Shown here: piece by piece, positions 1 through 64,000 of the stretch
How the letters are laid out: every line of letters starts with the position of its first letter
Position numbering within the stretch: position 1 is the first letter of the stretch
NCBI RefSeq assembly: GCF_017498565.1
Contig: NZ_CP071794.1
Location: 1,302,001 to 1,366,000 of the forward strand
Reading direction: 5' to 3'
Source: Parasphingorhabdus cellanae
GTDB taxonomy: Bacteria; Pseudomonadota; Alphaproteobacteria; Sphingomonadales; Sphingomonadaceae
DNA: 64,000 nucleotides
The notes under the pieces: model-generated
Told to the model about the DNA's origin: nothing
Database searches by the model: none
The model's input: the letters and a program-made list of their open reading frames with translations, nothing else
Made by a program: the position numbers and the translations under genes

Positions 1-2
1 TT

Positions 3-698
3 TTGGAAGCCATCTTGCTGGCGCAGCAGAAAAGCGCGCTGGCAGGCAATTCTGCAGCACAGCGAGAGGTTTTGAAGGAGGCAAGGCTACTCGAGGAGCG
101 GGCGTATTTGCGCGAGCAGCATCAGCGCGAAAGGCAAGAAAAAGATTTCAAGGCTGCGCTGCGATGGAAAGCCCAACAGGAGCGCATCTGGGCAAAAGCC
201 AAAGAAGGCTGTGAACCAGATGATCCATGGCCGCATCCCGATGATTTTATAATCGATCATCACAGGCGCACGTGGACCATCAGGGGACCGTTAGATCCAT
301 CAGATGTGCCTATGTACAGGCGCATAAGATATCTGCGCGATTATCGTCTGTACGCCCTGGTCGCAGAGATAAGCGGCGGTAATGATCCACTACTCCTGGT
401 AGCGCATCTGACTTGGGTTATCTTGAACAATATGCTGCCGCGGCGTTGGCAGATCGAGCGAGATGATATCGACCGGGAGTATATGAAACTCTTGGCGGTG
501 CCGATCCACCAGTTGCATGCACGGGCACAAGCAGCCAAGCGGCAAGCAGAGCTGCTGCCAGAGCCCAAGCTCGACAAGAAAGCACGGCGGGAGACGTATC
601 AGATCGTCAATAAGACCATGCAGCCTCTGTTGAAGCGCAAGGGGTTTCGGTCGCTTGCTGAGCTGGAGCGTGAATGCGAAAATTTGGGTTATCAATAG
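3..698 (+). CDS. Hypothetical protein, 5'-truncated by window edge (possibly DUF5681-type)
   Basis: The reading frame is open to the first bases of the window, so the visible TTG is probably not the true start and the gene is partial. The visible part is 231 residues, rich in Arg, Gln, Glu and Ala, with a helical, coiled-coil-like stretch over residues 1-65 and a basic C-terminus. The opening (EAILLAQQKSALAGNSAAQR) resembles the middle of alphaproteobacterial DUF5681 proteins, which are often found near mobile DNA. That is recall from family appearance, not proof. No catalytic motif or membrane segment is visible. Confidence 0.55.
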   Translation: MEAILLAQQKSALAGNSAAQREVLKEARLLEERAYLREQHQRERQEKDFKAALRWKAQQERIWAKAKEGCEPDDPWPHPDDFIIDHHRRTWTIRGPLDPSDVPMYRRIRYLRDYRLYALVAEISGGNDPLLLVAHLTWVILNNMLPRRWQIERDDIDREYMKLLAVPIHQLHARAQAAKRQAELLPEPKLDKKARRETYQIVNKTMQPLLKRKGFRSLAELERECENLGYQ

Positions 699-892
699 GT
701 GAATAAGCCAGCCACCATGTTGGAAGCGACTATTTGCATTCTGCTAGGTTACAAAGCCATTCGCAAATAGGAGCATCCATAGCAGGATGCAATGCGGTGG
801 ATAAAGTCGAGGTTATTTTGTCGTATCTGATAGTTATTCGACCAGCATTTGCTTTGTGAGTTCAGTGTCAAAGTTAAACACTTTGCAGAAGA
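699..892. other. Intergenic region with inverted repeat
   Basis: This gap separates convergent genes. It contains the inverted repeat CTATTTGC ... GCAAATAG (about 728-769) with a long loop and no clear T-run, so it is only a weak terminator candidate for the RTX gene. I see no other gene. Confidence 0.4.
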
Positions 893-3800
893 TCAAGCTG
901 CAAAATACGCCATAACCGTTATGTCTCTGTCGCGCATTTTCATCGAGGTCCCTGCCGAAGAAGCACCGAACATATTCATATCCTGCGTCATCAAAGCGAT
1001 TTTAAGAGCATCTGAACCGCCAGATGTTCCATAAGAAACCGAAATCGCTTCTTTGGATATGAGATCGGATTTGGCGCTCATTTTAGTGCGGCGGGTTGAT
1101 GTCGATTGCCTATGCCCGTCCTTACTTAGCTGTTCATAATAGTCGAATATATTTTTGTTACGGGTGAAAGCCGAAGCCGATCCCTGTCTTTCTAGATCAG
1201 TAAGTCCTCTGTTCAAACCAGCGCGCAGGGCTTCAAGTTCTGGCACTTCCGAGTACCGCATGCCGGGTTCTTTAAATCGCCCTTCGACAGGGGCTTGCAG
1301 CCTCAAATTTCTCTCGTATCTTGCATAGCTATCCCCAATTATAGCCTGCGGTGCAGCCGAAGATTGAGTGCTCGTGGTTGAACCGCCACCGAAGATGAAG
1401 TCGGATACATTGATATCGGACAGGAGGGTATTTTCGAGCACAATCTTTGGAATGGTCGGCGTGCTAATATCCACGCTGGTGCCGTTTTGCGTGATTGTCA
1501 GGTCACCAAAACCATTCACGCCGCCAGAGCCATTTAGAATCGCAATCTTATCGTTGCCATCGCTATAGTCTTTGATCGTTGCCCAAATCTCACTGGGGTT
1601 CAGAGCCCAGGCCGGCCCGACATAATCTGCAATGTCAAAGACAAAGTAATCGGCGGATTGCGTATTTCCCGGTCCTGTCACATTGCCATATTGATCGCCT
1701 TCTGCATCGCCGTAGACGCGCGCATCAAGATTACGAACCACAAGCACGTCAATACCATCGCGCCCTTGTAATGATGAATTCGTGCTCTCTGAAATCAGAA
1801 GGTCATTACCGCCAAGACCAACCATGTTGGTGTTATTCGAAGAGGAGGCTGCAAACATCGCATCATTGGCTGCTCCGCCTTCCATATAAAAGCTGTCATA
1901 TTCAACAATGTTGGTGATAGCGGGATAAGGAATGCCGTTATTGCCGGGCGGTGTCACACCACTAGCCCCAGCACCGAAGATAAAGTCCGATGCATCAATG
2001 TCTGACAGCAATGTATTTTCGAGTATAATTTTGGGAATTGTGGCCGTACTGATGTCCACATTTGCACCGTTTTGAGTTATCGTGAGATCACCAAAACCAT
2101 TCACGCCGCCCGAGCCGTTAAGGATCGCAATCTTATCGTTGCCATCACTATAATCCTTTATTTCCGCCCACACAAATTGGGGATCAAGTTCCGCCGGATT
2201 GCCCACATAATTAGCAACATTAAAAACGAAGTAATCGGCGGACTGCGTATTGCCCGGCCCCGTCACATTACCATATTGATCGCCTTCGGCATCGCCGTAG
2301 ACGCGTGCAGCAAGATTGCGAACGATTAGTATATCAGAACCGTCGCGACCTTGAAGCGATGAATTCCAGCTCTCTGTAATCAGTAGATCATTACCACCAA
2401 GGCCAACCATATTGGTGTTATTCGAAGAAGAAGCTGCAAACATCGCATCATTGGCTGCTCCGCCTTCCATGTAATAGCTGTCATATTCGACAATGTTGGT
2501 GATGGCTGGATATGGAATGCCGGTACCAACGGCAGGAGCCTGTACGGTCCATATAAAATCATCGCTCACGCTCAACGCGCCATCGCTAGCCGTCACTGTC
2601 AACTCCAGATCTCCGGTAAAACCTGCTGGAGGAGCACCGGTAAAGCTAGAACCATCAAATTGGAGCCATGCGGGTAAACTACTCCCGTCCGTTAATGCAG
2701 CGCTCAATGTGAGGACGTCGCCATCGACATCCGTAAATGTTCCAACTGGCACCACGAAACTGATCGTTTCATTTTCAAGGGACGATTGATCGGAGATCAT
2801 GAGCGATAGAACAGGTGCGTCATTAACTGGGTCAATCGTCAACGGGAAATTGTCGCTGACCTGCAGAACGCCGTCGCTGGCTGTAACGGTTAGCTCTAGA
2901 ATACCGTTAAAGTCCTGCGGCGGCGTGCCGACGAACCGTACGCCATCGAACGCTAACCAAGCGGGCAAAACAGAACCGTCCGAAAGCGCAGCAGAAAGCG
3001 AGAGCGTATCTCCGTCGACATCCATAAATGTATCAAGCGGAACAACAAGATCGATAACATCATCCTCAGCCAAAACCACACTGCTCAGTGGATTGTCGAT
3101 TTCAGGAGCGTCATTTTCCGGCGTAACGATCAATGCAAAACCACTTGAAACTGATTCAGCGCCAATGGTGCCAGTAATAACTATATCAAGCTGGCCATTG
3201 AAATTTTCTGGCGGCGTACCGACTATGTTGCCGCCGACTACGCTCAGCCATTCTGGGATCGCGTCTCCGTTAACCAGAGTCGCCGAATATTCAAAATCAC
3301 GACGATAGGTATCAACGAAAGCACCTTGCACCGAAAATGCTACCGCAGTATCTTCGGATGTTGTTACATCATCAATAACACCAACGGAAATAGGATCAGC
3401 CGCAACTGCTGCGGCAATAAGCTGCGTTCTAGTCCATACCACACGATCTGAAAAATGAATTTCTTCAATCCAATTATCGGGATTGTCACCTAACTGTTTC
3501 ATAAGATTAATAATTCCAAAACCGTCGCTGATTGGGTTCGGATCCCCGGGATTAGGGACATTTGGGACCAAAATTCTCAAATCGTCAGGACCACTGCCGT
3601 CAACCACAGTGATTACAGTCGAGCTGGCATTTATTCTTAGAATATCATTGCCATCGGCAGCTTCATCATCAGCAAGGCGTTCTGCGATGACTATCTTGTC
3701 AAACGCCCCTTGAGCGCCCGAGAGGATGTATTCGTCGTCACCGGCGCCACCAACTAATAGATCGATATCAGCAACACTATCGGTGTTGAGAGTAAGTCTA

Positions 3801-6493
3801 TCATTGCCTCCATTGCCAACGAGTAAATCATTGCCTGATGATCCCAATAAAATTTCATCACTAGCTGAACCAAACTGAACGACACCGATGTCATCACCAA
3901 CCGACGTGAGAACAGCATTGTCTGGAACTAACCCTAATTCATTGAGACTCAGAATATTTCCAAATTCCGAGAAGCTGAACTGAGAAAGATCACTTTCTTG
4001 AAGCAAGCCTTCAAAAGCGACGAATTGCAGATCAGTAGACAGCGGAGGAAGGGTAATTTCAATTAAATTACCATAAACGAAGGAAATCGGTTCATTAGCG
4101 ATCGCTCCCGTTTGGATAGCGCGTTGCGGCGCTGCAATTTCCGAAGCGGCAAATCTTGCGCTCGAAAAAGCCGCAGCGCCAGTTTGTGCTGCTGCTTTGG
4201 CCGAATCTACGGCCTCATCCAGCCTAAAACGCGAAATTGTTTTTTGCTCGGCATTGAAACCAGTGAAAGTTCCAGTATTCTCAATTTCAGGCAGCTCGCG
4301 ATCAATGCGATGTCCTCCAAAAGGCACATTGATATTGAAATTTTCAATTAGTCCGCGAAGCGATGAATCAAATTCAATTTTCGAATTGAAACCGACAGTA
4401 CCGGACTGAAATCTGACTGCGTCCCGACTAAAAAAAGAATCGTCATTCGTCCAGAGTTCTCCAACAAAGACATTCAGATAATCGTTCAAATTAAAGGATA
4501 GAGGGGCGTCATCATTTGTCGGGAAAGTGATGTCTGCGTCGACAAATGAGACAAGACCAAAGTTCGACGACAGCGACCCGATATTGCTAACGGAAACATC
4601 TCTATAATTTCCGTTACGAAACGCTGTTTTCAGCCCTGGGGCGCTTAGGTCTGCGAAAAAATCGATTGTTGATGGAATGATATTAGGTCGAAATTGGTTT
4701 GAGCCATATGAACCACTGACCTGCTGATCGAGTATATAAATATCGCTTGTAACCGAACCGCCGCCGTCGCCTTCCGTCAAGATTGTAGCCAATTGTTGAA
4801 TGCCTGAAACGGTTTTTTGATAGCCTGTAAACCGAACGCCGTTTACAAATAGCTGGTCTTGTTGTGGATCAAAATCCAAAATGAAAACACTTTTCAGGTC
4901 GAACGAACTGGGATTGTCAATTTCAGTGTAAACGTAAAATGTATCCTGGCCTTCCCCGCCAATGGCAAAGTCATTATAGCCCAAGTGAATATGATCATCT
5001 CCATCGCCGCCGAAAAGATAATTGACAGTGGATCCATCATTGCCCCCACCTTTAGCGTCTCCATAGAGTATGTCACTGCCACCGCCGCCAATCAGAGTAT
5101 CACTGCCACCGCCACCTGACAGTTCGTCTTCACCATTGCCACCGAAAAGAAAATCCCTTCCGCCTCCGCCTAAAGCGGTATCGTCATCATCCCCGGCAAC
5201 AATAGTATCGGCGCTATCTGCACCAAAAATATAATCATTTCCCTCGCCGCCAAAAATTGTGTCGCTGGTACCAAGCGGCACTTCTGAAATCAGGTCACGA
5301 TTAAAGAATTCTTCTTCTGATGAGCCCAAAGCCTGCACTTTGGAAAATTCGGAATCAAATACTGGTAATGGGTTCAGAAATTGACCTGGGGATTGCTGGA
5401 ATTCCTGTAATGCTTTACCTGAACCAAATATATAATCGTCGCCTTGTCCAGCCAAAATTGTGTTGCTGGCCAAGTTGCCAACAATCACGTCATCGGCGCC
5501 GCTGCCAGTTGCATTTTCAATCACAGCTCCGAAGGCGATCCCTACATTATCGACGAGACCGCCTATTGAACTAAAAGATCCTTGACGAAGATCGATCACA
5601 GAACCGCTACCGAAAAGGTCCCCCTCTGTCGCTGCGGCGCTTATTTGATCGATACCACCCGCGTCCCAAATCGTTTGATAAGTTTTATCGAAACTTCCGT
5701 CGCCAATATTGTCCCATTTTTCTTCGCCTGTAATGGAATATAGGTCATTCCCAGAATTAGTGGTCGTATTGACGCCCCAATTTTTTTGAAGGGCGTAAAT
5801 ATCGAGGATGCCAAGATCATAGGTATAGCCCCCTAATAGCGATAGCTTGTCGTTACTTAGAGCCGTCAATCTAGCATCCAAATCGTGACCAAGGGTTGAA
5901 TTGGCACCGCCGAATGCATGGATCATTTCATGGAGGCTGGTATTGTAGACTTGCTCTTCATCATTGGTGGGGCCATAAAACCAAGTCTGCGCTGTGCCGC
6001 GAATGGGATCGCGATCGAGCGGATTTACGCTCAAATTACCCAAAGTGATACCTTTAGCTGCCCCTTCAGGAATAACGCCTCCCGATCCCGGATCTTCATC
6101 GAGATCCAATTCCCTATTCAAAACACCATAAAAATAATCAGCATCATTGTCTTCGCTGTCAAATCCAGGAGCATTAAATATAAAACTGATATCCGCTACT
6201 GATGATACAAGTGCGAACGCTCGACGCATCGCCACGTTCCATATGTAATTTGGGCTTTGGGCTAGTGTAATAATTGGAAAATCGAACCTATCACTGATAC
6301 CGACTTGAGCTAATCCAATTTTGAGGGTTTCAGATAGTTGTGAGAAGGTCGGATTCTGAAATGGATCATTATTTCGGTCAGTTGCAACCGCAATTCTAAA
6401 CTCATTGACATTATTTGAAAGGCCGCCCCGAAGGTTGTCTCCCACGCTTGAAAAAACTAAATCTGAGTTGGATGTTTTGGCTAGCTGGGTCAA
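893..6493 (-). CDS. Giant RTX protein with zincin-like motif, Ig/cadherin-like repeats and duplicated C-terminal modules
   Basis: The 1866-residue product is probably exported by the type I system encoded just upstream. There is no N-terminal signal peptide. Residues 188-204 read HEMIHAFGGANSTLGHD, an HExxHxxG metalloprotease motif, but the next His is at 203 rather than three residues after the Gly as in serralysins. Glycine- and aspartate-rich RTX-type nonapeptides lie at about 330-510 and again around 880-930. Three Ig/cadherin-like (CADG-type) repeats follow at about 1040-1330. Two 195-residue tandem modules starting GIPYPAITN come next, then a tail ending in hydrophobic and small residues (VMAYFAA), consistent with a C-terminal type I signal. 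The start lies 5 bases after the stop of the upstream 202-residue gene, so the two are probably co-transcribed. Function as protease or adhesin is inferred. Confidence 0.85.
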   Translation of the reverse strand: MTQLAKTSNSDLVFSSVGDNLRGGLSNNVNEFRIAVATDRNNDPFQNPTFSQLSETLKIGLAQVGISDRFDFPIITLAQSPNYIWNVAMRRAFALVSSVADISFIFNAPGFDSEDNDADYFYGVLNRELDLDEDPGSGGVIPEGAAKGITLGNLSVNPLDRDPIRGTAQTWFYGPTNDEEQVYNTSLHEMIHAFGGANSTLGHDLDARLTALSNDKLSLLGGYTYDLGILDIYALQKNWGVNTTTNSGNDLYSITGEEKWDNIGDGSFDKTYQTIWDAGGIDQISAAATEGDLFGSGSVIDLRQGSFSSIGGLVDNVGIAFGAVIENATGSGADDVIVGNLASNTILAGQGDDYIFGSGKALQEFQQSPGQFLNPLPVFDSEFSKVQALGSSEEEFFNRDLISEVPLGTSDTIFGGEGNDYIFGADSADTIVAGDDDDTALGGGGRDFLFGGNGEDELSGGGGSDTLIGGGGSDILYGDAKGGGNDGSTVNYLFGGDGDDHIHLGYNDFAIGGEGQDTFYVYTEIDNPSSFDLKSVFILDFDPQQDQLFVNGVRFTGYQKTVSGIQQLATILTEGDGGGSVTSDIYILDQQVSGSYGSNQFRPNIIPSTIDFFADLSAPGLKTAFRNGNYRDVSVSNIGSLSSNFGLVSFVDADITFPTNDDAPLSFNLNDYLNVFVGELWTNDDSFFSRDAVRFQSGTVGFNSKIEFDSSLRGLIENFNINVPFGGHRIDRELPEIENTGTFTGFNAEQKTISRFRLDEAVDSAKAAAQTGAAAFSSARFAASEIAAPQRAIQTGAIANEPISFVYGNLIEITLPPLSTDLQFVAFEGLLQESDLSQFSFSEFGNILSLNELGLVPDNAVLTSVGDDIGVVQFGSASDEILLGSSGNDLLVGNGGNDRLTLNTDSVADIDLLVGGAGDDEYILSGAQGAFDKIVIAERLADDEAADGNDILRINASSTVITVVDGSGPDDLRILVPNVPNPGDPNPISDGFGIINLMKQLGDNPDNWIEEIHFSDRVVWTRTQLIAAAVAADPISVGVIDDVTTSEDTAVAFSVQGAFVDTYRRDFEYSATLVNGDAIPEWLSVVGGNIVGTPPENFNGQLDIVITGTIGAESVSSGFALIVTPENDAPEIDNPLSSVVLAEDDVIDLVVPLDTFMDVDGDTLSLSAALSDGSVLPAWLAFDGVRFVGTPPQDFNGILELTVTASDGVLQVSDNFPLTIDPVNDAPVLSLMISDQSSLENETISFVVPVGTFTDVDGDVLTLSAALTDGSSLPAWLQFDGSSFTGAPPAGFTGDLELTVTASDGALSVSDDFIWTVQAPAVGTGIPYPAITNIVEYDSYYMEGGAANDAMFAASSSNNTNMVGLGGNDLLITESWNSSLQGRDGSDILIVRNLAARVYGDAEGDQYGNVTGPGNTQSADYFVFNVANYVGNPAELDPQFVWAEIKDYSDGNDKIAILNGSGGVNGFGDLTITQNGANVDISTATIPKIILENTLLSDIDASDFIFGAGASGVTPPGNNGIPYPAITNIVEYDSFYMEGGAANDAMFAASSSNNTNMVGLGGNDLLISESTNSSLQGRDGIDVLVVRNLDARVYGDAEGDQYGNVTGPGNTQSADYFVFDIADYVGPAWALNPSEIWATIKDYSDGNDKIAILNGSGGVNGFGDLTITQNGTSVDISTPTIPKIVLENTLLSDINVSDFIFGGGSTTSTQSSAAPQAIIGDSYARYERNLRLQAPVEGRFKEPGMRYSEVPELEALRAGLNRGLTDLERQGSASAFTRNKNIFDYYEQLSKDGHRQSTSTRRTKMSAKSDLISKEAISVSYGTSGGSDALKIALMTQDMNMFGASSAGTSMKMRDRDITVMAYFAA
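1385..2521 (-). repeat. Tandem 585-bp intragenic duplication in the RTX gene
   Basis: Two copies of the same module start at 2521 and at 1936 on the minus strand, exactly 585 bases (195 codons) apart. About 184 residues are homologous in each. Long stretches are identical (for example DYSDGNDKIAILNGSGGVNG), while the copies differ at positions such as ITESWNSS/ISESTNSS and NPAELDPQ/PAWALNPS. This is an in-frame duplication that has begun to diverge. Confidence 0.9.
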
Positions 6494-6498
6494 TTTTG

Positions 6499-7107
6499 CT
6501 ACTCCCTATTCAATACTGGAATAAAACACCGCGGGCTTAGGTCGCTCGAATATTGCACCTCTTCCATTTCGTAAACATTGCGAATGGTGTTGTTTTTCAA
6601 ATTCAAAAGTTTGTGTAAGTATACTTCGTTTGCTTTCGATCCAACGAATAATGGTACACCGAAACTCATCTTAAGCTCAGAACCAACGGCACATCTTTTT
6701 TTGATTACAGAAACATCAATCAAGTCGGTTGAAACGGTATCGTCGTTAAACACAACCGTAAGAGCAATTTCAGAATCAAGATCTGCGATTGCCATGCAAT
6801 GGTCAGAATTTTCACGGTCGATTACTGTCTTTTTGCCCGATAACAATCCGGTTCTAATTTCGAAGTCTTTGATCAAATAAGCCGAAGCCCCTCGATGTTC
6901 ATCGCTTACCTCAGGATTACGGAGACGGTTCAGAAACAGTATATCAGTAGTATCTGTTGATAGACATGTTTCTGGATTAGGCAGTACGCCAAGCAACCTA
7001 GCCTGCACATCAATTTCCGACTTTCGTTCGAATGCCATAGTTAACAATACGGCCACAGCCATAAGAGTGACGGTGAAGGGAGGATTAAACAAGAAACGAC
7101 GTATCAT
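6499..7107 (-). CDS. Small membrane-anchored hypothetical protein, RTX partner
   Basis: The 202-residue product has one N-terminal hydrophobic segment (about residues 11-26, FTVTLMAVAVLLTMAF) behind a positively charged start, so it is probably anchored in the inner membrane with a periplasmic body. Two Cys (48 and 106) and others could form disulphides. I recognise no family. The gene ends 5 bases before the RTX start on the same strand, so an accessory role in RTX maturation, protection or retention is plausible. That role is inferred from position only. Confidence 0.7.
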   Translation of the reverse strand: MIRRFLFNPPFTVTLMAVAVLLTMAFERKSEIDVQARLLGVLPNPETCLSTDTTDILFLNRLRNPEVSDEHRGASAYLIKDFEIRTGLLSGKKTVIDRENSDHCMAIADLDSEIALTVVFNDDTVSTDLIDVSVIKKRCAVGSELKMSFGVPLFVGSKANEVYLHKLLNLKNNTIRNVYEMEEVQYSSDLSPRCFIPVLNRE

Positions 7108-7417
7108 GTCTTCTTACCCCTTTTCGGCGTTATGTAACACTCGTCGATCATGATGCCGATGGACCAGAATAAAAATCCATCGCCCACTGGGCTTTTCAAA
7201 TACTTTAAATAGCCCCTCGTCAGATACACAACGCCCCTTTCTCCCTGAAACAGGGAGACGAAATATTAGCGACTCCGATCATTGTCGGTGATTGCGCGAC
7301 TCCAATTTAATAGGCTAGCGAATTTACTGGGGTTTACAAGTGCGTGATTCAAAAATCATATATCCATTTCGGATGTTTACTTAAATCCCTCGGTATAGTG
7401 TAGCTTCTATACTTAAT
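7108..7417. promoter_or_regulatory. Intergenic control region upstream of the RTX transcription unit
   Basis: This 310-base gap between the HlyD stop and the 202-residue gene probably holds a terminator and a promoter. A perfect hairpin, TCTCCCTG-aaa-CAGGGAGA, lies at 7240-7258. A palindrome-like element centred on ATCCATTTCGGAT lies at about 7358-7378 and resembles the perfect palindrome upstream of the exporter gene (11196-11216). No ORF of note is present. Confidence 0.5.
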
Positions 7418-8875
7418 CTATCGTTCACGCCCTGCTTCATCCATTGTCTTGGCAATGGGCGACAGTAAATATTGGATGATACGCCGCTCGCCGGTCTTGA
7501 TCTCCGCCTGTACTTGTAGACCCGGGCCGATCGCTTGACGCCTGCCACCCACCATCAGGTGGCGTTTGTTGAGTTTGATCCGCGCTGCATAGACCAGCCC
7601 GAGATTTTCATCCTGGATCGCATCGCGGCTGATATTGTCGACCACGCCTTCGATCAGGCCGTAATCGGTGAAGTTAAACGCCTCCAGCTTCACCCGTACC
7701 GGCTGGCCCTCATAGATGAATCCGATATCCTTGTTGAGGATCTGCGCGCTGACCTGCACCTCGGCATCATTCGGCACGATCACCATGATCGGCTCGGCGG
7801 GTTGCACCACGCCGCCAATGGTGGTCAGGGTGAGTTGTTGCACCGTGCCATCGACCGGTGAACGGATCTGCTGGAACTCGCGGCGCTTGGCGGCCTTGCG
7901 CAGCTCAGAAACGGCCATGGCCGAGCGATCCTCTGCCTCCGCCATTTCCGATACCGCGCCGCGGCCAAATGCCTGACGCAACCTTGTGATCTGCGCATCG
8001 AGGTTGCCGATGGAGGCCCGCGCCTGCGCCGCATTGGCGTGCTGCACTTCGATATTCTGGATATGCTCGACGCGCAGTTGCTCAAATTCCAGCAGGCGCA
8101 AGCGCGAGAAATAGCCTTTCTCAGCCAGCTCCTGTCGCGCAGCCAGTTGCCGGTCGAGCAATGGCAGGGTTTGTTCGAGCTTTGCTATCTCCGCCTGCGC
8201 ACCGATAAGCTGCGCCTGGCGTTCGGCGCGTTGCTGCTCGAGGCTCGCCTTTTCGGCTTCATATTCACCAATGGCCGAACGCACAAATTGCGTCTGGGTG
8301 AGTGCGACATCGGTCGGCGTTCCCGCTGGCGGTACAAACTGCGCATTCAAACCCTTTAGATGCGCCATCAGCGCATCATTGCGGGCACGGACAATTTCGG
8401 CAGACATTAGCTGCTGAGAACTTTGCGCCGCATCGGCATTGCTGATCGTGGAGTCGAGCTCGACTAGCAACTGACCTTTCTTGACCCGCTGACCGTTTTT
8501 CACATGGATGGCGCGGATGGATCCGATCTCAATCGGCTGGATGACCTTGCTGCTCGCCGAGGGCACAACCTTCCCGGTGGCGGTGGCGACCACATCAACC
8601 TTGCCGATAAACGACCACAGCAAGGCTATCGCAAACAGGCTGCACAGAATTAGCATCAACCAGCGCAGGCCGGGGCTCGCTGGCTTCTCCATGATCTCCA
8701 GAGCAGCTGGTAAAAATTCATGATCGCTTTGCGGCTTGGCATTATCATCGGCTACATTTTGCTGCGCCCAGCTTTCCCGGAGGATCATCCAATGGCGCGC
8801 CAAGCCGGGGAAGCGGCGTGCGAAAAATCCTTCTTTTACCGCTGCATCTTCCGCGCTGGCTTGTTCTTCGCTCAT
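7418..8875 (-). CDS. HlyD-family type I secretion periplasmic adaptor
   Basis: The 485-residue membrane fusion protein links the ABC exporter to an outer-membrane TolC-like channel, which is not in this window. It has a cytoplasmic N-terminus, one membrane segment near residues 73-90 (LRWLMLILCSLFAIALLW), a biotinyl-lipoyl-like start (VVATATGKVVPS), a long alpha-helical hairpin over about 160-320 and a C-terminal beta-barrel part. The family is usually 430-480 residues, so the length fits. The ATG overlaps the stop of the ABC gene (ATGA), which indicates translational coupling. The likely cargo is the adjacent RTX protein. Confidence 0.93.
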   Translation of the reverse strand: MSEEQASAEDAAVKEGFFARRFPGLARHWMILRESWAQQNVADDNAKPQSDHEFLPAALEIMEKPASPGLRWLMLILCSLFAIALLWSFIGKVDVVATATGKVVPSASSKVIQPIEIGSIRAIHVKNGQRVKKGQLLVELDSTISNADAAQSSQQLMSAEIVRARNDALMAHLKGLNAQFVPPAGTPTDVALTQTQFVRSAIGEYEAEKASLEQQRAERQAQLIGAQAEIAKLEQTLPLLDRQLAARQELAEKGYFSRLRLLEFEQLRVEHIQNIEVQHANAAQARASIGNLDAQITRLRQAFGRGAVSEMAEAEDRSAMAVSELRKAAKRREFQQIRSPVDGTVQQLTLTTIGGVVQPAEPIMVIVPNDAEVQVSAQILNKDIGFIYEGQPVRVKLEAFNFTDYGLIEGVVDNISRDAIQDENLGLVYAARIKLNKRHLMVGGRRQAIGPGLQVQAEIKTGERRIIQYLLSPIAKTMDEAGRER

Positions 8876-11067
8876 GCCCCGATGCCCATTTGTTTTTTGT
8901 AGAGCATGGCATAACGCCCATCGGCTTTGATAAGTTCGTCATGCGTGCCAATTTCCGTAATTTCACTAGCCTCAACGGTCACGATGCGATTGCATTGGCG
9001 CACAGCGGATAGCCGGTGGGCAATAATCATGGTCGTACGGCCTTGCGCGATCTTGCTCAAATTATTCTGGATAATCTCTTCGCTCTCCGCATCCAGCGCA
9101 CTGGTAGCTTCATCAAGGATCAGGACACGCGGATCACCAATCAGAGCTCTGGCTATGGCTAACCTTTGACGCTGACCTCCGGACAGATTGCCACCACGTT
9201 CTTCAATGATCGTGTCATAGCCATGGGGAAGTTCCAATATGAACTCGTGCGCTCCGGCTAGCGTTGCCGCAGCGATCACCGCTTCCATTGGCCGCGTTGG
9301 ATCAGCCAATGAGATATTTTCACGGACCGTCCGATTGAACAAGATGTTCTCTTGCAGCACGACGCCGATTTGTCGGCGGAGCCAGGCCGGATCGACCAGC
9401 GCCAGATCAACGCCATCGATCAGCACCCTGCCTTGCTCAGGCACATAAAGCCGCTGCACCAATTTGGTCAGTGTTGATTTGCCAGAACCGGAAGGCCCAA
9501 CAATGCCGATCATCTCGCCTGCTTTCACTTCCAGGCTGACGCCGCGCAAAGCTTCAGCTGCATCGGGACGATAGCGGAAGCGCACCTTATCAAATTCTAT
9601 ACGGCCACTGATCGGCGGCAAGCTGGCGCGGCCCGGATTATATTCTGGCTCTGCCGGAGAGTTGAGCACATCGCCCAGCCGGTCGACAGAGATGCGCACT
9701 TGCTGAAAATCCTGCCATAGTTGGGACAATCGCAAAATCGGCTGCGCAACGCGCCCAGCCAGCATATTGAACGCGACGAGAGAACCGACGGTGAATGTAC
9801 CGGCTATCACTGCTTTTGCACCAAAATAGAGAATTGCCACGGTGGTAAGCTTCGATACGATCTGGATAAGATGACTGCCCCAATTTGACAGCACGGCGAC
9901 CTTGAAACCGGTCTGCGTATAGCCAGAGAAAAGTTTTTCCCATTTGTCGCGCATCTGCGGCTCCACCGCCATGGATTTAAGCGTGCCAATGCCAGTAACC
10001 GTTTCCACCAGAAAGGCCTGGTTTTCTGCTCCCTGGCGAAACTTTTCGTCAAGCCGCGCCCGCAGCGGCGGGGTGATGAACAAGGAGATCGCAATGTAGA
10101 TCGGAATGGTCAGCGCCACGATTAGCGTCAGCAGCGGCGAATAGATATACATGACCACAAAAAAGACGATGGTGAAGAACAGATCGATAACCACAGTCAC
10201 GGCATTGCTGGTGAGAAACTGGCGGATATTTTCCAGTTCGCGGACGCGAGCGACACTGTCGCCCACGCGCCGTGCTTCGAAATAGCTAACCGGCAAATTG
10301 ACCAGATGCCGGAACATGTTGGTCGACAGTTCAGCATCGACACGGTTAGTCGTGTGGGCGAACAGCCAGTTTCGCAGCGCCGACAGAAATGTCTCCCAGG
10401 TCAGCACAACAGCCAAGCCAAAGGCCAGCACCTCCAAGGTTGTGAGCGACTGGTGCACCAGCACTTTATCAATCACCAATTGAAAGAAAATCGGTGAGGC
10501 AAGTCCCATGAGTTGCAGAAAGAAGCTGCCGATCAGCACATCGCGCAAGGCGCGGCGATATTTCACCAGCGCCGGGATGAACCAGCTTATGTCAAAGGGC
10601 CGTTTATCGCCAGTAACTTTTTCGCGCGAGGTTAGCAGCAACAAACGCCCGGCAAAAACTTCGTCCATTTGCTCTACTGACAAGACTTCTGGTCGCTCGG
10701 CATCGCCGCGCTGGATCAAATAGCGGGGCGCTAGACTCTCTTCTTCGATCTTCAGCAAGATAAACGCGCCGCCATCTTGGGTTCGCAAGATCGCTGGCAG
10801 CGGTATCTTGCTCAGCTCTTCTCGCTTTGCATCGCGCAGCCTTGATATCAGCCCGAGTTTTTTGGCAATGCGCGACAGATGTTCCAGCGTATAAGGCTCA
10901 TCGCCCTGCCCGCGGTCATGATGGATCTGATTAGGGTCTGCGGGAACGCCGAGAAATTTGGCAAGCAACACAAAGCAAGCCAACGCCGGGTCAAGCGGCG
11001 CCGAACTGGTCAACGCAGCCTGATCGACATCTGCACTGGTGTTTTGATCGTCTGCCCCCTCGGACAT
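8872..11067 (-). CDS. Type I secretion ABC exporter with C39-like (inactive) domain
   Basis: This inner-membrane ATPase powers RTX export. In order it carries an N-terminal C39-like domain, a six-helix ABC membrane domain and a nucleotide-binding domain with Walker A (GPSGSGKST), signature (LSGGQRQR) and Walker B plus D-loop (VLILDEATSALD). In the C39 region the usual DCG catalytic Cys position is Pro (DPALACFVLLAKFLG), so the domain should bind rather than cleave substrate, as in HlyB/LapB-type exporters. The ATG at 11067 follows GGGGCG and is preferred. An in-frame ATG at 11115 would add 16 residues but lacks a clear ribosome site. Confidence 0.93.
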   Translation of the reverse strand: MSEGADDQNTSADVDQAALTSSAPLDPALACFVLLAKFLGVPADPNQIHHDRGQGDEPYTLEHLSRIAKKLGLISRLRDAKREELSKIPLPAILRTQDGGAFILLKIEEESLAPRYLIQRGDAERPEVLSVEQMDEVFAGRLLLLTSREKVTGDKRPFDISWFIPALVKYRRALRDVLIGSFFLQLMGLASPIFFQLVIDKVLVHQSLTTLEVLAFGLAVVLTWETFLSALRNWLFAHTTNRVDAELSTNMFRHLVNLPVSYFEARRVGDSVARVRELENIRQFLTSNAVTVVIDLFFTIVFFVVMYIYSPLLTLIVALTIPIYIAISLFITPPLRARLDEKFRQGAENQAFLVETVTGIGTLKSMAVEPQMRDKWEKLFSGYTQTGFKVAVLSNWGSHLIQIVSKLTTVAILYFGAKAVIAGTFTVGSLVAFNMLAGRVAQPILRLSQLWQDFQQVRISVDRLGDVLNSPAEPEYNPGRASLPPISGRIEFDKVRFRYRPDAAEALRGVSLEVKAGEMIGIVGPSGSGKSTLTKLVQRLYVPEQGRVLIDGVDLALVDPAWLRRQIGVVLQENILFNRTVRENISLADPTRPMEAVIAAATLAGAHEFILELPHGYDTIIEERGGNLSGGQRQRLAIARALIGDPRVLILDEATSALDAESEEIIQNNLSKIAQGRTTMIIAHRLSAVRQCNRIVTVEASEITEIGTHDELIKADGRYAMLYKKQMGIGA

Positions 11068-11180
11068 GATTTTACGCGCCCCTGCTGTACTCAGGCAATA
11101 AGGTGTAACAATCATTTTCTAGATTTGCCAACTAATCTGATAACCGATGGTCAACTACTTTGATTTACTTGACTTCTTTT

Positions 11181-11216
11181 GATGTAAGGACACCGTTACA
11201 TCCATTTTGGATGTAA
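11181..11216. promoter_or_regulatory. Palindromic operator candidate upstream of the T1SS exporter
   Basis: A perfect palindrome with arms TTACATCCA / TGGATGTAA and a 3-base spacer spans 11196-11216. A further half-site, GATGTAA, at 11181-11187 faces the TTACATC arm. It lies about 130 bases upstream of the preferred exporter start. A related element occurs upstream of the RTX unit at 7358-7378, which suggests one regulator for both units. The regulator is not identified. Confidence 0.5.
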
Positions 11217-11348
11217 TTTGAGCATTATCGGTACCTGGTGGGATCGAAAGTCACTCTACAGTGGGCGGCTCGCGGAATATTCAGCCTAGGGTCTAAGTAA
11301 GACTGGAAAGTCAGCTTTTCTATTGTCTGTTGGACGCGACTATCCCAT

Positions 11349-11548
11349 ACACCTCGGTGATGCCCACACGCAGGGCATTGGGGATTAGTAACCCCGATAC
11401 AGACGGTAGATGCTGACCGTAACAGCGTCGCACTCTTTGATCTTATGGTCGGGGAGCCTGTGGCGTATGTCCAGGGCTCTCGGGTCTAAAGGCCATAGGA
11501 CCGATCTGTATCGGTATACTAACTCCCCGATCACCAAGGATCAGGTGT
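11349..11548 (+). ncRNA. Large structured RNA / leader candidate, class unknown
   Basis: Nested complementary segments can be read directly. ACACCT (11349-11354) pairs with AGGTGT (11543-11548). GGTGAT (11356-11361) pairs with ATCACC (11530-11535). A hairpin forms from TGCCC/GGGCA (11361-11377). GGGGATTAGT (11380-11389) pairs with ACTAACTCCCC (11518-11528) with one bulge. CCGATACAGA (11394-11403) pairs perfectly with TCTGTATCGG (11505-11514). TCTTATGGTC (11441-11450) pairs with GGCCATAGGA (11491-11500) with two G-U pairs. GAGCCTG (11454-11460) pairs with CAGGGCTC (11472-11479). The result is a three-way junction with a long arm. I do not recognise a known Rfam class. The strand is inferred from the downstream gene. 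Confidence 0.6.
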
Positions 11549-11597
11549 GAAGTCGAAAGCGGGGGCGTACCGCAGACGACTTCCGGGGAGACCGGAA
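11549..11597 (+). promoter_or_regulatory. Mutually exclusive hairpins over the DUF5818 ribosome-binding site
   Basis: GAAGTCG (11549-11555) pairs with CGACTTC (11577-11583), enclosing GCGG/CCGC. TTCCGG (11581-11586) can instead pair with CCGGAA (11592-11597), placing GGAGA in its loop immediately before the ATG at 11598. Both hairpins need bases 11581-11583, so they compete. This is the layout expected of a translational switch below the structured element at 11349-11548. Confidence 0.45.
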
Positions 11598-11888
11598 ATG
11601 CCAAGAGGAACAATACATAGAGAAACCGGCATATTACGCCGGGCGCCGTTGGGCTATGCGCTGGAAATGAACGGCGGCAGCAGCTGGATGCTTGATATAA
11701 ACGGCAGTATGCGAACGTTGATTGGAAAACGCCTTACCGTTGAAGGCAAGCGGATGGGGTTTGATCTGATCTATGTGGATCACATCTGGGTTGATGGAAA
11801 GCTATGGAAGCTTAGTATTTGGAAAAGGGTTGTGCTTTGGCTATTCTCGTCGACCATGATTTTGGGAATTGTTCTTTCCCTCATTTGA
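11598..11888 (+). CDS. DUF5818 domain-containing protein
   Basis: The product is 96 residues from the ATG at 11598 (MPRGTIHRETG). The segment up to about residue 60 (GYALEMNGGSSWMLDIN, IGKRLTVEGKRMGFDLIYVDHIW) matches the small beta-rich DUF5818 proteins of sphingomonads, whose role is unknown. Unlike many relatives it ends in a hydrophobic membrane segment (VVLWLFSSTMILGIVLSLI). A GTG at 11547 in the same frame would add 17 basic residues, but that stretch forms RNA hairpins and is probably leader. The gene sits directly below the structured RNA candidate. Confidence 0.75.
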   Translation: MPRGTIHRETGILRRAPLGYALEMNGGSSWMLDINGSMRTLIGKRLTVEGKRMGFDLIYVDHIWVDGKLWKLSIWKRVVLWLFSSTMILGIVLSLI

Positions 11889-12175
11889 ATGTTGGTAACA
11901 GCCAGGTCTTGTCAAATATCTTCAGTATATCCCGCCAGCCCATAGCTGCTTCATTGGGCAAGGTTTAAGGATCAGCCTTCTTTTCGGATATGGGATATCA
12001 TCAACAATTTCTGTGCACACGAGTAGCATTACAAAGCGCCAACTACCTTCGAAACACACGCCTTACAGGCGCCTTACCACGCTAAGTCATTGGGGTTGCG
12101 TGGAGCGTGATGGAGAGAAGGCGACAGTTTGGCGTGATCCAAGGGCGCTCACGCCGATATGCTATAACCACCTCT
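11889..12175. other. Intergenic region before the recombinase
   Basis: I see no convincing gene here. The stretch could contain an attachment site for the adjacent tyrosine recombinase, but I find no matching direct repeat in the window. Confidence 0.3.
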
Positions 12176-12697
12176 ATGAAATACCAATATAAACGCGTGC
12201 CTCTCAACCTGGATCAAGTCCAGGCGCTCGAACAGGCGTGCCTGGAATTTGAGGACAAACTGCTTGCTTGGCTTTTGCTCGATACCGGCTTGCGCATCGG
12301 CGAGTGGCAGTCGCTCACCCCGCAAAATGTCAATTGGCAAGAACGCACGCTGACCATTTTTGGCAAAGGCACTGGCGGTCAATCCAAAAGGCGCACCGTG
12401 CCGGTGTCCAATCGATCCATGGCCTTGCTCGAAAAGCATTTTGCCATCCGCAATGATATGGATTGTTCCATTCGCTCGGCACAGCGGCGCGTAAAAATCA
12501 TAGCCAACCGCGCAAAAATTACGACGCCGGTATCGCCGCATGTGCTCCGGCATACATTTGCGATCCTCGCTTTGATGAAAGGCTTTTCATTACCCGCCCT
12601 GCAAAAAATATTGGGTCATGAAAATTTGGAAACGACCGCGATATATTTGAATATGCAGGACTCGCATGTGATCGACGAATATCGAACGAAGTGGTAA
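12176..12697 (+). CDS. Short tyrosine recombinase (catalytic domain only)
   Basis: From the ATG at 12176 the product is 173 residues. All tyrosine-recombinase residues are visible: R40 (GLRIGE), a Lys around 64-71 (FGKGTGGQSKRR), H122-x-x-R125 (HVLRHTF), H148 (LGHEN) and Y157 (TTAIYLN). The usual N-terminal core-binding (SAM-like) domain is absent, so the protein is about half the normal integrase length, although it looks intact rather than broken. It could be a stand-alone catalytic unit from an integrative element. It lies at the left part of the accessory island. Confidence 0.88.
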   Translation: MKYQYKRVPLNLDQVQALEQACLEFEDKLLAWLLLDTGLRIGEWQSLTPQNVNWQERTLTIFGKGTGGQSKRRTVPVSNRSMALLEKHFAIRNDMDCSIRSAQRRVKIIANRAKITTPVSPHVLRHTFAILALMKGFSLPALQKILGHENLETTAIYLNMQDSHVIDEYRTKW

Positions 12698-12821
12698 ATA
12701 AATTGCGCAGCTGAGTTATTTATACCACTCAATTCTAGAAAAACAGCAATCAACTATTTTAATCTACAATTGAAATCGGCAATTTTCTGTGTTTAGATCC
12801 TCGTAAAGGGGGCAATATAAG

Positions 12822-14402
12822 TTGGGGGCGACTACAGATGATATGCGCGCAAGCGATCACTTTCGTGCGTTTGTAAGCTACAGCCATGCAGATGCGCGTT
12901 TTGCGCACAAGCTGCACCGCAAGATGGAAACCTATCGGCTACCTTCCCAGTTCCGAAAGGGGTCGACTAGCGTTGAAACGGGATTGACCGATGGGCGCCT
13001 CGGTAAAATTTTCCGGGACCGTGAAGATTTACCCGCATCTCAAGATCTTTCTCAAGCCGTAAAAGAAGCACTTTCCTCTTCCCAAGCCCTAATTGTATTA
13101 TGTTCGCCCGATGCCAAATCGTCTCCCTGGGTATCGCAAGAGATTGACTTGTTCCGGTCTTTACATCCCGATCGACCTATTCTTGCAGCACTGATTAGAG
13201 GAGAGCCTGAAGAGTCTTTTCCAGAGCCACTCTTGCAAGGCCGAGAACCATTGGCAGCTGATCTCCGAAAAGAGGGAGACGGTTGGAAGCTAGGTTTTCT
13301 AAAAATCGTCGCTGGCATTGCGGGAGTATCCCTGGACTCTCTTGTTCAACGCGATGCACAGAGGCGTTTAAACCGCGTGATGGTCGTCACGGGTGGTGTG
13401 CTGGTTGGTCTGCTAGCCATGGTCGGGATGACAATGTTAGCAATCCAATCGCGCAACGAAGCGCAACTCGAACGAGCCAAGGCTGAAGGGCTTGTCGAAT
13501 ATATGCTCACTGACTTGAGAAACCAACTCAAGGGTGTTGGACGTTTGGATGTCATGTCCAACGTTAATGAGCAAGCAATGAGCTATTATGAAGGGCAGGA
13601 TAATCTGAGCGACCTAACCGCCGACAGCTTGGAACGGCGAGCGAGAATACTGCACGCCATGGGTGAGGATGACACTAATCGCGGCGATATGGATAGAGCC
13701 ATCACAAAGTTTGTTGAAGCTCGACGCGTGACTGCGAATTTATTGCAACGAAATCCCAAAAAACCGGAACGTATTTTTGCTCACGGACAAAGCGAATATT
13801 GGTTAGGTTATATACATTATCGCCAAAAGAAATGGCCGGCAGCAGAAGAACGATGGACCAGCTATCAAGCATTAGCCTCCGAACTGACAGCAATCTCAAA
13901 AACCAACTCTAAGTGGCAAAAAGAAGAGTCTTATGCGCTCGGCAATCTATGCACTTTAAGTGTCGTTCGAAACGATAAAAACTTAGACAATGACAAATAC
14001 TGTGAACCGGCCTTAGACATTATGGTACTATTGCGGGATGAACTGCCTGATGACCGCCAACTACAACGCGATGTCGCAAACAGGCATAGTTGGTTGAGCA
14101 AATTCTATGATAAAAGAGGCGAAACCGAAAAAGCTTTAGCCCAATTGCAAATAAGCGAAGATCTATTGCTTGATCTTGTCGGGCAAGATTTGCGAGATAT
14201 GGAGAGCGTTCACCTACTTATGGGTGTACGAATGGTTTATGCTGAACTTCTATTAACAGCACGTCGTCCCCAAGAAGCAATCCAAAAAAACCGCCAATCC
14301 CTGCAACTAGCCGAACAGATGGTGAAGCGCGACATTCGCAACCAGAAATGGCGTGATTGGCAGAAACGCGCAATCGAGTTTGATAAAAGCCCAAGCAAAT
14401 AA
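12822..14402 (+). CDS. TIR-domain protein with transmembrane segment and TPR-like helical C-terminus
   Basis: The 526-residue product starts at TTG 12822, nine bases after AAGGGGG. An ATG at 12843 is an alternative. Residues 13-145 form a TIR domain (FRAFVSYSHADARFAHKLHRKM, then SPWVSQEI), and Glu107 occupies the W-x3-E position of the NADase glutamate in TIR enzymes. A membrane segment lies at about 185-208. The remaining 300 residues are helical with TPR-like character (GRGDMDRAITKF, RPQEAIQKNRQSL regions). This places a cytoplasmic TIR on the membrane with a sensor-like helical part. It is the first gene of a tight operon with the next two. A defence or NAD-consuming role is inferred from family knowledge. 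Confidence 0.88.
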   Translation: MGATTDDMRASDHFRAFVSYSHADARFAHKLHRKMETYRLPSQFRKGSTSVETGLTDGRLGKIFRDREDLPASQDLSQAVKEALSSSQALIVLCSPDAKSSPWVSQEIDLFRSLHPDRPILAALIRGEPEESFPEPLLQGREPLAADLRKEGDGWKLGFLKIVAGIAGVSLDSLVQRDAQRRLNRVMVVTGGVLVGLLAMVGMTMLAIQSRNEAQLERAKAEGLVEYMLTDLRNQLKGVGRLDVMSNVNEQAMSYYEGQDNLSDLTADSLERRARILHAMGEDDTNRGDMDRAITKFVEARRVTANLLQRNPKKPERIFAHGQSEYWLGYIHYRQKKWPAAEERWTSYQALASELTAISKTNSKWQKEESYALGNLCTLSVVRNDKNLDNDKYCEPALDIMVLLRDELPDDRQLQRDVANRHSWLSKFYDKRGETEKALAQLQISEDLLLDLVGQDLRDMESVHLLMGVRMVYAELLLTARRPQEAIQKNRQSLQLAEQMVKRDIRNQKWRDWQKRAIEFDKSPSK

Positions 14403-14413
14403 AGGGGATTAAT

Positions 14414-15136
14414 ATGACCGCCGAAACCAATGACGAAAACGCAGCTTTAGTAGGCCCGTACCAAGGAAGCATGTCTCACAATGCCTATGATACACCAAAA
14501 CGGATAGCCTTTTTTGAGATCACGCTAGCTATCGAAAACCGAAAACTCTCACCCAAGATCATCCAAACTGGATGCGTAGATATAGAAGATGGGAAAAGCT
14601 TTAAGTCTTATGTCAAAAAGGCCATGACAACGGGCCTTTTCCCAAATTCTAACAATCAACCAACACAGCAAACTGGTCGAGGCCGGCCCGGGAATCCAAA
14701 CGGGTTTTCGTTAAATTGCAAAACACTGGATTATATCATCATCAAATTGTCGGAAGCAGATTTTGATAACTGGCGCTTCCCCAAAACACTGCCTCCCTTT
14801 TCTTCTGGAGATGAGAAATTCCAAAAAGCAGAAGGAAGAAAAGGGTTTCCGCCGATGTGCGCCATAATGGCTGAAGCTAGGCTTTTACAAATGGTTGGGT
14901 CCAAATTGAAAATAGCCCACCCAACTTCGCAGAATCCCGCAACGTGCGACAGCAAATGGGCGTATTTTGTTTTTGATGGTGAATTGGCGCACAAATACGA
15001 ACCAAAATTCGCTGTTCGATACAATATCCATTTGGAACTCATAGATCCAATTACCGGGAACGGTGTACCGCTCATAATTGATCCCGATGTTGGCTTTCCT
15101 GATGGAACAGAACCATTGGTACCTCCACTAGCATAA
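14414..15136 (+). CDS. Unknown protein between TIR and TPR-SLOG genes
   Basis: The 240-residue product has a good ribosome site (AAAGGGG) and lies 11 bases after the TIR gene. It has no signal peptide, membrane segment or family motif I recognise. A low-complexity Asn/Gln/Gly/Pro stretch lies near residues 76-95 (NNQPTQQTGRGRPGNPNG), and beta-rich segments follow near the C-terminus (FAVRYNIHLELIDPITGNGVP). The next gene starts one base after its stop, so it is very likely a fixed component of this operon, perhaps an adaptor or second effector. Confidence 0.75.
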   Translation: MTAETNDENAALVGPYQGSMSHNAYDTPKRIAFFEITLAIENRKLSPKIIQTGCVDIEDGKSFKSYVKKAMTTGLFPNSNNQPTQQTGRGRPGNPNGFSLNCKTLDYIIIKLSEADFDNWRFPKTLPPFSSGDEKFQKAEGRKGFPPMCAIMAEARLLQMVGSKLKIAHPTSQNPATCDSKWAYFVFDGELAHKYEPKFAVRYNIHLELIDPITGNGVPLIIDPDVGFPDGTEPLVPPLA

Positions 15137-15137
15137 T

Positions 15138-16634
15138 ATGACCACGCTATTGCAAATCCTGTCCATTGCCCGTTCTGGTAATCCAACGCGCGCATGGAGC
15201 CTTTTCCATGCCGCCGGATGGGATGAGCGAATTGATGAGCCTAAAGCACTTACATTAAAGGGACGATTGCTCAAAGATCGGGCCAAAGCAACGTCTGGAA
15301 CTGAGTGTAAGAGGTATTATGGCAAGGCAGCGCAAGCCTATATGCTTGCTGCAGAAATAGAAGGTGACAATAGCTATCCGTTGATCAATGCAGCCACTCT
15401 CGCGCTCCTAGGCGGCAACGCTGGACGGTCGATCGAGCTCGCGAAAGAAACCTTGTCACTTATTGATAGAGATCCGACACAAGGTGAGAATGCTTATTGG
15501 AGGGCTGCTACACGTTCAGAAGCTTTGTTGTTGCTGGGCAACGATTCAGCAGCTCGTAGAACGCTTACTGAAGCTATCGCAAAGCTTCCGCTGGCATGGG
15601 AAGATCACGCTGCAACCATCGGTCAATTTGAATTGATTCTTTCTGAACAAGGAAAGGATGGTTCTTGGCTTGACCGACATCGCCCACCTGCCAGTCTATA
15701 TTTCAGTGGGATGATAGGGCTAGATGAGAATAATCCAAAAACCTTGAGCACCATCAAAGAGGTTATCGATAACAAGGCGCCCCGCTTTGGTTTTGGTGCA
15801 TTGGCTGCCGGCGCTGATATATTAATCGCCGAAGCGTTACTTAAATCAGGAGCTGAGCTACATGTTACGCTACCCTATTCGATTGATCGTTTTAGGGAAG
15901 TTTCGGTTACACCATTTGGGCGGCAATGGGTGCCGCGTTTTGATGCGCTCGTCGAGAGCGCCGTTAATGTCTATTCCCTGCCGGAAATGCCCAGCGCTGA
16001 GGAACGTTCTTTAGACGCTGCTGTTGAAATGGCCAATCTTGTAGCTATGGGACATTCTATTCGAAATGCTGGCTTGCTTAGAAGCACAGCGAACGCGCTG
16101 ACTATCGTGGATTTAGGTAAAAAACCTGGACGAAACTTTCCGTCTTGGCTCGCCTCTGACCGAGATTACACGGTGATCGAAGCTGATCGAAAACCAAATA
16201 TGGTAAGAGGATCGGGGAGCAATCCAATCGACAATACGTCCGATACCTTATGTGCAACACTGTTTTTGGGAAATGTGTGCAAAGAGATTGCTGATATACA
16301 ACAATCTCAACAAATTGAATTTACAAAAGTTGGGAGTGGATATTGCTTTGAATCCACTCAGATCTTACAAGTTTGTGCCATTGCTAAAAGCGTTGCTAAA
16401 AAGTTTGATGGCATTCGAGCAAGTTTAATGATCGATGTGATGGATCGAGATAACCCTTCACAGTTAGTTCTTGAGCAGGCGAAAGATATCGCGCTTGCTT
16501 CTAGCGGAGGATCGGTTTTAACAGACTACAAGTCTGCCATGGTCCTAACACTTTTGAGCAAGGAAAACTCCATTCAGGAAATTGGAGAATTGAAGACTGC
16601 ATATGGTGCAATTCCGATCTGGATCATCGCCTGA
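15138..16634 (+). CDS. TPR / SLOG-like / degenerate nucleotide-cyclase-like protein
   Basis: This is a 498-residue protein. Residues 1-170 are TPR-like helices. Residues 184-260 form a Rossmann-like block (FGFGALAAGADILIAEALL, GAELHVTLPYSIDRFREVSV) as in LOG/SLOG nucleotide-binding domains and in the TPR (TRAFs-binding) family. Residues 370-498 follow the outline of a class III nucleotide cyclase: ATLFLGNVCKEI stands where LFADVVGFS is expected, and the end GELKTAYGAIPIWII mirrors the usual GRLPLAKGYGEFPIYRL. The first metal Asp appears as Asn (LGNV), so catalysis is unlikely. It may sense or bind a nucleotide for the TIR protein. The domain reading of the last part is my inference. Confidence 0.75.
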   Translation: MTTLLQILSIARSGNPTRAWSLFHAAGWDERIDEPKALTLKGRLLKDRAKATSGTECKRYYGKAAQAYMLAAEIEGDNSYPLINAATLALLGGNAGRSIELAKETLSLIDRDPTQGENAYWRAATRSEALLLLGNDSAARRTLTEAIAKLPLAWEDHAATIGQFELILSEQGKDGSWLDRHRPPASLYFSGMIGLDENNPKTLSTIKEVIDNKAPRFGFGALAAGADILIAEALLKSGAELHVTLPYSIDRFREVSVTPFGRQWVPRFDALVESAVNVYSLPEMPSAEERSLDAAVEMANLVAMGHSIRNAGLLRSTANALTIVDLGKKPGRNFPSWLASDRDYTVIEADRKPNMVRGSGSNPIDNTSDTLCATLFLGNVCKEIADIQQSQQIEFTKVGSGYCFESTQILQVCAIAKSVAKKFDGIRASLMIDVMDRDNPSQLVLEQAKDIALASSGGSVLTDYKSAMVLTLLSKENSIQEIGELKTAYGAIPIWIIA

Positions 16635-16644
16635 CCGATCATTA

Positions 16645-17298
16645 CTATACTATCAAATTTTTTAGCATCGACCGTGATAAAATTTCCAATCTTTCTTCAT
16701 TCCGACGGATAATTCCTCGCCGCTCCAAGGCATTGATTGCACGAGAGCCAGTCTCTCGTGTCGTTTGAGCGGTTAAAGCTAAGGCTGCGATCACAGGAGG
16801 TGGCGAAATCTCGTTCCCTTCTCCGACTGTCTTCAACAACTCTGAATAGACCCGGCCAATTGCTGTCAGGGTTACTCGCGCAGCCATACGATCGAGAACA
16901 CTATGGAATTGATCACCAAGAATTTTTGATAGTCCAAGACCAAAATCGGGATTTTCTCGAAGCAGTTGTATCATATCCGCCGCTGATATTTGCAACACTA
17001 CCAATTTATGTTGGACGATTATGTCCGCTAGTGACTCGCGCGGCTCTGGAAATGCTCCAAATATTTCGCCCGGACCATACGCGTTTAACAGTCGAACCTG
17101 ACCGTCGACTCCGATCACTTGCATTTGAGCATGTCCGTCAAGCGCAAGCCATATATGCGATCCGAAGTCCCCTTGATGTATGAGCGTGTCTTTATGGCGA
17201 TATTCAACCAACGACATAGCCTCATTAAGCTTGGCCGCGGCTTCGCTTGAACATTGAAAAAACGAAGCAAGCGCAGAGAGTCGATCGTTGTAGTCCAT
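16645..17298 (-). CDS. Crp/Fnr-family transcriptional regulator
   Basis: The 217-residue product has an N-terminal cyclic-nucleotide-binding fold (LIHQGDFGSHIWLALDGHAQMQVIG, GEIFGAFPEPRESLADIIV) and a C-terminal Crp-type helix-turn-helix (LTAQTTRETGSRAINALERRGIIRR). No iron-sulphur Cys cluster is visible, so it is more Crp-like than Fnr-like. It is convergent with the TIR operon (10 bases between stops) and divergent from the peroxidase gene. A GTGA-N6-TCAC palindrome sits in that divergent region, so it probably controls itself and the peroxidase. Confidence 0.9.
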   Translation of the reverse strand: MDYNDRLSALASFFQCSSEAAAKLNEAMSLVEYRHKDTLIHQGDFGSHIWLALDGHAQMQVIGVDGQVRLLNAYGPGEIFGAFPEPRESLADIIVQHKLVVLQISAADMIQLLRENPDFGLGLSKILGDQFHSVLDRMAARVTLTAIGRVYSELLKTVGEGNEISPPPVIAALALTAQTTRETGSRAINALERRGIIRRNEERLEILSRSMLKNLIV

Positions 17299-17364
17299 AA
17301 AGCTCCGCCCCCATTAGTATTCAACACTAACAGGTATCTGGTTGTCATCAATAAATTCAAATGT

Positions 17365-17382
17365 CCGTGACCGCCGTCACGG
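17365..17382. promoter_or_regulatory. CRP-family operator candidate
   Basis: The perfect palindrome CCGTGACCGCCGTCACGG contains GTGA-N6-TCAC, the core of CRP-type sites. It lies 66 bases upstream of the regulator start and 107 upstream of the peroxidase start, so one site could serve both divergent promoters. Confidence 0.6.
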
Positions 17383-17489
17383 GCTCCTGACTGCCTGCCC
17401 TTCTAGTTCAAACTCGCCACTTAGGTCGATCATCTAAGCAGCACAGTCGAATTCATGTTCGATTGTATGGAAATAAAGGAGCTCAAAAA

Positions 17490-18983
17490 ATGACAATGCG
17501 TATGTCTCACGGGGAAAAATTAGGCGGCAAAAACCTACATCAGATGCAAGACCAAATGCAGCAAGCAAATTTGACTCTGAATGATCCGGGCCCTCTGCAA
17601 GATGGGACGTTCCCATTTTCTTACATGTTCCCAAATCTACAAAATTCGAGTTCTAGACTGATCGAAGAAAACCAAACAGTGGACAATCTTTTAGAGCTTG
17701 CCAAAGCCATCGCGGCAACGCCGGCAGATCAGGATGTGGATGGCCCAATACCTGCAGCATATACATATTTTGGCCAGTTTATTGATCACGATTTGACCTT
17801 GGACATTTCGAGTGGCGAAATCGATGAAGACAATCTCTATGAAATTCTAAAAGACCCTACCTCCACGTTGCGGTCACATAGATCACCGTTTCTTGAATTG
17901 GATTCGATCTACAACGCACCTGCGCCCCGGCAGCCAGAAGACAAAGCGAAAATGCTGTTGGACCCCACTGATGGCGGGCCCTTGGATGATCCGTTCCACG
18001 ATTTGCCGCGCGAGAATATGGATGACACAAGTTGCCGTCACGGCAGGGTAGCTCTTACTGGTGATCCACGAAACGATGAGAACCTGGTCGTCGGGCAACT
18101 CCACGTAGCCTTTCTGAGAGCCCACAATGCTTTGGTCAACAAGGCAAGCACAGGCGGCAAAGGTGATACGCGGTTTATCGAAGCTCAGGGAAATTTGGTG
18201 CGTCTTTATCAATCGGTGATTGTTAACGATTATCTGCCGAGGATCTGTGACCGAGAAATTGTAGCTGACGTTTTTGAGAACGGCCCAAGTTTTCTAAAAT
18301 GGTCAGACCGGTCAAAGGTCGCCATGCCACTCGAGTTTAGTGCAGCAGCTTTCAGATTTGGGCATTCGATGGTGCGAGGGCGCTACGGTGTAAACGACAG
18401 TTTTCCGGATCAGTCTTTGGAAGAGTTATTCACCTTTACAAGTTTAAGTGGCAGCATCAGCGGAAATCTTCCGGATAGCTGGCGTTTAGATTGGGATAGA
18501 TTCAGTGATCGATCCGATCACACAGAACTCAATATGGCGAGAAAGATCGATGCCCGTATAGCCTTATCGCTAGCCAATCTTCAACATTGTGGAGAGCCAG
18601 TTGGAAGTATGATAGCTCGCCAACTTTCGGCGCTCAATCTTGTCAGGGGCTACCGCTTGCGGCTACCGACAGGCCAAGCAGTGGCCGATTGTATTGGCAC
18701 CGATGTTCTGCAGGGGAATGACTTTCTTGATATTCTGCCGCCAGAACAAAAACAGGCCGTGTCTGCGGGCGGCTTCCACAATCGCACACCACTTTGGTAC
18801 TATATATTGGCTGAGTCAGGAGACCCGTCAGGAGTCAATGGTAATCACCTTGGATCCGTTGGCAGTCGGATCGTCGCCGAGACGTTTTGGAATATCCTCT
18901 GTTACTCGCGGCCTTACAAAAGCGGGAAATCCGATGGGAACAAAAATGAGTTGCCAGATATCTTGAAGATGGCCGGCGTCTGA
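17490..18983 (+). CDS. Animal-type haem peroxidase family protein
   Basis: From ATG 17490, preceded by AAAGGAG, the product is 497 residues, within the usual bacterial size range for the family. The distal-haem motif FGQFIDHDLTLD (about residue 100) and the proximal-His motif FRFGHSMVRGRYG (about 290) are intact. The family oxidises halides or organic substrates with hydrogen peroxide. No signal peptide is visible, so the location is unclear. It is divergent from the Crp-family gene and followed by a lipoprotein gene after about 48 bases, suggesting a two-gene unit. A role in oxidative stress or chemical defence is inferred. Confidence 0.88.
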   Translation: MTMRMSHGEKLGGKNLHQMQDQMQQANLTLNDPGPLQDGTFPFSYMFPNLQNSSSRLIEENQTVDNLLELAKAIAATPADQDVDGPIPAAYTYFGQFIDHDLTLDISSGEIDEDNLYEILKDPTSTLRSHRSPFLELDSIYNAPAPRQPEDKAKMLLDPTDGGPLDDPFHDLPRENMDDTSCRHGRVALTGDPRNDENLVVGQLHVAFLRAHNALVNKASTGGKGDTRFIEAQGNLVRLYQSVIVNDYLPRICDREIVADVFENGPSFLKWSDRSKVAMPLEFSAAAFRFGHSMVRGRYGVNDSFPDQSLEELFTFTSLSGSISGNLPDSWRLDWDRFSDRSDHTELNMARKIDARIALSLANLQHCGEPVGSMIARQLSALNLVRGYRLRLPTGQAVADCIGTDVLQGNDFLDILPPEQKQAVSAGGFHNRTPLWYYILAESGDPSGVNGNHLGSVGSRIVAETFWNILCYSRPYKSGKSDGNKNELPDILKMAGV

Positions 18984-19031
18984 AAACGTTAACTTTTCGC
19001 ACAAATCAAATTTCCAACAGGGAGAAATTTC

Positions 19032-19991
19032 ATGTCTTCTTTCAAACTACCGACTCTTCTAATCTCATCACTGGCAATAACTGGGTGCTCTTCATTAAAT
19101 TCTGCGCCGTACAGTTTTGCGCCACCTCCTGTGGCAATGACTTCTACCCAAAGCGTCAGTGAGAATGAGGCAAAGAAACTCAGTACTATTGCAGCACCGG
19201 GAGGGCTTGAAACATCAAGTGCTAAGAAAGTAAGGGAATCTAGGAATGCTTACATTGAACAATATAACAATTGGCTGACTTCAAATTTCGAACGAAATCC
19301 CAAAGGTGGGATTTTGTTAATCGATAAATTTATCAAACAGTATGAGATTGCCTTTCGCGAAACGGCAAATGGTCGGCAAGTTTTCGAACTGCCGTCTTTA
19401 GCTGCTGCCATTGGAGGCGTTGCAGCCACAGCTTTTGGAGGTAATCCCGATGCGGTGTTGTTCGGAGGGGCGGTTAGCTCGACTCTCGGCGCTGGAAATA
19501 AATACTATGCGCCGCAAGCAAAAGCGGAGATGTATGCAGACGCACTCAACGCATTAATCTGCCTTCGCCAAGTCGCTGATGGCGGCAAAGCCAAGAATGT
19601 AGCGGACACAATCGGTCCGCTGATGCTAGCGGAAAATAACGCAGGCTTGGTCTCGAAAATGAGTGATTTAGAACTAGATGAAAAAATGTATCGTTCGATA
19701 GAGAACGGTGTTCTAGGTGTTAGGACGGTTCTTTCTCACAGACTGCTGAGCGCCGGCCAATTCACGGACGCCTCGGCATTGGCAGATCAATTCAAAACAG
19801 CCGTCCTAGCTGAGTTAGAAGCTGCTCAAGCTGCAAAAGAAGCCGCAGATGCGATACAAAAATTGGAAAATGATGGTATCGTTAGTGGTCAAGAAATGGC
19901 TCTACTTATCCAGAATAGGCAACTTCTAGACAGCGGCCTAGATGGATTCCAAGCCCAATTGAAGATCTGCGTACTTCGAGCCAAAGCCTGA
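19032..19991 (+). CDS. Predicted lipoprotein of unknown function
   Basis: The 319-residue product begins with a lipoprotein signal (FKLPTLLISSLAITGCSS, lipobox ITGC). A glycine-rich, possibly membrane-active stretch lies near 130-160 (LAAAIGGVAATAFGGNPDAVLFGGAVSSTLG), and an Ala/Glu-rich coiled coil near 255-285. I recognise no family. GGGAG precedes the ATG. It follows the peroxidase gene on the same strand and is probably co-transcribed with it. Confidence 0.75.
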   Translation: MSSFKLPTLLISSLAITGCSSLNSAPYSFAPPPVAMTSTQSVSENEAKKLSTIAAPGGLETSSAKKVRESRNAYIEQYNNWLTSNFERNPKGGILLIDKFIKQYEIAFRETANGRQVFELPSLAAAIGGVAATAFGGNPDAVLFGGAVSSTLGAGNKYYAPQAKAEMYADALNALICLRQVADGGKAKNVADTIGPLMLAENNAGLVSKMSDLELDEKMYRSIENGVLGVRTVLSHRLLSAGQFTDASALADQFKTAVLAELEAAQAAKEAADAIQKLENDGIVSGQEMALLIQNRQLLDSGLDGFQAQLKICVLRAKA

Positions 19992-20336
19992 TTTTCTCTC
20001 TCAACTAGATGATATTTATGAAGCGCGATATTCGCAGATTTATGGCTATCGGTGAATACACAGTTTCATTCCCATAAGTTCAACATACTGGATATTATCA
20101 ACCTTTTTGGTGAATCTATTTTACCAAGCTCATTTGAGATGCCTCGAAACGGATTAAGATAAATTCACCATCAACAATTAGATTTTCAGCGCAATGCCAA
20201 CCGATGTTGCTTTAGAAACAGCGACATATCAGGCGTAATTGAAATCGAGTAAATTGAAATACCGGAACATCAGATTTTGAATCCATTGTTCAGCAGAAAC
20301 TAACATTGTTGAAATTCGAAATTCACAAATCGCGAC
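19992..20336. other. AT-rich intergenic region with long hairpin
   Basis: No convincing gene is present. GGTGAATCTATTT (20109-20121) pairs with AGATAAATTCACC (20157-20169) with one mismatch and one G-T pair, making an imperfect 13-bp stem with a 35-base loop. It could be a small RNA or the 3' end of the minus-strand deaminase transcript. Confidence 0.4.
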
Positions 20337-20504
20337 CTAAGATTTATCAACATAATTTCCAGTGCTGTCAGAAAAATCCCAAAAACTGTGGAACTCTTGA
20401 ATAATTGCCTGCCGAGGGTTGATTTTCATTTTTGCAACATATGCTAAATCTCTTTCCCATTGTTCAGTAATTGTCTCAATGAGAACTTTGTTTTCATCAT
20501 TCAT
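20337..20504 (-). CDS. 55-residue small protein overlapping the deaminase stop
   Basis: The ORF begins at the ATG within the last codons of the deaminase gene (AAATGAATGATG), overlapping it by 8 bases, and runs 55 codons to a TAG. The product starts MNDENKVLIETITEQW and ends GNYVDKS. It is acidic at the N-terminus and probably helical, with no known motif. The stop-start overlap is typical of translational coupling, so it may be a genuine accessory or antitoxin-like partner. It is a short ORF in AT-rich DNA, so chance cannot be excluded. Confidence 0.5.
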   Translation of the reverse strand: MNDENKVLIETITEQWERDLAYVAKMKINPRQAIIQEFHSFWDFSDSTGNYVDKS

Positions 20505-22074
20505 TTTCTAGCACCTGAGGGTTTGTTATTTTTGAGATTTGACTAATTTGCGTGGCCAATATTGCTTCTCGAGGTAGATGTGAGGTAGAAAGACTGGTGC
20601 ATCGAGGCAATGCCTTTTCTTTAATCCAATCAATTGTATATCCAGCGCTGTCTTTCCTTTTTGGTGCAGAAAATACTTGCTCAAAAAACCTTGGTGCAAC
20701 GCCGATAAAGGGTTCAAATTTTACTGCATGTTCAGATATCTGTGAATTTTCCAATTCACCATCGATTTTGACCTCTCTATCATACAATTCAGAAGTCATG
20801 CTTTTGGGATATGGCTCAATGTAAACAACTCGATCAATGTTTGCTGCAACGATGTGTCGTCCACACATGTGGCATGGAAAAGTGGTGGTATAAACGGTTC
20901 CACCATCAATTGAGACACCCCGCCTAGCTGCTTCTACAATCGCGTGCATTTCGGCATGAACCACACGACCAAACTCTATCAGGTTAGAAATTCGTAGGTC
21001 TTTAAACTCCCCTGTATGCTTACCAAACATTAAGTCGGAGACAAGTTCGTCAGTGTTCCGATCACTAGATTCGGAAAATCCAACGTTTTCATCCACAAAA
21101 TCTAAAAGTTCTTTTAGAACATCTTGTTTTTTCACCGCGTTATAATCGCGGCCTTTTACAAAATCTCTATTATCGTCTTCGTTAGGGTCTCCCTGCCAAT
21201 GCGCACCTCCATTTACACTTGGCACTTCGTTACAACCTCTCGCAACCACAAAGCCATCTCGATCAACAATGACCGCTCCGATTTGTCGCGATAAATCAGC
21301 AGATCGGAACGCGACAGCTTGAGCTTCGTACATGTGCATTTCATCGCGCGTTGGTGTAATGTAGGGGTCACCGAAGAGTAGCTTTAGAAATTTCTTCAAA
21401 TTGGTTTCAAAGTCTTGATCTGTAGATATGAAGAAATCTGCTAAATGAAAGGTACTTGAAAGATTCTGACCTATCTTCGAACCAGGTTTTTTTTGATCAA
21501 GGGAAATTAGTTTTAAAGCTTCAGTTTTAAAGGTTGCAGCATCTGCAGTTTGGTACGACTTTTGTATTTTCGAAACTAATTCGTCTACGCGGTCTTGATG
21601 TTCCGAAAACGCAGATATCATTATGAATTTTGAGCCATACACCTTTCTCAAAAGTTTGACTTTTTCAGGATGCTTCAAGCTATTGATAATATAACATCGA
21701 TTGTACAATTCGATATCTTCAAAGTCGACCGAGCAGTCTTCGCTAAGTAAGAATGTTTGACGAAGATTCCTTATTTTGGACAATATTAACGGGACTATTG
21801 CCGCACCACTTCCAACATCTCTCCGGATGTGATCTGCCGCATTCATCAAATATTGAACCTTTTTTTCAAATTTAGCTGCATCCAATTTTTCAAAAACTTT
21901 TTCATCGCATGCAGACGAAATCAGCTTACTTGCTCTAATCTGAAAGCTTTCGTACCCATATACTTTGACGAGTTCTTCAATCGTATCAGCCACATTACCA
22001 AGGTTCGTTCCTGCAGGCCCCGCTATACCAATAATTAATTCGGGCTTTGGGCAATCACTATTAAAATGTTTCAT
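20497..22074 (-). CDS. Anti-phage dCTP deaminase-like protein (kinase-like plus CDA domain)
   Basis: From ATG 22074, preceded by AAAGG, the product is 525 residues. An upstream in-frame start would add 44 unlikely residues. The N-terminal part has a P-loop-like segment (GIAGPAGTNLG) that lacks the usual Lys. The C-terminal part is a zinc cytidine/dCMP deaminase domain with HAEMHA (about 371) and PCHMCGRH (about 399). This architecture matches the DCD/AvcD anti-phage deaminases, which deplete dCTP and dCMP after infection. In AvcID an RNA antitoxin lies upstream, but I cannot identify one here. A small overlapping ORF follows. Confidence 0.85.
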   Translation of the reverse strand: MKHFNSDCPKPELIIGIAGPAGTNLGNVADTIEELVKVYGYESFQIRASKLISSACDEKVFEKLDAAKFEKKVQYLMNAADHIRRDVGSGAAIVPLILSKIRNLRQTFLLSEDCSVDFEDIELYNRCYIINSLKHPEKVKLLRKVYGSKFIMISAFSEHQDRVDELVSKIQKSYQTADAATFKTEALKLISLDQKKPGSKIGQNLSSTFHLADFFISTDQDFETNLKKFLKLLFGDPYITPTRDEMHMYEAQAVAFRSADLSRQIGAVIVDRDGFVVARGCNEVPSVNGGAHWQGDPNEDDNRDFVKGRDYNAVKKQDVLKELLDFVDENVGFSESSDRNTDELVSDLMFGKHTGEFKDLRISNLIEFGRVVHAEMHAIVEAARRGVSIDGGTVYTTTFPCHMCGRHIVAANIDRVVYIEPYPKSMTSELYDREVKIDGELENSQISEHAVKFEPFIGVAPRFFEQVFSAPKRKDSAGYTIDWIKEKALPRCTSLSTSHLPREAILATQISQISKITNPQVLENE

Positions 22075-22235
22075 GATAGAACCTTTGATATCAACAATAA
22101 TTACTTGATAAGGCATACAGTTTATACATATGTCAATATCGATACAATCTATCTTACAACTATCGGTTTGAGCATAAAGACCGTTGTCCTGAAATTCGCA
22201 AATCAAACAAGAGCGGAAGACTAAGGCATCTTTTT

Positions 22236-22258
22236 TGTTAGCGGAGGAGGGATTTGAA
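22236..22258 (-). repeat. tRNA-Met 3'-end-like sequence (attachment-site remnant)
   Basis: Read on the minus strand, this is TTCAAATCCCTCCTCCGCTA followed by ACA, matching the T-arm and acceptor end (with a CCA-like tail) of the alphaproteobacterial elongator tRNA-Met as I recall it. No tRNA body precedes it. A second, longer, more degenerate copy lies in the same orientation at 24646-24704. Such pairs usually mark the att sites of integrative elements. Confidence 0.6.
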
Positions 22259-22363
22259 ATGATTGTGAGAAAATTTCATTAAATCGTCGGGGAAATCACG
22301 AGACAAGACAAATTCTTTCTGACGTTCATTCCAATAACCATGAACATAAATTATGTGGCACAT
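22238..22363 (-). CDS. Possible 41-residue ORF ending in the tRNA-like sequence
   Basis: An ATG 23 bases after the ImmA-like stop opens a 41-codon frame (MCHIIYVHGYWNERQKEF at its start) whose TAA lies in the tRNA-Met-like sequence. It has no recognisable motif or clear ribosome site. It may be a small third gene of the XRE/ImmA unit or the remnant of a longer gene cut by integration. Confidence 0.25.
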   Translation of the reverse strand: MCHIIYVHGYWNERQKEFVLSRDFPDDLMKFSHNHFKSLLR

Positions 22364-22386
22364 TGTAGAAAAAGGGCTGATGTACT

Positions 22387-23190
22387 TTATTGATCAAAGA
22401 TTGGAGGAATGTTGGGGTATACAAGAAGTGATATTGCTTGGTTATGAAACTCTGAAAAAAGGACTGTTTCGAACACTTCTTCGTGGTCAGCCCAAATGCC
22501 TGCTGGAAGCCAATCTCCTTCAATAGCTGCAATAGATTGACCCTGAGCAGCAAGGCTCTTTGCTGGAAGTTCTATAGTTTTTTGTTTTGCACGAAAGTAA
22601 ACACCGCTTCTTAGAAGTGGTTTGCTGCTCCAAGACCAATCGATAAACCCGTCCTTGCTCACTACGAGCATCGCTCGCTTAGTTGTTATTTCCAACCATT
22701 TCAAAATTGTGGCTGTGATTGAAGATTCATAGCGTTCAGCAAGTATTGCAAAATCGTCGACCTTTGGTTTCTTGATTGAATTAGCTTGTAGGCGAAAATC
22801 ATCGAGAGGCATCAACAGAAAAGACGCAAACTCATTTGCTTGGCTTTCCATTTGACCATATTCAGAATTCCAAGCCCACATGTCGGACTTTGCGCAGAAA
22901 ATTTCATTTTCGAGCAACTGGCGGTGTAGCAAATAGTGGCCCAATTCATGAGCCAAAGTAAAATTGATCCTGCCCTTAGAAGTCAGGCCAGAATTGTAGA
23001 ATATGCCCCACTCATTGGTGCTGATTGGGTTTCTGACCAATGCACCTTCGAAATCGTTGGAAAAATTCTGGCCTTCAACTGTTGTAATGGGTTCTTCTGG
23101 AAAAACGTTTCTGGAGTACTCCTTGGCAACCTGCGTAACATCTATTGGAAAGCGTGCAAGTCCATGGGCCGCATTGAAGGCGGTTAGCAC
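22387..23190 (-). CDS. ImmA/IrrE-family metallo-endopeptidase
   Basis: The 267-residue product has HELGHYLLH at 81-89, the HExxH zinc motif of the COG2856 (ImmA) peptidases, and the family's conserved downstream segment (SQANEFASFLLMP). These proteases cleave partner XRE repressors in phages, conjugative elements and stress circuits. The XRE gene lies 44 bases upstream on the same strand, the canonical pairing. The C-terminal 100 residues are less conserved and may be a sensor or toxin-like part. Confidence 0.88.
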   Translation of the reverse strand: MLTAFNAAHGLARFPIDVTQVAKEYSRNVFPEEPITTVEGQNFSNDFEGALVRNPISTNEWGIFYNSGLTSKGRINFTLAHELGHYLLHRQLLENEIFCAKSDMWAWNSEYGQMESQANEFASFLLMPLDDFRLQANSIKKPKVDDFAILAERYESSITATILKWLEITTKRAMLVVSKDGFIDWSWSSKPLLRSGVYFRAKQKTIELPAKSLAAQGQSIAAIEGDWLPAGIWADHEEVFETVLFSEFHNQAISLLVYPNIPPIFDQ

Positions 23191-23234
23191 TTTCGATAAG
23201 TGGATTGCCCATCCGGATGGAGTTTTTGGAAGAC

Positions 23235-23555
23235 CTATTTCCCTTTACTCCATACATCGATCATTTCCTGAAACCTTGTTTGGTCGGCTTCACCTAACTT
23301 GCTAAACTTTCGGAAAAAGGCTTCTTGTTTCTGAGCTTCATCGGGTTCTGACTTGTCGTCCATCAGGTAACCCGCTGTTGTCCCAAGCGCATCCGCTATT
23401 TTGGTGAGTTTTTCCGCAGATGGTTTCCTCACATCTCGATTCTCTAATTCCCACAAGTAACTTTTGCTCGTTGCGGCAATTTTTGCCAATTCGTCGAGCG
23501 AAAGACCCTTTTGCTTTCGGCATTCCGATAATTTTTGTCCTAGTGTTTTACCCAT
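23235..23555 (-). CDS. XRE-family helix-turn-helix repressor
   Basis: The 106-residue product has an N-terminal Cro/C1-type HTH (LGQKLSECRKQKGLSLDELAKIAATSKSYLWELENR) and a short Lys/Glu-rich tail, suited to cleavage or regulation by the ImmA-type protease encoded next. The gene starts 31 bases from a cluster of strong palindromes (23587-23652), so self-repression and control of the divergent DUF2188 gene are likely. Confidence 0.9.
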   Translation of the reverse strand: MGKTLGQKLSECRKQKGLSLDELAKIAATSKSYLWELENRDVRKPSAEKLTKIADALGTTAGYLMDDKSEPDEAQKQEAFFRKFSKLGEADQTRFQEMIDVWSKGK

Positions 23556-23586
23556 GATTCCTCATCTATTTGCCCCCTCAGATGGT

Positions 23587-23652
23587 GTTCGGTATATATC
23601 GAACAAATATGTTCTTGACAATAGCTATCCGGCTGTTCGATATATACCGAAC
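23587..23652. promoter_or_regulatory. XRE operator cluster with divergent promoter
   Basis: GTTCGGTATATATCGAACA (23587-23605) recurs as its exact reverse complement at 23634-23652, and GAACA-N4-TGTTC (23601-23614) forms a third palindrome. A -35-like TTGACA lies at 23615-23620, and the second operator covers the expected -10 region of the rightward promoter. Repressor binding would block the DUF2188 gene and probably the XRE gene. Confidence 0.8.
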
Positions 23653-23678
23653 ATATTAATTCGATAAGGAGATTCTCA

Positions 23679-23915
23679 ATGCCGAAAAAAGGTCCAGAAA
23701 GCCATCATGTTGTACCTAATCCAAAAGGTGGTTGGGATGTCAAGCGTGGCGGAAGTGAAAGAGCCAGCGGACATTTCGAATTGAAAAGCGATGCGGTCAA
23801 TATCGGTCGTCAAATCAGTAGAAACCAAGGTACCGAATTTCGCATTCACAATCGGGATGGGCGCATTGCTCAAAGCGATAGCCATGGCAACGATCCTAGC
23901 CCTCCCAAAGGTTAG
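23679..23915 (+). CDS. DUF2188 domain-containing protein
   Basis: The 78-residue product contains HHVVPNPKGGWDVKRGGSER, GHFELKSDAVNIGRQISRN and EFRIHNRDGRIAQSDSHGNDP, which together cover the DUF2188 fold of small proteins in plasmids, phages and other accessory DNA. Its molecular function is unknown. The ribosome site AAGGAGA is strong, and the promoter overlaps the XRE operators, so the gene is probably held off until the ImmA/XRE switch is triggered. The next gene starts 47 bases later on the same strand. Confidence 0.85.
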   Translation: MPKKGPESHHVVPNPKGGWDVKRGGSERASGHFELKSDAVNIGRQISRNQGTEFRIHNRDGRIAQSDSHGNDPSPPKG

Positions 23916-23962
23916 GTCTTTGCGCATGTGGACATTTGAAAACCCACATAAAGGAAGACTAA

Positions 23963-24640
23963 ATGACAATTCATAGTATCCACTTAAGAAAGCTACTGCA
24001 GTTTTGTGCGTTAGAGGAACGGACTCTAATTAGTGCGTTAAAACGGGAACTATACCAAGATCGCCGAAAGATCGAATTTCCTGATGAAGGCGGTGGAGAC
24101 TTTTATGTTCCATTCTGGAGTGATGCAAAGTCTCACGTAGTTCATGGACTCGACCTTGAAGAAGCCACAGAAGAACGAATTGCGAAGAACCCAGTTCATC
24201 GAAGTAGATTATACCCCCTATTGAAAGATGGCTTTCTTGAGTGGTGGGATGATGAACAGCGCGGAACGAATGAACTTATCTTGCCTTTGGAAGAAAGCGT
24301 TCACGCTCGATACAACCTTGAGGACTTCAACATAACGGTGAAAGTGGACAATTTGTTGTCATTACAGATTGGGGAAGACCGGCATCGAATCATCTATCCA
24401 TATTTCAGGGAAACTCCCACACTCTCTCCTCGCTGGACACGGGTCGGATTATGGTTGATGCAAACGGCACTGGATGGTTTTGAAATTGAAGACATGCGTA
24501 TTCTGGACGTTCAGCGTGGCAATGGATATTCTGTTTTGAATTATCCGCTGAATGGTGACGAAGAAGCAATATTGCTTGAGCGTTGCCACGAACTAATGAC
24601 ACACTGGACTCAACTGCAGGTTGAAAACGTCACCCGTTAA
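23963..24640 (+). CDS. Hypothetical protein downstream of DUF2188
   Basis: The 225-residue acidic soluble protein has no signal or membrane segment. Aromatic patches (FYVPFWSDAK, FLEWWDDEQRG, RIIYPYFRE, TRVGLWLMQTAL) are conspicuous. I recognise no family. AGGAAG precedes the ATG. It probably shares the XRE-controlled promoter with the DUF2188 gene and ends 5 bases before the tRNA-Met-like repeat that closes this module. Confidence 0.65.
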   Translation: MTIHSIHLRKLLQFCALEERTLISALKRELYQDRRKIEFPDEGGGDFYVPFWSDAKSHVVHGLDLEEATEERIAKNPVHRSRLYPLLKDGFLEWWDDEQRGTNELILPLEESVHARYNLEDFNITVKVDNLLSLQIGEDRHRIIYPYFRETPTLSPRWTRVGLWLMQTALDGFEIEDMRILDVQRGNGYSVLNYPLNGDEEAILLERCHELMTHWTQLQVENVTR

Positions 24641-24645
24641 CTAGG

Positions 24646-24704
24646 TGGTAGAGGAGGAGGGACTGGATCCCCCGACTCATGGATTATGATCCCGCTGGTC
24701 TGAG
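24646..24704 (-). pseudogene. Degenerate 3' half of a tRNA-Met (CAU)-like gene, attachment-site remnant
   Basis: On the minus strand the sequence runs through an anticodon arm with loop TCATAAT (anticodon CAU), then GTCGGGGG, and ends CCCTCCTCCTCTACCA. It keeps the anticodon arm, variable region, T-stem and CCA end of an alphaproteobacterial tRNA-Met. The D-arm and 5' acceptor are missing, and the T-loop is altered (ATCCAGT instead of TTCAAAT-like). It cannot be functional. With the copy at 22236-22258 it brackets a 2.4-kb module. Confidence 0.6.
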
Positions 24705-24974
24705 ATTCAAAATAACAGCTGTGGCGTTCAATAAAATTTGAATTTCGTCCAAGTTGGATTCAAGATCACTTGAGAGTTGAGAAACAAGCTGCTCATCGAT
24801 TTTGGTCGACTGCCCTTTGACGGCAATTTCATGCGCATCTTCAAGCCGAGCAGTTATTAGTGTAAATAGTCCTGTTCGCACAGCGATATGGTCGATTTTA
24901 TCGTCATTTTTCATGCGTTCAGCAACGCTCATTATCAGCATGAAGTCCATATGCAGCTTCTGGATTTCTCCCAA
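24684..24974 (-). CDS. Hypothetical small protein ending in the tRNA-like remnant
   Basis: The frame opens at TTG 24974. ATG 24950 is the alternative start and gives 88 residues. The product is helical and acidic (IDEQLVSQLSSDLESNLDEIQILLNA). The final residues (LRPAGS) and stop are encoded by the degenerate tRNA-Met sequence, suggesting that the original 3' end was replaced at integration. I recognise no family. Confidence 0.45.
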   Translation of the reverse strand: MGEIQKLHMDFMLIMSVAERMKNDDKIDHIAVRTGLFTLITARLEDAHEIAVKGQSTKIDEQLVSQLSSDLESNLDEIQILLNATAVILNLRPAGS

Positions 24975-25118
24975 TCTTTCGACTGGACTTCCGTGTTCGA
25001 TCGAGCATTGCTGTTGATGTCACGCAGACAAGTTGTGACAAGCTGTAGGACTTGAAGGTCCTGCGGCTTGGGTCAGTGGAAGCGTTGGATCCTCCAGCGC
25101 CAAACTGGAGCCTAATAA

Positions 25119-25358
25119 ATGACCACAGCCAAAAAACCACAAACCAAAGCCGCTAAAGTCCAACAACTGCTGTCGCGTGCCAAGGGCGCAAGCATTGAAG
25201 AACTTTGCGAAGCAACGTCTTGGCAACCGCACAGCGTCCGAGCCTTTTTGACTGGTCTCCGTAAAAAGAACTTTGTGATCAATCGAGAGGCGCGGAGAGA
25301 AGACGGCACGGCTTATCGAATAGCTTCCAAACCCACTTTTGAGAATGAACAAACATGA
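25119..25358 (+). CDS. DUF3489 domain-containing protein
   Basis: The 79-residue basic protein has the DUF3489 winged-helix-like pattern (KVQQLLSRAKGASIEELCEATSWQPHSVRAFLTGLRKK). It is always small and commonly found next to DUF2924 and large serine recombinases in alphaproteobacteria, as here. It overlaps the next gene by 4 bases (ATGA). A DNA-binding or directionality role for the element is plausible but not shown. Confidence 0.88.
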   Translation: MTTAKKPQTKAAKVQQLLSRAKGASIEELCEATSWQPHSVRAFLTGLRKKNFVINREARREDGTAYRIASKPTFENEQT

Positions 25359-25813
25359 GTGAGCTGGATGCCCAATTAAGAGAGCTTGCAACAATGCCCC
25401 CTGCCCAGCTCCGGTCTAGGTGGCGCGATCTATTCCGGCAGGCTGCGCCAGCAATAGCACCCGACCTTCTGCGCCGATCCATAGCTTGGAGATTGCAGGA
25501 GCGCCAACATGGCAGGCTGGCACCATCGGTCAAAAAGAAGATTGTTCAACTGCAAAAGCGTTTGGAGAAATCTGGAGGCGCCGATCTCACAAATGATATA
25601 GCGCTCAAACCTGGGACACGATTGGTTCGGGAATGGAATGGCAAAAGCTATCACGTACTTGTCTGTGAAGAAGGTTTTGAATTTGATAATCGGCATTATC
25701 GCAGTCTCAGTCATATCGCCGAAGAAATTACGGGCGCTCATTGGTCAGGACCCCGCTTCTTTGGATTGAGGAAACGCGGTGGGTTCAAGCCGAAGGTGCC
25801 GGCGGATGCCTGA
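25355..25813 (+). CDS. DUF2924 domain-containing protein
   Basis: The 152-residue product has the family segments LRSRWRDLFRQAAPAIAPDLL, then GTRLVREWNGKSYHVLV and FGLRKRG near the end. DUF2924 proteins accompany serine recombinases of this element type, and their activity is not established. The gene overlaps DUF3489 upstream by 4 bases and the recombinase start (25806) by 8, so the three genes are translated as one unit. Confidence 0.9.
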   Translation: MSELDAQLRELATMPPAQLRSRWRDLFRQAAPAIAPDLLRRSIAWRLQERQHGRLAPSVKKKIVQLQKRLEKSGGADLTNDIALKPGTRLVREWNGKSYHVLVCEEGFEFDNRHYRSLSHIAEEITGAHWSGPRFFGLRKRGGFKPKVPADA

Positions 25814-27422
25814 GAAGAAAAGCAAAACCCGCTGCGCTATCTATACTCGCAAATCTACCGAAGATGGCTTGGAACAGGCCTTCAATAGTCTAGATGCGCA
25901 ACGTGATGCGTGTGCGGCCTATATATTGAGCCAGACTCACGAAGGATGGGAGGGATCATCGGAACTTTATGATGATGGAGGCTTCAGCGGTGGCTCAATG
26001 AAAAGACCGGGTCTTGAACAGCTACTGCAGGATGTGAAAGCAGGGAAAGTTGATGTCATTGTCGTGTACAAGGTTGATCGCCTCACGCGGTCGCTTGCTG
26101 ACTTTGCCAAGATCGTCGAAATACTGGATGAACATGGTGCCAGTTTTGTAAGCGTCACCCAATCATTTAATACCACCACCAGTATGGGCAGACTAACACT
26201 AAATGTACTTCTATCCTTTGCCCAGTTTGAACGCGAAGTAACGGGCGAACGCATCCGTGACAAGATTGCCGCCTCCAAGAAGAAGGGAATGTGGATGGGC
26301 GGTCCAGTTCCCATTGGTTATGACCTTGGAGACCGGAAGCTTCTCATCAATCATGAGGAATCCAAAACAGTACAGCATATCTTCAAACGCTATACAGAAC
26401 TGAGGTCGGTGCCCCAGCTTGTCGATGAACTGGCAAGGCAGGGCTATCGAACGAAGATTCGTACTTACAAGGACGGAAGAAAAATTGGTGGCGTGACCTT
26501 TTATCAAGGCCCACTTGCTCAACTGCTTAAAAATCCAATCTATGTAGGCAAGGTGCGTCACAAAGATGAAATCTATGATGGGGAGCATGATGCCATCATC
26601 GAGCAAGAACTATTTGATCAGGTTCAAGCGATTTTTGCATCCAACAGAAACGACAATGCATTGGGCAAGAAGGCGAAGAACCCGAGTCTGCTGACCGGAC
26701 TTATTACAGATCCTGATGGAAGGTCGATGACGCCTTGTCATGCATCTCGCGGGGTTAAACGGTATCGCTACTATGTGACGCGGTTTAAACTCGGAGAAGA
26801 AAAAACCGAAGCTTGGAGATTGCCATCCAATGAGATTGAGCGATTAGTCACTGACACTTTCGCCAAAGCTTTGATAAGCATAATACCTACCTCAGGTGAT
26901 GCGAAGTTCATACAGGACCAAATCGACCGATATCAGGACATTGCTTATCGATTGCTCCACGGGACCATCACTCAAAAAAGAAAGAATTTGCTGGACCATC
27001 ATCTAAGGGTTCAAGTCCGCCAGCAGAATGTCGAACTAAGCTTCAAGCCAGAGCCTGATAACGAGCCAATGCATGTCTCCGTCGATGCCAAGCTGGTTAA
27101 GCGAGGTAGCGAAGTCAAACTTGCTATCCCACCGAGCGGATCACCCCTAAAGTCCGTTCCAAATCCGACGCTCCAGAAACTCGTTGCGCAAGCTTTTGCG
27201 GCTCAAGATCATATGCTCGGCAACAAACCAAATTCCGCTATCGCACATTACAGCCGTCGTTATTTGGGACAGCTTGTCAGGATATCCTGGCTCGCACCGG
27301 ATATTATTGCAGCCATAATGGATGGCACTCAACCATCTGAACTAACGGGCCGCAAGCTTACTCGCGTCAATAGCATTCCACTCGATTGGCCAAGCCAGCG
27401 CAAAATGTTCGGGTTCACCTGA
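25806..27422 (+). CDS. Large serine recombinase
   Basis: From ATG 25806 the product is 538 residues. The N-terminal resolvase domain has Ser17 in YTRKSTEDG, the conserved DAQRDAC segment and YKVDRLTRSLADF. A recombinase domain (PIGYDLGDRKLLINHEE, LLKNPIYVGKVRHKDEIYDGEHDAII) and a zinc-ribbon-like region follow. It integrates or excises DNA between att sites through a serine-DNA intermediate. It forms one unit with DUF3489 and DUF2924 and marks the right part of the accessory island. The protein appears intact. Confidence 0.93.
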   Translation: MPEKKSKTRCAIYTRKSTEDGLEQAFNSLDAQRDACAAYILSQTHEGWEGSSELYDDGGFSGGSMKRPGLEQLLQDVKAGKVDVIVVYKVDRLTRSLADFAKIVEILDEHGASFVSVTQSFNTTTSMGRLTLNVLLSFAQFEREVTGERIRDKIAASKKKGMWMGGPVPIGYDLGDRKLLINHEESKTVQHIFKRYTELRSVPQLVDELARQGYRTKIRTYKDGRKIGGVTFYQGPLAQLLKNPIYVGKVRHKDEIYDGEHDAIIEQELFDQVQAIFASNRNDNALGKKAKNPSLLTGLITDPDGRSMTPCHASRGVKRYRYYVTRFKLGEEKTEAWRLPSNEIERLVTDTFAKALISIIPTSGDAKFIQDQIDRYQDIAYRLLHGTITQKRKNLLDHHLRVQVRQQNVELSFKPEPDNEPMHVSVDAKLVKRGSEVKLAIPPSGSPLKSVPNPTLQKLVAQAFAAQDHMLGNKPNSAIAHYSRRYLGQLVRISWLAPDIIAAIMDGTQPSELTGRKLTRVNSIPLDWPSQRKMFGFT

Positions 27423-27638
27423 ACCGCTGCACCCCAACTTTCAAAAATAGTAACATACATCTGACAGCCACAAAAACGGCCTGTGAGACAGACGACATAT
27501 GTTCGCCTATATCGCGACCGCCAAATCGTCTCTAGTCACCATTTTGAATCCCGCAGTTTACCTAACCTTCGGAAGTTCGGGGACTAAATCTACAAACATC
27601 AGAGCCGTCAAGTTATTGATATATAAGGGAAATATGCG

Positions 27639-27714
27639 TGGTGCCGCTTAGAGGACTCGAACCTCTGACCCCATCATTACGAATGATGTGCTCTACCACC
27701 TGAGCTAAAGCGGC
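27639..27714 (-). tRNA. tRNA-Thr (anticodon CGU)
   Basis: The minus strand folds as a full cloverleaf: acceptor GCCGCTT/AAGCGGC, D-arm AGCTCAGGTGGTAGAGC, anticodon arm ATCAT-TCGTAA-TGATG with anticodon CGT, T-arm AGAGG-TTCGAGT-CCTCT and an encoded CCA. Length is 76. Its 3' end faces the serine-recombinase element, and core genes begin on the other side. Confidence 0.96.
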
Positions 27715-27930
27715 ATTTAACCTGTTTGGCGTTCATTCCGCCGGTCAAATACTTAACGATCGCGCCTTTAACAGCCGGTCTGCTTCGTGACAAGCCCGAC
27801 CGTTCGTTTCGCGTATATCTGCCGCGCAAACCATGTGCACAAAGAAGAGAAAAGTTAAGAACGTTTACCAGATATTTACCATGGCCGATGCAAACCAGAC
27901 TTGAAACGAGTAGATAAAGTAGGATCAGGC

Positions 27931-29283
27931 ATGGAAAATCTTCGCAATTCTGATGAAAACGGCGGTTTGAGCGTAGGCTCTGATGCCGATTACATCGCCT
28001 ATGAAGACGAAGACGTAACGACCGAAGCCCCGCCTGCTATTGGTCAGGACGAGCGCCGCATGCACGTGCGCGCTTATAATTTCTGGGCGGGACTGCTCGG
28101 CGACCGGCAATTTCCCAGCGTCGAAGATCTGGATCCGGAAGCAGACAAGGATTTTGGACCGAATAGCGTATTACTGGATTTCACCAACGGTGTGGAAAAT
28201 CCATCAATACAGTTTCTAGGAACATCGCTGCGCCAGGAATGTGAACTGGATGACAGCATCACAACCATTGACCAAGTACCAGCGCGCTCCCTGCTTTCGC
28301 GCATTACCGATCACTATCTTCAGATTATCGCCAATCAGGCGCCCATTGGTTTTGAGGCTGAATTTGTCAATCAACGCGGCATAACCATCATGTACCGCGG
28401 TATCTTGCTACCTTTTTCCACCGACGATGACACGATTGATTTCATCTACGGTGTGATCAACTGGAAAGAAGTAGCAGCAGATGACTTTGCGAAAGAACTG
28501 GAAGAACAGGTCGCACAAGCAATGCGCTCCGCCCCTGCCAAAACCGAAACAGGACCGATCTGGGCTGATAGCCCCACTTCGGCTCCTCTGGAACTGACCG
28601 CAGACGATGCAGCTGCTGCGACAGCCGCGTTGGTCGGCGGCGATCATATTGAACTGGAAGATATCAGCGAACAACCCGGCGAAGACGCAGGCCTCGCCGA
28701 CTGGTTAGTAGCTGCGCGCAGTAGCGCCGACAATGCAGCCCACAGCGAACAACGCAGCCGCATCGCGCTTTATAATGCCGTGGGCCAAGCTTATGATTTC
28801 TACCTTATGACGCAAGCTCATCCGCAGGATTATGCTGCCTTGCTAGAGGACTCAGGACTGAAGGCCCAGGAACGTGCGCCGATGACGCCCATCGTAAAGC
28901 TGGTTTTCGGTGCTCATTACGACAAAACCCGGTTGACAGAATATGCAGCAGCGCTGCGGTTTGCCAAAGATGCTGGTATTGAGAAGGGTGCTTTTGCTGA
29001 CTATCTCGAAAATTATGAGGGCGGCCTGAAAGCAGTTGTTTATGCCGAGAGAGATGCGCGTAATCCTAAGCAGACGCCTGTCGACACGGCTGACAAGAAT
29101 GAAGACGTTCTGGAACGACTGCGCAACGCTCCTAGCCGTCAACTGGACGATATTGATGCAGGCGATGCTGAGTTTGTTGTCCTGGTTGCACGCCGCGAGA
29201 ATAGCGGACAACTATCAATTGTTGGCCCTGTACTCGGTGATCAAAAACTGACTGATAGGGCTCTTAAACAGGCCAGCGTCTGA
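27931..29283 (+). CDS. PAS-like conserved hypothetical protein
   Basis: From the ATG at 27931 the product is 450 residues. Residues about 40-180 resemble the alphaproteobacterial PAS_5-type ligand-binding fold (FWAGLLGDRQFPSVEDLDP, FLGTSLRQECELDD, PIGFEAEFVNQRGITIMYRGILLPFS). The C-terminal half is acidic and helical without a kinase or cyclase domain. It is a common sphingomonad protein of unknown function. An in-frame ATG-less start ten codons upstream is unlikely. Confidence 0.75.
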   Translation: MENLRNSDENGGLSVGSDADYIAYEDEDVTTEAPPAIGQDERRMHVRAYNFWAGLLGDRQFPSVEDLDPEADKDFGPNSVLLDFTNGVENPSIQFLGTSLRQECELDDSITTIDQVPARSLLSRITDHYLQIIANQAPIGFEAEFVNQRGITIMYRGILLPFSTDDDTIDFIYGVINWKEVAADDFAKELEEQVAQAMRSAPAKTETGPIWADSPTSAPLELTADDAAAATAALVGGDHIELEDISEQPGEDAGLADWLVAARSSADNAAHSEQRSRIALYNAVGQAYDFYLMTQAHPQDYAALLEDSGLKAQERAPMTPIVKLVFGAHYDKTRLTEYAAALRFAKDAGIEKGAFADYLENYEGGLKAVVYAERDARNPKQTPVDTADKNEDVLERLRNAPSRQLDDIDAGDAEFVVLVARRENSGQLSIVGPVLGDQKLTDRALKQASV

Positions 29284-29470
29284 CAATTATTTTCCGCTCA
29301 TTGCTTTCTGATATATTGGTTTCATCTGTAACCGATATATCACGCTTCTCTGATATTCGCGACAGCACGATAAAGTGATATGCGGAAGACTCTTGAGCAT
29401 GAACTACATTAGGCCCATAAGACTGCCCGACGGTCGGACATATGATCCGGACTGATATTTTGGGGGAACC

Positions 29471-32400
29471 ATGACGGGTAACCGCGACGCGACAGCAGCG
29501 AAAACGACCAATGCTACGGTCGGCAAAACACTCAAGAAAAATTTAACCGCCGCATTTCAAGACAGCGCCTTGCCCGGTGAAAATATCGGTTTTGACGATA
29601 AGGCTTGTAAGGAAGCTGTCCTTTTCGCGCTCGATACGGGTTTGCACCGGACAGGTTCTGAAACGAACCTGTCGCTCGAAAGCGTCATAAATGCCAACGG
29701 GAAAAGACATCTGCGCCTTGCCATCATAAATGATGACATGCCGTTTCTGGTCGACTCTGTATGCGCCACTATCGCAGGTTTTGGACTGAATATTGGACGA
29801 CTCATCCATCCGGTTGTCGGCGTGAAACGTGATAAAAAGGGTAAGCTCAGCGCGATTCATAATGATCCAGACGGCGGCGAAAAACGCGAGTCTATCATCT
29901 ATATTGAGCTGGAACGCACAGATGCCAAGGTCCGCCGGGCACTGGAGCGGTCATTGCGCAAAAACCTGTTGGATGTGGGCGCCGCAGTCACAGACTGGTT
30001 AAAATTACAAATCGCTTTGGGCGAAGACGCGGATAGCTTGCCCGAGGGCGAAGGCACGGCGCTCATACGCTGGTTTCTGGATCGCAATTTCACATTGCTC
30101 GCCCACGAAAAAATAGATGGAAAAGGGCAACGATCTGACCGCATCGGCGTGGCACGGATGCGAGACACGCCGGCGCTTTCTAAAATCAGTCAGAAAAAGG
30201 CTTTTGCTTGGTTTAAATCCGGCGGCCAGGCACCGTTGATTGTCAAATCCAATCAGATTTCTACAGTCCATCGGCATGTCCTGATGGATGTCATTATCAT
30301 GCCGCTGCGCGATAAAGATGAGCTGATTGGCCTGTCTATAACAGCCGGACTATGGACCAGCGCTGCTCTAGCCACACCGCCCGAGAAGGTTCCCCTGCTG
30401 CGCACCCAGATGGCACGATTATTCGACAAGTTTGAATTTGCGCCCACAGGTCATGCTGGCAAATCGTTGACCCATGCACTTACGTCTTTGCCCCATGATA
30501 TACTGATCACCTTCAAGCAGGAAGACCTGGAAAAACTCGCTCTGATTTCCATGTCGCTGATTGATCGTCCGCGACCCAAATTGCATAGTGTCATGTCTCC
30601 ACTGAATCGCCATCTCTTTGCGTTTATCTGGCTACCACGCGAGCAGCTATCAACGCGGCGGCGGGAAAATATCCAGGCGATGCTTACTGAATCGACCGGT
30701 GCCAGGATATTGAGCTGGTCCAATACACTGGACGAAGGCGGCATCTCATCGCTGCGATATATTCTGGATATGGGTGTCGACAGCAAAATACCCGATCCGG
30801 ATGCGCTGGACCAGCAACTGGAAAATATGATCCGTGGCTGGCGACCCGAAGTAGCAAGCCATCTGAGCGAATTTGTTCCCGATAACCGGGCGGCAATTCT
30901 GGCTCAACGCTATGCCGATTGTTTTCCTGGGACATATCAGTCTCTTTATGGTGCGAAAGAGGCTTCTCGCGATATCATGCGGCTGTTCCAGCTGGAACGT
31001 GGCGGACAAAAGTCAACGCGGCTATATCAATTGGACGGCGATGCGGAACATTTGCTGCGACTAAAAGTCTATCATCTCGGTGGTGTATTGCCGCTGTCTG
31101 ATGCCGTGCCTACGCTGGAAAATTTTGGCTTCTCGGTTCTAGAAGAAATACCAACACCGCTTAACGAAGGGCGCTTGGGTTATATTCACGACTTCCAACT
31201 TTCACTGCGCAATCCGGAAGCACGTGACGATTTGATTGCCCGCGCGTCGGAAATTCAGGACGCAATCACCTGCGTTTTGGAGGGTTCGGCGGAGAATGAC
31301 AGTTTCAATCAACTGATCACCACAACTGGGATCAGCGCTCAATCTACAGTGTGGATCCGGGCGTGGTTCCGTTATCTTCGTCAAACAGGCTTAAGCTATG
31401 GAATGATCACCGTAGTTGAAGCCTTGGCGGAGGCAAGTGACGTAACCCGCGCCATGATCCGATTGTTTGCAACATTGCATGACCCCAACTTTGACGGCGA
31501 CCGAAATACGGCTTCATCGGAAGCGGTTAAAGCGATTGAAAGCGGTCTGGTCAAAGTTCAGGGCATTGACGACGATCGAATATTGCGTCTGTTTCGCGCG
31601 GTTATCGGATCTATTTTGCGCACTAATGCATTTGCCGATAGTAGCGACGACGCTTTGGCATTTAAGATTGAAAGTGCCAAAATTCCAGACCTGCCTGCGC
31701 CTGTGCCATGGCGTGAGATATTCGTTTACAGCCCCCGGGTTGAAGGTATCCATTTGCGAGCAGGACCGGTTGCGCGTGGGGGGCTGCGCTGGTCAGATCG
31801 GCGTGATGACTTCCGCACAGAGATTTTAGGATTGATGAAAGCCCAGCGGGTCAAGAATGCTGTCATTGTTCCGACAGGAGCCAAGGGCGGGTTTTATGCC
31901 AAGCAACTGCCTGCAGGCGACGACCGTGACGCTTTCATTGCCGAAGGGATAGCATCCTATAAGGTTTTCATCAGCGCACTGCTGTCGATTACTGATAACA
32001 TAAAAGAGGGAGAAGTCGTTCCGCCAAAAGACGTGGTTCGCTTGGATGACGATGACCCCTATTTTGTTGTCGCCGCGGATAAGGGCACAGCAACTTTTTC
32101 AGATATTGCCAATGCCATTGCGACCGACAAGGGATTTTGGTTGGGGGATGCTTTCGCCAGCGGCGGTAGTAATGGTTATGATCACAAAGCGATGGGTATT
32201 ACTGCCCGCGGAGCATGGGTGTCAGTCCAACGGCATTTTGCCGAAATGGGCGTCGACATCCAGAAAGAACCGGTAAATGTTGTTGGTGTTGGCGATATGT
32301 CCGGTGACGTTTTTGGTAACGGTATGCTGTTATCCAAATCTTTGCGCCTCGTTGCTGCTTTTGACCACCGCCACATATTTATCGATCCCGATCCCGATCC

Positions 32401-34153
32401 GGCGAAGAGTTGGAGCGAGCGGAAACGGTTGTTTGAATTACCCCGCTCAAGCTGGGATGATTATGACAAAAGCTTGATATCCAAAGGTGGCGGCGTCTTT
32501 TCTCGCAGTTCCAAAACCTTGAAAGTCAGCAAGAAAATTGCGGCTCTCCTGGATCTATCCGACGAAACAGACATTACACCATCGCGTCTCATTTCCGCGA
32601 TATTGGCTAGCAAAACAGACCTGCTGTGGTTCGGCGGCATCGGAACCTATGTGAAATCATCCGTTGAAAATAACATTGAGGTGGGTGACCCTTCCAACGA
32701 TGCTATTCGCATTGATGCAAAACAACTGCGCGTAAAAGTCATAGGGGAAGGCGCTAATCTGGGCATCACTCAAGCTGGTCGTATTGCTTTTGCAGGACGA
32801 GGGGGTCGGATCAACACCGACTTTATCGACAATAGCGCAGGCGTCGATTGCTCAGACAATGAAGTTAACATCAAGATCGCCCTCAACGCGGAGATGGCCG
32901 CTGGCCGGTTAAAACTAAGCGCGCGCAACAAGCTGTTGGAGAAAATGACTGACAATGTCGGATCGCTGGTGCTCGAAGACAATCGACTGCAAGCCCTCGG
33001 TCTTTCCATCGCCGAAATTGGGGGTAAAAAAACCTTACCGTCCTATATCCGTTTGATTGAATATTTCGAGGAACAAGGCAAGCTTGATCGTGCGGTCGAA
33101 GGGCTTGCAACCAATGAAGATCTGGTCCGTCGTGGACAGGAAGATCGCGGACTGTTTCGTCCCGAACTCGCAGTCCTTATCTCAACTGCAAAACTGGCGC
33201 TGCAGGACGCAATCGAAAATAGTGACCTTAGCGATGACCCCGGTCTCGATAGCGAGCTGCTCAATGCATTTCCAAGCGCCATAAAAGCCAAGCACCAGGA
33301 CGCCGTGCTCCATCACCAGCTGCGCAGGGAGATTATTGCGACAAAGCTCGCCAATCGGATGATCAATCGACTTGGCTTGATTGATCCTTTTGAGTTGGCC
33401 GAAGAAGAAGGCTGTTCGCTGGCCGAAGTTACCGCAGCTTTTGTCATCGCTGAACGCCTATTTCATGCGGACGCTATATGGAAATCTTTGGAAGAAGCCA
33501 ATATTGCCGAGGATGTTCGGCTCCTGTTGTTTGACCGAGTGGCTTATGTGCTGCGATCCCACATGGCGGATTTGATGCGTGTTGGTCTGACGGATGGAAC
33601 AATTGACGATGCCGTTGCAATGCTGGCACCAAGCATCAGTATATTGAATGATAAAGTCGACAGCCTGATTACAGCGGAAGGCCAGTTGCAAGCGACCAAG
33701 CAAACTCGGTTGCTTATAGAAGCTGGCGCGACCAACGATATCGCCCAGACAATGGCAAATATCTATAAAAATGATGGTGCCGCCGGCATAGCTTATCTTG
33801 CGAAAACAAGAGAAATTGATGCGATTGAAGTCGCAATCGCCTTTACTAAATTGGGTAGCCTGCTGGGATTGGACTGGGCCCAGATGACCGCGACCCGGAT
33901 TAATCCGTCCGATCCATGGGATCGCTTATTGGTCGCAGGACTGGCTCGTGATTTTCAGCAAATGCGGCTCGATTTTCTGAGACGGGCGCGCAGTAAAGAC
34001 ATGGATCAATTTCTAGAAACTTGGGCAGAAAAGAATAGTGCTCGGGTGGCTCAATTCCGGAATATTGTTGATCGGGCTCAATTGTCACCGCGACCATCTA
34101 TCGCCATGCTTGCGCAGATAGCTGGACAGGCTCGAATTTTATTGACCCGCTAG
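29471..34153 (+). CDS. NAD-dependent glutamate dehydrogenase, large (about 180 kDa) type
   Basis: The 1560-residue enzyme interconverts glutamate and 2-oxoglutarate plus ammonia using NAD. The length matches the L180 class. An N-terminal regulatory part with ACT-like segments (VDSVCATIAGFGLNIGRLIHP, about 95-115) precedes the catalytic core. The core has the substrate motif GGLRWSDRRDDFRTE and TGAKGGFY around 765-800 and the NAD-binding segment GVGDMSGDVFGNG near 938. It is monocistronic, starts after GGGGGAACC and is nearly back to back with the convergent DUF445 gene (7 bases). Confidence 0.96.
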   Translation: MTGNRDATAAKTTNATVGKTLKKNLTAAFQDSALPGENIGFDDKACKEAVLFALDTGLHRTGSETNLSLESVINANGKRHLRLAIINDDMPFLVDSVCATIAGFGLNIGRLIHPVVGVKRDKKGKLSAIHNDPDGGEKRESIIYIELERTDAKVRRALERSLRKNLLDVGAAVTDWLKLQIALGEDADSLPEGEGTALIRWFLDRNFTLLAHEKIDGKGQRSDRIGVARMRDTPALSKISQKKAFAWFKSGGQAPLIVKSNQISTVHRHVLMDVIIMPLRDKDELIGLSITAGLWTSAALATPPEKVPLLRTQMARLFDKFEFAPTGHAGKSLTHALTSLPHDILITFKQEDLEKLALISMSLIDRPRPKLHSVMSPLNRHLFAFIWLPREQLSTRRRENIQAMLTESTGARILSWSNTLDEGGISSLRYILDMGVDSKIPDPDALDQQLENMIRGWRPEVASHLSEFVPDNRAAILAQRYADCFPGTYQSLYGAKEASRDIMRLFQLERGGQKSTRLYQLDGDAEHLLRLKVYHLGGVLPLSDAVPTLENFGFSVLEEIPTPLNEGRLGYIHDFQLSLRNPEARDDLIARASEIQDAITCVLEGSAENDSFNQLITTTGISAQSTVWIRAWFRYLRQTGLSYGMITVVEALAEASDVTRAMIRLFATLHDPNFDGDRNTASSEAVKAIESGLVKVQGIDDDRILRLFRAVIGSILRTNAFADSSDDALAFKIESAKIPDLPAPVPWREIFVYSPRVEGIHLRAGPVARGGLRWSDRRDDFRTEILGLMKAQRVKNAVIVPTGAKGGFYAKQLPAGDDRDAFIAEGIASYKVFISALLSITDNIKEGEVVPPKDVVRLDDDDPYFVVAADKGTATFSDIANAIATDKGFWLGDAFASGGSNGYDHKAMGITARGAWVSVQRHFAEMGVDIQKEPVNVVGVGDMSGDVFGNGMLLSKSLRLVAAFDHRHIFIDPDPDPAKSWSERKRLFELPRSSWDDYDKSLISKGGGVFSRSSKTLKVSKKIAALLDLSDETDITPSRLISAILASKTDLLWFGGIGTYVKSSVENNIEVGDPSNDAIRIDAKQLRVKVIGEGANLGITQAGRIAFAGRGGRINTDFIDNSAGVDCSDNEVNIKIALNAEMAAGRLKLSARNKLLEKMTDNVGSLVLEDNRLQALGLSIAEIGGKKTLPSYIRLIEYFEEQGKLDRAVEGLATNEDLVRRGQEDRGLFRPELAVLISTAKLALQDAIENSDLSDDPGLDSELLNAFPSAIKAKHQDAVLHHQLRREIIATKLANRMINRLGLIDPFELAEEEGCSLAEVTAAFVIAERLFHADAIWKSLEEANIAEDVRLLLFDRVAYVLRSHMADLMRVGLTDGTIDDAVAMLAPSISILNDKVDSLITAEGQLQATKQTRLLIEAGATNDIAQTMANIYKNDGAAGIAYLAKTREIDAIEVAIAFTKLGSLLGLDWAQMTATRINPSDPWDRLLVAGLARDFQQMRLDFLRRARSKDMDQFLETWAEKNSARVAQFRNIVDRAQLSPRPSIAMLAQIAGQARILLTR

Positions 34154-34160
34154 GCGTAAG

Positions 34161-35465
34161 TCATATCCAATAACCGAGCAGATGCAGCATAACGCCAACC
34201 AAACCACCGACCAGTGTGCCGTTTACGCGTATATATTGAAGATCCCGACCTACAGCATTTTCCACGCGATCCGTAATGGTCTGCGCATCCCAGCCGCGAA
34301 TGGTTTCGGACACCAGTTTGACAATATTGTCACCATAGCTAGCAACAACCCCCGCAACCGCACGGCGAGCGAAGCGGTTGAGCTGACGATTCAGCAACGG
34401 ATCCTGCTGCAAACTGCTGCCCAATTGCATCAATGCATCGCCAAAATGGCCCGCCATAGCTGCTTCAGGATCGCGGGATGCCTTTAACAAAGCTTCCCGT
34501 CCTGTTTCCCACATACCGTCAATCCAGCTGGCAATCGCTGGATTTTCGATCATCTCAAGCTTCCATTCGTTGACCCGTTGTCGCAATTCTGGGTCGTTTT
34601 TGAGCTCCTGCGCCAGTTGAACCATGCTCTCTTCGGTTTTGGCCCGCACCGGATGATCCGGATCCGAGGCCATATCCGCCAATAGCTTATAGAGTCCATC
34701 GACCACTTCATTGGCCAGTCGATCATCCAATCCAGTCCAGCGCATTACGGTATTGGCGCGGTCATGCACTATGGCACGAATAACATACTCGTTGGCATCT
34801 AGCGTTCGGTAAGCCCATTTTATGGTAGAGTCTATCAGCGGCCCGTGCCGGTTTTCCGCCATCACGGACTCTAATATCTGCCCCATAGGCGTTGCCAGAT
34901 CTAGCTCTTTGGCCTGCGTTTTAACTGCACCTTTGAACATGCTGCCCAACCGGTCCTGATCCAGCGAACCAATAATATCGCCGATCAACCGAGACGCCCC
35001 CATGCGCAGTCGCCCTTGCCCACCGCTGGGTGATTTCAGAAACCTTCCGACACCGCCAGCCATGTCAATACCATGCATGCGCTGCGCAACAATCTTTGAG
35101 ACCAGAAAATTATTCTTTAGAAAATTCGCGAGCGTGTCGCCAATCCGGTCCTTGTTGCGCGGAATAATCGCTGTATGTGGAATCGGGAGCCCCATAGGGT
35201 GGCGGAATAAGGCTGTGACCGCAAACCAGTCCGCCAATCCACCAACCATGGCGGCTTCTGCAAATGCGCGCACAAACCCTAGTGCTGGGTGCACCTCCTC
35301 ATAGGATTTTGCGGTAAAATAGATTACCGCCATCAATACCAGCAAACCGGTGGCGATTATTTTCATATCACGGCCAGCATTGTTCAAATCCGGAGAGATG
35401 GCGGATGAACCAGAAACCGGATTGCTATTGGACGTTGGAGCTAATTTAGAAGAAAGCGGCTTCAC
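34161..35465 (-). CDS. DUF445 (YjiN-like) membrane protein
   Basis: The 434-residue product has a membrane segment near residues 35-50 (IIATGLLVLMAVIYF), the family signature VGGLADWFAVTALFRHPMGLPIPHTAIIPRNKDRIG, a long helical body and a C-terminal hydrophobic end. The family is inner-membrane associated with poorly defined function. The GTG start overlaps the stop of the RND permease gene (GTGA), so it is co-transcribed with the efflux pair. Confidence 0.92.
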   Translation of the reverse strand: MKPLSSKLAPTSNSNPVSGSSAISPDLNNAGRDMKIIATGLLVLMAVIYFTAKSYEEVHPALGFVRAFAEAAMVGGLADWFAVTALFRHPMGLPIPHTAIIPRNKDRIGDTLANFLKNNFLVSKIVAQRMHGIDMAGGVGRFLKSPSGGQGRLRMGASRLIGDIIGSLDQDRLGSMFKGAVKTQAKELDLATPMGQILESVMAENRHGPLIDSTIKWAYRTLDANEYVIRAIVHDRANTVMRWTGLDDRLANEVVDGLYKLLADMASDPDHPVRAKTEESMVQLAQELKNDPELRQRVNEWKLEMIENPAIASWIDGMWETGREALLKASRDPEAAMAGHFGDALMQLGSSLQQDPLLNRQLNRFARRAVAGVVASYGDNIVKLVSETIRGWDAQTITDRVENAVGRDLQYIRVNGTLVGGLVGVMLHLLGYWI

Positions 35466-38400
35466 TCGGCTGGCTGAACCCTTGCCTTATCATCCGCGTC
35501 ATCACCCGGATTATAAGTGAGCATCGTTCTACGAAGCCATGGACCCACCCGGCGTTCGAAACCATCGGCGAGACTGAAACCAGCCGGCACGATCACTAGC
35601 GTGAGGAGCGTCGATACAATCAAGCCGCCAATCACCACTGTTCCCATAGGAGCACGCCAAGCGCCGTCGCCGGACAAAGACAGTGCCGTTGGCACCATAC
35701 CTGCTGTCATAGCGACAGTCGTCATAACAATAGGCTGCGCACGTTTATGGCCAGCGTCCATGATTGCTTCGAACTTGGGAACACCTTTTTGCATTTCCTC
35801 AATCGCGAAATCGATCAAGAGTATCGAGTTTTTACTAACAATTCCAAGTAGCATCAATACACCAATCAGCACGGGCATCGACAATGGTTGGCCGACTACC
35901 CAGACGAGGAATATACCGCCAAGAGGAGCCAGTGCCAGTGACCCCATATTTACCAGCGGCGACATGAGGCGCTTGTAAAGCAAGACCAAAGTCGCAAAGA
36001 CCAGTAGAACTCCCGAAATTAAGGCAATGATGAAGTTGACAAACAATTCCTGTTGCCATTCTTCTTCACCAAAGGGCGCGTTAGAAACACCGGTTGGCAG
36101 ATTTTTCATGATCGGCAGATTATTGATCGCCGTCATCGCCTCACCCTTGATCACATCGGGCGCGAGATCAGCACCAACGAAAGTCCGCCGGTTCTGGTTA
36201 TAACGCTGGATTGTTGTTGGCCCAGATCCAAAACTGACTTTTGCCACTCTGCTCAATGGGACCGTACCGCCGCTTGCCGTCGGAATGGGCAAATTTTCAA
36301 TGGTCGTCAGATCGGTACGGGATTCTTCCGGTAGCATCACCCGGATCGGAATCTGGCGATCTGACAAAGAAAATTTAGCCGCATTCTGATCAATCTCGCC
36401 TAATGTCGCGATACGGATTGTTTGGCTAAGGTCGGATGTAGTCACGCCCAGTTTAGAAGCCAAGTCGGTATAAGGCGTGATCAAAATTTCCGGGCGGCTG
36501 AGGTCGGCAGCGATACGGGGAGCGACTATCAGGTTGACACCCTTCATTTGCTCGACCAGCTGAAATGCCGTTTCATCCAATAATTTGGGATCGGAGCCGG
36601 TCAACATGATTGAAATATCACGCCCGGTACCGCCGCCACCGCTTTGCGATTGGAAAGAAATGCGTGCATCGGGTATTTTCTGCAAGAGCGGCGCCATGCT
36701 GCGTTCAAACTCTATCGACGTTTTTTCACGCTCGGTTTTATAGTTCACAAATACCGTCGCATTAGTTTCCCGCACACGGGTTAAAGCGCGCTCGACTTCC
36801 GGCTGCTGATACATAAGCTCAGAGACTTGATCGGCAATTTTTTCGGTCTGCTGAAGCGTGGTTCCCGGCACAACTTCAATCTGAACCCGGCTGGAATCTT
36901 CATTGATGGTGGGTTGGAATTGGGCCGGTGTTACGGCGAACAAAACCACCGTCAACAAAAATGCAAAAAGCCCCATACCCATCATCCAGATACGGTGATC
37001 CAGGAATTTGGCGACGAACCGGCGCCGTAAACCTCCACCTTCAGCATATTTTCGAGCCGCCGTCTGATCCAGACACCAGTTCAAAAGGCGCATATAGCGA
37101 TCCATCCATACGCCTTCACCATGCTCGGCATGGCCTTTGGATTCTAAGAAATAGGCCGCAACCATCGGGGTAATCATCCGCGCAACGGCAAGGCTCATCA
37201 GTACAGAAATCACAACGGTGATTCCGAAGTTCTTAAAGAATTGACCTGAAATGCCAGGCATTAACCCGACCGGAAGAAAAACTGCAACGATACAAAAAGA
37301 TGTTGCCACGACGGCCAAGCCAATTTCATCGGCGGCATCGATAGACGCCTGATAGGCGGATTTCCCCATGCGCATATGGCGCACGATATTCTCGATTTCC
37401 ACAATCGCGTCATCCACCAAAACACCCGCAACAAGGCCTAACGCTAGCAAAGAAAGGAAGTTCAGGTTGAACCCCAGTAAATCCATGAACCAAAATGTCG
37501 GTATAGCCGACAACGGAATAGCAATCGCAGAGATAAGCGTTGCCCGCCAGTCCCGTAAAAATAGAAAGACAACTACCACAGCCAGCAGCGCGCCCTCGAC
37601 CATAGCGGCCATCGAGCTCTTATATTGAGTTTTCGTATAGTCTACGCTGCTGCCAAGACGGATAAATTCAACCCCGGGGTTTTCCTCCGTAATCCGATCC
37701 ATAATCTCAACAGCATTGTCGTAGACTGTAACGTCGGACGCGCCGCGCGCACGAGACATGGAAAAGTTCACGACCTCCACGCCCCTGACTTTGCTGATAG
37801 AGCTGCGCTCACCGAAGGAGTCATTTACATCTGCGACATCGCTCAATTTTATGGTTTGACCGCTGCCCAGAGAAATTTGCGTTTGAGAGAGAGCATAAGC
37901 ATCATCAGCATTGCCCAGGACCCGGACCGATTGCCGCGTCCCACCAACTTCTGCGCGGCCACCAGCGGCGTTGACGTTAACCTGTCGCAAGACGGTGTTG
38001 ATCTGATTAGCGGTAACACTAAGCGCTTGCATACGAGCTGGTTTCAGAATCACCCGAATTTCGCGATCGACACCACCGAAGCGGTCAACCTCAGCCATCC
38101 CTTCGACTGTCAGCAGGTTTTTAGCGACTGTATCGTCAACGAACCAGCTCAGCTGTTCCACTGTCATGTCATCGGCTTTGACAGCGAAATAGGCTATCGG
38201 GCCGCCCGCAACATCTTCTTTGGAGATCTGGGGCTCCAATATGCCATCCGGCAAGGATCCTCGCGCCTGATCAACGGCATTTTTGACTTCATTGACCGCG
38301 TCGTTGACATCGGTACCGATTTCAAATTCAACAAAAGTGCGGCTGCTGCCTTCACTGGCAGTCGAAATTATGTTTTTAACACCACTGATACTGCGAACCG

Positions 38401-38617
38401 ACGCCTCGATCCGTTGCGTGATTTGGTTTTCTATCTCCGTCGGCGCGGCCCCTGGCTGAGAAATACTGACACTGACGCCAGGAAACTCAACATCAGGGTT
38501 GTTTACCACATCCATCCGGTTGAAGCTCAACAAACCCGCCAGCAACAATGCTGTAAAAAGAACGAGCGGAACAACGGGATTACGGGTCGACCAGGCTGAA
38601 ATATTGCGGAGGTTCAT
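35462..38617 (-). CDS. RND efflux permease (HAE1/AcrB-type)
   Basis: The 1051-residue inner-membrane proton-driven pump has the expected length and layout of twelve membrane segments, with two large periplasmic loops after TM1 and TM7. Recognisable segments are NISAWSTRNPVVPLVLFTALLLAGL (TM1), LGLVAGVLVDDAIVEIENI with paired TM4 Asp residues, and the TM10-11 region LLGIVSKNSILLIDFA. The adaptor gene lies 10 bases upstream. Substrates cannot be predicted. Confidence 0.95.
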   Translation of the reverse strand: MNLRNISAWSTRNPVVPLVLFTALLLAGLLSFNRMDVVNNPDVEFPGVSVSISQPGAAPTEIENQITQRIEASVRSISGVKNIISTASEGSSRTFVEFEIGTDVNDAVNEVKNAVDQARGSLPDGILEPQISKEDVAGGPIAYFAVKADDMTVEQLSWFVDDTVAKNLLTVEGMAEVDRFGGVDREIRVILKPARMQALSVTANQINTVLRQVNVNAAGGRAEVGGTRQSVRVLGNADDAYALSQTQISLGSGQTIKLSDVADVNDSFGERSSISKVRGVEVVNFSMSRARGASDVTVYDNAVEIMDRITEENPGVEFIRLGSSVDYTKTQYKSSMAAMVEGALLAVVVVFLFLRDWRATLISAIAIPLSAIPTFWFMDLLGFNLNFLSLLALGLVAGVLVDDAIVEIENIVRHMRMGKSAYQASIDAADEIGLAVVATSFCIVAVFLPVGLMPGISGQFFKNFGITVVISVLMSLAVARMITPMVAAYFLESKGHAEHGEGVWMDRYMRLLNWCLDQTAARKYAEGGGLRRRFVAKFLDHRIWMMGMGLFAFLLTVVLFAVTPAQFQPTINEDSSRVQIEVVPGTTLQQTEKIADQVSELMYQQPEVERALTRVRETNATVFVNYKTEREKTSIEFERSMAPLLQKIPDARISFQSQSGGGGTGRDISIMLTGSDPKLLDETAFQLVEQMKGVNLIVAPRIAADLSRPEILITPYTDLASKLGVTTSDLSQTIRIATLGEIDQNAAKFSLSDRQIPIRVMLPEESRTDLTTIENLPIPTASGGTVPLSRVAKVSFGSGPTTIQRYNQNRRTFVGADLAPDVIKGEAMTAINNLPIMKNLPTGVSNAPFGEEEWQQELFVNFIIALISGVLLVFATLVLLYKRLMSPLVNMGSLALAPLGGIFLVWVVGQPLSMPVLIGVLMLLGIVSKNSILLIDFAIEEMQKGVPKFEAIMDAGHKRAQPIVMTTVAMTAGMVPTALSLSGDGAWRAPMGTVVIGGLIVSTLLTLVIVPAGFSLADGFERRVGPWLRRTMLTYNPGDDADDKARVQPAE

Positions 38618-38627
38618 GACTATTCTT

Positions 38628-39827
38628 TCACGCGGCCTTGTCTTTTTCGACCATGGGCTGGACCGTCTGTCCGGGGTTCAAGAAACCAGCTGCCCTTAGC
38701 ACAACACGCTCGGTTCCATTCAAGCCTGACGTTATAGACAGACCAGCAGCAGAAACCGAGCCAATTTCGACATCACGGCGCACAACTTTATTATCCTTAT
38801 CAACAATATAGACAAAGCTGCCTTTGCTATCATTTTGCACCGCTGATTCAGGCAAAACAGCAGCCTGAGAGGTCCCGCTCGTTATGCGAGTGCTCGCAAA
38901 ACCCCCAGGGCGAAGCGCCTGGTCATAGCTAAGCGCAACTTTTGCAATGCCTTGCCGTGAATCCGAATCAATCATTGGCGAAATTTGCCAGATTTGCCCT
39001 GTCAAAACCTTGTTCGTTCCGACAGGAATTACCTCTGTGCTGACGCCGACCGAGATATTGGCCAAATCACTTTCACTCAACTGGGCCTGCAACTCCATCT
39101 CACCATTTTGCGCCAAACGGAACAAAATGCCGCTGCCTGGACTGACCGTTTGCCCAACTTCTATATTGCGCTCCAAGACAAAGCCGCCTTTTGGCGCAAC
39201 AATATTCAGAAAACTATTACGGGCACGGGTTTCTCCAAGCTGTGCCTGCGCCACCCGCAGCTGCGCGGCGTTTGAGTCCCGCGTCGCGGTTAGGCGATCG
39301 ATATCGGCTTTGGAAATAAATCCGCGTTCAACAAGCCTTGCTGCACGATCAAGATTGGCCTGCGCCAAGTTTAGGTCTGCTCTAGCTGATGCCACCGAAG
39401 CTTCTAACCGCGCTACTTGTTGATTTTGTACCGAACGATCAATGCTCGCCATGACTTGACCGGGCTTTACCCAATCGCCGGCATCGACATAAACCTGCGT
39501 TACACGCCCGCCGTCACCAACAACGCCGACCGGGATTTCGCGGCGAGCCGCCACGGTACCTGTTGCGTTGATCGTCCGGACAACGTCCTGCCGACCTGGA
39601 ACTACCACAGTCACAGCGGGAGCCTGACTATCTTCTGCCCCTGCCGCCCCAGCGCCATCGCCGCCGCCAGCCAAGACTTGATAGGCAACATAGGCGAGGA
39701 TAATAACCGCAGCGACAGCCGCGACGATCATAAAACGCTTTTTGTTGCGCGCCTCATCTTCGCCATCGTCTAACGTCGAGACGTCGAGGTCTTCGCCAGA
39801 AATTTTCGATTCATAGTTCATAGTCAA
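38628..39827 (-). CDS. RND efflux periplasmic adaptor
   Basis: The 399-residue membrane fusion protein has an N-terminal membrane anchor (FMIVAAVAAVIILAYVAY, residues 32-49), a lipoyl half (GDWVKPGQVMASID), an alpha hairpin (QNQQVARLEASVASARADLNLAQANL), the second lipoyl half (NSFLNIVAPKGGFVLERNIEVGQTV) and a beta-barrel part. It couples the permease to an outer-membrane channel not encoded here. It is the first gene of the adaptor-permease-DUF445 unit. Confidence 0.95.
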   Translation of the reverse strand: MTMNYESKISGEDLDVSTLDDGEDEARNKKRFMIVAAVAAVIILAYVAYQVLAGGGDGAGAAGAEDSQAPAVTVVVPGRQDVVRTINATGTVAARREIPVGVVGDGGRVTQVYVDAGDWVKPGQVMASIDRSVQNQQVARLEASVASARADLNLAQANLDRAARLVERGFISKADIDRLTATRDSNAAQLRVAQAQLGETRARNSFLNIVAPKGGFVLERNIEVGQTVSPGSGILFRLAQNGEMELQAQLSESDLANISVGVSTEVIPVGTNKVLTGQIWQISPMIDSDSRQGIAKVALSYDQALRPGGFASTRITSGTSQAAVLPESAVQNDSKGSFVYIVDKDNKVVRRDVEIGSVSAAGLSITSGLNGTERVVLRAAGFLNPGQTVQPMVEKDKAA

Positions 39828-40027
39828 TACTCGTCAGCCAGTCTTTATCTTGTTTTTGCGCTGCAATATACAAAAGAATCACCAAATTTCGGGGAAAACG
39901 GCAAATTCTGATTTTGGTGTATTATATCAATAAACCAGTTACCACAAGCCCGAACAATCACCCATATCAAACGCCAGTTCTTAGACGTTGCTAAAATACC
40001 ATAGCCGTAAATGTTTCTGCACGAAAA

Positions 40028-40051
40028 AGGCCGGCCCAAATAGGCCAGCCT
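40028..40051 (-). terminator. Rho-independent terminator of the GlsB-like gene
   Basis: On the minus strand AGGCTGGCC pairs with GGGCCGGCCT around a short loop and is followed by TTTTT, about 30 bases after the stop of the GlsB-like gene. Confidence 0.7.
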
Positions 40052-40081
40052 CTTGTTTTTTATAGAGAAAAAGTGGTTTGT

Positions 40082-40357
40082 TTAACGGACACGGCCCCGT
40101 TTGATTAAATTGACGATACCGAGCAGGACAATCGCTCCGCCAAACGCAACCAATAATGTCATCGGACTAAATGGCGCGTCTCTCAAGTTTTGAGTGCCGC
40201 CGGTGAAGAAGCTAAACAGCCAACCGCCCATCATTGAGCCGACACATCCCACTATGACGTTCCAGAAAATACCCATAGATGCATCCCGGCCCATTACCAT
40301 GCTGGCAAGCCAGCCGATGATACCACCCATCACAAGTGCGATGATAAAGTTAATCAT
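40082..40357 (-). CDS. GlsB/YeaQ/YmgE-family small membrane protein
   Basis: The 91-residue product has three hydrophobic segments (FIIALVMGGIIGWLASMVMG, IFWNVIVGCVGSMMGGWLFSFF, LLVAFGGAIVLLGIVNLI) and the conserved opening and central glycines of the transglycosylase-associated/GlsB family, linked to envelope stress. An AGGAGGAT-type ribosome site precedes the ATG. It is monocistronic with its own terminator. Confidence 0.93.
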   Translation of the reverse strand: MINFIIALVMGGIIGWLASMVMGRDASMGIFWNVIVGCVGSMMGGWLFSFFTGGTQNLRDAPFSPMTLLVAFGGAIVLLGIVNLIKRGRVR

Positions 40358-40463
40358 ATTATCCTCCTGATCCTTACTTCGCCCGATTTTTGTCGAGCCG
40401 ATCAGATGATCTTATACGAATGACAGCGTGAAACCAGAAAATAGTCAAAAGATGTCGCTGAAA

Positions 40464-40492
40464 AGGCCTCGAAAAACGAATTTCCGAGGCCT
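40464..40492 (-). terminator. Rho-independent terminator downstream of sciP
   Basis: The inverted repeat AGGCCTCG/CGAGGCCT with a 13-base loop is followed on the minus strand by TTTTC. It lies about 75 bases after the SciP stop and before the GlsB-like gene. Confidence 0.7.
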
Positions 40493-40566
40493 CCAAGCCA
40501 TTAATATTGATGATTAATCCAGCAACAAGCTCAAAGAGCTGTGTTCACGCAGCTATTAATGTTTGC

Positions 40567-40866
40567 TCAGTATTTTTGCTGACGCTCGTAAAGGTCCCGG
40601 TAATGCTGGATACGCGTCACACGCAAACCTGGCATGCCTGAACGATCCACAGCCCGCTGCCATGACGCAAATTCTTCCAGCGACAAGCTATACCGATCGC
40701 AAACCTCATCGACCGTCAATAATCCGCCATTTACCGCCGCTACGACTTCAGCTTTACGCCGAACGACCCAACGTGTGGTCCCCGGAGCCGGCAAATCAGC
40801 AACCGTTAGCGGCTCACCCAATGGGCCTACGACTTGTGCTGGCTTGATGGTTTGGTTTTCGATCAT
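40567..40866 (-). CDS. sciP: SciP-like CtrA inhibitor (DUF1153)
   Basis: The 99-residue product contains the DUF1153 helix-turn-helix signature (RWVVRRKAEVVAAVNGGLLTVDEVCDRYSLSLEEFASWQ, of which the last part is the recognition region). In Caulobacter, SciP binds DNA or CtrA and represses CtrA-activated promoters in G1. The length and the IDRSGMPGLRVTRIQHYR-like end fit the family. It is monocistronic. GATGTTACATC, a perfect short palindrome, lies about 45 bases upstream. Confidence 0.9.
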   Translation of the reverse strand: MIENQTIKPAQVVGPLGEPLTVADLPAPGTTRWVVRRKAEVVAAVNGGLLTVDEVCDRYSLSLEEFASWQRAVDRSGMPGLRVTRIQHYRDLYERQQKY

Positions 40867-41006
40867 ACTACCCTCAAATTAGCCTTGCGGCATTTATACT
40901 TACGTCCAAATGATGTTACATCTTTAGACATAGAGTTTTTCAAACTACTAAATCACCAAGGTAAAGAACGCGTTCATATTTACGTTTGCGTCCGATTAGT
41001 CGGCAA

Positions 41007-41360
41007 TTATTCACGCAATAGATCCGGCCGGAAATGGGCCTTTTCAAAAATGCGTGCGCGTCTCGCAAGCGGACTCCGTTCAGGAAGTTCGCCGGCAAAA
41101 AACTTGATCCGATCTTCCACCGGCCCTCGGCTTGGGTCGGTCAGCTTTCCAGCCAAACCTTTCCGTTGTGCAAGATAAGCACGTGCCGAGGGAGAAAGAG
41201 CCTGACGCGCGATCGCATGCGCAATCAGTGCTTCATGAGCACTGTCTGCTTTTACATCCGTATCGGCACTGGTCTGTGTCAGACTCTTATGTGGGAAGTT
41301 CATTTCCATAAACAGCTGTCTAACAGCGAAGGTATAAACATCCGTAAAGGCGGTGTTCAC
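41007..41360 (-). CDS. Hypothetical protein
   Basis: The product is up to 117 residues from a GTG. ATGs at 41309 and 41303 are equally possible starts and give about 98-100 residues. It has a basic, helical C-terminal half (HAIARQALSPSARAYLAQRKGLAGKL, RSPLARRARIFEKAHFRPDLL), no membrane segment and no family I recognise. It is divergent from mnmA. Confidence 0.5.
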   Translation of the reverse strand: MNTAFTDVYTFAVRQLFMEMNFPHKSLTQTSADTDVKADSAHEALIAHAIARQALSPSARAYLAQRKGLAGKLTDPSRGPVEDRIKFFAGELPERSPLARRARIFEKAHFRPDLLRE

Positions 41361-41508
41361 GCGGTCTTAGGACTGGTTAAGCAAATCTTCCTTCCAATTC
41401 GCCCTTTCGTCCCAATATGAACCAAAACAGGATTTGAACGGGAATTTCGATGGCGAATTTGCGCAATACTGGCGCTTCGCTCGGTTCATCGTTAAGGGAC
41501 GTGGGATT

Positions 41509-42654
41509 ATGGCAGACCGAATCAACAGTGAATTTCAGCTCGGAGACGATACGGCCACGAATCTGGCAGGCAAGCGCATCGTCGTCGCCATGTCCGGCGG
41601 CGTCGATTCGAGCGTTGTCGCGGCACTCGCTGCGCGCACGGGTGCAGAGACAATCGGCATCACCTTGCAGCTTTATGATCATGGCGAAGCGGTGGGCCGC
41701 GCTGGCAGCTGCTGTGCAGGCCAGGATATTCGCGATGCGCGGGCGGTGGCCGAGAAGCTTGGTATCGCCCATTATGTCTTTGACCATGCCAGCCGTTTTC
41801 AGGAATCGGTGATGGATGTCTTTGCCGATGAATATATGGCCGGCCGGACGCCTATCCCTTGCGTACAGTGTAATATGGGCGTGAAATTTACAGACCTGCT
41901 AAACCTTTCCCGCGAACTGGGTGCCGATTGCCTCGCCACCGGCCATTATGTCCGGCGCGTCTTGGGTGAGCATGGCTCTGAGCTGCACCGCGCCATGGAT
42001 CCTGCTCGCGACCAAAGCTATTTCCTGTTTGCGACCACACAGGACCAACTCGATTATCTGCGCTTCCCGTTAGGGGACATGCCAAAAGACGAAGTGCGCC
42101 AGATTGCCAAAGACATGGGTCTTGCCGTTGCCTTCAAACCGGATAGCCAGGATATCTGTTTCGTCCCGGATGGTGATTATGCAAAAGTCGTTCGCAAGCT
42201 GCGCCCAGAAGCGGATGATGATGGCGAGATTGTCCATATCGACGGCACCGTCATGGGCCGACACAAGGGCTTGATCCATTATACTGTGGGCCAGCGCAAG
42301 GGATTGGAAATTGGCGGACAGGCCGAACCACTTTATGTCATCCGCCTGGAACCGGAGACCAAACGTGTCTTTGTCGGACCGAAACAGGCGCTCGCAGTGG
42401 CGTCTGCAACCCTGCGCGATATCAACTGGATTGGCGGCGACTTTGAAGGACCGATGCAAGTGAAGGTGCGTTCGATGGCGAAGCCGACACATGCCCGGCT
42501 GGAAGGCGATACATTGCGCTTTCATAATCCCGAATATGGTGTCTCTCCCGGTCAGGCCGCTGTCTTCTATCATAAGGACCGTGTTCTCGGTGGCGGCTGG
42601 ATCGAAAAAACCGGCGCGGTGTCGCAGCAATGGCTGGCGGCGGCAACCGCCTGA
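41509..42654 (+). CDS. mnmA: tRNA-specific 2-thiouridylase MnmA
   Basis: From ATG 41509 the product is 381 residues. It installs the 2-thio group of U34 in tRNA for Glu, Gln and Lys, taking sulphur from a relay. The PP-loop [13 protein letters not shown], the first catalytic Cys in [18 protein letters not shown], and the second Cys in DSQDICFVP are all intact, followed by the C-terminal barrel ([12 protein letters not shown]). An upstream start (41434) would add 25 residues without support. Confidence 0.96.
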
Positions 42655-42658
42655 TCGC

Positions 42659-43033
42659 TTAGTCGGCTTCGGCCTCCGTCAGCATCACGCAGCCCCAGCC
42701 TTCCCGAAACTCGGCGGTGGCGGATGCGAGTAGCGGTACCGAAGCGGTTACCCGGCGCTTGTCGTCGTCTATCGACAAGCCGATGACTTCCATGCCGGGT
42801 TCAAAATCCTTTTCGCAGTCGGCCAAATCGCGGCCGCCAACATAGTGGCACGAACAGGCCACGCGCGCTCCATAAGCCGTGCCGATACCAAGCTGCCCTT
42901 TGATGAAGCTGTAATTATAGGCAAAGACCGCGGCCAATATCAGCACGAACAAGGCCAATATATATAGCGCGATGCGGCCTTTACGGCTTTGTGTCTCGGA
43001 CGCGGTTTCGGTATTGTCATTTACGGTTGCCAT
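42659..43033 (-). CDS. Small membrane-anchored protein, unknown
   Basis: The 124-residue product has a charged N-terminus, one membrane segment (IALYILALFVLILAAVFAYNYSF, about 21-43) and a small periplasmic part with Cys residues (RVACSCHYVGGRDLADCEKDFEPG, WGCVML), probably disulphide-bonded. Its start is 23 bases from that of the divergent serine hydrolase, a neighbourhood that suggests a functional link. I recognise no named family. Confidence 0.7.
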   Translation of the reverse strand: MATVNDNTETASETQSRKGRIALYILALFVLILAAVFAYNYSFIKGQLGIGTAYGARVACSCHYVGGRDLADCEKDFEPGMEVIGLSIDDDKRRVTASVPLLASATAEFREGWGCVMLTEAEAD

Positions 43034-43056
43034 GGCTGGTCCTATTGGTGCAACGG

Positions 43057-44202
43057 ATGCCCATGCACAAGATCAAATTCACAGCCCTGTCCTTTCTCAC
43101 GCTTATACTTTCCGGCTGCGGCACCAGCGATGAACCCGCTGCACCGCCGCCCAAGACCGCCGAAGAGCTGGCCTATATATCCGATGCCAGCCCGGTTCCG
43201 AAAGCCCGGCTGGATGCTGCCATCTCGCCCCTGTTCGAAGACCCCGCCATGGCCGAGACCCGCGCCCTGCTGATCATGCATCGCGGGGAAATCATCGCAG
43301 AGCGCTATGGCGAAGGCTATGACGAGGACACCCGCTTCATCAGTTGGTCAATGGCCAAATCCTTTACCGGCGCATTGATTGGCTTTCTCGTCGCGGATGG
43401 ACGGCTAGTGCTGGACGACCCCGCCCCGGTCCCCGCCTGGCAGCGGCCCGGCGACCCGCGCGGTGACATTACGCTGCGCCAGCTGATCCACATGTCATCC
43501 GGCCTCGATCATACCGAAGTCCCCGAAGAAGGCGGCGCTACGATATTCGAGGCCGATACCAATCGGATGCTGTTCCTGGATGGCTCCGGCAACATGGCTG
43601 ACTATGCCGAAGCCCGGCCGATGGAAGCCGAGCCCGGGGCAAAGTTCGAATATAGCACCGCGACCAGCATGATCCTGGCTGACATCATTACCCGCACCCT
43701 GACCAACAGCACCGACCCGAAGGTGCGCCGCGACACCGCCATGCGCTTCATTCGCGGCCGTCTGCTCGAACCCCTTGGCATGGACAGCACCTATTTCGAG
43801 TTCGATGCCAATGGCACGTTTCTGGGCGGCAGCATCATTCAGTCCACCGCCCGCGACTATGCGACATTCGGAGAGTTCCTCCGCAACAACGGCGCCCGCA
43901 AAGGCGCGCAGCATCTGCCGGTCAGCTGGGTCAAGTTCATGCGTACCTCCTCTGCCAATGATCCCGCTTATGGCGGGCATATCTGGCTCAACAAAAAGCG
44001 CCCCGAAGGCCGCAACCAAGTGCTCTTCCCCGACATGGCGCCCGATACGGTGTTTGCCGCGCTCGGCCATCTGGGCCAGCAGATCATCGTCTCGCCGGAA
44101 CAGAAGCTGACACTCGTCCGGCTCGGCAAGACACAGGATGACGTGAACCGGCCGATGACCGATCAGATGGGCCGGATCGTGGCGCTGTTTCCGGTTCAAT
44201 AG
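43057..44202 (+). CDS. Serine hydrolase of the beta-lactamase (class C/AmpC-like) family, lipoprotein
   Basis: From ATG 43057 (or 43063) the product is about 380 residues with a lipoprotein signal (FTALSFLTLILSGCG). The SxxK motif SMAKSFTG is intact and marks the acyl-enzyme Ser. The YSxA-type segment EYSTATSMIL and the C-terminal HLGQQIIVSPEQKL region fit the beta-lactamase-related family, often esterases or peptidases. It faces the membrane protein gene with which it shares a 23-base divergent promoter region. Confidence 0.88.
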   Translation: MPMHKIKFTALSFLTLILSGCGTSDEPAAPPPKTAEELAYISDASPVPKARLDAAISPLFEDPAMAETRALLIMHRGEIIAERYGEGYDEDTRFISWSMAKSFTGALIGFLVADGRLVLDDPAPVPAWQRPGDPRGDITLRQLIHMSSGLDHTEVPEEGGATIFEADTNRMLFLDGSGNMADYAEARPMEAEPGAKFEYSTATSMILADIITRTLTNSTDPKVRRDTAMRFIRGRLLEPLGMDSTYFEFDANGTFLGGSIIQSTARDYATFGEFLRNNGARKGAQHLPVSWVKFMRTSSANDPAYGGHIWLNKKRPEGRNQVLFPDMAPDTVFAALGHLGQQIIVSPEQKLTLVRLGKTQDDVNRPMTDQMGRIVALFPVQ

Positions 44203-44211
44203 CCCCCTTCT

Positions 44212-44275
44212 CCGCTCACCCTGAGCTTGTCGAAGGGTCTTTGCCACGATGCTTCGACAGGCTCAGCATGAGCGG
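44212..44275. repeat. Dispersed sphingomonad inverted repeat (CTTCGACAGGCTCAG type)
   Basis: The left arm (44212-44235) and right arm (44252-44275) are 24-base near-perfect reverse complements with a 16-base loop, sited between two convergent genes. The CTTCGACAGGCTCAG core is familiar as a highly repeated REP-like element in sphingomonad genomes. Here it may also act as a bidirectional terminator. Confidence 0.75.
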
Positions 44276-44298
44276 GGTGGTTGACCCGCTGGTCAAAA

Positions 44299-45105
44299 CT
44301 ACAACCGAAACAGCCCCTCAACCACGGTCACGCATTTCCCGCCGAGCCATGCCTTATCACCGTCGAGCCGGCACTGCACATAGCCGCCACGCCCACTGGC
44401 TTGGTAAGCGGTAAAACTGTCGCGGCCCAGCTGCTTTGCCCAATAAGGTGTCAGGACAGCATGGGCCGAACCGGTCACGCTGTCTTCATCAACACCGGCA
44501 CCGGGAACAAAGACACGGCTGAGCACATCGGTATCTTTACCGGGAGCCGTGCAGATAAATTGCGCGTTACCAAGAGCAGCCAATGCTTTCATATCCGGTT
44601 TCAGCGCCAAAACTTCATCCGCGGTCGCATAGCGGATCACATTATAACGCCCGGCATGAAACTGGGTCTCAACCGGCGCGCCGCCGAGCAATGCAACAAT
44701 ATCGGGCAAAGCTTTCGGTGCCGGCGCATAGGCCGGTAATTCCAGAGCATAGCCATCGCCATCCCGCACCATGGTCAAAATGCCGGCTGTGCGGGTCCGA
44801 AACGTCACCTGATCCTTGTCCGGATTTTGCGAGAGGATGATATGACCGCTCGCCAAAGTCGCATGACCACAGAGCGCTATTTCTATCGTCGGGGTAAACC
44901 AGCGCAGTTCATAATCCGCCGCGCCCGTTGCATCTGGCAGATAGAAAGCGGTCTCGGCAAAATTATTCTCTTCGCCAATCGCCTGCAACACGGCATCATC
45001 AAGCCAGCTTTCGAGCGGCATTACCGCCGCCTGATTACCGGTAAAGGGGCGCTCGGCAAAGGCATCGACATGAAAATAAGGAAGTATTCCGTTTTCCTGC
45101 GTCAT
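44299..45105 (-). CDS. PhzF-family isomerase-like protein
   Basis: From ATG 45105 the product is 268 residues. It shows the family opening YFHVDAFAERPFTGNQAAVMPL, the catalytic-type Glu in EENNFAETAFYL, CGHATLASGH and the late VTGSAHAVL. PhzF proteins isomerise dihydroxyanthranilate-like substrates, and most chromosomal members have unknown substrates. The start overlaps the pdxH stop (ATGA), so the two are translationally coupled. Confidence 0.92.
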   Translation of the reverse strand: MTQENGILPYFHVDAFAERPFTGNQAAVMPLESWLDDAVLQAIGEENNFAETAFYLPDATGAADYELRWFTPTIEIALCGHATLASGHIILSQNPDKDQVTFRTRTAGILTMVRDGDGYALELPAYAPAPKALPDIVALLGGAPVETQFHAGRYNVIRYATADEVLALKPDMKALAALGNAQFICTAPGKDTDVLSRVFVPGAGVDEDSVTGSAHAVLTPYWAKQLGRDSFTAYQASGRGGYVQCRLDGDKAWLGGKCVTVVEGLFRL

Positions 45106-45704
45106 GGGTAGAGCATTCCTTCCGTCCAATCATCGCCATTACCATCACTGGCACCATTACTGGCACGCACAAAAACACGGCGTTCGTGCAACCGGTGTTC
45201 GCGATCCTGCCAGAATTCAAAGCGCTGCGGCGTCAATCTATAGCCCGACCAATGCGGCGGACGCGTGACATCCTTGCCTTCAAAATGCGCCTTCATCTCG
45301 TCATAGCGCGCTTCAAACGTCGCACGGCTATCCAGCGGCCGCGATTGATCGGACGCCCAGGCACCGAGCTGCGAATCCCGGCTGCGCGTGGCAAAATAGG
45401 CGTCCGCCGTCTCGTCAGACACAGTCGAGAGCGGTCCTTCTATGCGGATCTGCCGGCGCAGGCTTTTCCAGTGGAATAATATCGCGGCCTGCGGATTGGC
45501 GGCGATATCGGCGGCCTTGCGGCTTTCCTGATTGGTATAGAAGACAAAACCGCTGCGATCATGGCCTTTTAACAATACCATGCGCGCCGCCGGCTGTCCG
45601 CTCGCATCGGCGGTTGCGATGGTCATCGCATTGCTATCATTTAATTCCGTCTCGCGGGCTTCCGCGAACCAGCTGTCGAAAAGGGGGAAGGGATCATGGG
45701 TCAT
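45102..45704 (-). CDS. pdxH: Pyridoxamine 5'-phosphate oxidase
   Basis: The 200-residue FMN enzyme makes pyridoxal 5'-phosphate from PNP or PMP. Typical segments are AMTIATADASGQPAARMVLLKG, GFVFYTNQESRKAADI, FHWKSLRRQIRIEG and the C-terminal RLTPQRFEFWQDREHRLHER with the substrate-binding RxH-type end. The length is close to the family norm of about 200-220. It overlaps the PhzF gene by 4 bases. Confidence 0.96.
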   Translation of the reverse strand: MTHDPFPLFDSWFAEARETELNDSNAMTIATADASGQPAARMVLLKGHDRSGFVFYTNQESRKAADIAANPQAAILFHWKSLRRQIRIEGPLSTVSDETADAYFATRSRDSQLGAWASDQSRPLDSRATFEARYDEMKAHFEGKDVTRPPHWSGYRLTPQRFEFWQDREHRLHERRVFVRASNGASDGNGDDWTEGMLYP

Positions 45705-45783
45705 GATGCTGGCTGTATCAGGGTGTCGGCGGCCGCGAAAGACTTGTGTTTTGAAATTTGCCCGTTCGTTATGACCGCTCCCT

Positions 45784-45876
45784 CATGGGTCTATCATGGG
45801 TCTATCATGGCCCCGACGGGGTTGAGCGATGCGCGCGGTCTACATAGGGTCACAGCGGGTCACACCGGGTCACACC
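45784..45876. repeat. Two arrays of short tandem repeats
   Basis: CATGGGTCTAT (11 bases) occurs 2.4 times at 45784-45810. A 10-base unit, GGGTCACACC (first copy GGGTCACAGC), occurs three times at 45847-45876. They lie in the gap between pdxH and the 279-residue gene, just after the latter's stop on its strand. Confidence 0.7.
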
Positions 45877-45878
45877 CC

Positions 45879-46718
45879 CTAAAGCGCAATATCCTGTGCC
45901 CCCGTCGCGGCCATGTTCTCGCCCGGCATAGAGCCTTTAAACTCCCCGTCCTCATGGACAATCCCCGCCGCCGCTTCGCTGGCCCGGACCTGTCTCCAGA
46001 AATCGGGATCATCGTTCATGCCGCTGCGCATCGCGCGTTCCCATTGCATGTCGTCCCAATCGGCGGCGGCATTGGGGTCGAGGTCGGATATGTCAATATC
46101 GTCCGGTGCGGTGGCCGCAATCTGGGCGCGTGCCTGTTTTTCGCGCAGCCGTTTGAGCAGACCGTCACTACCGATGCCGGTCAAGGGCGGCTCGATATCC
46201 GGCTGCCCCGCCTTGTCTTGTTCCTCCAGCATGGCGGCACAATCGCTGCCCTGGCTGATTGCCTCCACCATCTCGTCAAACTCGGCCGCAGCGGCCCGCG
46301 CCGGATGGCCCGCCAGATCACATTCATCCGCCTTCTTATCCAGCCGGCCGAGCGCCGCGAGCAGCAAGGGCACCGAAAAGCGCTGCCGCTCACCGACTTC
46401 CTCGCCATGATACCAGACCGTCTCGTTCCAGCCATTAAGCCCTTTCTCCAGCACTTCCTCGGCATAAAGATCCCGCGCATGAATGAGCGCCGCATCCCAC
46501 GCCCGCGCAAAGGCCCTGCCCTCACCGCAATCCTGCGTGCGCCGCCGCAACCGATGCGCACTTTCCCGGCTCATACCGACAAAGGCCGCCGCCGACTTAA
46601 CCGACCCACAGCGCGCGAGGGCTTCGAGAAACTTGCCCTGTTTTTCGGGCGTCCAGCGCGGGGCGGGTGCGTCGAGGGTTTCAGTGGCAGATTGTTCGGG
46701 GGATAGTTGGGTCATCAT
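45879..46718 (-). CDS. HTH-containing hypothetical protein (terminase-small-like)
   Basis: The 279-residue product has an N-terminal helix-turn-helix-like segment (GKFLEALARCGSVKSAAAFVGMSRESAHRLRRR), as in sphingomonad proteins with phage-terminase-small-subunit-like HTH. The rest is acidic and helical (DECDLAGHPARAAAAEFDEMVEAISQG) without a known domain. It may be a regulator or a domesticated phage-derived protein. The GC content is chromosome-like. Confidence 0.65.
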   Translation of the reverse strand: MMTQLSPEQSATETLDAPAPRWTPEKQGKFLEALARCGSVKSAAAFVGMSRESAHRLRRRTQDCGEGRAFARAWDAALIHARDLYAEEVLEKGLNGWNETVWYHGEEVGERQRFSVPLLLAALGRLDKKADECDLAGHPARAAAAEFDEMVEAISQGSDCAAMLEEQDKAGQPDIEPPLTGIGSDGLLKRLREKQARAQIAATAPDDIDISDLDPNAAADWDDMQWERAMRSGMNDDPDFWRQVRASEAAAGIVHEDGEFKGSMPGENMAATGAQDIAL

Positions 46719-46816
46719 GCATTCTCACATTGGTTATGGGGAACACATGATATAACCTATATGGTACTTTGTAGGAAAGCCACTAATTATATGTATCTGT
46801 TTAAAAAAAGATACTT

Positions 46817-47938
46817 CTAATAGTCTAAAGAATATCTATAGTAGGCGTATTGTTGATAGCCTTGGATTTGTTGACGATCGGCAGTCGATATCAGCATCAG
46901 CTCGAATAACCTGACACCGCACCCGTTCTTATTTTCGCTATCTGCAGCAAGGATTGATCGATAAGGGATCATCTTTCCGAAATTGCCGATAACGGATTGC
47001 TCTTTTCGATTGGCATTGATTTGCATCGAGATGGTTATGCCGTCATCGGTAGGCTCAATGCTTATTGCTAGAAAGATCTTTTTGCCGATAGGTCGCACTT
47101 TGCCGTGATCGTGCAGAATCATCCGATTTTGGTTATCTGTCCAGTTCAAGTCCAAAATTAGCTCACCATCATAACTGAAAGAGATTTTGAACGCTTCCTG
47201 ATCAGGGCCGCTTTGCATTGTAAAAAGCACTGATTCATCAACTTGTTGTGGCTTCATTTCTAATACTGCCAAAACGGTTAAGGCATCGATTGTATATTTT
47301 TGGTCTTCATAAATCACTTCGAGAAGGTGGTTTGAGTCGAAGTCAATTACACCAGGATCAGAAGAAAAGTGACCGAAGCAGTCATCATATGGCGGCAAAG
47401 GAGAGCAGGCGTTGGCTAAATCATGAATGCCGATTGAAACCAATTTTGCGATGGTGCAAATAGCTCCAATATAACCTTGGGCGACATCAGGAGCGGCTGG
47501 ATCTAGCCCGCCTTCAAGTTGGGCAGACGAGAAATCAAAGTGGACACCGCCAAAGCGGTTAGCGACCTCTTTAATCACAGTTCGGACGGTGTGTTTACAA
47601 CCATCAATCTCCAAAATATCTTGTTGTAAGAAAGATTTTAACGAATGTCCTGTAACGCTGTTGGCATTAATTGGCTTAGCTACGTCGTTAGTTTCCACAT
47701 TCCCCAATACACTAACCCGATCTGAAATATTTTCCTTGATTCGAGGCTGGTATGGGAAGTGTAGCTTTCTTTTTTTTGTACGATTGACAATGTGGATAAG
47801 CGGACTGGAATCTAATAAAAGTCTCCTCAGCCTGAGCGATAACTGACCTGCATCGATTGCATCAGTTGATCGCACACTTGTGACATATTTTTTTAGTTCT
47901 GACCAATCGGCAAAAAGTGCGATTTCTGCATTTATCAT
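46817..47938 (-). CDS. Orphan hypothetical protein in AT-rich DNA
   Basis: The 373-residue soluble protein has no signal or membrane segments. The C-terminal half is beta-rich (EAFKISFSYDGELILDLNW, KIFLAISIEPTDDGITISMQIN), suggesting a sandwich or lectin-like fold, but I recognise no family. Base composition is clearly AT-richer than polA and the 279-residue gene beside it, so it was probably acquired. Confidence 0.6.
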   Translation of the reverse strand: MINAEIALFADWSELKKYVTSVRSTDAIDAGQLSLRLRRLLLDSSPLIHIVNRTKKRKLHFPYQPRIKENISDRVSVLGNVETNDVAKPINANSVTGHSLKSFLQQDILEIDGCKHTVRTVIKEVANRFGGVHFDFSSAQLEGGLDPAAPDVAQGYIGAICTIAKLVSIGIHDLANACSPLPPYDDCFGHFSSDPGVIDFDSNHLLEVIYEDQKYTIDALTVLAVLEMKPQQVDESVLFTMQSGPDQEAFKISFSYDGELILDLNWTDNQNRMILHDHGKVRPIGKKIFLAISIEPTDDGITISMQINANRKEQSVIGNFGKMIPYRSILAADSENKNGCGVRLFELMLISTADRQQIQGYQQYAYYRYSLDY

Positions 47939-48078
47939 CTCATCAGTATTTTTCTTATGTCCAGTTATCTTGTCTTTATAGGAATTATTCGAGACTATAC
48001 AGTATCATATCCTGTGATGTGTAGAGGCTGCAATCTGATAACAATCCAATATCCACTTCCAAACCGATACCCAAACCC

Positions 48079-50904
48079 CTAATGCGCCTCGTCCCAACTC
48101 TTGCCGGTCCCGATATCGACATCCAGCGGCACCGATAGTTTCACCGCTGGCTCTGCCGCACCGGACATGACCGTGCGGATCACATCGGACGCCGCCGCGA
48201 CGTCGCTTTCGGGCAGTTCGAAGACCAGTTCGTCGTGGACCTGCATCAGCATCTTGACCGCTGGTAGCTTGGCCTCGGCCAGCGCGGGGAGCATGCGGGC
48301 CATGGCGCGTTTGATGATGTCGGCGCTGGTGCCCTGTATCGGGGCGTTGATCGCGGCGCGTTCGCTGCCCTGGCGCTCGGTCTGGTTGGCGGATTTCAGG
48401 CGCTCGAACCACGTTTTGCGGCCGAATAAAGTCTCCGTATAACCGCTTTCCCGCGCCGCTTGCAGGGTTTCGGAAATATAGCGGTTGATGCCGGGGAAGC
48501 GTTCGAAATAAGTGTCGATCATCGCCTGCGCTTCATCCGCGTCGACCTCCAGCCGCTTGGCGAGGCCCCAGCGCGAGATGCCATAGAGGATCGCGAAGTT
48601 GATCGTCTTGGCCCGCCCGCGCGTATCGCGATCAACCGTGGCGAAGAGTTCCTGTGCCGTGCGGTTATGAATATCCTCACCCGCCGCGAACGCCTCTTTC
48701 AGGGTTTTAACGTCCGCAATATGCGCGGCGAGGCGCAGTTCAATCTGGCTATAGTCGGCCGCGAGAATAACATTGCCGGGCGCGGCGACAAAGGCTTGCC
48801 GGATTTGCCGGCCGATTTCGGTGCGGATCGGGATATTCTGAAGGTTCGGCTCGGTCGATGACAGTCGCCCGGTCTGCGCGCCGCTAAGGCTATAGGACGT
48901 ATGCACGCGGCCGGTCTTGGCGTTAATCTGTTCCTGCAGCGCATCGGTATAGGTGGATTTGAGCTTCGACAATTGCCGCCAGTCGACAACCTTTTGCGCA
49001 ATCGGCTCGCCATCGCCGGCCAGCCGTTCGAGCACTGTGACATCGGTGGAATATTGCCCGCTCTTGCCCTTTTTGCCGCCTTTCAGGCCCAGCTTGCCGA
49101 ACAGGATTTCGCCCAGTTGCTTGGGGCTGCCAATGGAAAAAGTCTCGCCCGCCAGCGCGTGAATTTCCTTCTCAAGGCTTTCCATATTCTCGGCAAAGCT
49201 TCGCGACAGCCGCGCCAGTTCTTCGCGGTCGACCAGCACGCCGGTTTCTTCCATTTTCGCGATCACCGGGACCAGCGGCCGGTCGACCATCTGATAGACG
49301 CGCGTCGCCTGTTCCGGGGCCATACGCAGGCGCAAAATCTCCCACAGGCGCAGGGTGACATCGGCATCCTCGGCGGCATATTCGGTCGCTTTATCGAGCG
49401 GGACTTCGGCGAAGGTGATCGCTTTCTTGCCCGTGCCGGTCAGCGATTTGAAGCTGATACACTCGTGGCCCAAATGCAGCTTGCTGAGTTCATCCATCCC
49501 GTGGCCATGCAGACCCGCGTCGAGGTTGAAGCTCATCACCAACGTGTCGTCAAACGGGGTGATCTGAATGTCATGCTGGGCCAGCACGGTCATGTCATAT
49601 TTCAGGTTCTGCCCGACCTTCAGCACCGCGTCGTCTTCCAGCAGCGGTTTCAGCCGCGCCAGCGCCTCGTCGGTCGCAATCTGCTTGGGCGATTCTGCAA
49701 ACATGTCGCCGCTGCCATGGCCCAGCGGGATGTAGCAGGCCTCGTTTGGCCCGGTCGCCATGCAGACACCGACAACCCGCGCGGTGACGCTTTCCAGACT
49801 GTCCGTTTCAACATCGACCGCCATCACGCCCCTGGTGCGCGCGCGATCAATCCATATGTCGAGCGTCTCCAGATCCTGCACACATTCATAGGTGCTGCGA
49901 TCAATCGCTGGCGCTTCCACCGGCTTGGCCGCGGCGGGCGGCGCGCTATCGCCGATGCTGCCATCGACATCGGGATTTTGCGGCTCGGCTTGACCACCGC
50001 CGAGCTTCTTCAGCAGCGAGTTAAACCCGTGATGGGTCAGAAATTCCCGCAGCGGGGCATCTGGAATATCCTTGATCAGGAAACTGTCGAGCGTATCGGG
50101 CAAGGGACAGTCCTCTTTCAGCGTCACCAGCACGCGAGAAAGGCGGGCCTGTTCGATATTCTCGAGAATATTTTCCTTCATCTTGGACTTTTTCATGTCC
50201 GGCGCGGCGGCGAGCACCGCTTCGATATCGCCATATTCGTTGATCAATTTGGACGCGGTTTTCGGACCAATGCCGGGGACGCCGGGAATATTATCCGCGC
50301 TGTCGCCCATCAGGCCGAGCACATCGCCCAGCTTTTCCGGACCAACGCCGAATTTTTCCTCCACCGTCGCTTTGCCCATGCGGACATTTTTCATCGTGTC
50401 GAGCATATCGACGCGGCTGTCGTCCGATGGCTCGATCAGCTGCATCAGATCCTTGTCGGACGAGACAATCGTGACCTTCCAGCCTTCGGCGACCGCTGCC
50501 TTGGTATAGCTGGCGATCATGTCGTCGGCCTCGACATTTTCTTCCTCGATCAGCGGCAGCGAAAAAGCGCGGGTCGCATCGCGGATCATCGGGAATTGCG
50601 GGCGCAGGTCCTCCGGAGGCTCGGGGCGATGGGCCTTATATTCGCTATAAAGTTCGTTGCGGAAGCTTTGCGATGACTTGTCGAGCACCACCGCCATATG
50701 GGTCGGGCCATCCGATTTGTGCAGCTCATCCGCCAGCTTCCACAACATGGTGGTATATCCGTAAACCGCTCCGACCGGTTCGCCATGAATATTGGTGAGC
50801 GGCGGCAGCCGGTGATAGGCCCGGAAAATATAGGCCGAACCATCAACCAGATAGAGATGTTTTTGTTTCGTCGAATCCGTGCTGGAAGAATCTGCATCTG
50901 TCAT
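48079..50904 (-). CDS. polA: DNA polymerase I
   Basis: The 941-residue repair and Okazaki-processing polymerase has all three parts. The 5' nuclease (LYLVDGSAYIFRAYHRLPPL to GDSADNIPGVPGIGPKTA) spans about 1-300. The 3'-5' exonuclease keeps its metal residues (VMAVDVETDSLES, about 355). The family A polymerase (LSGAQTGRLSSTEPNLQNIPIR, ADYSQIELRLAAH, KTINFAILYGIS, MLMQVHDELVFE) ends the protein. It is monocistronic on the minus strand. Confidence 0.98.
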   Translation of the reverse strand: MTDADSSSTDSTKQKHLYLVDGSAYIFRAYHRLPPLTNIHGEPVGAVYGYTTMLWKLADELHKSDGPTHMAVVLDKSSQSFRNELYSEYKAHRPEPPEDLRPQFPMIRDATRAFSLPLIEEENVEADDMIASYTKAAVAEGWKVTIVSSDKDLMQLIEPSDDSRVDMLDTMKNVRMGKATVEEKFGVGPEKLGDVLGLMGDSADNIPGVPGIGPKTASKLINEYGDIEAVLAAAPDMKKSKMKENILENIEQARLSRVLVTLKEDCPLPDTLDSFLIKDIPDAPLREFLTHHGFNSLLKKLGGGQAEPQNPDVDGSIGDSAPPAAAKPVEAPAIDRSTYECVQDLETLDIWIDRARTRGVMAVDVETDSLESVTARVVGVCMATGPNEACYIPLGHGSGDMFAESPKQIATDEALARLKPLLEDDAVLKVGQNLKYDMTVLAQHDIQITPFDDTLVMSFNLDAGLHGHGMDELSKLHLGHECISFKSLTGTGKKAITFAEVPLDKATEYAAEDADVTLRLWEILRLRMAPEQATRVYQMVDRPLVPVIAKMEETGVLVDREELARLSRSFAENMESLEKEIHALAGETFSIGSPKQLGEILFGKLGLKGGKKGKSGQYSTDVTVLERLAGDGEPIAQKVVDWRQLSKLKSTYTDALQEQINAKTGRVHTSYSLSGAQTGRLSSTEPNLQNIPIRTEIGRQIRQAFVAAPGNVILAADYSQIELRLAAHIADVKTLKEAFAAGEDIHNRTAQELFATVDRDTRGRAKTINFAILYGISRWGLAKRLEVDADEAQAMIDTYFERFPGINRYISETLQAARESGYTETLFGRKTWFERLKSANQTERQGSERAAINAPIQGTSADIIKRAMARMLPALAEAKLPAVKMLMQVHDELVFELPESDVAAASDVIRTVMSGAAEPAVKLSVPLDVDIGTGKSWDEAH

Positions 50905-50984
50905 GGCGACAATCAGTAGCAGTGGTAACAGTATCCGTCATCGCTAATTTACCGGGCAGATTGTGGAATGGTTTTATGCCGTAA

Positions 50985-51842
50985 TCAGGCAGGCATCGCG
51001 ATCGCATCTTGTAAGCTCTCCGCCTCAAAAAAGGGTCGCGGTTTTTCGCGCATGCCGGGCGTATAAAGCACGCATTGATTGCGACCGCGCCGCTTCGCCT
51101 CGAACAAGGCGCTGTCTGCATTGCGCATCGGCAAGGCGCGCTCTTCGTGCGGCAATACGCCGGTTAATCCGATGCTGATGGTAATACGATGGGACACGCC
51201 TTCTTGGGGTTCGAACAATGTATTTTCGATCTCGTAACGGATCATCTCGCCAATCATCTCGCCTTCGGCCCTGCTGGTGTCTGGCAGCAACACGCCAAAT
51301 TCCTCGCCGCCAATCCGCCCGACTATATCGTTCTTGCGCAATATACGTCTAAAAACAGAAGAGAAGAGGATCAAAGCTTTGTCGCCCACCGGATGCCCAT
51401 AGCTGTCGTTGATAATTTTAAAATGATCCGCATCGATAATCATCAACACATTGTCCTGCGACAATTTGCGACGCTCATCAAAAATTTCCATAAAATGTTC
51501 GCGATTGGCCAAGCCGGTTAAACCGTCGAAACTGGCTTTATGCTTGAGAGCTTTGTTTACCTCCTGCAAATGTTGACGTGTGTCACGCAGGCGATTGGCC
51601 AGCTTTACCAGTTTCTCATTCTGCCGCGCCAGATACCAGCCCAGCGGTATGCTGATCGCCCAGGGAATTAGAAATGCAAAAGTGACGCCGTTCCAGAATT
51701 CCCGGCCAAACCCCACCACGATATAATGCAATATCGCCGCCAATATGGACGACGATATAGTCGCAATCGCGGTGATGATCGCTGTTTGGCGGATTGCTGG
51801 CATCTCGGGAAATGATTTGATCATAACAATGATGTTAAACAA
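50985..51842 (-). CDS. Membrane diguanylate cyclase (GGDEF)
   Basis: The 285-residue product has two N-terminal membrane segments (IITAIATISSSILAAILHYIVV, FWNGVTFAFLIPWAISIPLGW), a short coiled coil and a GGDEF domain with the active site IGGEEFGVLLPD. The inhibitory I-site RKND lies five residues before GGEEF, so the enzyme should make cyclic di-GMP with product inhibition. ATGs at residues 7 and 14 are alternative starts. It stands alone next to polA. Confidence 0.93.
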   Translation of the reverse strand: MFNIIVMIKSFPEMPAIRQTAIITAIATISSSILAAILHYIVVGFGREFWNGVTFAFLIPWAISIPLGWYLARQNEKLVKLANRLRDTRQHLQEVNKALKHKASFDGLTGLANREHFMEIFDERRKLSQDNVLMIIDADHFKIINDSYGHPVGDKALILFSSVFRRILRKNDIVGRIGGEEFGVLLPDTSRAEGEMIGEMIRYEIENTLFEPQEGVSHRITISIGLTGVLPHEERALPMRNADSALFEAKRRGRNQCVLYTPGMREKPRPFFEAESLQDAIAMPA

Positions 51843-51948
51843 AGTCAGTTGATAGGAGATGCAATTTCATGGTTAAGAGCCAATGATAAAAACCCCTGAT
51901 TTTCAGTCGCATTTGACCTTATTTGGTTAATATTGAACAGCGGTTTCT

Positions 51949-52836
51949 CTATTCCGTTAATTGTCCCACCAGCGCGGCTTTATTGTCGCGCAGGACCAAT
52001 TCCGCAAAATCCATAAAGGCTTTCACGCGGGCGGTGCGCCGCAGATCATCATGGGTCAATATCCAGATGTCGCGCGACGGTGTTGGTTCTCGTCTTGTCG
52101 CCCGCACCAAATCAGGCGTGCTATCGCCCGCAATACAGGGAATCATAACCAGCCCCATTTGCGCCCGCGCCATTTCGATCTGCAAAGCTATGCTGCCGAA
52201 ATTTCCCCAGACCGGAACACCCGCAAATTCAGTGCTCTGAGTCCAGTCGGGAAACCGGCTGTCCCGATCGGTCCAGCCGAGCCAACGTGCTTGCTCAGGC
52301 TGGTTAACAAAATCGTGGCGGGCGAGATAATCGGGATGGGCATAGATCGATGTCGTATAAGCAAATAGCCTTTTACCAACCAACATATCCGGCGGATTAT
52401 TATCCATGCGGATCGCCACATCGGCCTCCCTTCGAGCGACATCAAGCAGGTCATAGCTTGTCAATATTTCCAGCTCCAAGCCGGGATATGCCTCGCAAAA
52501 TTCGGGCAATCGAGAGGCAAACATCGATGTTGCAAAAGGTTCCGCCATGGTCACGCGAATGGTACCGGTCAGTTCATTATCACGGCCAGCGATATGGCGT
52601 TCCACAGTAACAAGATCATCCGCAAATGTTCCGGCCGCACGCGCGAGATCTTCGCCAGCGGACGTCGGAAAATATCCTTCCGGCCTGCGTTCGAACAGCG
52701 TAACCCCGAGAGACTTTTCAAGATGTTCGATCCGCCGGCTGACTGTGCTGTGATGAACATTCAGATTTTTCGCCGCCGCGCGGACGGTGCCGCCGGTCAT
52801 GACCTCCCGGAATGTCTTGATATCTTCCCAATCCAT
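51949..52836 (-). CDS. LysR-family transcriptional regulator
   Basis: From ATG 52836 the product is 295 residues. An N-terminal winged HTH (MDWEDIKTFREVMTGGTVRAA, then HHSTVSRRIEHLEKSLGVTLFERR) is followed by a periplasmic-binding-like effector domain starting near ELTGTIRVTMAEP. It is divergent from the MAPEG gene, which is a likely target by the usual LysR arrangement. The effector is unknown. Confidence 0.92.
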   Translation of the reverse strand: MDWEDIKTFREVMTGGTVRAAAKNLNVHHSTVSRRIEHLEKSLGVTLFERRPEGYFPTSAGEDLARAAGTFADDLVTVERHIAGRDNELTGTIRVTMAEPFATSMFASRLPEFCEAYPGLELEILTSYDLLDVARREADVAIRMDNNPPDMLVGKRLFAYTTSIYAHPDYLARHDFVNQPEQARWLGWTDRDSRFPDWTQSTEFAGVPVWGNFGSIALQIEMARAQMGLVMIPCIAGDSTPDLVRATRREPTPSRDIWILTHDDLRRTARVKAFMDFAELVLRDNKAALVGQLTE

Positions 52837-53048
52837 TTGGCTTCCCCTCTTTCTGTCATCAACCGATCGCGTCTGACAAGCCAATTCTAACGCGATAGCG
52901 AGACAAATCCATGGCTCATTTATGCACCATCAGGGTGCATATACTCTTTTGGACATTGGGTTTTTGAGCCGATAGCAATTGGAAGCTGCCGCGACATCAC
53001 GGCCCATAAAGCGAACGCTATAAAAATAATCCAATGAGGAGATCCTGT

Positions 53049-53465
53049 ATGACTGTGCCAATTATTTCCGCTTATGCTGGCGGCTTTCTGATTATAATGC
53101 AGGCGATATTAATGGTGCTGACCGGGCTCCATCGCGCCAAGTCTGGTATCAATCTGGGTGTTGGCGATGATCCTGTCATGGAACGAAAAATCCGGCGCCA
53201 TGGCAATCTGGCCGAGAATGCGGGTTTGTTCGTGGCCGTTTTGGCGCTGGCGGAAATGACCGGTGTGACCACACAGGTTATCATGACTATCGCCATCGTC
53301 TTCGTCGTCGTGCGTCTTTTCCATGCCATTGCCTTATCCACCGAAGCGGGATCGCATGGCGCTGAAACGGGCAAGATTTTCGTGCTTGCCCGGATAATCG
53401 GCGCCTTCGGAACCTTGCTGAGTTTTCTCGCACTGGGCGCGTTTCTTCTTTTAAATCTAATGTGA
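53049..53465 (+). CDS. MAPEG-family membrane protein
   Basis: From ATG 53049, eight bases after GAGGAG, the product is 138 residues with four hydrophobic segments and the MAPEG-type motif ERKIRRHGNLAENAG at the end of the first loop. The bacterial members are glutathione-dependent or of unknown activity. It is divergent from the LysR gene and followed on the same strand by DUF1993. Confidence 0.88.
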   Translation: MTVPIISAYAGGFLIIMQAILMVLTGLHRAKSGINLGVGDDPVMERKIRRHGNLAENAGLFVAVLALAEMTGVTTQVIMTIAIVFVVVRLFHAIALSTEAGSHGAETGKIFVLARIIGAFGTLLSFLALGAFLLLNLM

Positions 53466-53510
53466 TACGCCCACACCCATATCATTACAGAATATCATCA
53501 AGGAACAATT

Positions 53511-54026
53511 ATGACCGTAGCGCTTTCCCATATTTTCAAATCCTCCACTGCCCAGGCTTTTCGCGGCCTGACCAATATATTGGAAAAAGCCAAGGCCCAT
53601 GCCGAGGCGACAGACGCCCCAGAAAATGCCTTTATGGAAAACCGGCTGTTCCCCGACATGCACGAGATGAAATGGCAGGTGCAGATGATCACCGAATTTG
53701 CGGTGCGCGGGGCCGCGCGGATGACAGGCATAGCCGGTGACGCGCTGCCTGATCTGCCGATGGAAGGCGACACATTTGACGCTCTGATCGCGCGGATTGC
53801 CGATTGCGGGGACACGGTTGCCAAAGCCGATGACGCGACAATCGACGGCAATGAAACCATGATGATTTCGATGCCCATCGGGCCCGATCAGACGATGGAT
53901 CTGGACGGAAAAACCTATGTGCTGAGCTTTTACCTCCCCAACCTGTTTTTCCATGTCACCACCGCTTATAATCTGCTGCGGATGCAGGGCGTGGCCGTGG
54001 GTAAGAAAGACTATATGGGGATATGA
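53511..54026 (+). CDS. DUF1993 domain-containing protein
   Basis: The 171-residue product shows the family pattern (TVALSHIFKSSTAQAFRGLTNILEKA, PDMHEMKWQVQMITEFAVRG, FYLPNLFFHVTTAYNLLRMQGVAVGKKDYMG). This is a DinB-like four-helix fold of unknown function. The gene starts 45 bases after MAPEG on the same strand and may be co-transcribed. Confidence 0.9.
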   Translation: MTVALSHIFKSSTAQAFRGLTNILEKAKAHAEATDAPENAFMENRLFPDMHEMKWQVQMITEFAVRGAARMTGIAGDALPDLPMEGDTFDALIARIADCGDTVAKADDATIDGNETMMISMPIGPDQTMDLDGKTYVLSFYLPNLFFHVTTAYNLLRMQGVAVGKKDYMGI

Positions 54027-54220
54027 AACCATAGAAGCTTTTATCCTGATTTAAAAAAGGCTTACATGACGTTTCCTTCATCAGCGAGGTACGCCAAACC
54101 CAAGACCAAAAATTTGCACGTACCTGTGAATTATGTTAACGAAAAATTAGGGTCGCATAACTCGGGAATTTCTTTGTCCCCACTGGTTTAATATCCAGTG
54201 TCTTGAATAGGGTAGTCTTC

Positions 54221-54871
54221 ATGAAAAGATATCTACTAGCTGGTAGCGCTTTTGCGCTATTATCAGCCGTTCCGGCGCAAGCCGCGGAGGTCATTTTCAC
54301 CGACCGGACGGCATTTGACGCGGCTGCCGGAGCAGGCCTGACTTTCGAAAGTTTTGAAACGGCACAGTCCGGCGCAACGGTAAATTATCCCGGCTTTTCC
54401 GTTACGGAATCGGACGGTTCCAATTTTATTACCCATACCGCAATCAACAGCTTCTTCACTTCTGCGACATCTGATGGAGCAAATTCCATTTGGTTTGATG
54501 ACAATGGCAGCAGTTTGGCAACCTTCGTTTTCGACGCACCGATAACCGCGTTCGGATTTGACGTTGCGGCAGCTGCGGCTGGCACCATGACCTTTTCAGG
54601 CGGTGCTGCCGGATCTTTTGCTCTTGGCGCAGATACTCCAACATTCTTTGGTGTAATTTCAGATACCGCATTTACGACGTTGCAGTTCGATATGTCTGGC
54701 GGACCTGAGGTCGGCTTTGATGCGCTCTCGTTCGGCGTCGCCAATATGGCTGCTGTTCCAGAACCCGCCACATGGGCCTTCATGATCTTTGGCTTTGGCG
54801 CCATCGGCGGAGCGCTACGCCGTAAGAAAGATATGGGGCGCAAAACCAATGTGAAAGTCAGCTACGCTTAA
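54221..54871 (+). CDS. PEPxxWA-CTERM sorting-domain protein, secreted
   Basis: From ATG 54221 the product is 216 residues with a signal peptide (MKRYLLAGSAFALLSAVPAQA), a beta-rich body and a C-terminal sorting tag: VPEPATWAFMIFGFGAIGG followed by LRRKK. This tag is recognised by sphingomonad-type exosortase, so the protein is exported and processed at the envelope, often with exopolysaccharide. Its own role is unknown. A terminator follows. Confidence 0.93.
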   Translation: MKRYLLAGSAFALLSAVPAQAAEVIFTDRTAFDAAAGAGLTFESFETAQSGATVNYPGFSVTESDGSNFITHTAINSFFTSATSDGANSIWFDDNGSSLATFVFDAPITAFGFDVAAAAAGTMTFSGGAAGSFALGADTPTFFGVISDTAFTTLQFDMSGGPEVGFDALSFGVANMAAVPEPATWAFMIFGFGAIGGALRRKKDMGRKTNVKVSYA

Positions 54872-54901
54872 GCGACTTTCCACAGCAAAAATTTAAAAAA
54901 C

Positions 54902-54930
54902 CCCGTTGGTGCCGATCCAGCGGGGTTTTT
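54902..54930 (+). terminator. Rho-independent terminator after the PEP-CTERM gene
   Basis: CCCCG and CGGGG pair around a 17-base loop and run into TTTTTTG, with an A-run upstream, so it could stop transcripts from either direction. Confidence 0.75.
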
Positions 54931-55001
54931 TGTTGGGTGCCATATTGGCTAGCCAGGAACATCCTTCTATGTTCGAACGCATCAGTAGATGAGGGCAATA
55001 T

Positions 55002-55652
55002 ATGACAGACCCGGTTATCGTTCATGGCTATCGGTTCAGTGTTTATAACCAGATCGTGCGAATGGCGCTTCAGCAAAAAAATGTGACTTATTCGTCTGTT
55101 GAGATTGACCCCTTCGCGGACACGGTGCCGGAAAGCTATCTTGAAATGCACCCCTTTGGACGTGTGCCATCATTGGTACATGGAGATTTTCAAATCTATG
55201 AAACGGCAGCGATAACCCGCTATATTGACCAGGCCTTTGACGGAATGTCTCTGGTTCCGGCGGGCGCCAAACAGGCAGCGCGGATGATGCAGGTCATCTC
55301 GATCATCGATAATTATGGCTATTGGCCAATGGTTCGCCAAGTTGCATCGCAGCGGGTTTTTGCGCCTTTATACGGTCAAGCGTCCGACGAAGCCGAGGTT
55401 GCGAAAGGCTTGCAAGAATCTCGAGTTGTATTGACCACTTTGAACAAAATTGCCCGCGAGGGGCTTGTCCTTAATTGCCAACAGGTCACATTGGCGGATT
55501 GCCATCTCGCGCCAATGGTCGGCTATTTTGTGCAAGTGAGCGAGGGGGAGAAAGAGTTCGAAGAACATCAAGCGCTCAATCGCTGGTGGAGTTGGATATC
55601 ATGCCAGCAGAGTTTTCAGACCACCAGGCCGCCCCTGCCAAGCCAGCATTAA
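55002..55652 (+). CDS. Glutathione S-transferase family protein
   Basis: The 216-residue product has an N-terminal thioredoxin-fold GST domain (YRFSVYNQIVRMALQQKNVTYSSVEI, HPFGRVPSLVHGDFQIYETAAITRYID) and an all-helical C-terminal domain. Ser or Tyr near the N-terminus could activate glutathione. The substrate is unknown. It is convergent with rimO, with 2 bases between stops. Confidence 0.92.
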   Translation: MTDPVIVHGYRFSVYNQIVRMALQQKNVTYSSVEIDPFADTVPESYLEMHPFGRVPSLVHGDFQIYETAAITRYIDQAFDGMSLVPAGAKQAARMMQVISIIDNYGYWPMVRQVASQRVFAPLYGQASDEAEVAKGLQESRVVLTTLNKIAREGLVLNCQQVTLADCHLAPMVGYFVQVSEGEKEFEEHQALNRWWSWISCQQSFQTTRPPLPSQH

Positions 55653-55654
55653 AC

Positions 55655-57022
55655 TCAAACGGTGACCGGCGCTCCGAACAGATCGTGGGCGTCGGCATCT
55701 TCGATCTCGGCATCAATAATATCGCCAACCGCGACGTCCGCGCTGATATTGCGCAGGAACACATTGCCGTCGATCTCTGGCGCATCGGCTTGTGACCGCG
55801 CGGTTGCGCCGATGTCGCCATCTTCGTCCGGTGCGCCAATTTCATCGATGATGACGGGTAGCGTGCGGCCGACCTTGGCTTGCAGTCTCGCGGCGCTGAT
55901 CGCGGCGGTTTTTTCCATCAGGCGCTGATAGCGCTCTTCCTTAACCTCTTCCGGCACCGCGCCGTCTAGCGCATTGGCCGCTGCGCCTTCCACGGGTTCA
56001 AAGCGGAAGCCGCCAACCCGGTCGAGCTGCGCTTCTTCCAGCCAGTCGAGCAGATATTGGAAATCCTCTTCCGTCTCTCCCGGGAAGCCTACGACAAAGG
56101 TGGAGCGGATGGTGAGATCGGGGCAGATATCGCGCCAGTTCTTCACCCGTTGCAGCACTTTCGCTTCATTGGCTGGCCGCTTCATGCGTTTCAGCACATT
56201 GGGCGCGGCATGCTGGAACGGGATGTCGAGATAGGGCGTGATCTTGCCCTCGGCCATCAGCGGGATGACCTTGTCGACATGCGGATAGGGATAGACATAG
56301 TGCAGCCGCGTCCACACGCCGAGTTCGCCGAGCGCCACCGCCAGATCGGTCATATGCGCCCGCACTTCACGGCCCTGCCCGATCGGACCATTCCAGATCT
56401 GCGGCTGATGGCGGATATCGACGCCGTAGGCCGAGGTGTCCTGGCTGATGACCAGCAATTCCTTGGTGCCATTGGCGACGAGCTTTTCCGCTTCACGCAG
56501 GATCGCATCGGGTCGCCGTGACACAAGATCGCCGCGCAAGGACGGGATGATACAGAAGGAACAGCGATGGTTGCAGCCTTCGGAAATCTTCAAATAGCTA
56601 TAATGGCGCGGTGTCAGTTTCAGGCCGGCATCGGGGACCAGGTCCACAAAAGCCCCGCGCGCCGCCGGGGCCGCCGCATGGACCGCCGTGACGACATCTT
56701 CATATTGATGCGCGCCGGTGACGGCCAAGACTTCGGGGAAACGTTCCATGATCGTGTCGGCTTCATTGCCCATGCAGCCGGTGACGATCACGCGGCCATT
56801 TTCCGCCATTGCCTCGCCAATAGCTTCGAGCGACTCTTCCTTCGCACTGTCGAGAAACCCGCAGGTATTGACCAGCACGACATCCGCGCCGGAATAGTCT
56901 GGCGACATCTGATAACCGTCAGAGCGAAGCTGCGTCAAAATGCGTTCACTGTCGACCAGCGCCTTGGGACAGCCAAGGGACACCATGCCGACTTTGGGCG
57001 GAGAAGGGATTGCGGTAGCCAT
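55655..57022 (-). CDS. rimO: Ribosomal protein S12 methylthiotransferase RimO
   Basis: From ATG 57022, preceded by GAGGG, the product is 455 residues. It is a radical SAM enzyme that methylthiolates Asp of ribosomal protein S12. The N-terminal MTTase domain ([30 protein letters not shown]) has the first cluster Cys. The radical SAM CxxxCxxC is CNHRCSFC in a context ending [12 protein letters not shown], and a TRAM domain closes the protein. An upstream ATG adds only 13 residues. Confidence 0.96.
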
Positions 57023-57089
57023 ATTCCCTCGCCGCATAGTCGCATTGTGCCCGCTTGTCATCGATAATGTCTGCTTCTATTTCAGCCTT

Positions 57090-57590
57090 ATGATCATCAA
57101 CATCACCAAAGGTTCGGACCAGGACTGGATAAAGATTAAGCGGCAGGATGGTTCGGTAGAGCAAACCACTTTTCCCAAAAAGGGAACTATTCCGCATGAT
57201 GCCGTCCATTACCATGTCGAGCAGGTCTTGGCGATGCGTCAGGGTTTCTGGGGAATGGTGGCTGATGGCACCCGTCCTGAAGACATCCAGCATATCGCCA
57301 AAGAGGCCGGCCATGCCAGTTCCACTCGCGCCGCAACGCCCAAGGCGCAGATCATAGAGCTGTTGCAGGCAGAACGGCTGGTCGAATGTTTTGAAGCCGA
57401 TATGTGGAGCGAGTCCAGTGATAATCAGACGTTGCGAGACGTCTTTAACGCGGCCTGCCAGTCATCTTATATCGACCCGCCAGCGCTGTCCGATGACCAA
57501 ATAAACACCATCCGCTCTTCGATCAGCGCTTTTGCAAAGCAGTGGATGGCCGCCGAAATCGGGGAAACTTTCCAACTCCACTGGAAATGA
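57090..57590 (+). CDS. Hypothetical protein
   Basis: From ATG 57090 the product is 166 residues (MIINITKGSDQDWIKIKRQDGS). Upstream codons overlap rimO and are shadow. It is soluble, with segments VHYHVEQVLAMRQGFWGMVADGTRPEDI and DDQINTIRSSISAFAKQWMA that suggest a small alpha/beta protein. I recognise no named family. It lies just upstream of the DUF1761 gene on the same strand. Confidence 0.7.
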   Translation: MIINITKGSDQDWIKIKRQDGSVEQTTFPKKGTIPHDAVHYHVEQVLAMRQGFWGMVADGTRPEDIQHIAKEAGHASSTRAATPKAQIIELLQAERLVECFEADMWSESSDNQTLRDVFNAACQSSYIDPPALSDDQINTIRSSISAFAKQWMAAEIGETFQLHWK

Positions 57591-57627
57591 TGTATGTCGA
57601 TGTAACTAGCAATTTTCTGGGAGGGAA

Positions 57628-58038
57628 ATGATGAATTTATTGGAGGTAAACTGGCTCGCCATCATTTTGGCGGCGGCCTGCGGATTTCTGGTCGGCGGTA
57701 TCTGGTACGGCCCGATCATGGGCAAGAAATGGATGGGCGCTGTCGGCCTGACGGAAGAAGAGATACAGGGCGGCAATATGGGCCTGATCTATGGTGGGGC
57801 CTTTGCGTTCAGCCTTGTCGCCTCCGCCATGCTCGCGCATATGTTTTTCCGGCTGGGCCAGCCGCCGTTTCATGTCAAGATGATGATGTCCACGGGCATT
57901 GCGCTGGGCTTCATCATTCCCGCTATCGGGACCAATTATCTCTTCTCGCAAAAAGGCAAAGCGCTGTTTTTCATTGATGCGGGATATTGGCTGCTATTCT
58001 ATGCTGCGATGGGCGCTGTGCATGCCTTGCTGAGCTAG
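57628..58038 (+). CDS. DUF1761 membrane protein
   Basis: The 136-residue product has four hydrophobic segments and the DUF1761 opening (NWLAIILAAACGFLVGGIWYGP, then GKKWMGAVGLTEEEI). Function is unknown. GGGAGG precedes the ATG. It may be co-transcribed with the gene ending 37 bases upstream and is convergent with the dioxygenase gene (4 bases). Confidence 0.9.
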   Translation: MMNLLEVNWLAIILAAACGFLVGGIWYGPIMGKKWMGAVGLTEEEIQGGNMGLIYGGAFAFSLVASAMLAHMFFRLGQPPFHVKMMMSTGIALGFIIPAIGTNYLFSQKGKALFFIDAGYWLLFYAAMGAVHALLS

Positions 58039-58042
58039 GTTC

Positions 58043-58939
58043 TCAAACCTTTTCACTGGAGCGGCGACTGACGCTTTTGTAAAGATCGTCACCGTCGCTC
58101 CAGTCGGTTACTTTGCCGGAGAAGAGATGCTGCGGCGGGACGACTTCAGGTCCGTCGCCCGGCCCTGTCGGTGGTGTATAGTAACCGAGCGCATAGCTGC
58201 CCATGCAATAGCCGAGCAAATCGCGCAGCGCCGGATCGAAATCCTTGGCAATATGCGGCGGGCAGGACAGATACTGGTTCTCCTCTTGCCGCAACCAGCC
58301 CAGCGCATAGGTAATGTTCAATCCCATCCGGTCATGATCGGCCTGATTGGCCCCGCCGCTGTGAATGACCGACCCAGAATAGACGAGGACGGACCCCGCT
58401 TTCATTTCGGCATATTGGATTTCATCTGGCTTGGCTTCGCGCCCTGCTTCCCAGTTGTTCGAATCGGGCACGACCTGCGTCGCGCCATTTTCCTGCGTGA
58501 AATCGGTCACTGCCCAGATCGTGTTAAATTGCGGCTCAATACTGTCCTGCAGAAAGCCGCCCCAGGCCAGCCGGTCGCGGTGAAGCGGTTGCTTGACCTG
58601 TCCCGGCTGGATACGGATCAACTGCGTCAGGTGCAGTTGCACCCGCTCGCAAAAAGGTTTCAGAAAGGCGTTGGCACCACCCAAAATCAGGTCATCCATG
58701 ACCAGAGCGCGGCACGCCGCGGACCGCGCGACCAGCGCGCCAGTACGCGTCGTCTTGCGTCCGGTGAAATCATCCCGGCCGGGCTCGGTCGCCTCGACAT
58801 AGGGCATGATTTCCGCGCGCAGCCGATCCAGCGCCGCAGCGTCAAGCACATTTTCGACGATCGCGGCCCCGTCGGTTTTCAGGACTTCGGCCAGCTGATC
58901 GGGGCTGCTGCTCGCCGACAGACGTTGCAACTGTGCCAT
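58043..58939 (-). CDS. Phytanoyl-CoA dioxygenase (PhyH) family protein
   Basis: From ATG 58939, preceded by GGAGAAGG, the product is 298 residues. It is a non-haem Fe(II)/2-oxoglutarate oxygenase with HRD in KQPLHRDRLAWGG (first His-x-Asp), a distal His in VIHSGGANQADHDRMGLN, and an Arg nearby for 2-oxoglutarate. The substrate is unknown. It stands alone. Confidence 0.92.
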   Translation of the reverse strand: MAQLQRLSASSSPDQLAEVLKTDGAAIVENVLDAAALDRLRAEIMPYVEATEPGRDDFTGRKTTRTGALVARSAACRALVMDDLILGGANAFLKPFCERVQLHLTQLIRIQPGQVKQPLHRDRLAWGGFLQDSIEPQFNTIWAVTDFTQENGATQVVPDSNNWEAGREAKPDEIQYAEMKAGSVLVYSGSVIHSGGANQADHDRMGLNITYALGWLRQEENQYLSCPPHIAKDFDPALRDLLGYCMGSYALGYYTPPTGPGDGPEVVPPQHLFSGKVTDWSDGDDLYKSVSRRSSEKV

Positions 58940-59036
58940 AATCCTTCTCCTTTTTTTGGAAAAGAATATACAGCTCACCGGTTCGGTGCAACCCGGCGAG
59001 CATGCCCGCCGCTAGCAGTCTAAAACGCAGGGAAAA

Positions 59037-59513
59037 TCAGTCACGCGTGTCGTGAGAAATTCCCTCTTGCGCGCTTTCCAATTCGGCTTCCAGGCGGTCA
59101 GCATAAATATCGCCCAGACGCTCTTCGCATTTGGTCACAAATTCGTCCTCGGCGACCGGGAACATATCTTCCTCTTCTTCCTCGATATGATGTTCATATT
59201 CGTGGCGAAGAACCTTGAATTTCTGTAGCCAGCCTGGGGACGACATTTCGATATCGTCCAGCTCCGCCATCAGGTCGTCCAGTTCCTTATGCTCGGCGAC
59301 CGAATGCCGGCCGTCTTCCTGCAACTCGGGACGCGCCAGCATTTCAGCATAGAGCGACTGTTCCTCGGCATTGGCGTGCGCTGTTACCTCTTCTTTGAAT
59401 TGGGTATAAAGTGATCGCCGGTCGGGACTGTCACCCTCTGTCTGGGAAATCTGTTCCAGCAGTTCGCGATGCTTGTCGTGATCGTCTTTGAGCAGTTTGA
59501 ATATCTTCGCCAT
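59037..59513 (-). CDS. Hemerythrin HHE domain protein
   Basis: The 158-residue four-helix protein has the di-iron ligands typical of the family: DDHDKHRELL, EVTAHANAEEQSLYAEML, VAEHKELDDLMAEL and RHEYEHHIEEEEEDMFP. It probably senses or stores oxygen or handles iron. AAGGAGACC precedes the ATG. It is monocistronic beside the hydrolase. Confidence 0.93.
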   Translation of the reverse strand: MAKIFKLLKDDHDKHRELLEQISQTEGDSPDRRSLYTQFKEEVTAHANAEEQSLYAEMLARPELQEDGRHSVAEHKELDDLMAELDDIEMSSPGWLQKFKVLRHEYEHHIEEEEEDMFPVAEDEFVTKCEERLGDIYADRLEAELESAQEGISHDTRD

Positions 59514-59578
59514 GATGTTTGGTCTCCTTTTGCTTCACACAACCCGCGCGCAATCGAAAGGTTCCACCAACATCCAGT

Positions 59579-60307
59579 CTATTTCATGTTTCCCGCCAAT
59601 GTATCGGCAATGATCCGCCAGACCTTGGGGTTGAAGCCAAGGCCGAGATGCCCGCCGTCCACGCGAATATTGCGCGCCTGTGGGTTATAGATATCCTTGG
59701 CGATATCTGGTCCGACAATCCCGTCGCGGTTGGAATAGAGCACCGTGAGCGGCTGGCTGAAACCAAGGCTGTTGCGCGCGTGAACCTCTTCTTCAAACCG
59801 GTCGAGATTGATCTGCGCCGATTTGGCATAGCGTTGGCCGGGCGTCGTATATTTCGGACCACCAATAATCGGCGTGCCCATGGTAATCACCTCACGGACC
59901 ATATCGGGTGACAGCCGCGCGACTTCGCGGGCGATAATGCCGCCCAGTGACCATCCGATCAAGGTCAGCGGTTGCCGATCATTGGCATCATATTGATCTT
60001 TTGCAACGGCAGTAAACCGTTCGATATCGCGATCTACAGAGCCTTGATTCCGGCCCAGGCCCCAATCAAAAACATCGTAGTTGAGGCGGCTCAGAAAGCC
60101 TTTTAGCGGGTTCATCGACAATTCGCTGCCGCCATAGCCGGGAATCAGGAAAATCGGCCGGCCGTCTCCTTTGGGGGCCGTGACAAGGCGCGGCCATTGC
60201 AGACCAAAACCGATAAAGTCCAGCGGCAGGGCCAGCTCGCTAAATTGGGCCAACCGGTTCGGTGGACGCAGGCCGCTTGGCATCGGTATCACATTGGCAT
60301 TGGTCAT
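59579..60307 (-). CDS. Alpha/beta hydrolase
   Basis: The 242-residue hydrolase has the oxyanion-region IFLIPGYGGSELSM, nucleophile elbow GWSLGG (Ser about 122), acid candidate Asp in YSNRDGIVGPD and His in RVDGGHLGLGFNP. The lipase-like PGQRYAK insertion resembles sphingomonad esterases. No signal peptide is present, so it is cytoplasmic. The substrate is unknown. Confidence 0.9.
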   Translation of the reverse strand: MTNANVIPMPSGLRPPNRLAQFSELALPLDFIGFGLQWPRLVTAPKGDGRPIFLIPGYGGSELSMNPLKGFLSRLNYDVFDWGLGRNQGSVDRDIERFTAVAKDQYDANDRQPLTLIGWSLGGIIAREVARLSPDMVREVITMGTPIIGGPKYTTPGQRYAKSAQINLDRFEEEVHARNSLGFSQPLTVLYSNRDGIVGPDIAKDIYNPQARNIRVDGGHLGLGFNPKVWRIIADTLAGNMK

Positions 60308-60382
60308 CGGGCTTCTCCTGCAGAAAAACTGCTTTCAAGACGCCGTTATAAACTTTTTGTTCGCAGGTGCAACATTTGCTGC

Positions 60383-61450
60383 CTAATCAGCGTCAGCGTC
60401 AGCGCCTTCTTTATCAGCGCCATTGCCGGGCATGATTTCAACAATGATATCGCCCGCTTCCAGCTCTGACGCCTCGTCTTCCCAAAAGCCGTACATGTTA
60501 TTGTCACGATAGATACGAACGCCCAATCCTTCTTTGACGATATCTTTCATCGCCATTCCAACCTCGTCTTCCTCGACCGGGCGTTGGACCAGCTTCACGC
60601 GGCCAGTGGCAGAGGCCAAATCGCTGAGATAGTCAGATATCTTGGCGCCCTCACAGCTACCCGCGAGCAGCAATCCTGCAAAACTGACCGGGTTGATCAC
60701 GGTCGTCGCGCCCGCTTGCCGTGCGAGCATTTCATTATCCGACGCGCGCACCGATACGCTGATCGGCAGATGATAGGCAAGGTGGCGGGCGGTCAACACG
60801 ATCAGGATGCTGGTATCATCGCGGCCTGCCGACACGATCATTGATCGCGCCCGCGAAATCTTGACGTTCATTAACGTCACATCACGTGTCGCGTCGCCAT
60901 TAATGACTGCACAGCCCAGCTTTTCCGCCTGCGCCAGTGCGTCGTCAAACGGGTCAACAACGACGATTTCTTCGGGATTTGTACCCCGTGCGATCAATTC
61001 CTGCACCGCTTCCTTGCCGCTGGTCCCGAAACCGGCGATCACAATATGGTCGTGCAGATTATTCTGGATGATTTTCATACGCCAATTGTCCCAGGTTCTT
61101 TTGAATACAAAATTATAGGCTGTGCCAAGAAATATAAGCACAACGAAGATGCGAATGGGAGTCACGAGCAAAGCATCGAACATCCGCGCACGTTCGGTTA
61201 CCGGGGCGATGTCGCCATATCCGGTGGTAGTGATCGAAATCATCGTGAAATAGATCACATCCAGAAAGCTGACATCCCCGTCATAGCTGTCCTGCAGACC
61301 ATTGCGATCGAACCAGTGCACGGCAACAGCCGCGGCGATCAGGCCAAAGACAAACAGCACCCGCCATGCAATATCCACCCAGACGGGCATGCTCGATTGC
61401 CGCCGCAGCGTCAGATAATCGGAAATATTGCGGGAATAGCGCCTGGACAT
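60383..61450 (-). CDS. Potassium channel with TrkA-N (RCK) domain
   Basis: The 355-residue product has two membrane segments with the selectivity filter TTTGYGDIAPV between them, followed by a cytoplasmic Rossmann TrkA-N domain (HIVIAGFGTSGKEAVQEL) and a C-terminal TrkA-C-like part. This is the classic two-TM RCK channel layout. It lies 7 bases after the LysM lipoprotein gene on the same strand and is probably co-transcribed with it. Confidence 0.94.
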   Translation of the reverse strand: MSRRYSRNISDYLTLRRQSSMPVWVDIAWRVLFVFGLIAAAVAVHWFDRNGLQDSYDGDVSFLDVIYFTMISITTTGYGDIAPVTERARMFDALLVTPIRIFVVLIFLGTAYNFVFKRTWDNWRMKIIQNNLHDHIVIAGFGTSGKEAVQELIARGTNPEEIVVVDPFDDALAQAEKLGCAVINGDATRDVTLMNVKISRARSMIVSAGRDDTSILIVLTARHLAYHLPISVSVRASDNEMLARQAGATTVINPVSFAGLLLAGSCEGAKISDYLSDLASATGRVKLVQRPVEEDEVGMAMKDIVKEGLGVRIYRDNNMYGFWEDEASELEAGDIIVEIMPGNGADKEGADADAD

Positions 61451-61457
61451 AAAAGAA

Positions 61458-62531
61458 TCAGGTCCGCTTCGGCAGATGGGAGACGGGGTTTACCGGTTTT
61501 CGATCTTTACGAATTTCAAAATGCAATTGCGGTTCCTGTACATAGCCGCTGTCTCCAGCCAGGCCGATGATATCACCAGCCTTGATCTTTTGTCCACGCG
61601 TAACATTGAGTTTGTCCGCATGACCGTAAGCGGTGACCCAGCCATCACCGTGATTGAGCAGGATCAAACCGCCAAAAACATCGATTTCATCGCCGCTATA
61701 GGCCACCACGCCATCGGCAGCGGCGCGAATGGGCGTGCCCTTGGCGACGGCGATATTCAGCCCGTCGTTGACTTTACCGCCACCCTTGCTGCCAAAACGA
61801 GAGAGCAGCTTGCCATCCACCGGCCAATTAAAGCGGCTAGACGATCCGGTCGGTGCGGCAATCGCGGCCGGTTTTTTCACCGGCGCAATGGCTTTGCGCC
61901 AATCAGAGGGTTCTTCAGCGGCGGAAGCCTCTGCGAGCGCTGGCTGACTGCCGGTAACAATGTCGTCGATATCCAGATCAAAAGCCGCCGCGCGCTGCTC
62001 GATGCTCATTTGCTGCGGATCTACCGGTGTCGCCGATGGCAATAGTAATTTCTCTCCGACCCGCAAGACAAACGGTTCTTCCAGCTCGTTCAGCGCGACC
62101 ACATCTCGCCACGGCACACCATAAGCGCGCGCAATCGCGATGCCGGTTTCTCCGTCATTGACCCAATGATAGCGGCCACCGGTGATGGTCAGCTGTTGCC
62201 CCGGCTGAATCACATAGGGTGCCATCAGGCCATTGGTGGTGGCAATGATTTGAGCGCTGGCCCCGGTTTCATTGGCAATAGCGCGCAGCGTGTCGCCCGG
62301 TTTCACGGTATAAATGCTGTCACCAATCACCATGGCATTGGGTGTGACCCGCTGGGCCGTCCAGGTTGGCGGCGGCGCGTCCGCCGGGCTTTTTCCAAAT
62401 ATGGAAGCATCGGTTTCCAGCATCGGTGCCGGAGGCTCCGCCGCTGCATTTTGCGGCAAGCCATAATCACGGCCGGCCGGAATGCAGGCCGATACAGTGA
62501 ATAGCAGACAACAAATGATAAAGTTACGCAT
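61458..62531 (-). CDS. LysM / degenerate LytM (NlpD-like) lipoprotein
   Basis: The 357-residue lipoprotein (FIICCLLFTVSACIPAG, lipobox VSAC) has two LysM repeats (YTVKPGDTLRAIANETGA, and around 122-165) and a C-terminal M23/LytM domain. In that domain the first zinc motif reads NDGLN where HxGxD is usual, while YGHAD and LHFEI remain, so it is probably catalytically dead and acts as an activator of amidases like NlpD. It lies upstream of the potassium-channel gene and close to surE, as in other Proteobacteria. Confidence 0.9.
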   Translation of the reverse strand: MRNFIICCLLFTVSACIPAGRDYGLPQNAAAEPPAPMLETDASIFGKSPADAPPPTWTAQRVTPNAMVIGDSIYTVKPGDTLRAIANETGASAQIIATTNGLMAPYVIQPGQQLTITGGRYHWVNDGETGIAIARAYGVPWRDVVALNELEEPFVLRVGEKLLLPSATPVDPQQMSIEQRAAAFDLDIDDIVTGSQPALAEASAAEEPSDWRKAIAPVKKPAAIAAPTGSSSRFNWPVDGKLLSRFGSKGGGKVNDGLNIAVAKGTPIRAAADGVVAYSGDEIDVFGGLILLNHGDGWVTAYGHADKLNVTRGQKIKAGDIIGLAGDSGYVQEPQLHFEIRKDRKPVNPVSHLPKRT

Positions 62532-62771
62532 AGAACGCCCCGTTCACTCACCCTTACCCCTATAAGAGCATCGCTTGTCTAGCATCAAATCGGTTCGTTG
62601 CCAGCCCCCGCTTAGCGGTCCGGTATGGAAAGCGTTGTGTTTGGTTTGTGCCTGAGTGAAGAGGCTAAGCAGCGAAGGAGATGTCAGCGGGTTATGTAGC
62701 AGCGTTGGCTTTGGGTGCAAAAAGGGAGATTAGAGATTGCTCGAACTAAGGCGGTCACATACTGAATTAGA

Positions 62772-63218
62772 ATGAAAACTGGACCAGATAATATTGATTT
62801 TAATGTGAACAAGAACCGGCGCATGTTCGTGTGTGCCTTCACCTTGATGGCTGCGATAGTCAGCGCTTACTGTGTTGGAGTTATTCTTGGGCTCTGGGAT
62901 AACGAGAATATCGACTTGGATAAATTCGAAGGCGCAAAATTAATAGCTGTCACGATATTTTTAATATTGGGTTCAAGCTATTTAGCATTGAAATGCAAAG
63001 AGTTTTTTAAGAGTGAACGGGTATTTCGAATATCGGAAGAATACGTGGAACTGGCAGATCGCAATCAAATCCAAATCTCCAACATAAAGTCCATTAAACA
63101 TGTGAATTTCCCCATTCATGACGATGTTATCGTGTGTCACGATGGGACCGAGTTCCGATTAAAAACATATTTGACTGATGTCACTCCAGCTCAATTGCAC
63201 GAATTAATCTTCAAATAA
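62772..63218 (+). CDS. Two-TM hypothetical protein with PH-like tail
   Basis: The 148-residue product has two membrane segments (FVCAFTLMAAIVSAYCVGVILG, LIAVTIFLILGSSYLALKC) and a beta-rich C-terminal part (RVFRISEEYVELADRNQIQISNIKSI) resembling bacterial PH-like membrane proteins. It is AT-richer than the flanks and stands alone. Function is unknown. Confidence 0.65.
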   Translation: MKTGPDNIDFNVNKNRRMFVCAFTLMAAIVSAYCVGVILGLWDNENIDLDKFEGAKLIAVTIFLILGSSYLALKCKEFFKSERVFRISEEYVELADRNQIQISNIKSIKHVNFPIHDDVIVCHDGTEFRLKTYLTDVTPAQLHELIFK

Positions 63219-63346
63219 TATGGATAATCAGCTCCTAATGTCCGCTTGCGGGATATTATAGTCACAAACGCCCGCTTGCAGGACCACCCTTCTGCAGGAA
63301 AGAAGCCCTGTCTGGGTCATTCTTTCACCGCAGAAGATACGCCCGC

Positions 63347-64000
63347 CTATGTTTCGTAAAGCTTGTGCAACCTATCCATCGATTCATAGTGCGTGAGATC
63401 CAGATGCAGCGGCGTGATCGACACGTAACCGTCGGCAATCGCTTCGAGGTCGGTGCTGTGCGCAGGCGTTTCGACCATTGGTCCAAGGTTCAGCCAATGA
63501 TATTCGAAGCCGCGCGGGTCGCGATTGCTGATAAATTGCATGCGGCCATAGTCGCGGATACCCTGCGATACCACGCGGATGCCTTTGACTTCACTCGCGG
63601 GCAAGGCCGGAAAGTTGATATTGACCAAGGTCCGGTGATCCATGCTTTGCTTGATGAGCGGACGCAGCACCCTTTCCCCCCATTGCAAAGCCGCCTCAAA
63701 GGGCACGTCATCACCCATTTCGCCGCGCGCATAGGCCTGGCTGATCGCAATGGACGGAATACCGGCCAGCGCGCCTTCCATCGCGGCCGACGCTGTCCCC
63801 GAATAGGTCACGTCTTCACCAAGGTTCGCCCCGCGATTGACGCCAGAAAGGATCAAGTCGGGCAGGCCGTCTTTCATGATTTTAGCGACTGCCATCATCA
63901 CGCTGTCGGTCGGCGTGCCATCGACCGAATATTGTTGATCGCCGCGCTTGCGGACGCGCAAGGGGCGGGTAATTGTTAACGAATGACCAGCGCCCGAATT
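63347..64000 (-). CDS. surE: 5'/3'-nucleotidase SurE, N-terminus cut by window edge
   Basis: The frame is open through the window end (GHSLTITRPLRVRKRGDQQ), so the visible part is the C-terminal part of the gene. It shows the SurE core PDLILSGVNRGANLGEDVTYSGTASAAMEGALAG and the later YVSITPLHLDLTHYESM. The N-terminal DD metal motif lies outside. SurE dephosphorylates nucleoside monophosphates in stationary phase. Confidence 0.95.
   Translation of the reverse strand, partial: NSGAGHSLTITRPLRVRKRGDQQYSVDGTPTDSVMMAVAKIMKDGLPDLILSGVNRGANLGEDVTYSGTASAAMEGALAGIPSIAISQAYARGEMGDDVPFEAALQWGERVLRPLIKQSMDHRTLVNINFPALPASEVKGIRVVSQGIRDYGRMQFISNRDPRGFEYHWLNLGPMVETPAHSTDLEAIADGYVSITPLHLDLTHYESMDRLHKLYET

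What the first reader, a model, noticed from the sequence alone, without database searches (positions are those of the whole stretch)
11349..11597. Unrecognised 200-base structured RNA with a switch-like 3' end before a DUF5818 gene
Seven sets of complementary arms nest into a three-way junction with a long arm, including a perfect 10-bp helix (11394-11403 with 11505-11514). Just below, two hairpins compete for bases 11581-11583, and one puts the ribosome site in its loop directly before the ATG. I cannot match it to 6S, SRP, tmRNA, RNase P or the cobalamin riboswitch. It could be a new riboswitch or leader class, or an independent RNA.
Basis: partly seen in the sequence, partly recalled or inferred. 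Interest (0 to 1): 0.8.

Follow-up and report, generated by a model that had tools for sequence, protein, structure and literature searches.

The report
C4-like RNA leader before DUF5818

Summary
The structure is real and conserved, but not specific to DUF5818. Homologues occur in 51 of 385 class genomes and 223 plasmid records, just upstream of unrelated genes: DUF5818, DUF2285 (QseM-like), traM on an octopine Ti plasmid, HTH regulators, lipoproteins, nucleases, methylases. The fold is larger than described and doubly pseudoknotted. D is probably the switch strand: in 15 of 156 hits a terminator-like hairpin starts inside D, and elsewhere D is complementary to the ribosome site (window: CUCCCCG with CGGGGAG). 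In layout it is a relative of phage C4 antisense RNA and sRNA-Xcc1: same core, plus an upstream half that C4 loci carry as the a1/b1 target. Rfam sees the window only below threshold (C4, 23.2 bits against 45), and C4's downstream a2/b2 copies and U-run are not clearly present, so I call it C4-like: a new variant. The signal is unknown; trans action is untested. The RBS-in-loop hairpin is not conserved (2 of 21).

The parts
11360..11378 (+). P0 hairpin; loop 11366-11372, its ACGC (11368-11371) complementary to the P7 loop
   Evidence: loop pairs; ACGU goes with GGACGY in 3 cases; P0 motif and P7 co-occur
11380..11395 (+). A:B hairpin GGGG/CCCC with loop A' (11386-11391), counterpart of C4 target a1
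   Evidence: A':D' 597 of 602 standard pairs, 5 of 6 pairs with double changes
11397..11406 (+).
   Evidence: 5 of the 7 significant covarying pairs
11409..11429 (+). P3 hairpin
   Evidence: 584 of 653 standard, 7 of 7 pairs with a double change
11433..11442 (+). Strand E, alternative partner of C (local hairpin E:C in the predicted minimum-energy fold)
   Evidence: fold; 936 of 1000 standard pairs, 2 of 10 pairs with a double change
11447..11456 (+). Strand C (GGUCGGGGAG)
11457..11499 (+). P4 (11457-11464/11492-11499) with conserved internal loop GUAUGUCCA (11465-11473) / UAAAG (11487-11491) and P5
   Evidence: 792 of 808 standard; CUAAAG in 127 of the 155 matched of 161
11505..11511 (+). Px 3' strand, counterpart of C4 antisense element b'
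11516..11521 (+). D' strand, counterpart of C4 antisense element a'
11523..11536 (+). Strand D (11523-11532, CUCCCCGAUC) followed by ACCA; the proposed switch strand
   Evidence: C:D; terminator overlap in relatives; SD complementarity; ACCA
11549..11583 (+). P7 hairpin with loop GGGCGUA (11563-11569)
11584..11590 (+). Shine-Dalgarno region CGGGGAG, complementary to D (11523-11529) and a copy of part of C
   Evidence: duplex -15.3 kcal/mol
11598..11888 (+). DUF5818 gene, the presumed controlled gene in this copy
   Evidence: PF19135, 51.8 bits

Best explanation
A cis-acting, C4-like RNA leader. Shown by comparison: a 5' half (A:B hairpin with A' loop, Px 5' strand, P3) and a C4-like core (C, P4/P5, Px 3' strand, D', D) pair with each other through Px, A':D' and C:D, and a gene begins at a narrow distance after D. 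Inferred: strand D alternates. When the full fold forms, C holds D, and the ribosome site (or, in relatives, the read-through path) is free. When C pairs with E instead, D is released and sequesters the ribosome site (window type) or joins a terminator (divergent type), so the gene is off. Also inferred: RNase P may cut at the 5' side of C, as recalled for C4, releasing a core whose unpaired Px 3' and D' strands could act on sister transcripts, giving element-specific immunity or dosage control.
For: Covariation: all 7 pairs with E<0.05 under a tree-based null of my own script lie in Px (5) and A':D' (2). C:D keeps pairing through many sequence forms although D was unpaired in the search model. 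A terminator-like hairpin begins 4-7 nt inside D in 15 of 156 hits, none of those 15 with the P7 motif. SD+ATG+ORF follows D in 111 of 150 hits against 147 of 2482 control windows. SD regions of the following genes fit D better than other SDs of the same loci (72% against 26% at score 14 or more, 112 loci). Homology to C4: the window aligns over C..D; 7 of 16 divergent loci score 26-41 bits with RF02221; C4 and sRNA-Xcc1 loci carry the same upstream half (Rfam c4-a1b1).
Against: No expression, binding or reporter data. The C4 match of the window is sub-threshold. Column by column D:SD is poor in the close set (401 of 698 standard, 1 of 7 pairs with a double change), though that stretch is badly aligned; D:SD also fits badly in single members, e.g. 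the Ti-plasmid traM leader L026 (score 11), L009 (6), L010 (8). Clear a2/b2 copies were not found (9 of 129 above the 95th percentile of permuted pairs, about 6 expected; the mean, 15.8 against 13.8, is however raised). The U-run after P3 of C4 loci is nearly absent (4 of 161). C:D varies too little in the close set to be significant there, and P0, A:B, P4, P7 and E:C gave no pair at E<0.05. Hits were picked by a model that contains Px, though not A':D' or C:D.
Confidence: 0.62

Rival explanations
1. A ligand-binding riboswitch: the P4/P5 internal loop (GUAUGUCCA/UAAAG) binds a small molecule that stabilises the C:D pseudoknot, with D overlapping a terminator or pairing with the SD.
For: A pseudoknot strand overlapping a terminator is a familiar riboswitch layout; highly conserved internal loop; up to 9 matches per genome before mostly unrelated genes.
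Against: The downstream genes scanned suggest no common metabolite; C4 relatives work as antisense RNAs without ligand (recalled; IsrK passages); Px is the fastest-evolving helix (30 changes per column), as one might expect of an antisense specificity element, although misalignment may inflate this.
Confidence: 0.18
2. An independent trans-acting sRNA whose gene happens to lie before ORFs, as sRNA-Xcc1 is annotated.
For: sRNA-Xcc1 was seen as an ~100-nt RNA on Northern blots (PMC2996969, passages).
Against: Narrow spacing to the start codon (peak 60-75 nt after D) across unrelated genes, 111 of 150 against 6% of controls; D overlap with terminator-like hairpins just before the downstream gene.
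Confidence: 0.12
3. A protein-responsive leader (Hfq, ProQ/FinO or another RNA-binding protein is the signal).
For: TraM protein falls in an hfq mutant of A. tumefaciens (passages of PMC4201532); a ProQ/FinO-family gene lies just upstream on the two Ti-type records opened.
Against: No such gene is annotated in the other eight plasmid stretches opened (the plasmid gene tables are incomplete); the Hfq effect on TraM may be indirect.
Confidence: 0.08
4. A structured DNA site (recombination or replication) rather than an RNA.
For: Many copies are on plasmids and probable mobile elements; a recombinase fragment lies at 12107-12697.
Against: Strand bias of fold stability, G-U pairs on the + strand, orientation and spacing to genes, terminator-like hairpins.
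Confidence: 0.03

Closest known systems
C4 antisense RNA of phages P1/P7 (Rfam RF01695) with its c4-a1b1 target (RF03163)
   Same: Core fold: outer stem (C:D), hairpin 1 (P4), hairpin 2 carrying b' (Px 3'), linker a' (D'); upstream a1/b1 counterpart (A'/Px 5') in a hairpin loop and the adjoining strand. The names a', b', a1, b1 are from Rfam's descriptions and recall.
   Different: Window scores 23.2 bits, gathering 45; no clear a2/b2 downstream, SD complementary to D instead; no U-run after P3; P0-P7 loop complementarity; the gene is not an antirepressor.
sRNA-Xcc1 (Rfam RF02221)
   Same: The Rfam model equals the 3' half (C to D); its loci carry the same upstream half; some places match both models (e.g. 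G604 contig 9).
   Different: The window gives no RF02221 match even at E 10; annotated as an independent sRNA; its loci often repeat A'/Px near the start codon (8 of 22).
IsrK of Salmonella prophage Gifsy-1 (Rfam RF01394)
   Same: RF01394 matches the 5' half of the six C4 loci scanned, three of them over its cut-off; a short form changes translation of its own read-through transcript (PMC4825925, abstract and passages).
   Different: The alphaproteobacterial leader lacks the internal U-run that could make a short form (present in 4 of 161).
Pseudoknot riboswitches whose last strand overlaps a terminator (for example ZTP; recalled)
   Same: Logic of a pseudoknot strand shared with the terminator.
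   Different: No ligand known; different fold.

Membership tests
C4 antisense RNA (RF01695) | Covariance model score at or above gathering (45 bits) | tested here: not met
   23.2 bits, E 0.024 on the 266-base stretch
C4 antisense RNA (RF01695) | Core fold: outer stem, two inner hairpins, linker | tested here: met
   alignment over model 1-87; C:D and P4 pairing
C4 antisense RNA (RF01695) | Upstream a1/b1 complementary to a'/b' | tested here: met
   A':D' and Px; same layout in C4 loci. Rfam's c4-a1b1 model itself does not match the window at E up to 10
C4 antisense RNA (RF01695) | Downstream a2/b2 copies at the ribosome site | tested here: inconclusive
   9 of 129 alphaproteobacterial loci above the 95th percentile of permuted pairs, mean raised; in C4 loci 9 of 16 by a differently built test; none seen by eye in the window
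C4 antisense RNA (RF01695) | Processing to a ~77-nt RNA and repression in trans (recalled) | not testable with these tools
   no expression data; RCCN follows D in 112 of 161 (ACCA in 95) against 115 of 644 control windows, compatible with RNase P processing
sRNA-Xcc1 (RF02221) | Covariance model score at or above gathering (53 bits) | tested here: not met
   no match of the window at E up to 10; best divergent relative L239 40.6 bits
Metabolite riboswitch | Ligand-dependent structural switch | not testable with these tools
   no ligand evidence; gene contents uninformative
Cis-regulatory leader (general) | Conserved position in the 5' region of a following gene on the same strand | tested here: met
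   111 of 150 against 147 of 2482

The most novel reading that the evidence does not exclude
A large alphaproteobacterial RNA-switch superfamily, descended from C4-type immunity RNAs, has become a general cis switch for mobile-element decisions and cargo: it precedes the conjugation antiactivator genes traM and qseM-like, restriction-modification and nuclease genes, pilins and phage regulators. C4, IsrK, c4-a1b1 and sRNA-Xcc1 are pieces of the same RNA architecture, and the Px/A' strands act as per-element specificity codes.
Probability: 0.4. Interest if true: 0.85.

Novelty: new variant of a known kind. Interest (0 to 1): 0.7.

Why it matters
That gives a testable post-transcriptional layer in quorum-sensing control of conjugation.

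Tried and rejected
Rejected: a DUF5818-specific riboswitch (genes differ); the RBS-loop hairpin as a conserved switch; radC RNA (RF01754: 0 of 8 genomes over the cut-off, weak matches in 4); tmRNA, 6S, SRP, RNase P and cobalamin families (no Rfam match in the window region, nor at threshold in 20 divergent loci, which gave two tRNAs only). The mixed alignment A7 was too poor for a core-only covariance model and A6 had too many columns; I kept model R1, whose E-values are rough. In one search I tested P4 and P7-outer in a wrong register; corrected. P0 is probably misaligned by one base. One search used a wrong register for A':D', corrected. The helix finder takes the best helix within a search stretch and so leans towards finding one; searches are set against cross-locus pairs, one search is not. 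For L211 and L220 my guessed coordinates seem wrong and no gene was assigned. L287 looks misplaced and was left in the count. Of 30 RF02221 loci fetched, got 24 (22 usable) and got 26 (22 usable). Of the 120 named loci, 86 went. The 162 hits come after dropping L002, L073 and an antisense-strand hit of L015; later scripts also dropped L049 (161). Some frames may be spurious; Pfam was run on chosen representatives, not on every gene. Literature: ten searches; none of the listings or passages seen describes this leader before traM, qseM or DUF5818. Primary papers on QseM, FseA and sRNA-Xcc1 (2011) are not held. The P1 C4 papers were not opened; what I say of them is recalled.

Full report
What is there. 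On the + strand, 11349-11597 folds far better than shuffles (z -5.84; the - strand z -3.18). No Rfam family reaches its threshold. A DUF5818 gene starts at 11598 (PF19135). Homologous DNA occurs in 17 of 149 genomes of the family, the own genome included, and, at E 1e-3, in 223 of 72,556 plasmid records, 187 of them predicted conjugative, 159 from Agrobacterium or Rhizobium. Of the 60 rows listed there, 58 have no annotated feature under the match, one has a hypothetical protein and one record is not annotated. A covariance model from 25 sequences (R1) finds it in 51 of 385 genomes of the class and 17 of 299 of the phylum, own genome included; in these large searches only 5-7 candidates per genome were scored. 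The window genome holds three places: this one, a partial copy before a DUF5818-like frame (by eye), and a divergent one before a small lipoprotein-like gene without Pfam match.

Structure. Order 5' to 3': hairpin P0; hairpin A:B with loop A'; Px 5' strand; P3; E; C; P4 with an internal loop and P5; Px 3' strand; D'; D; ACCA; P7; SD; ATG. In 101 non-redundant close homologues (of 128) realigned by MAFFT without structure, a tree-based null of my own script (40 simulated alignments) left 7 of about 28,900 column pairs at E<0.05: five in Px and two in A':D'. No pair of the other helices passed. With registers corrected, standard pairs are: A':D' 597/602, C:D 994/1002, P4 792/808, A:B 390/404, E:C 936/1000, P3 584/653, Px 513/619, P7 inner 373/404, P7 outer 380/580, D:SD 401/698. 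C:D hardly varies in the close set. In the wider set it keeps pairing through many forms, for example GGUCGGGGAG/CUCCCCGAUC, GGCCGGGAG/CUCCCGGCC, CCGGGGG/CCCCCGG and GAUCGGGGUG/CACCCCGAUC (80 rows, 40 distinct entries counting 'none' and one antisense-strand row). D was unpaired in R1, so this is not built in. The P0 loop ACGC is complementary to the P7 loop GGGCGY; where P0 reads ACGU, P7 reads GGACGY in three cases (L029 second copy, L083, L156), L030 is a G-U exception and L168 is unclear (66 loci). P0 motif and P7 occur together in 115 of 161 hits, neither in 27, P0 only in 12, P7 only in 1, D not found in 6.

A leader, not a free RNA. An SD+ATG+ORF of at least 60 aa begins 20-100 nt after D in 111 of 150 hits against 147 of 2482 control windows, with a peak at 60-75 nt. 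The genes are mostly unrelated: 158 assigned frames fall into 71 crude clusters. The largest are PF10074, called RovC_DNA-bd in this Pfam copy and DUF2285 in the plasmid annotation (31), DUF5818 (22), HTH_3 (15) and a BamE-domain lipoprotein (6), each named from one representative. TraM follows in three loci (octopine Ti plasmid L026, L079, pSA3 L030). Others include AraC-type, MCP, outer-membrane barrel, SNase, FkbM and Bro-N, and in divergent copies a type IIG restriction-methylase, EcoRI-type methylase, PD-(D/E)XK, DUF4268, HNH, PilS and a Rha-like protein below Pfam's cut-off. In Ketogulonicigenium the RNA lies between a divergent HTH gene and a DUF2285 gene; qseC, an HTH gene, likewise neighbours qseM (PMC8627217 and PMC5882170, passages). 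That these genes are QseM orthologues is my inference. Eight genomes searched closely hold 9, 9, 7, 7, 5, 5, 3 and 3 matches at E 0.01, some partial. I claim no statistical enrichment of defence or conjugation genes; that was not tested.

The switch strand. In 15 of 156 hits with a recognised D, a hairpin with a U-rich tail starts 4-7 nt inside D, for example L045, L051, L052, L053, L057, L061, L108; none of these 15 has the P7 motif. Among the 27 hits without P0 motif and P7, 13 have a U-run after D, against 6 of the 115 with both. In 112 loci, D is more complementary to the SD region of the following gene than to other SD regions of the same loci (72% against 26% at score 14 or more). The loci are related, so this is no clean probability. 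In the window CUCCCCG (11523-11529) faces CGGGGAG (11584-11590). Duplex energies: C:D -18.0, D:SD -15.3, E:C -10.2, A+A' with D'+D -15.3 kcal/mol. The likely logic (inferred): the full fold holds D with C and leaves the platform free; release of D, with C held by E, closes the platform.

Relation to known RNAs. A permissive scan of 16 divergent loci gave sub-threshold matches to sRNA-Xcc1 (RF02221) in 7, best L239 with 40.6 bits against 53. RF02221 occurs in 53 of 299 phylum genomes, 35 over the cut-off. Its model spans C to D only. The stretch upstream of its hits carries the A:B hairpin and the Px 5' strand: in 22 loci A':D' exceeded the 95th percentile of cross-locus pairs in 9 and Px in 6 (means 18.8 against 12.4 and 18.8 against 15.7), and 16 of 22 have an SD+ATG+ORF downstream. 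Some also repeat A' or Px before the start codon (8 of 22 above the 95th percentile). The window itself aligns to C4 (RF01695) over 11441-11538: outer stem is C:D, hairpin 1 is P4, hairpin 2 carries the Px 3' strand, the linker is D' (23.2 bits, E 0.024, gathering 45). Sixteen RF01695 loci show the same upstream half and downstream copies over the SD (upstream 6 of 16, downstream 9 of 16 above the 95th percentile). In the six of them scanned, Rfam's c4-a1b1 and isrK models both match that upstream half in all six, each over its cut-off in three; neither matched the six sRNA-Xcc1 loci or the two traM plasmids of the same call. RF01695 matches 2 of 190 genomes of this class and 29 of 200 of the phylum, so the R1 type looks like the alphaproteobacterial counterpart. 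Differences: no clear a2/b2 copies (9 of 129 above the 95th percentile, although the mean is raised, 15.8 against 13.8) and almost no U-run between Px 5' and C (4 of 161, against 16 of 22 and 10 of 13 in the Xcc1 and C4 sets).

Mechanism and limits. Cis regulation through D is the best-supported reading. Release of a C4-like core is suggested by RCCN after D (112 of 161, ACCA in 95, against 115 of 644 control windows) and by the recalled fact that the C4 precursor is an RNase P substrate. The fast evolution of Px (30 changes per column against 0.8 in C:D; misalignment may add to it) fits an antisense specificity code, but trans action is untested. Published support for post-transcriptional control of a member is thin: TraM protein falls in an hfq mutant of A. 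tumefaciens (PMC4201532, passages), which may be indirect; sRNA-Xcc1 was seen as an ~100-nt RNA (PMC2996969, passages) and lies upstream of symE in Xanthomonas cassettes (PMC12444791, passages).

Noticed in passing
window 12107-12697, 25779-27422, 27639-27714: A short tyrosine-recombinase fragment (Pfam), a serine-type recombinase-like ORF (by eye) and a tRNA-Thr (CGT) lie to the right of the RNA; with the TIR-domain ORF 12822-14402 this may be a genomic island.
   Followed up: no
window 893-11115: A large repeat-rich ORF (893-6493, by eye) lies beside HlyD-type and peptidase-C39 ABC transporter genes, suggesting a type I secretion locus left of the RNA.
   Followed up: no
L002 (own genome, second copy): A second RNA copy lacks the part before 11415 and the stretch 11500-11581 and is followed by a short DUF5818-like frame: a decayed paralogue.
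   Followed up: partly
G150 loci L203, L219, L236-L240: One genome carries several copies of the leader before paralogous tiny proteins sharing a motif like ATxKMLNAGI.AGA, function unknown.
   Followed up: no
L076:2944-3008: A type II hammerhead ribozyme (66.4 bits) lies about 1.2 kb from a divergent leader.
   Followed up: no
L253, L259, L260, L274, L277: These sRNA-Xcc1 loci precede genes that look by eye like phage antirepressors (Bro-N, KilA or Rha type), not checked by profile.
   Followed up: no
L026:5519-5851: A ProQ/FinO-family gene sits immediately before the leader and traM on the octopine Ti plasmid, also in L028.
   Followed up: no
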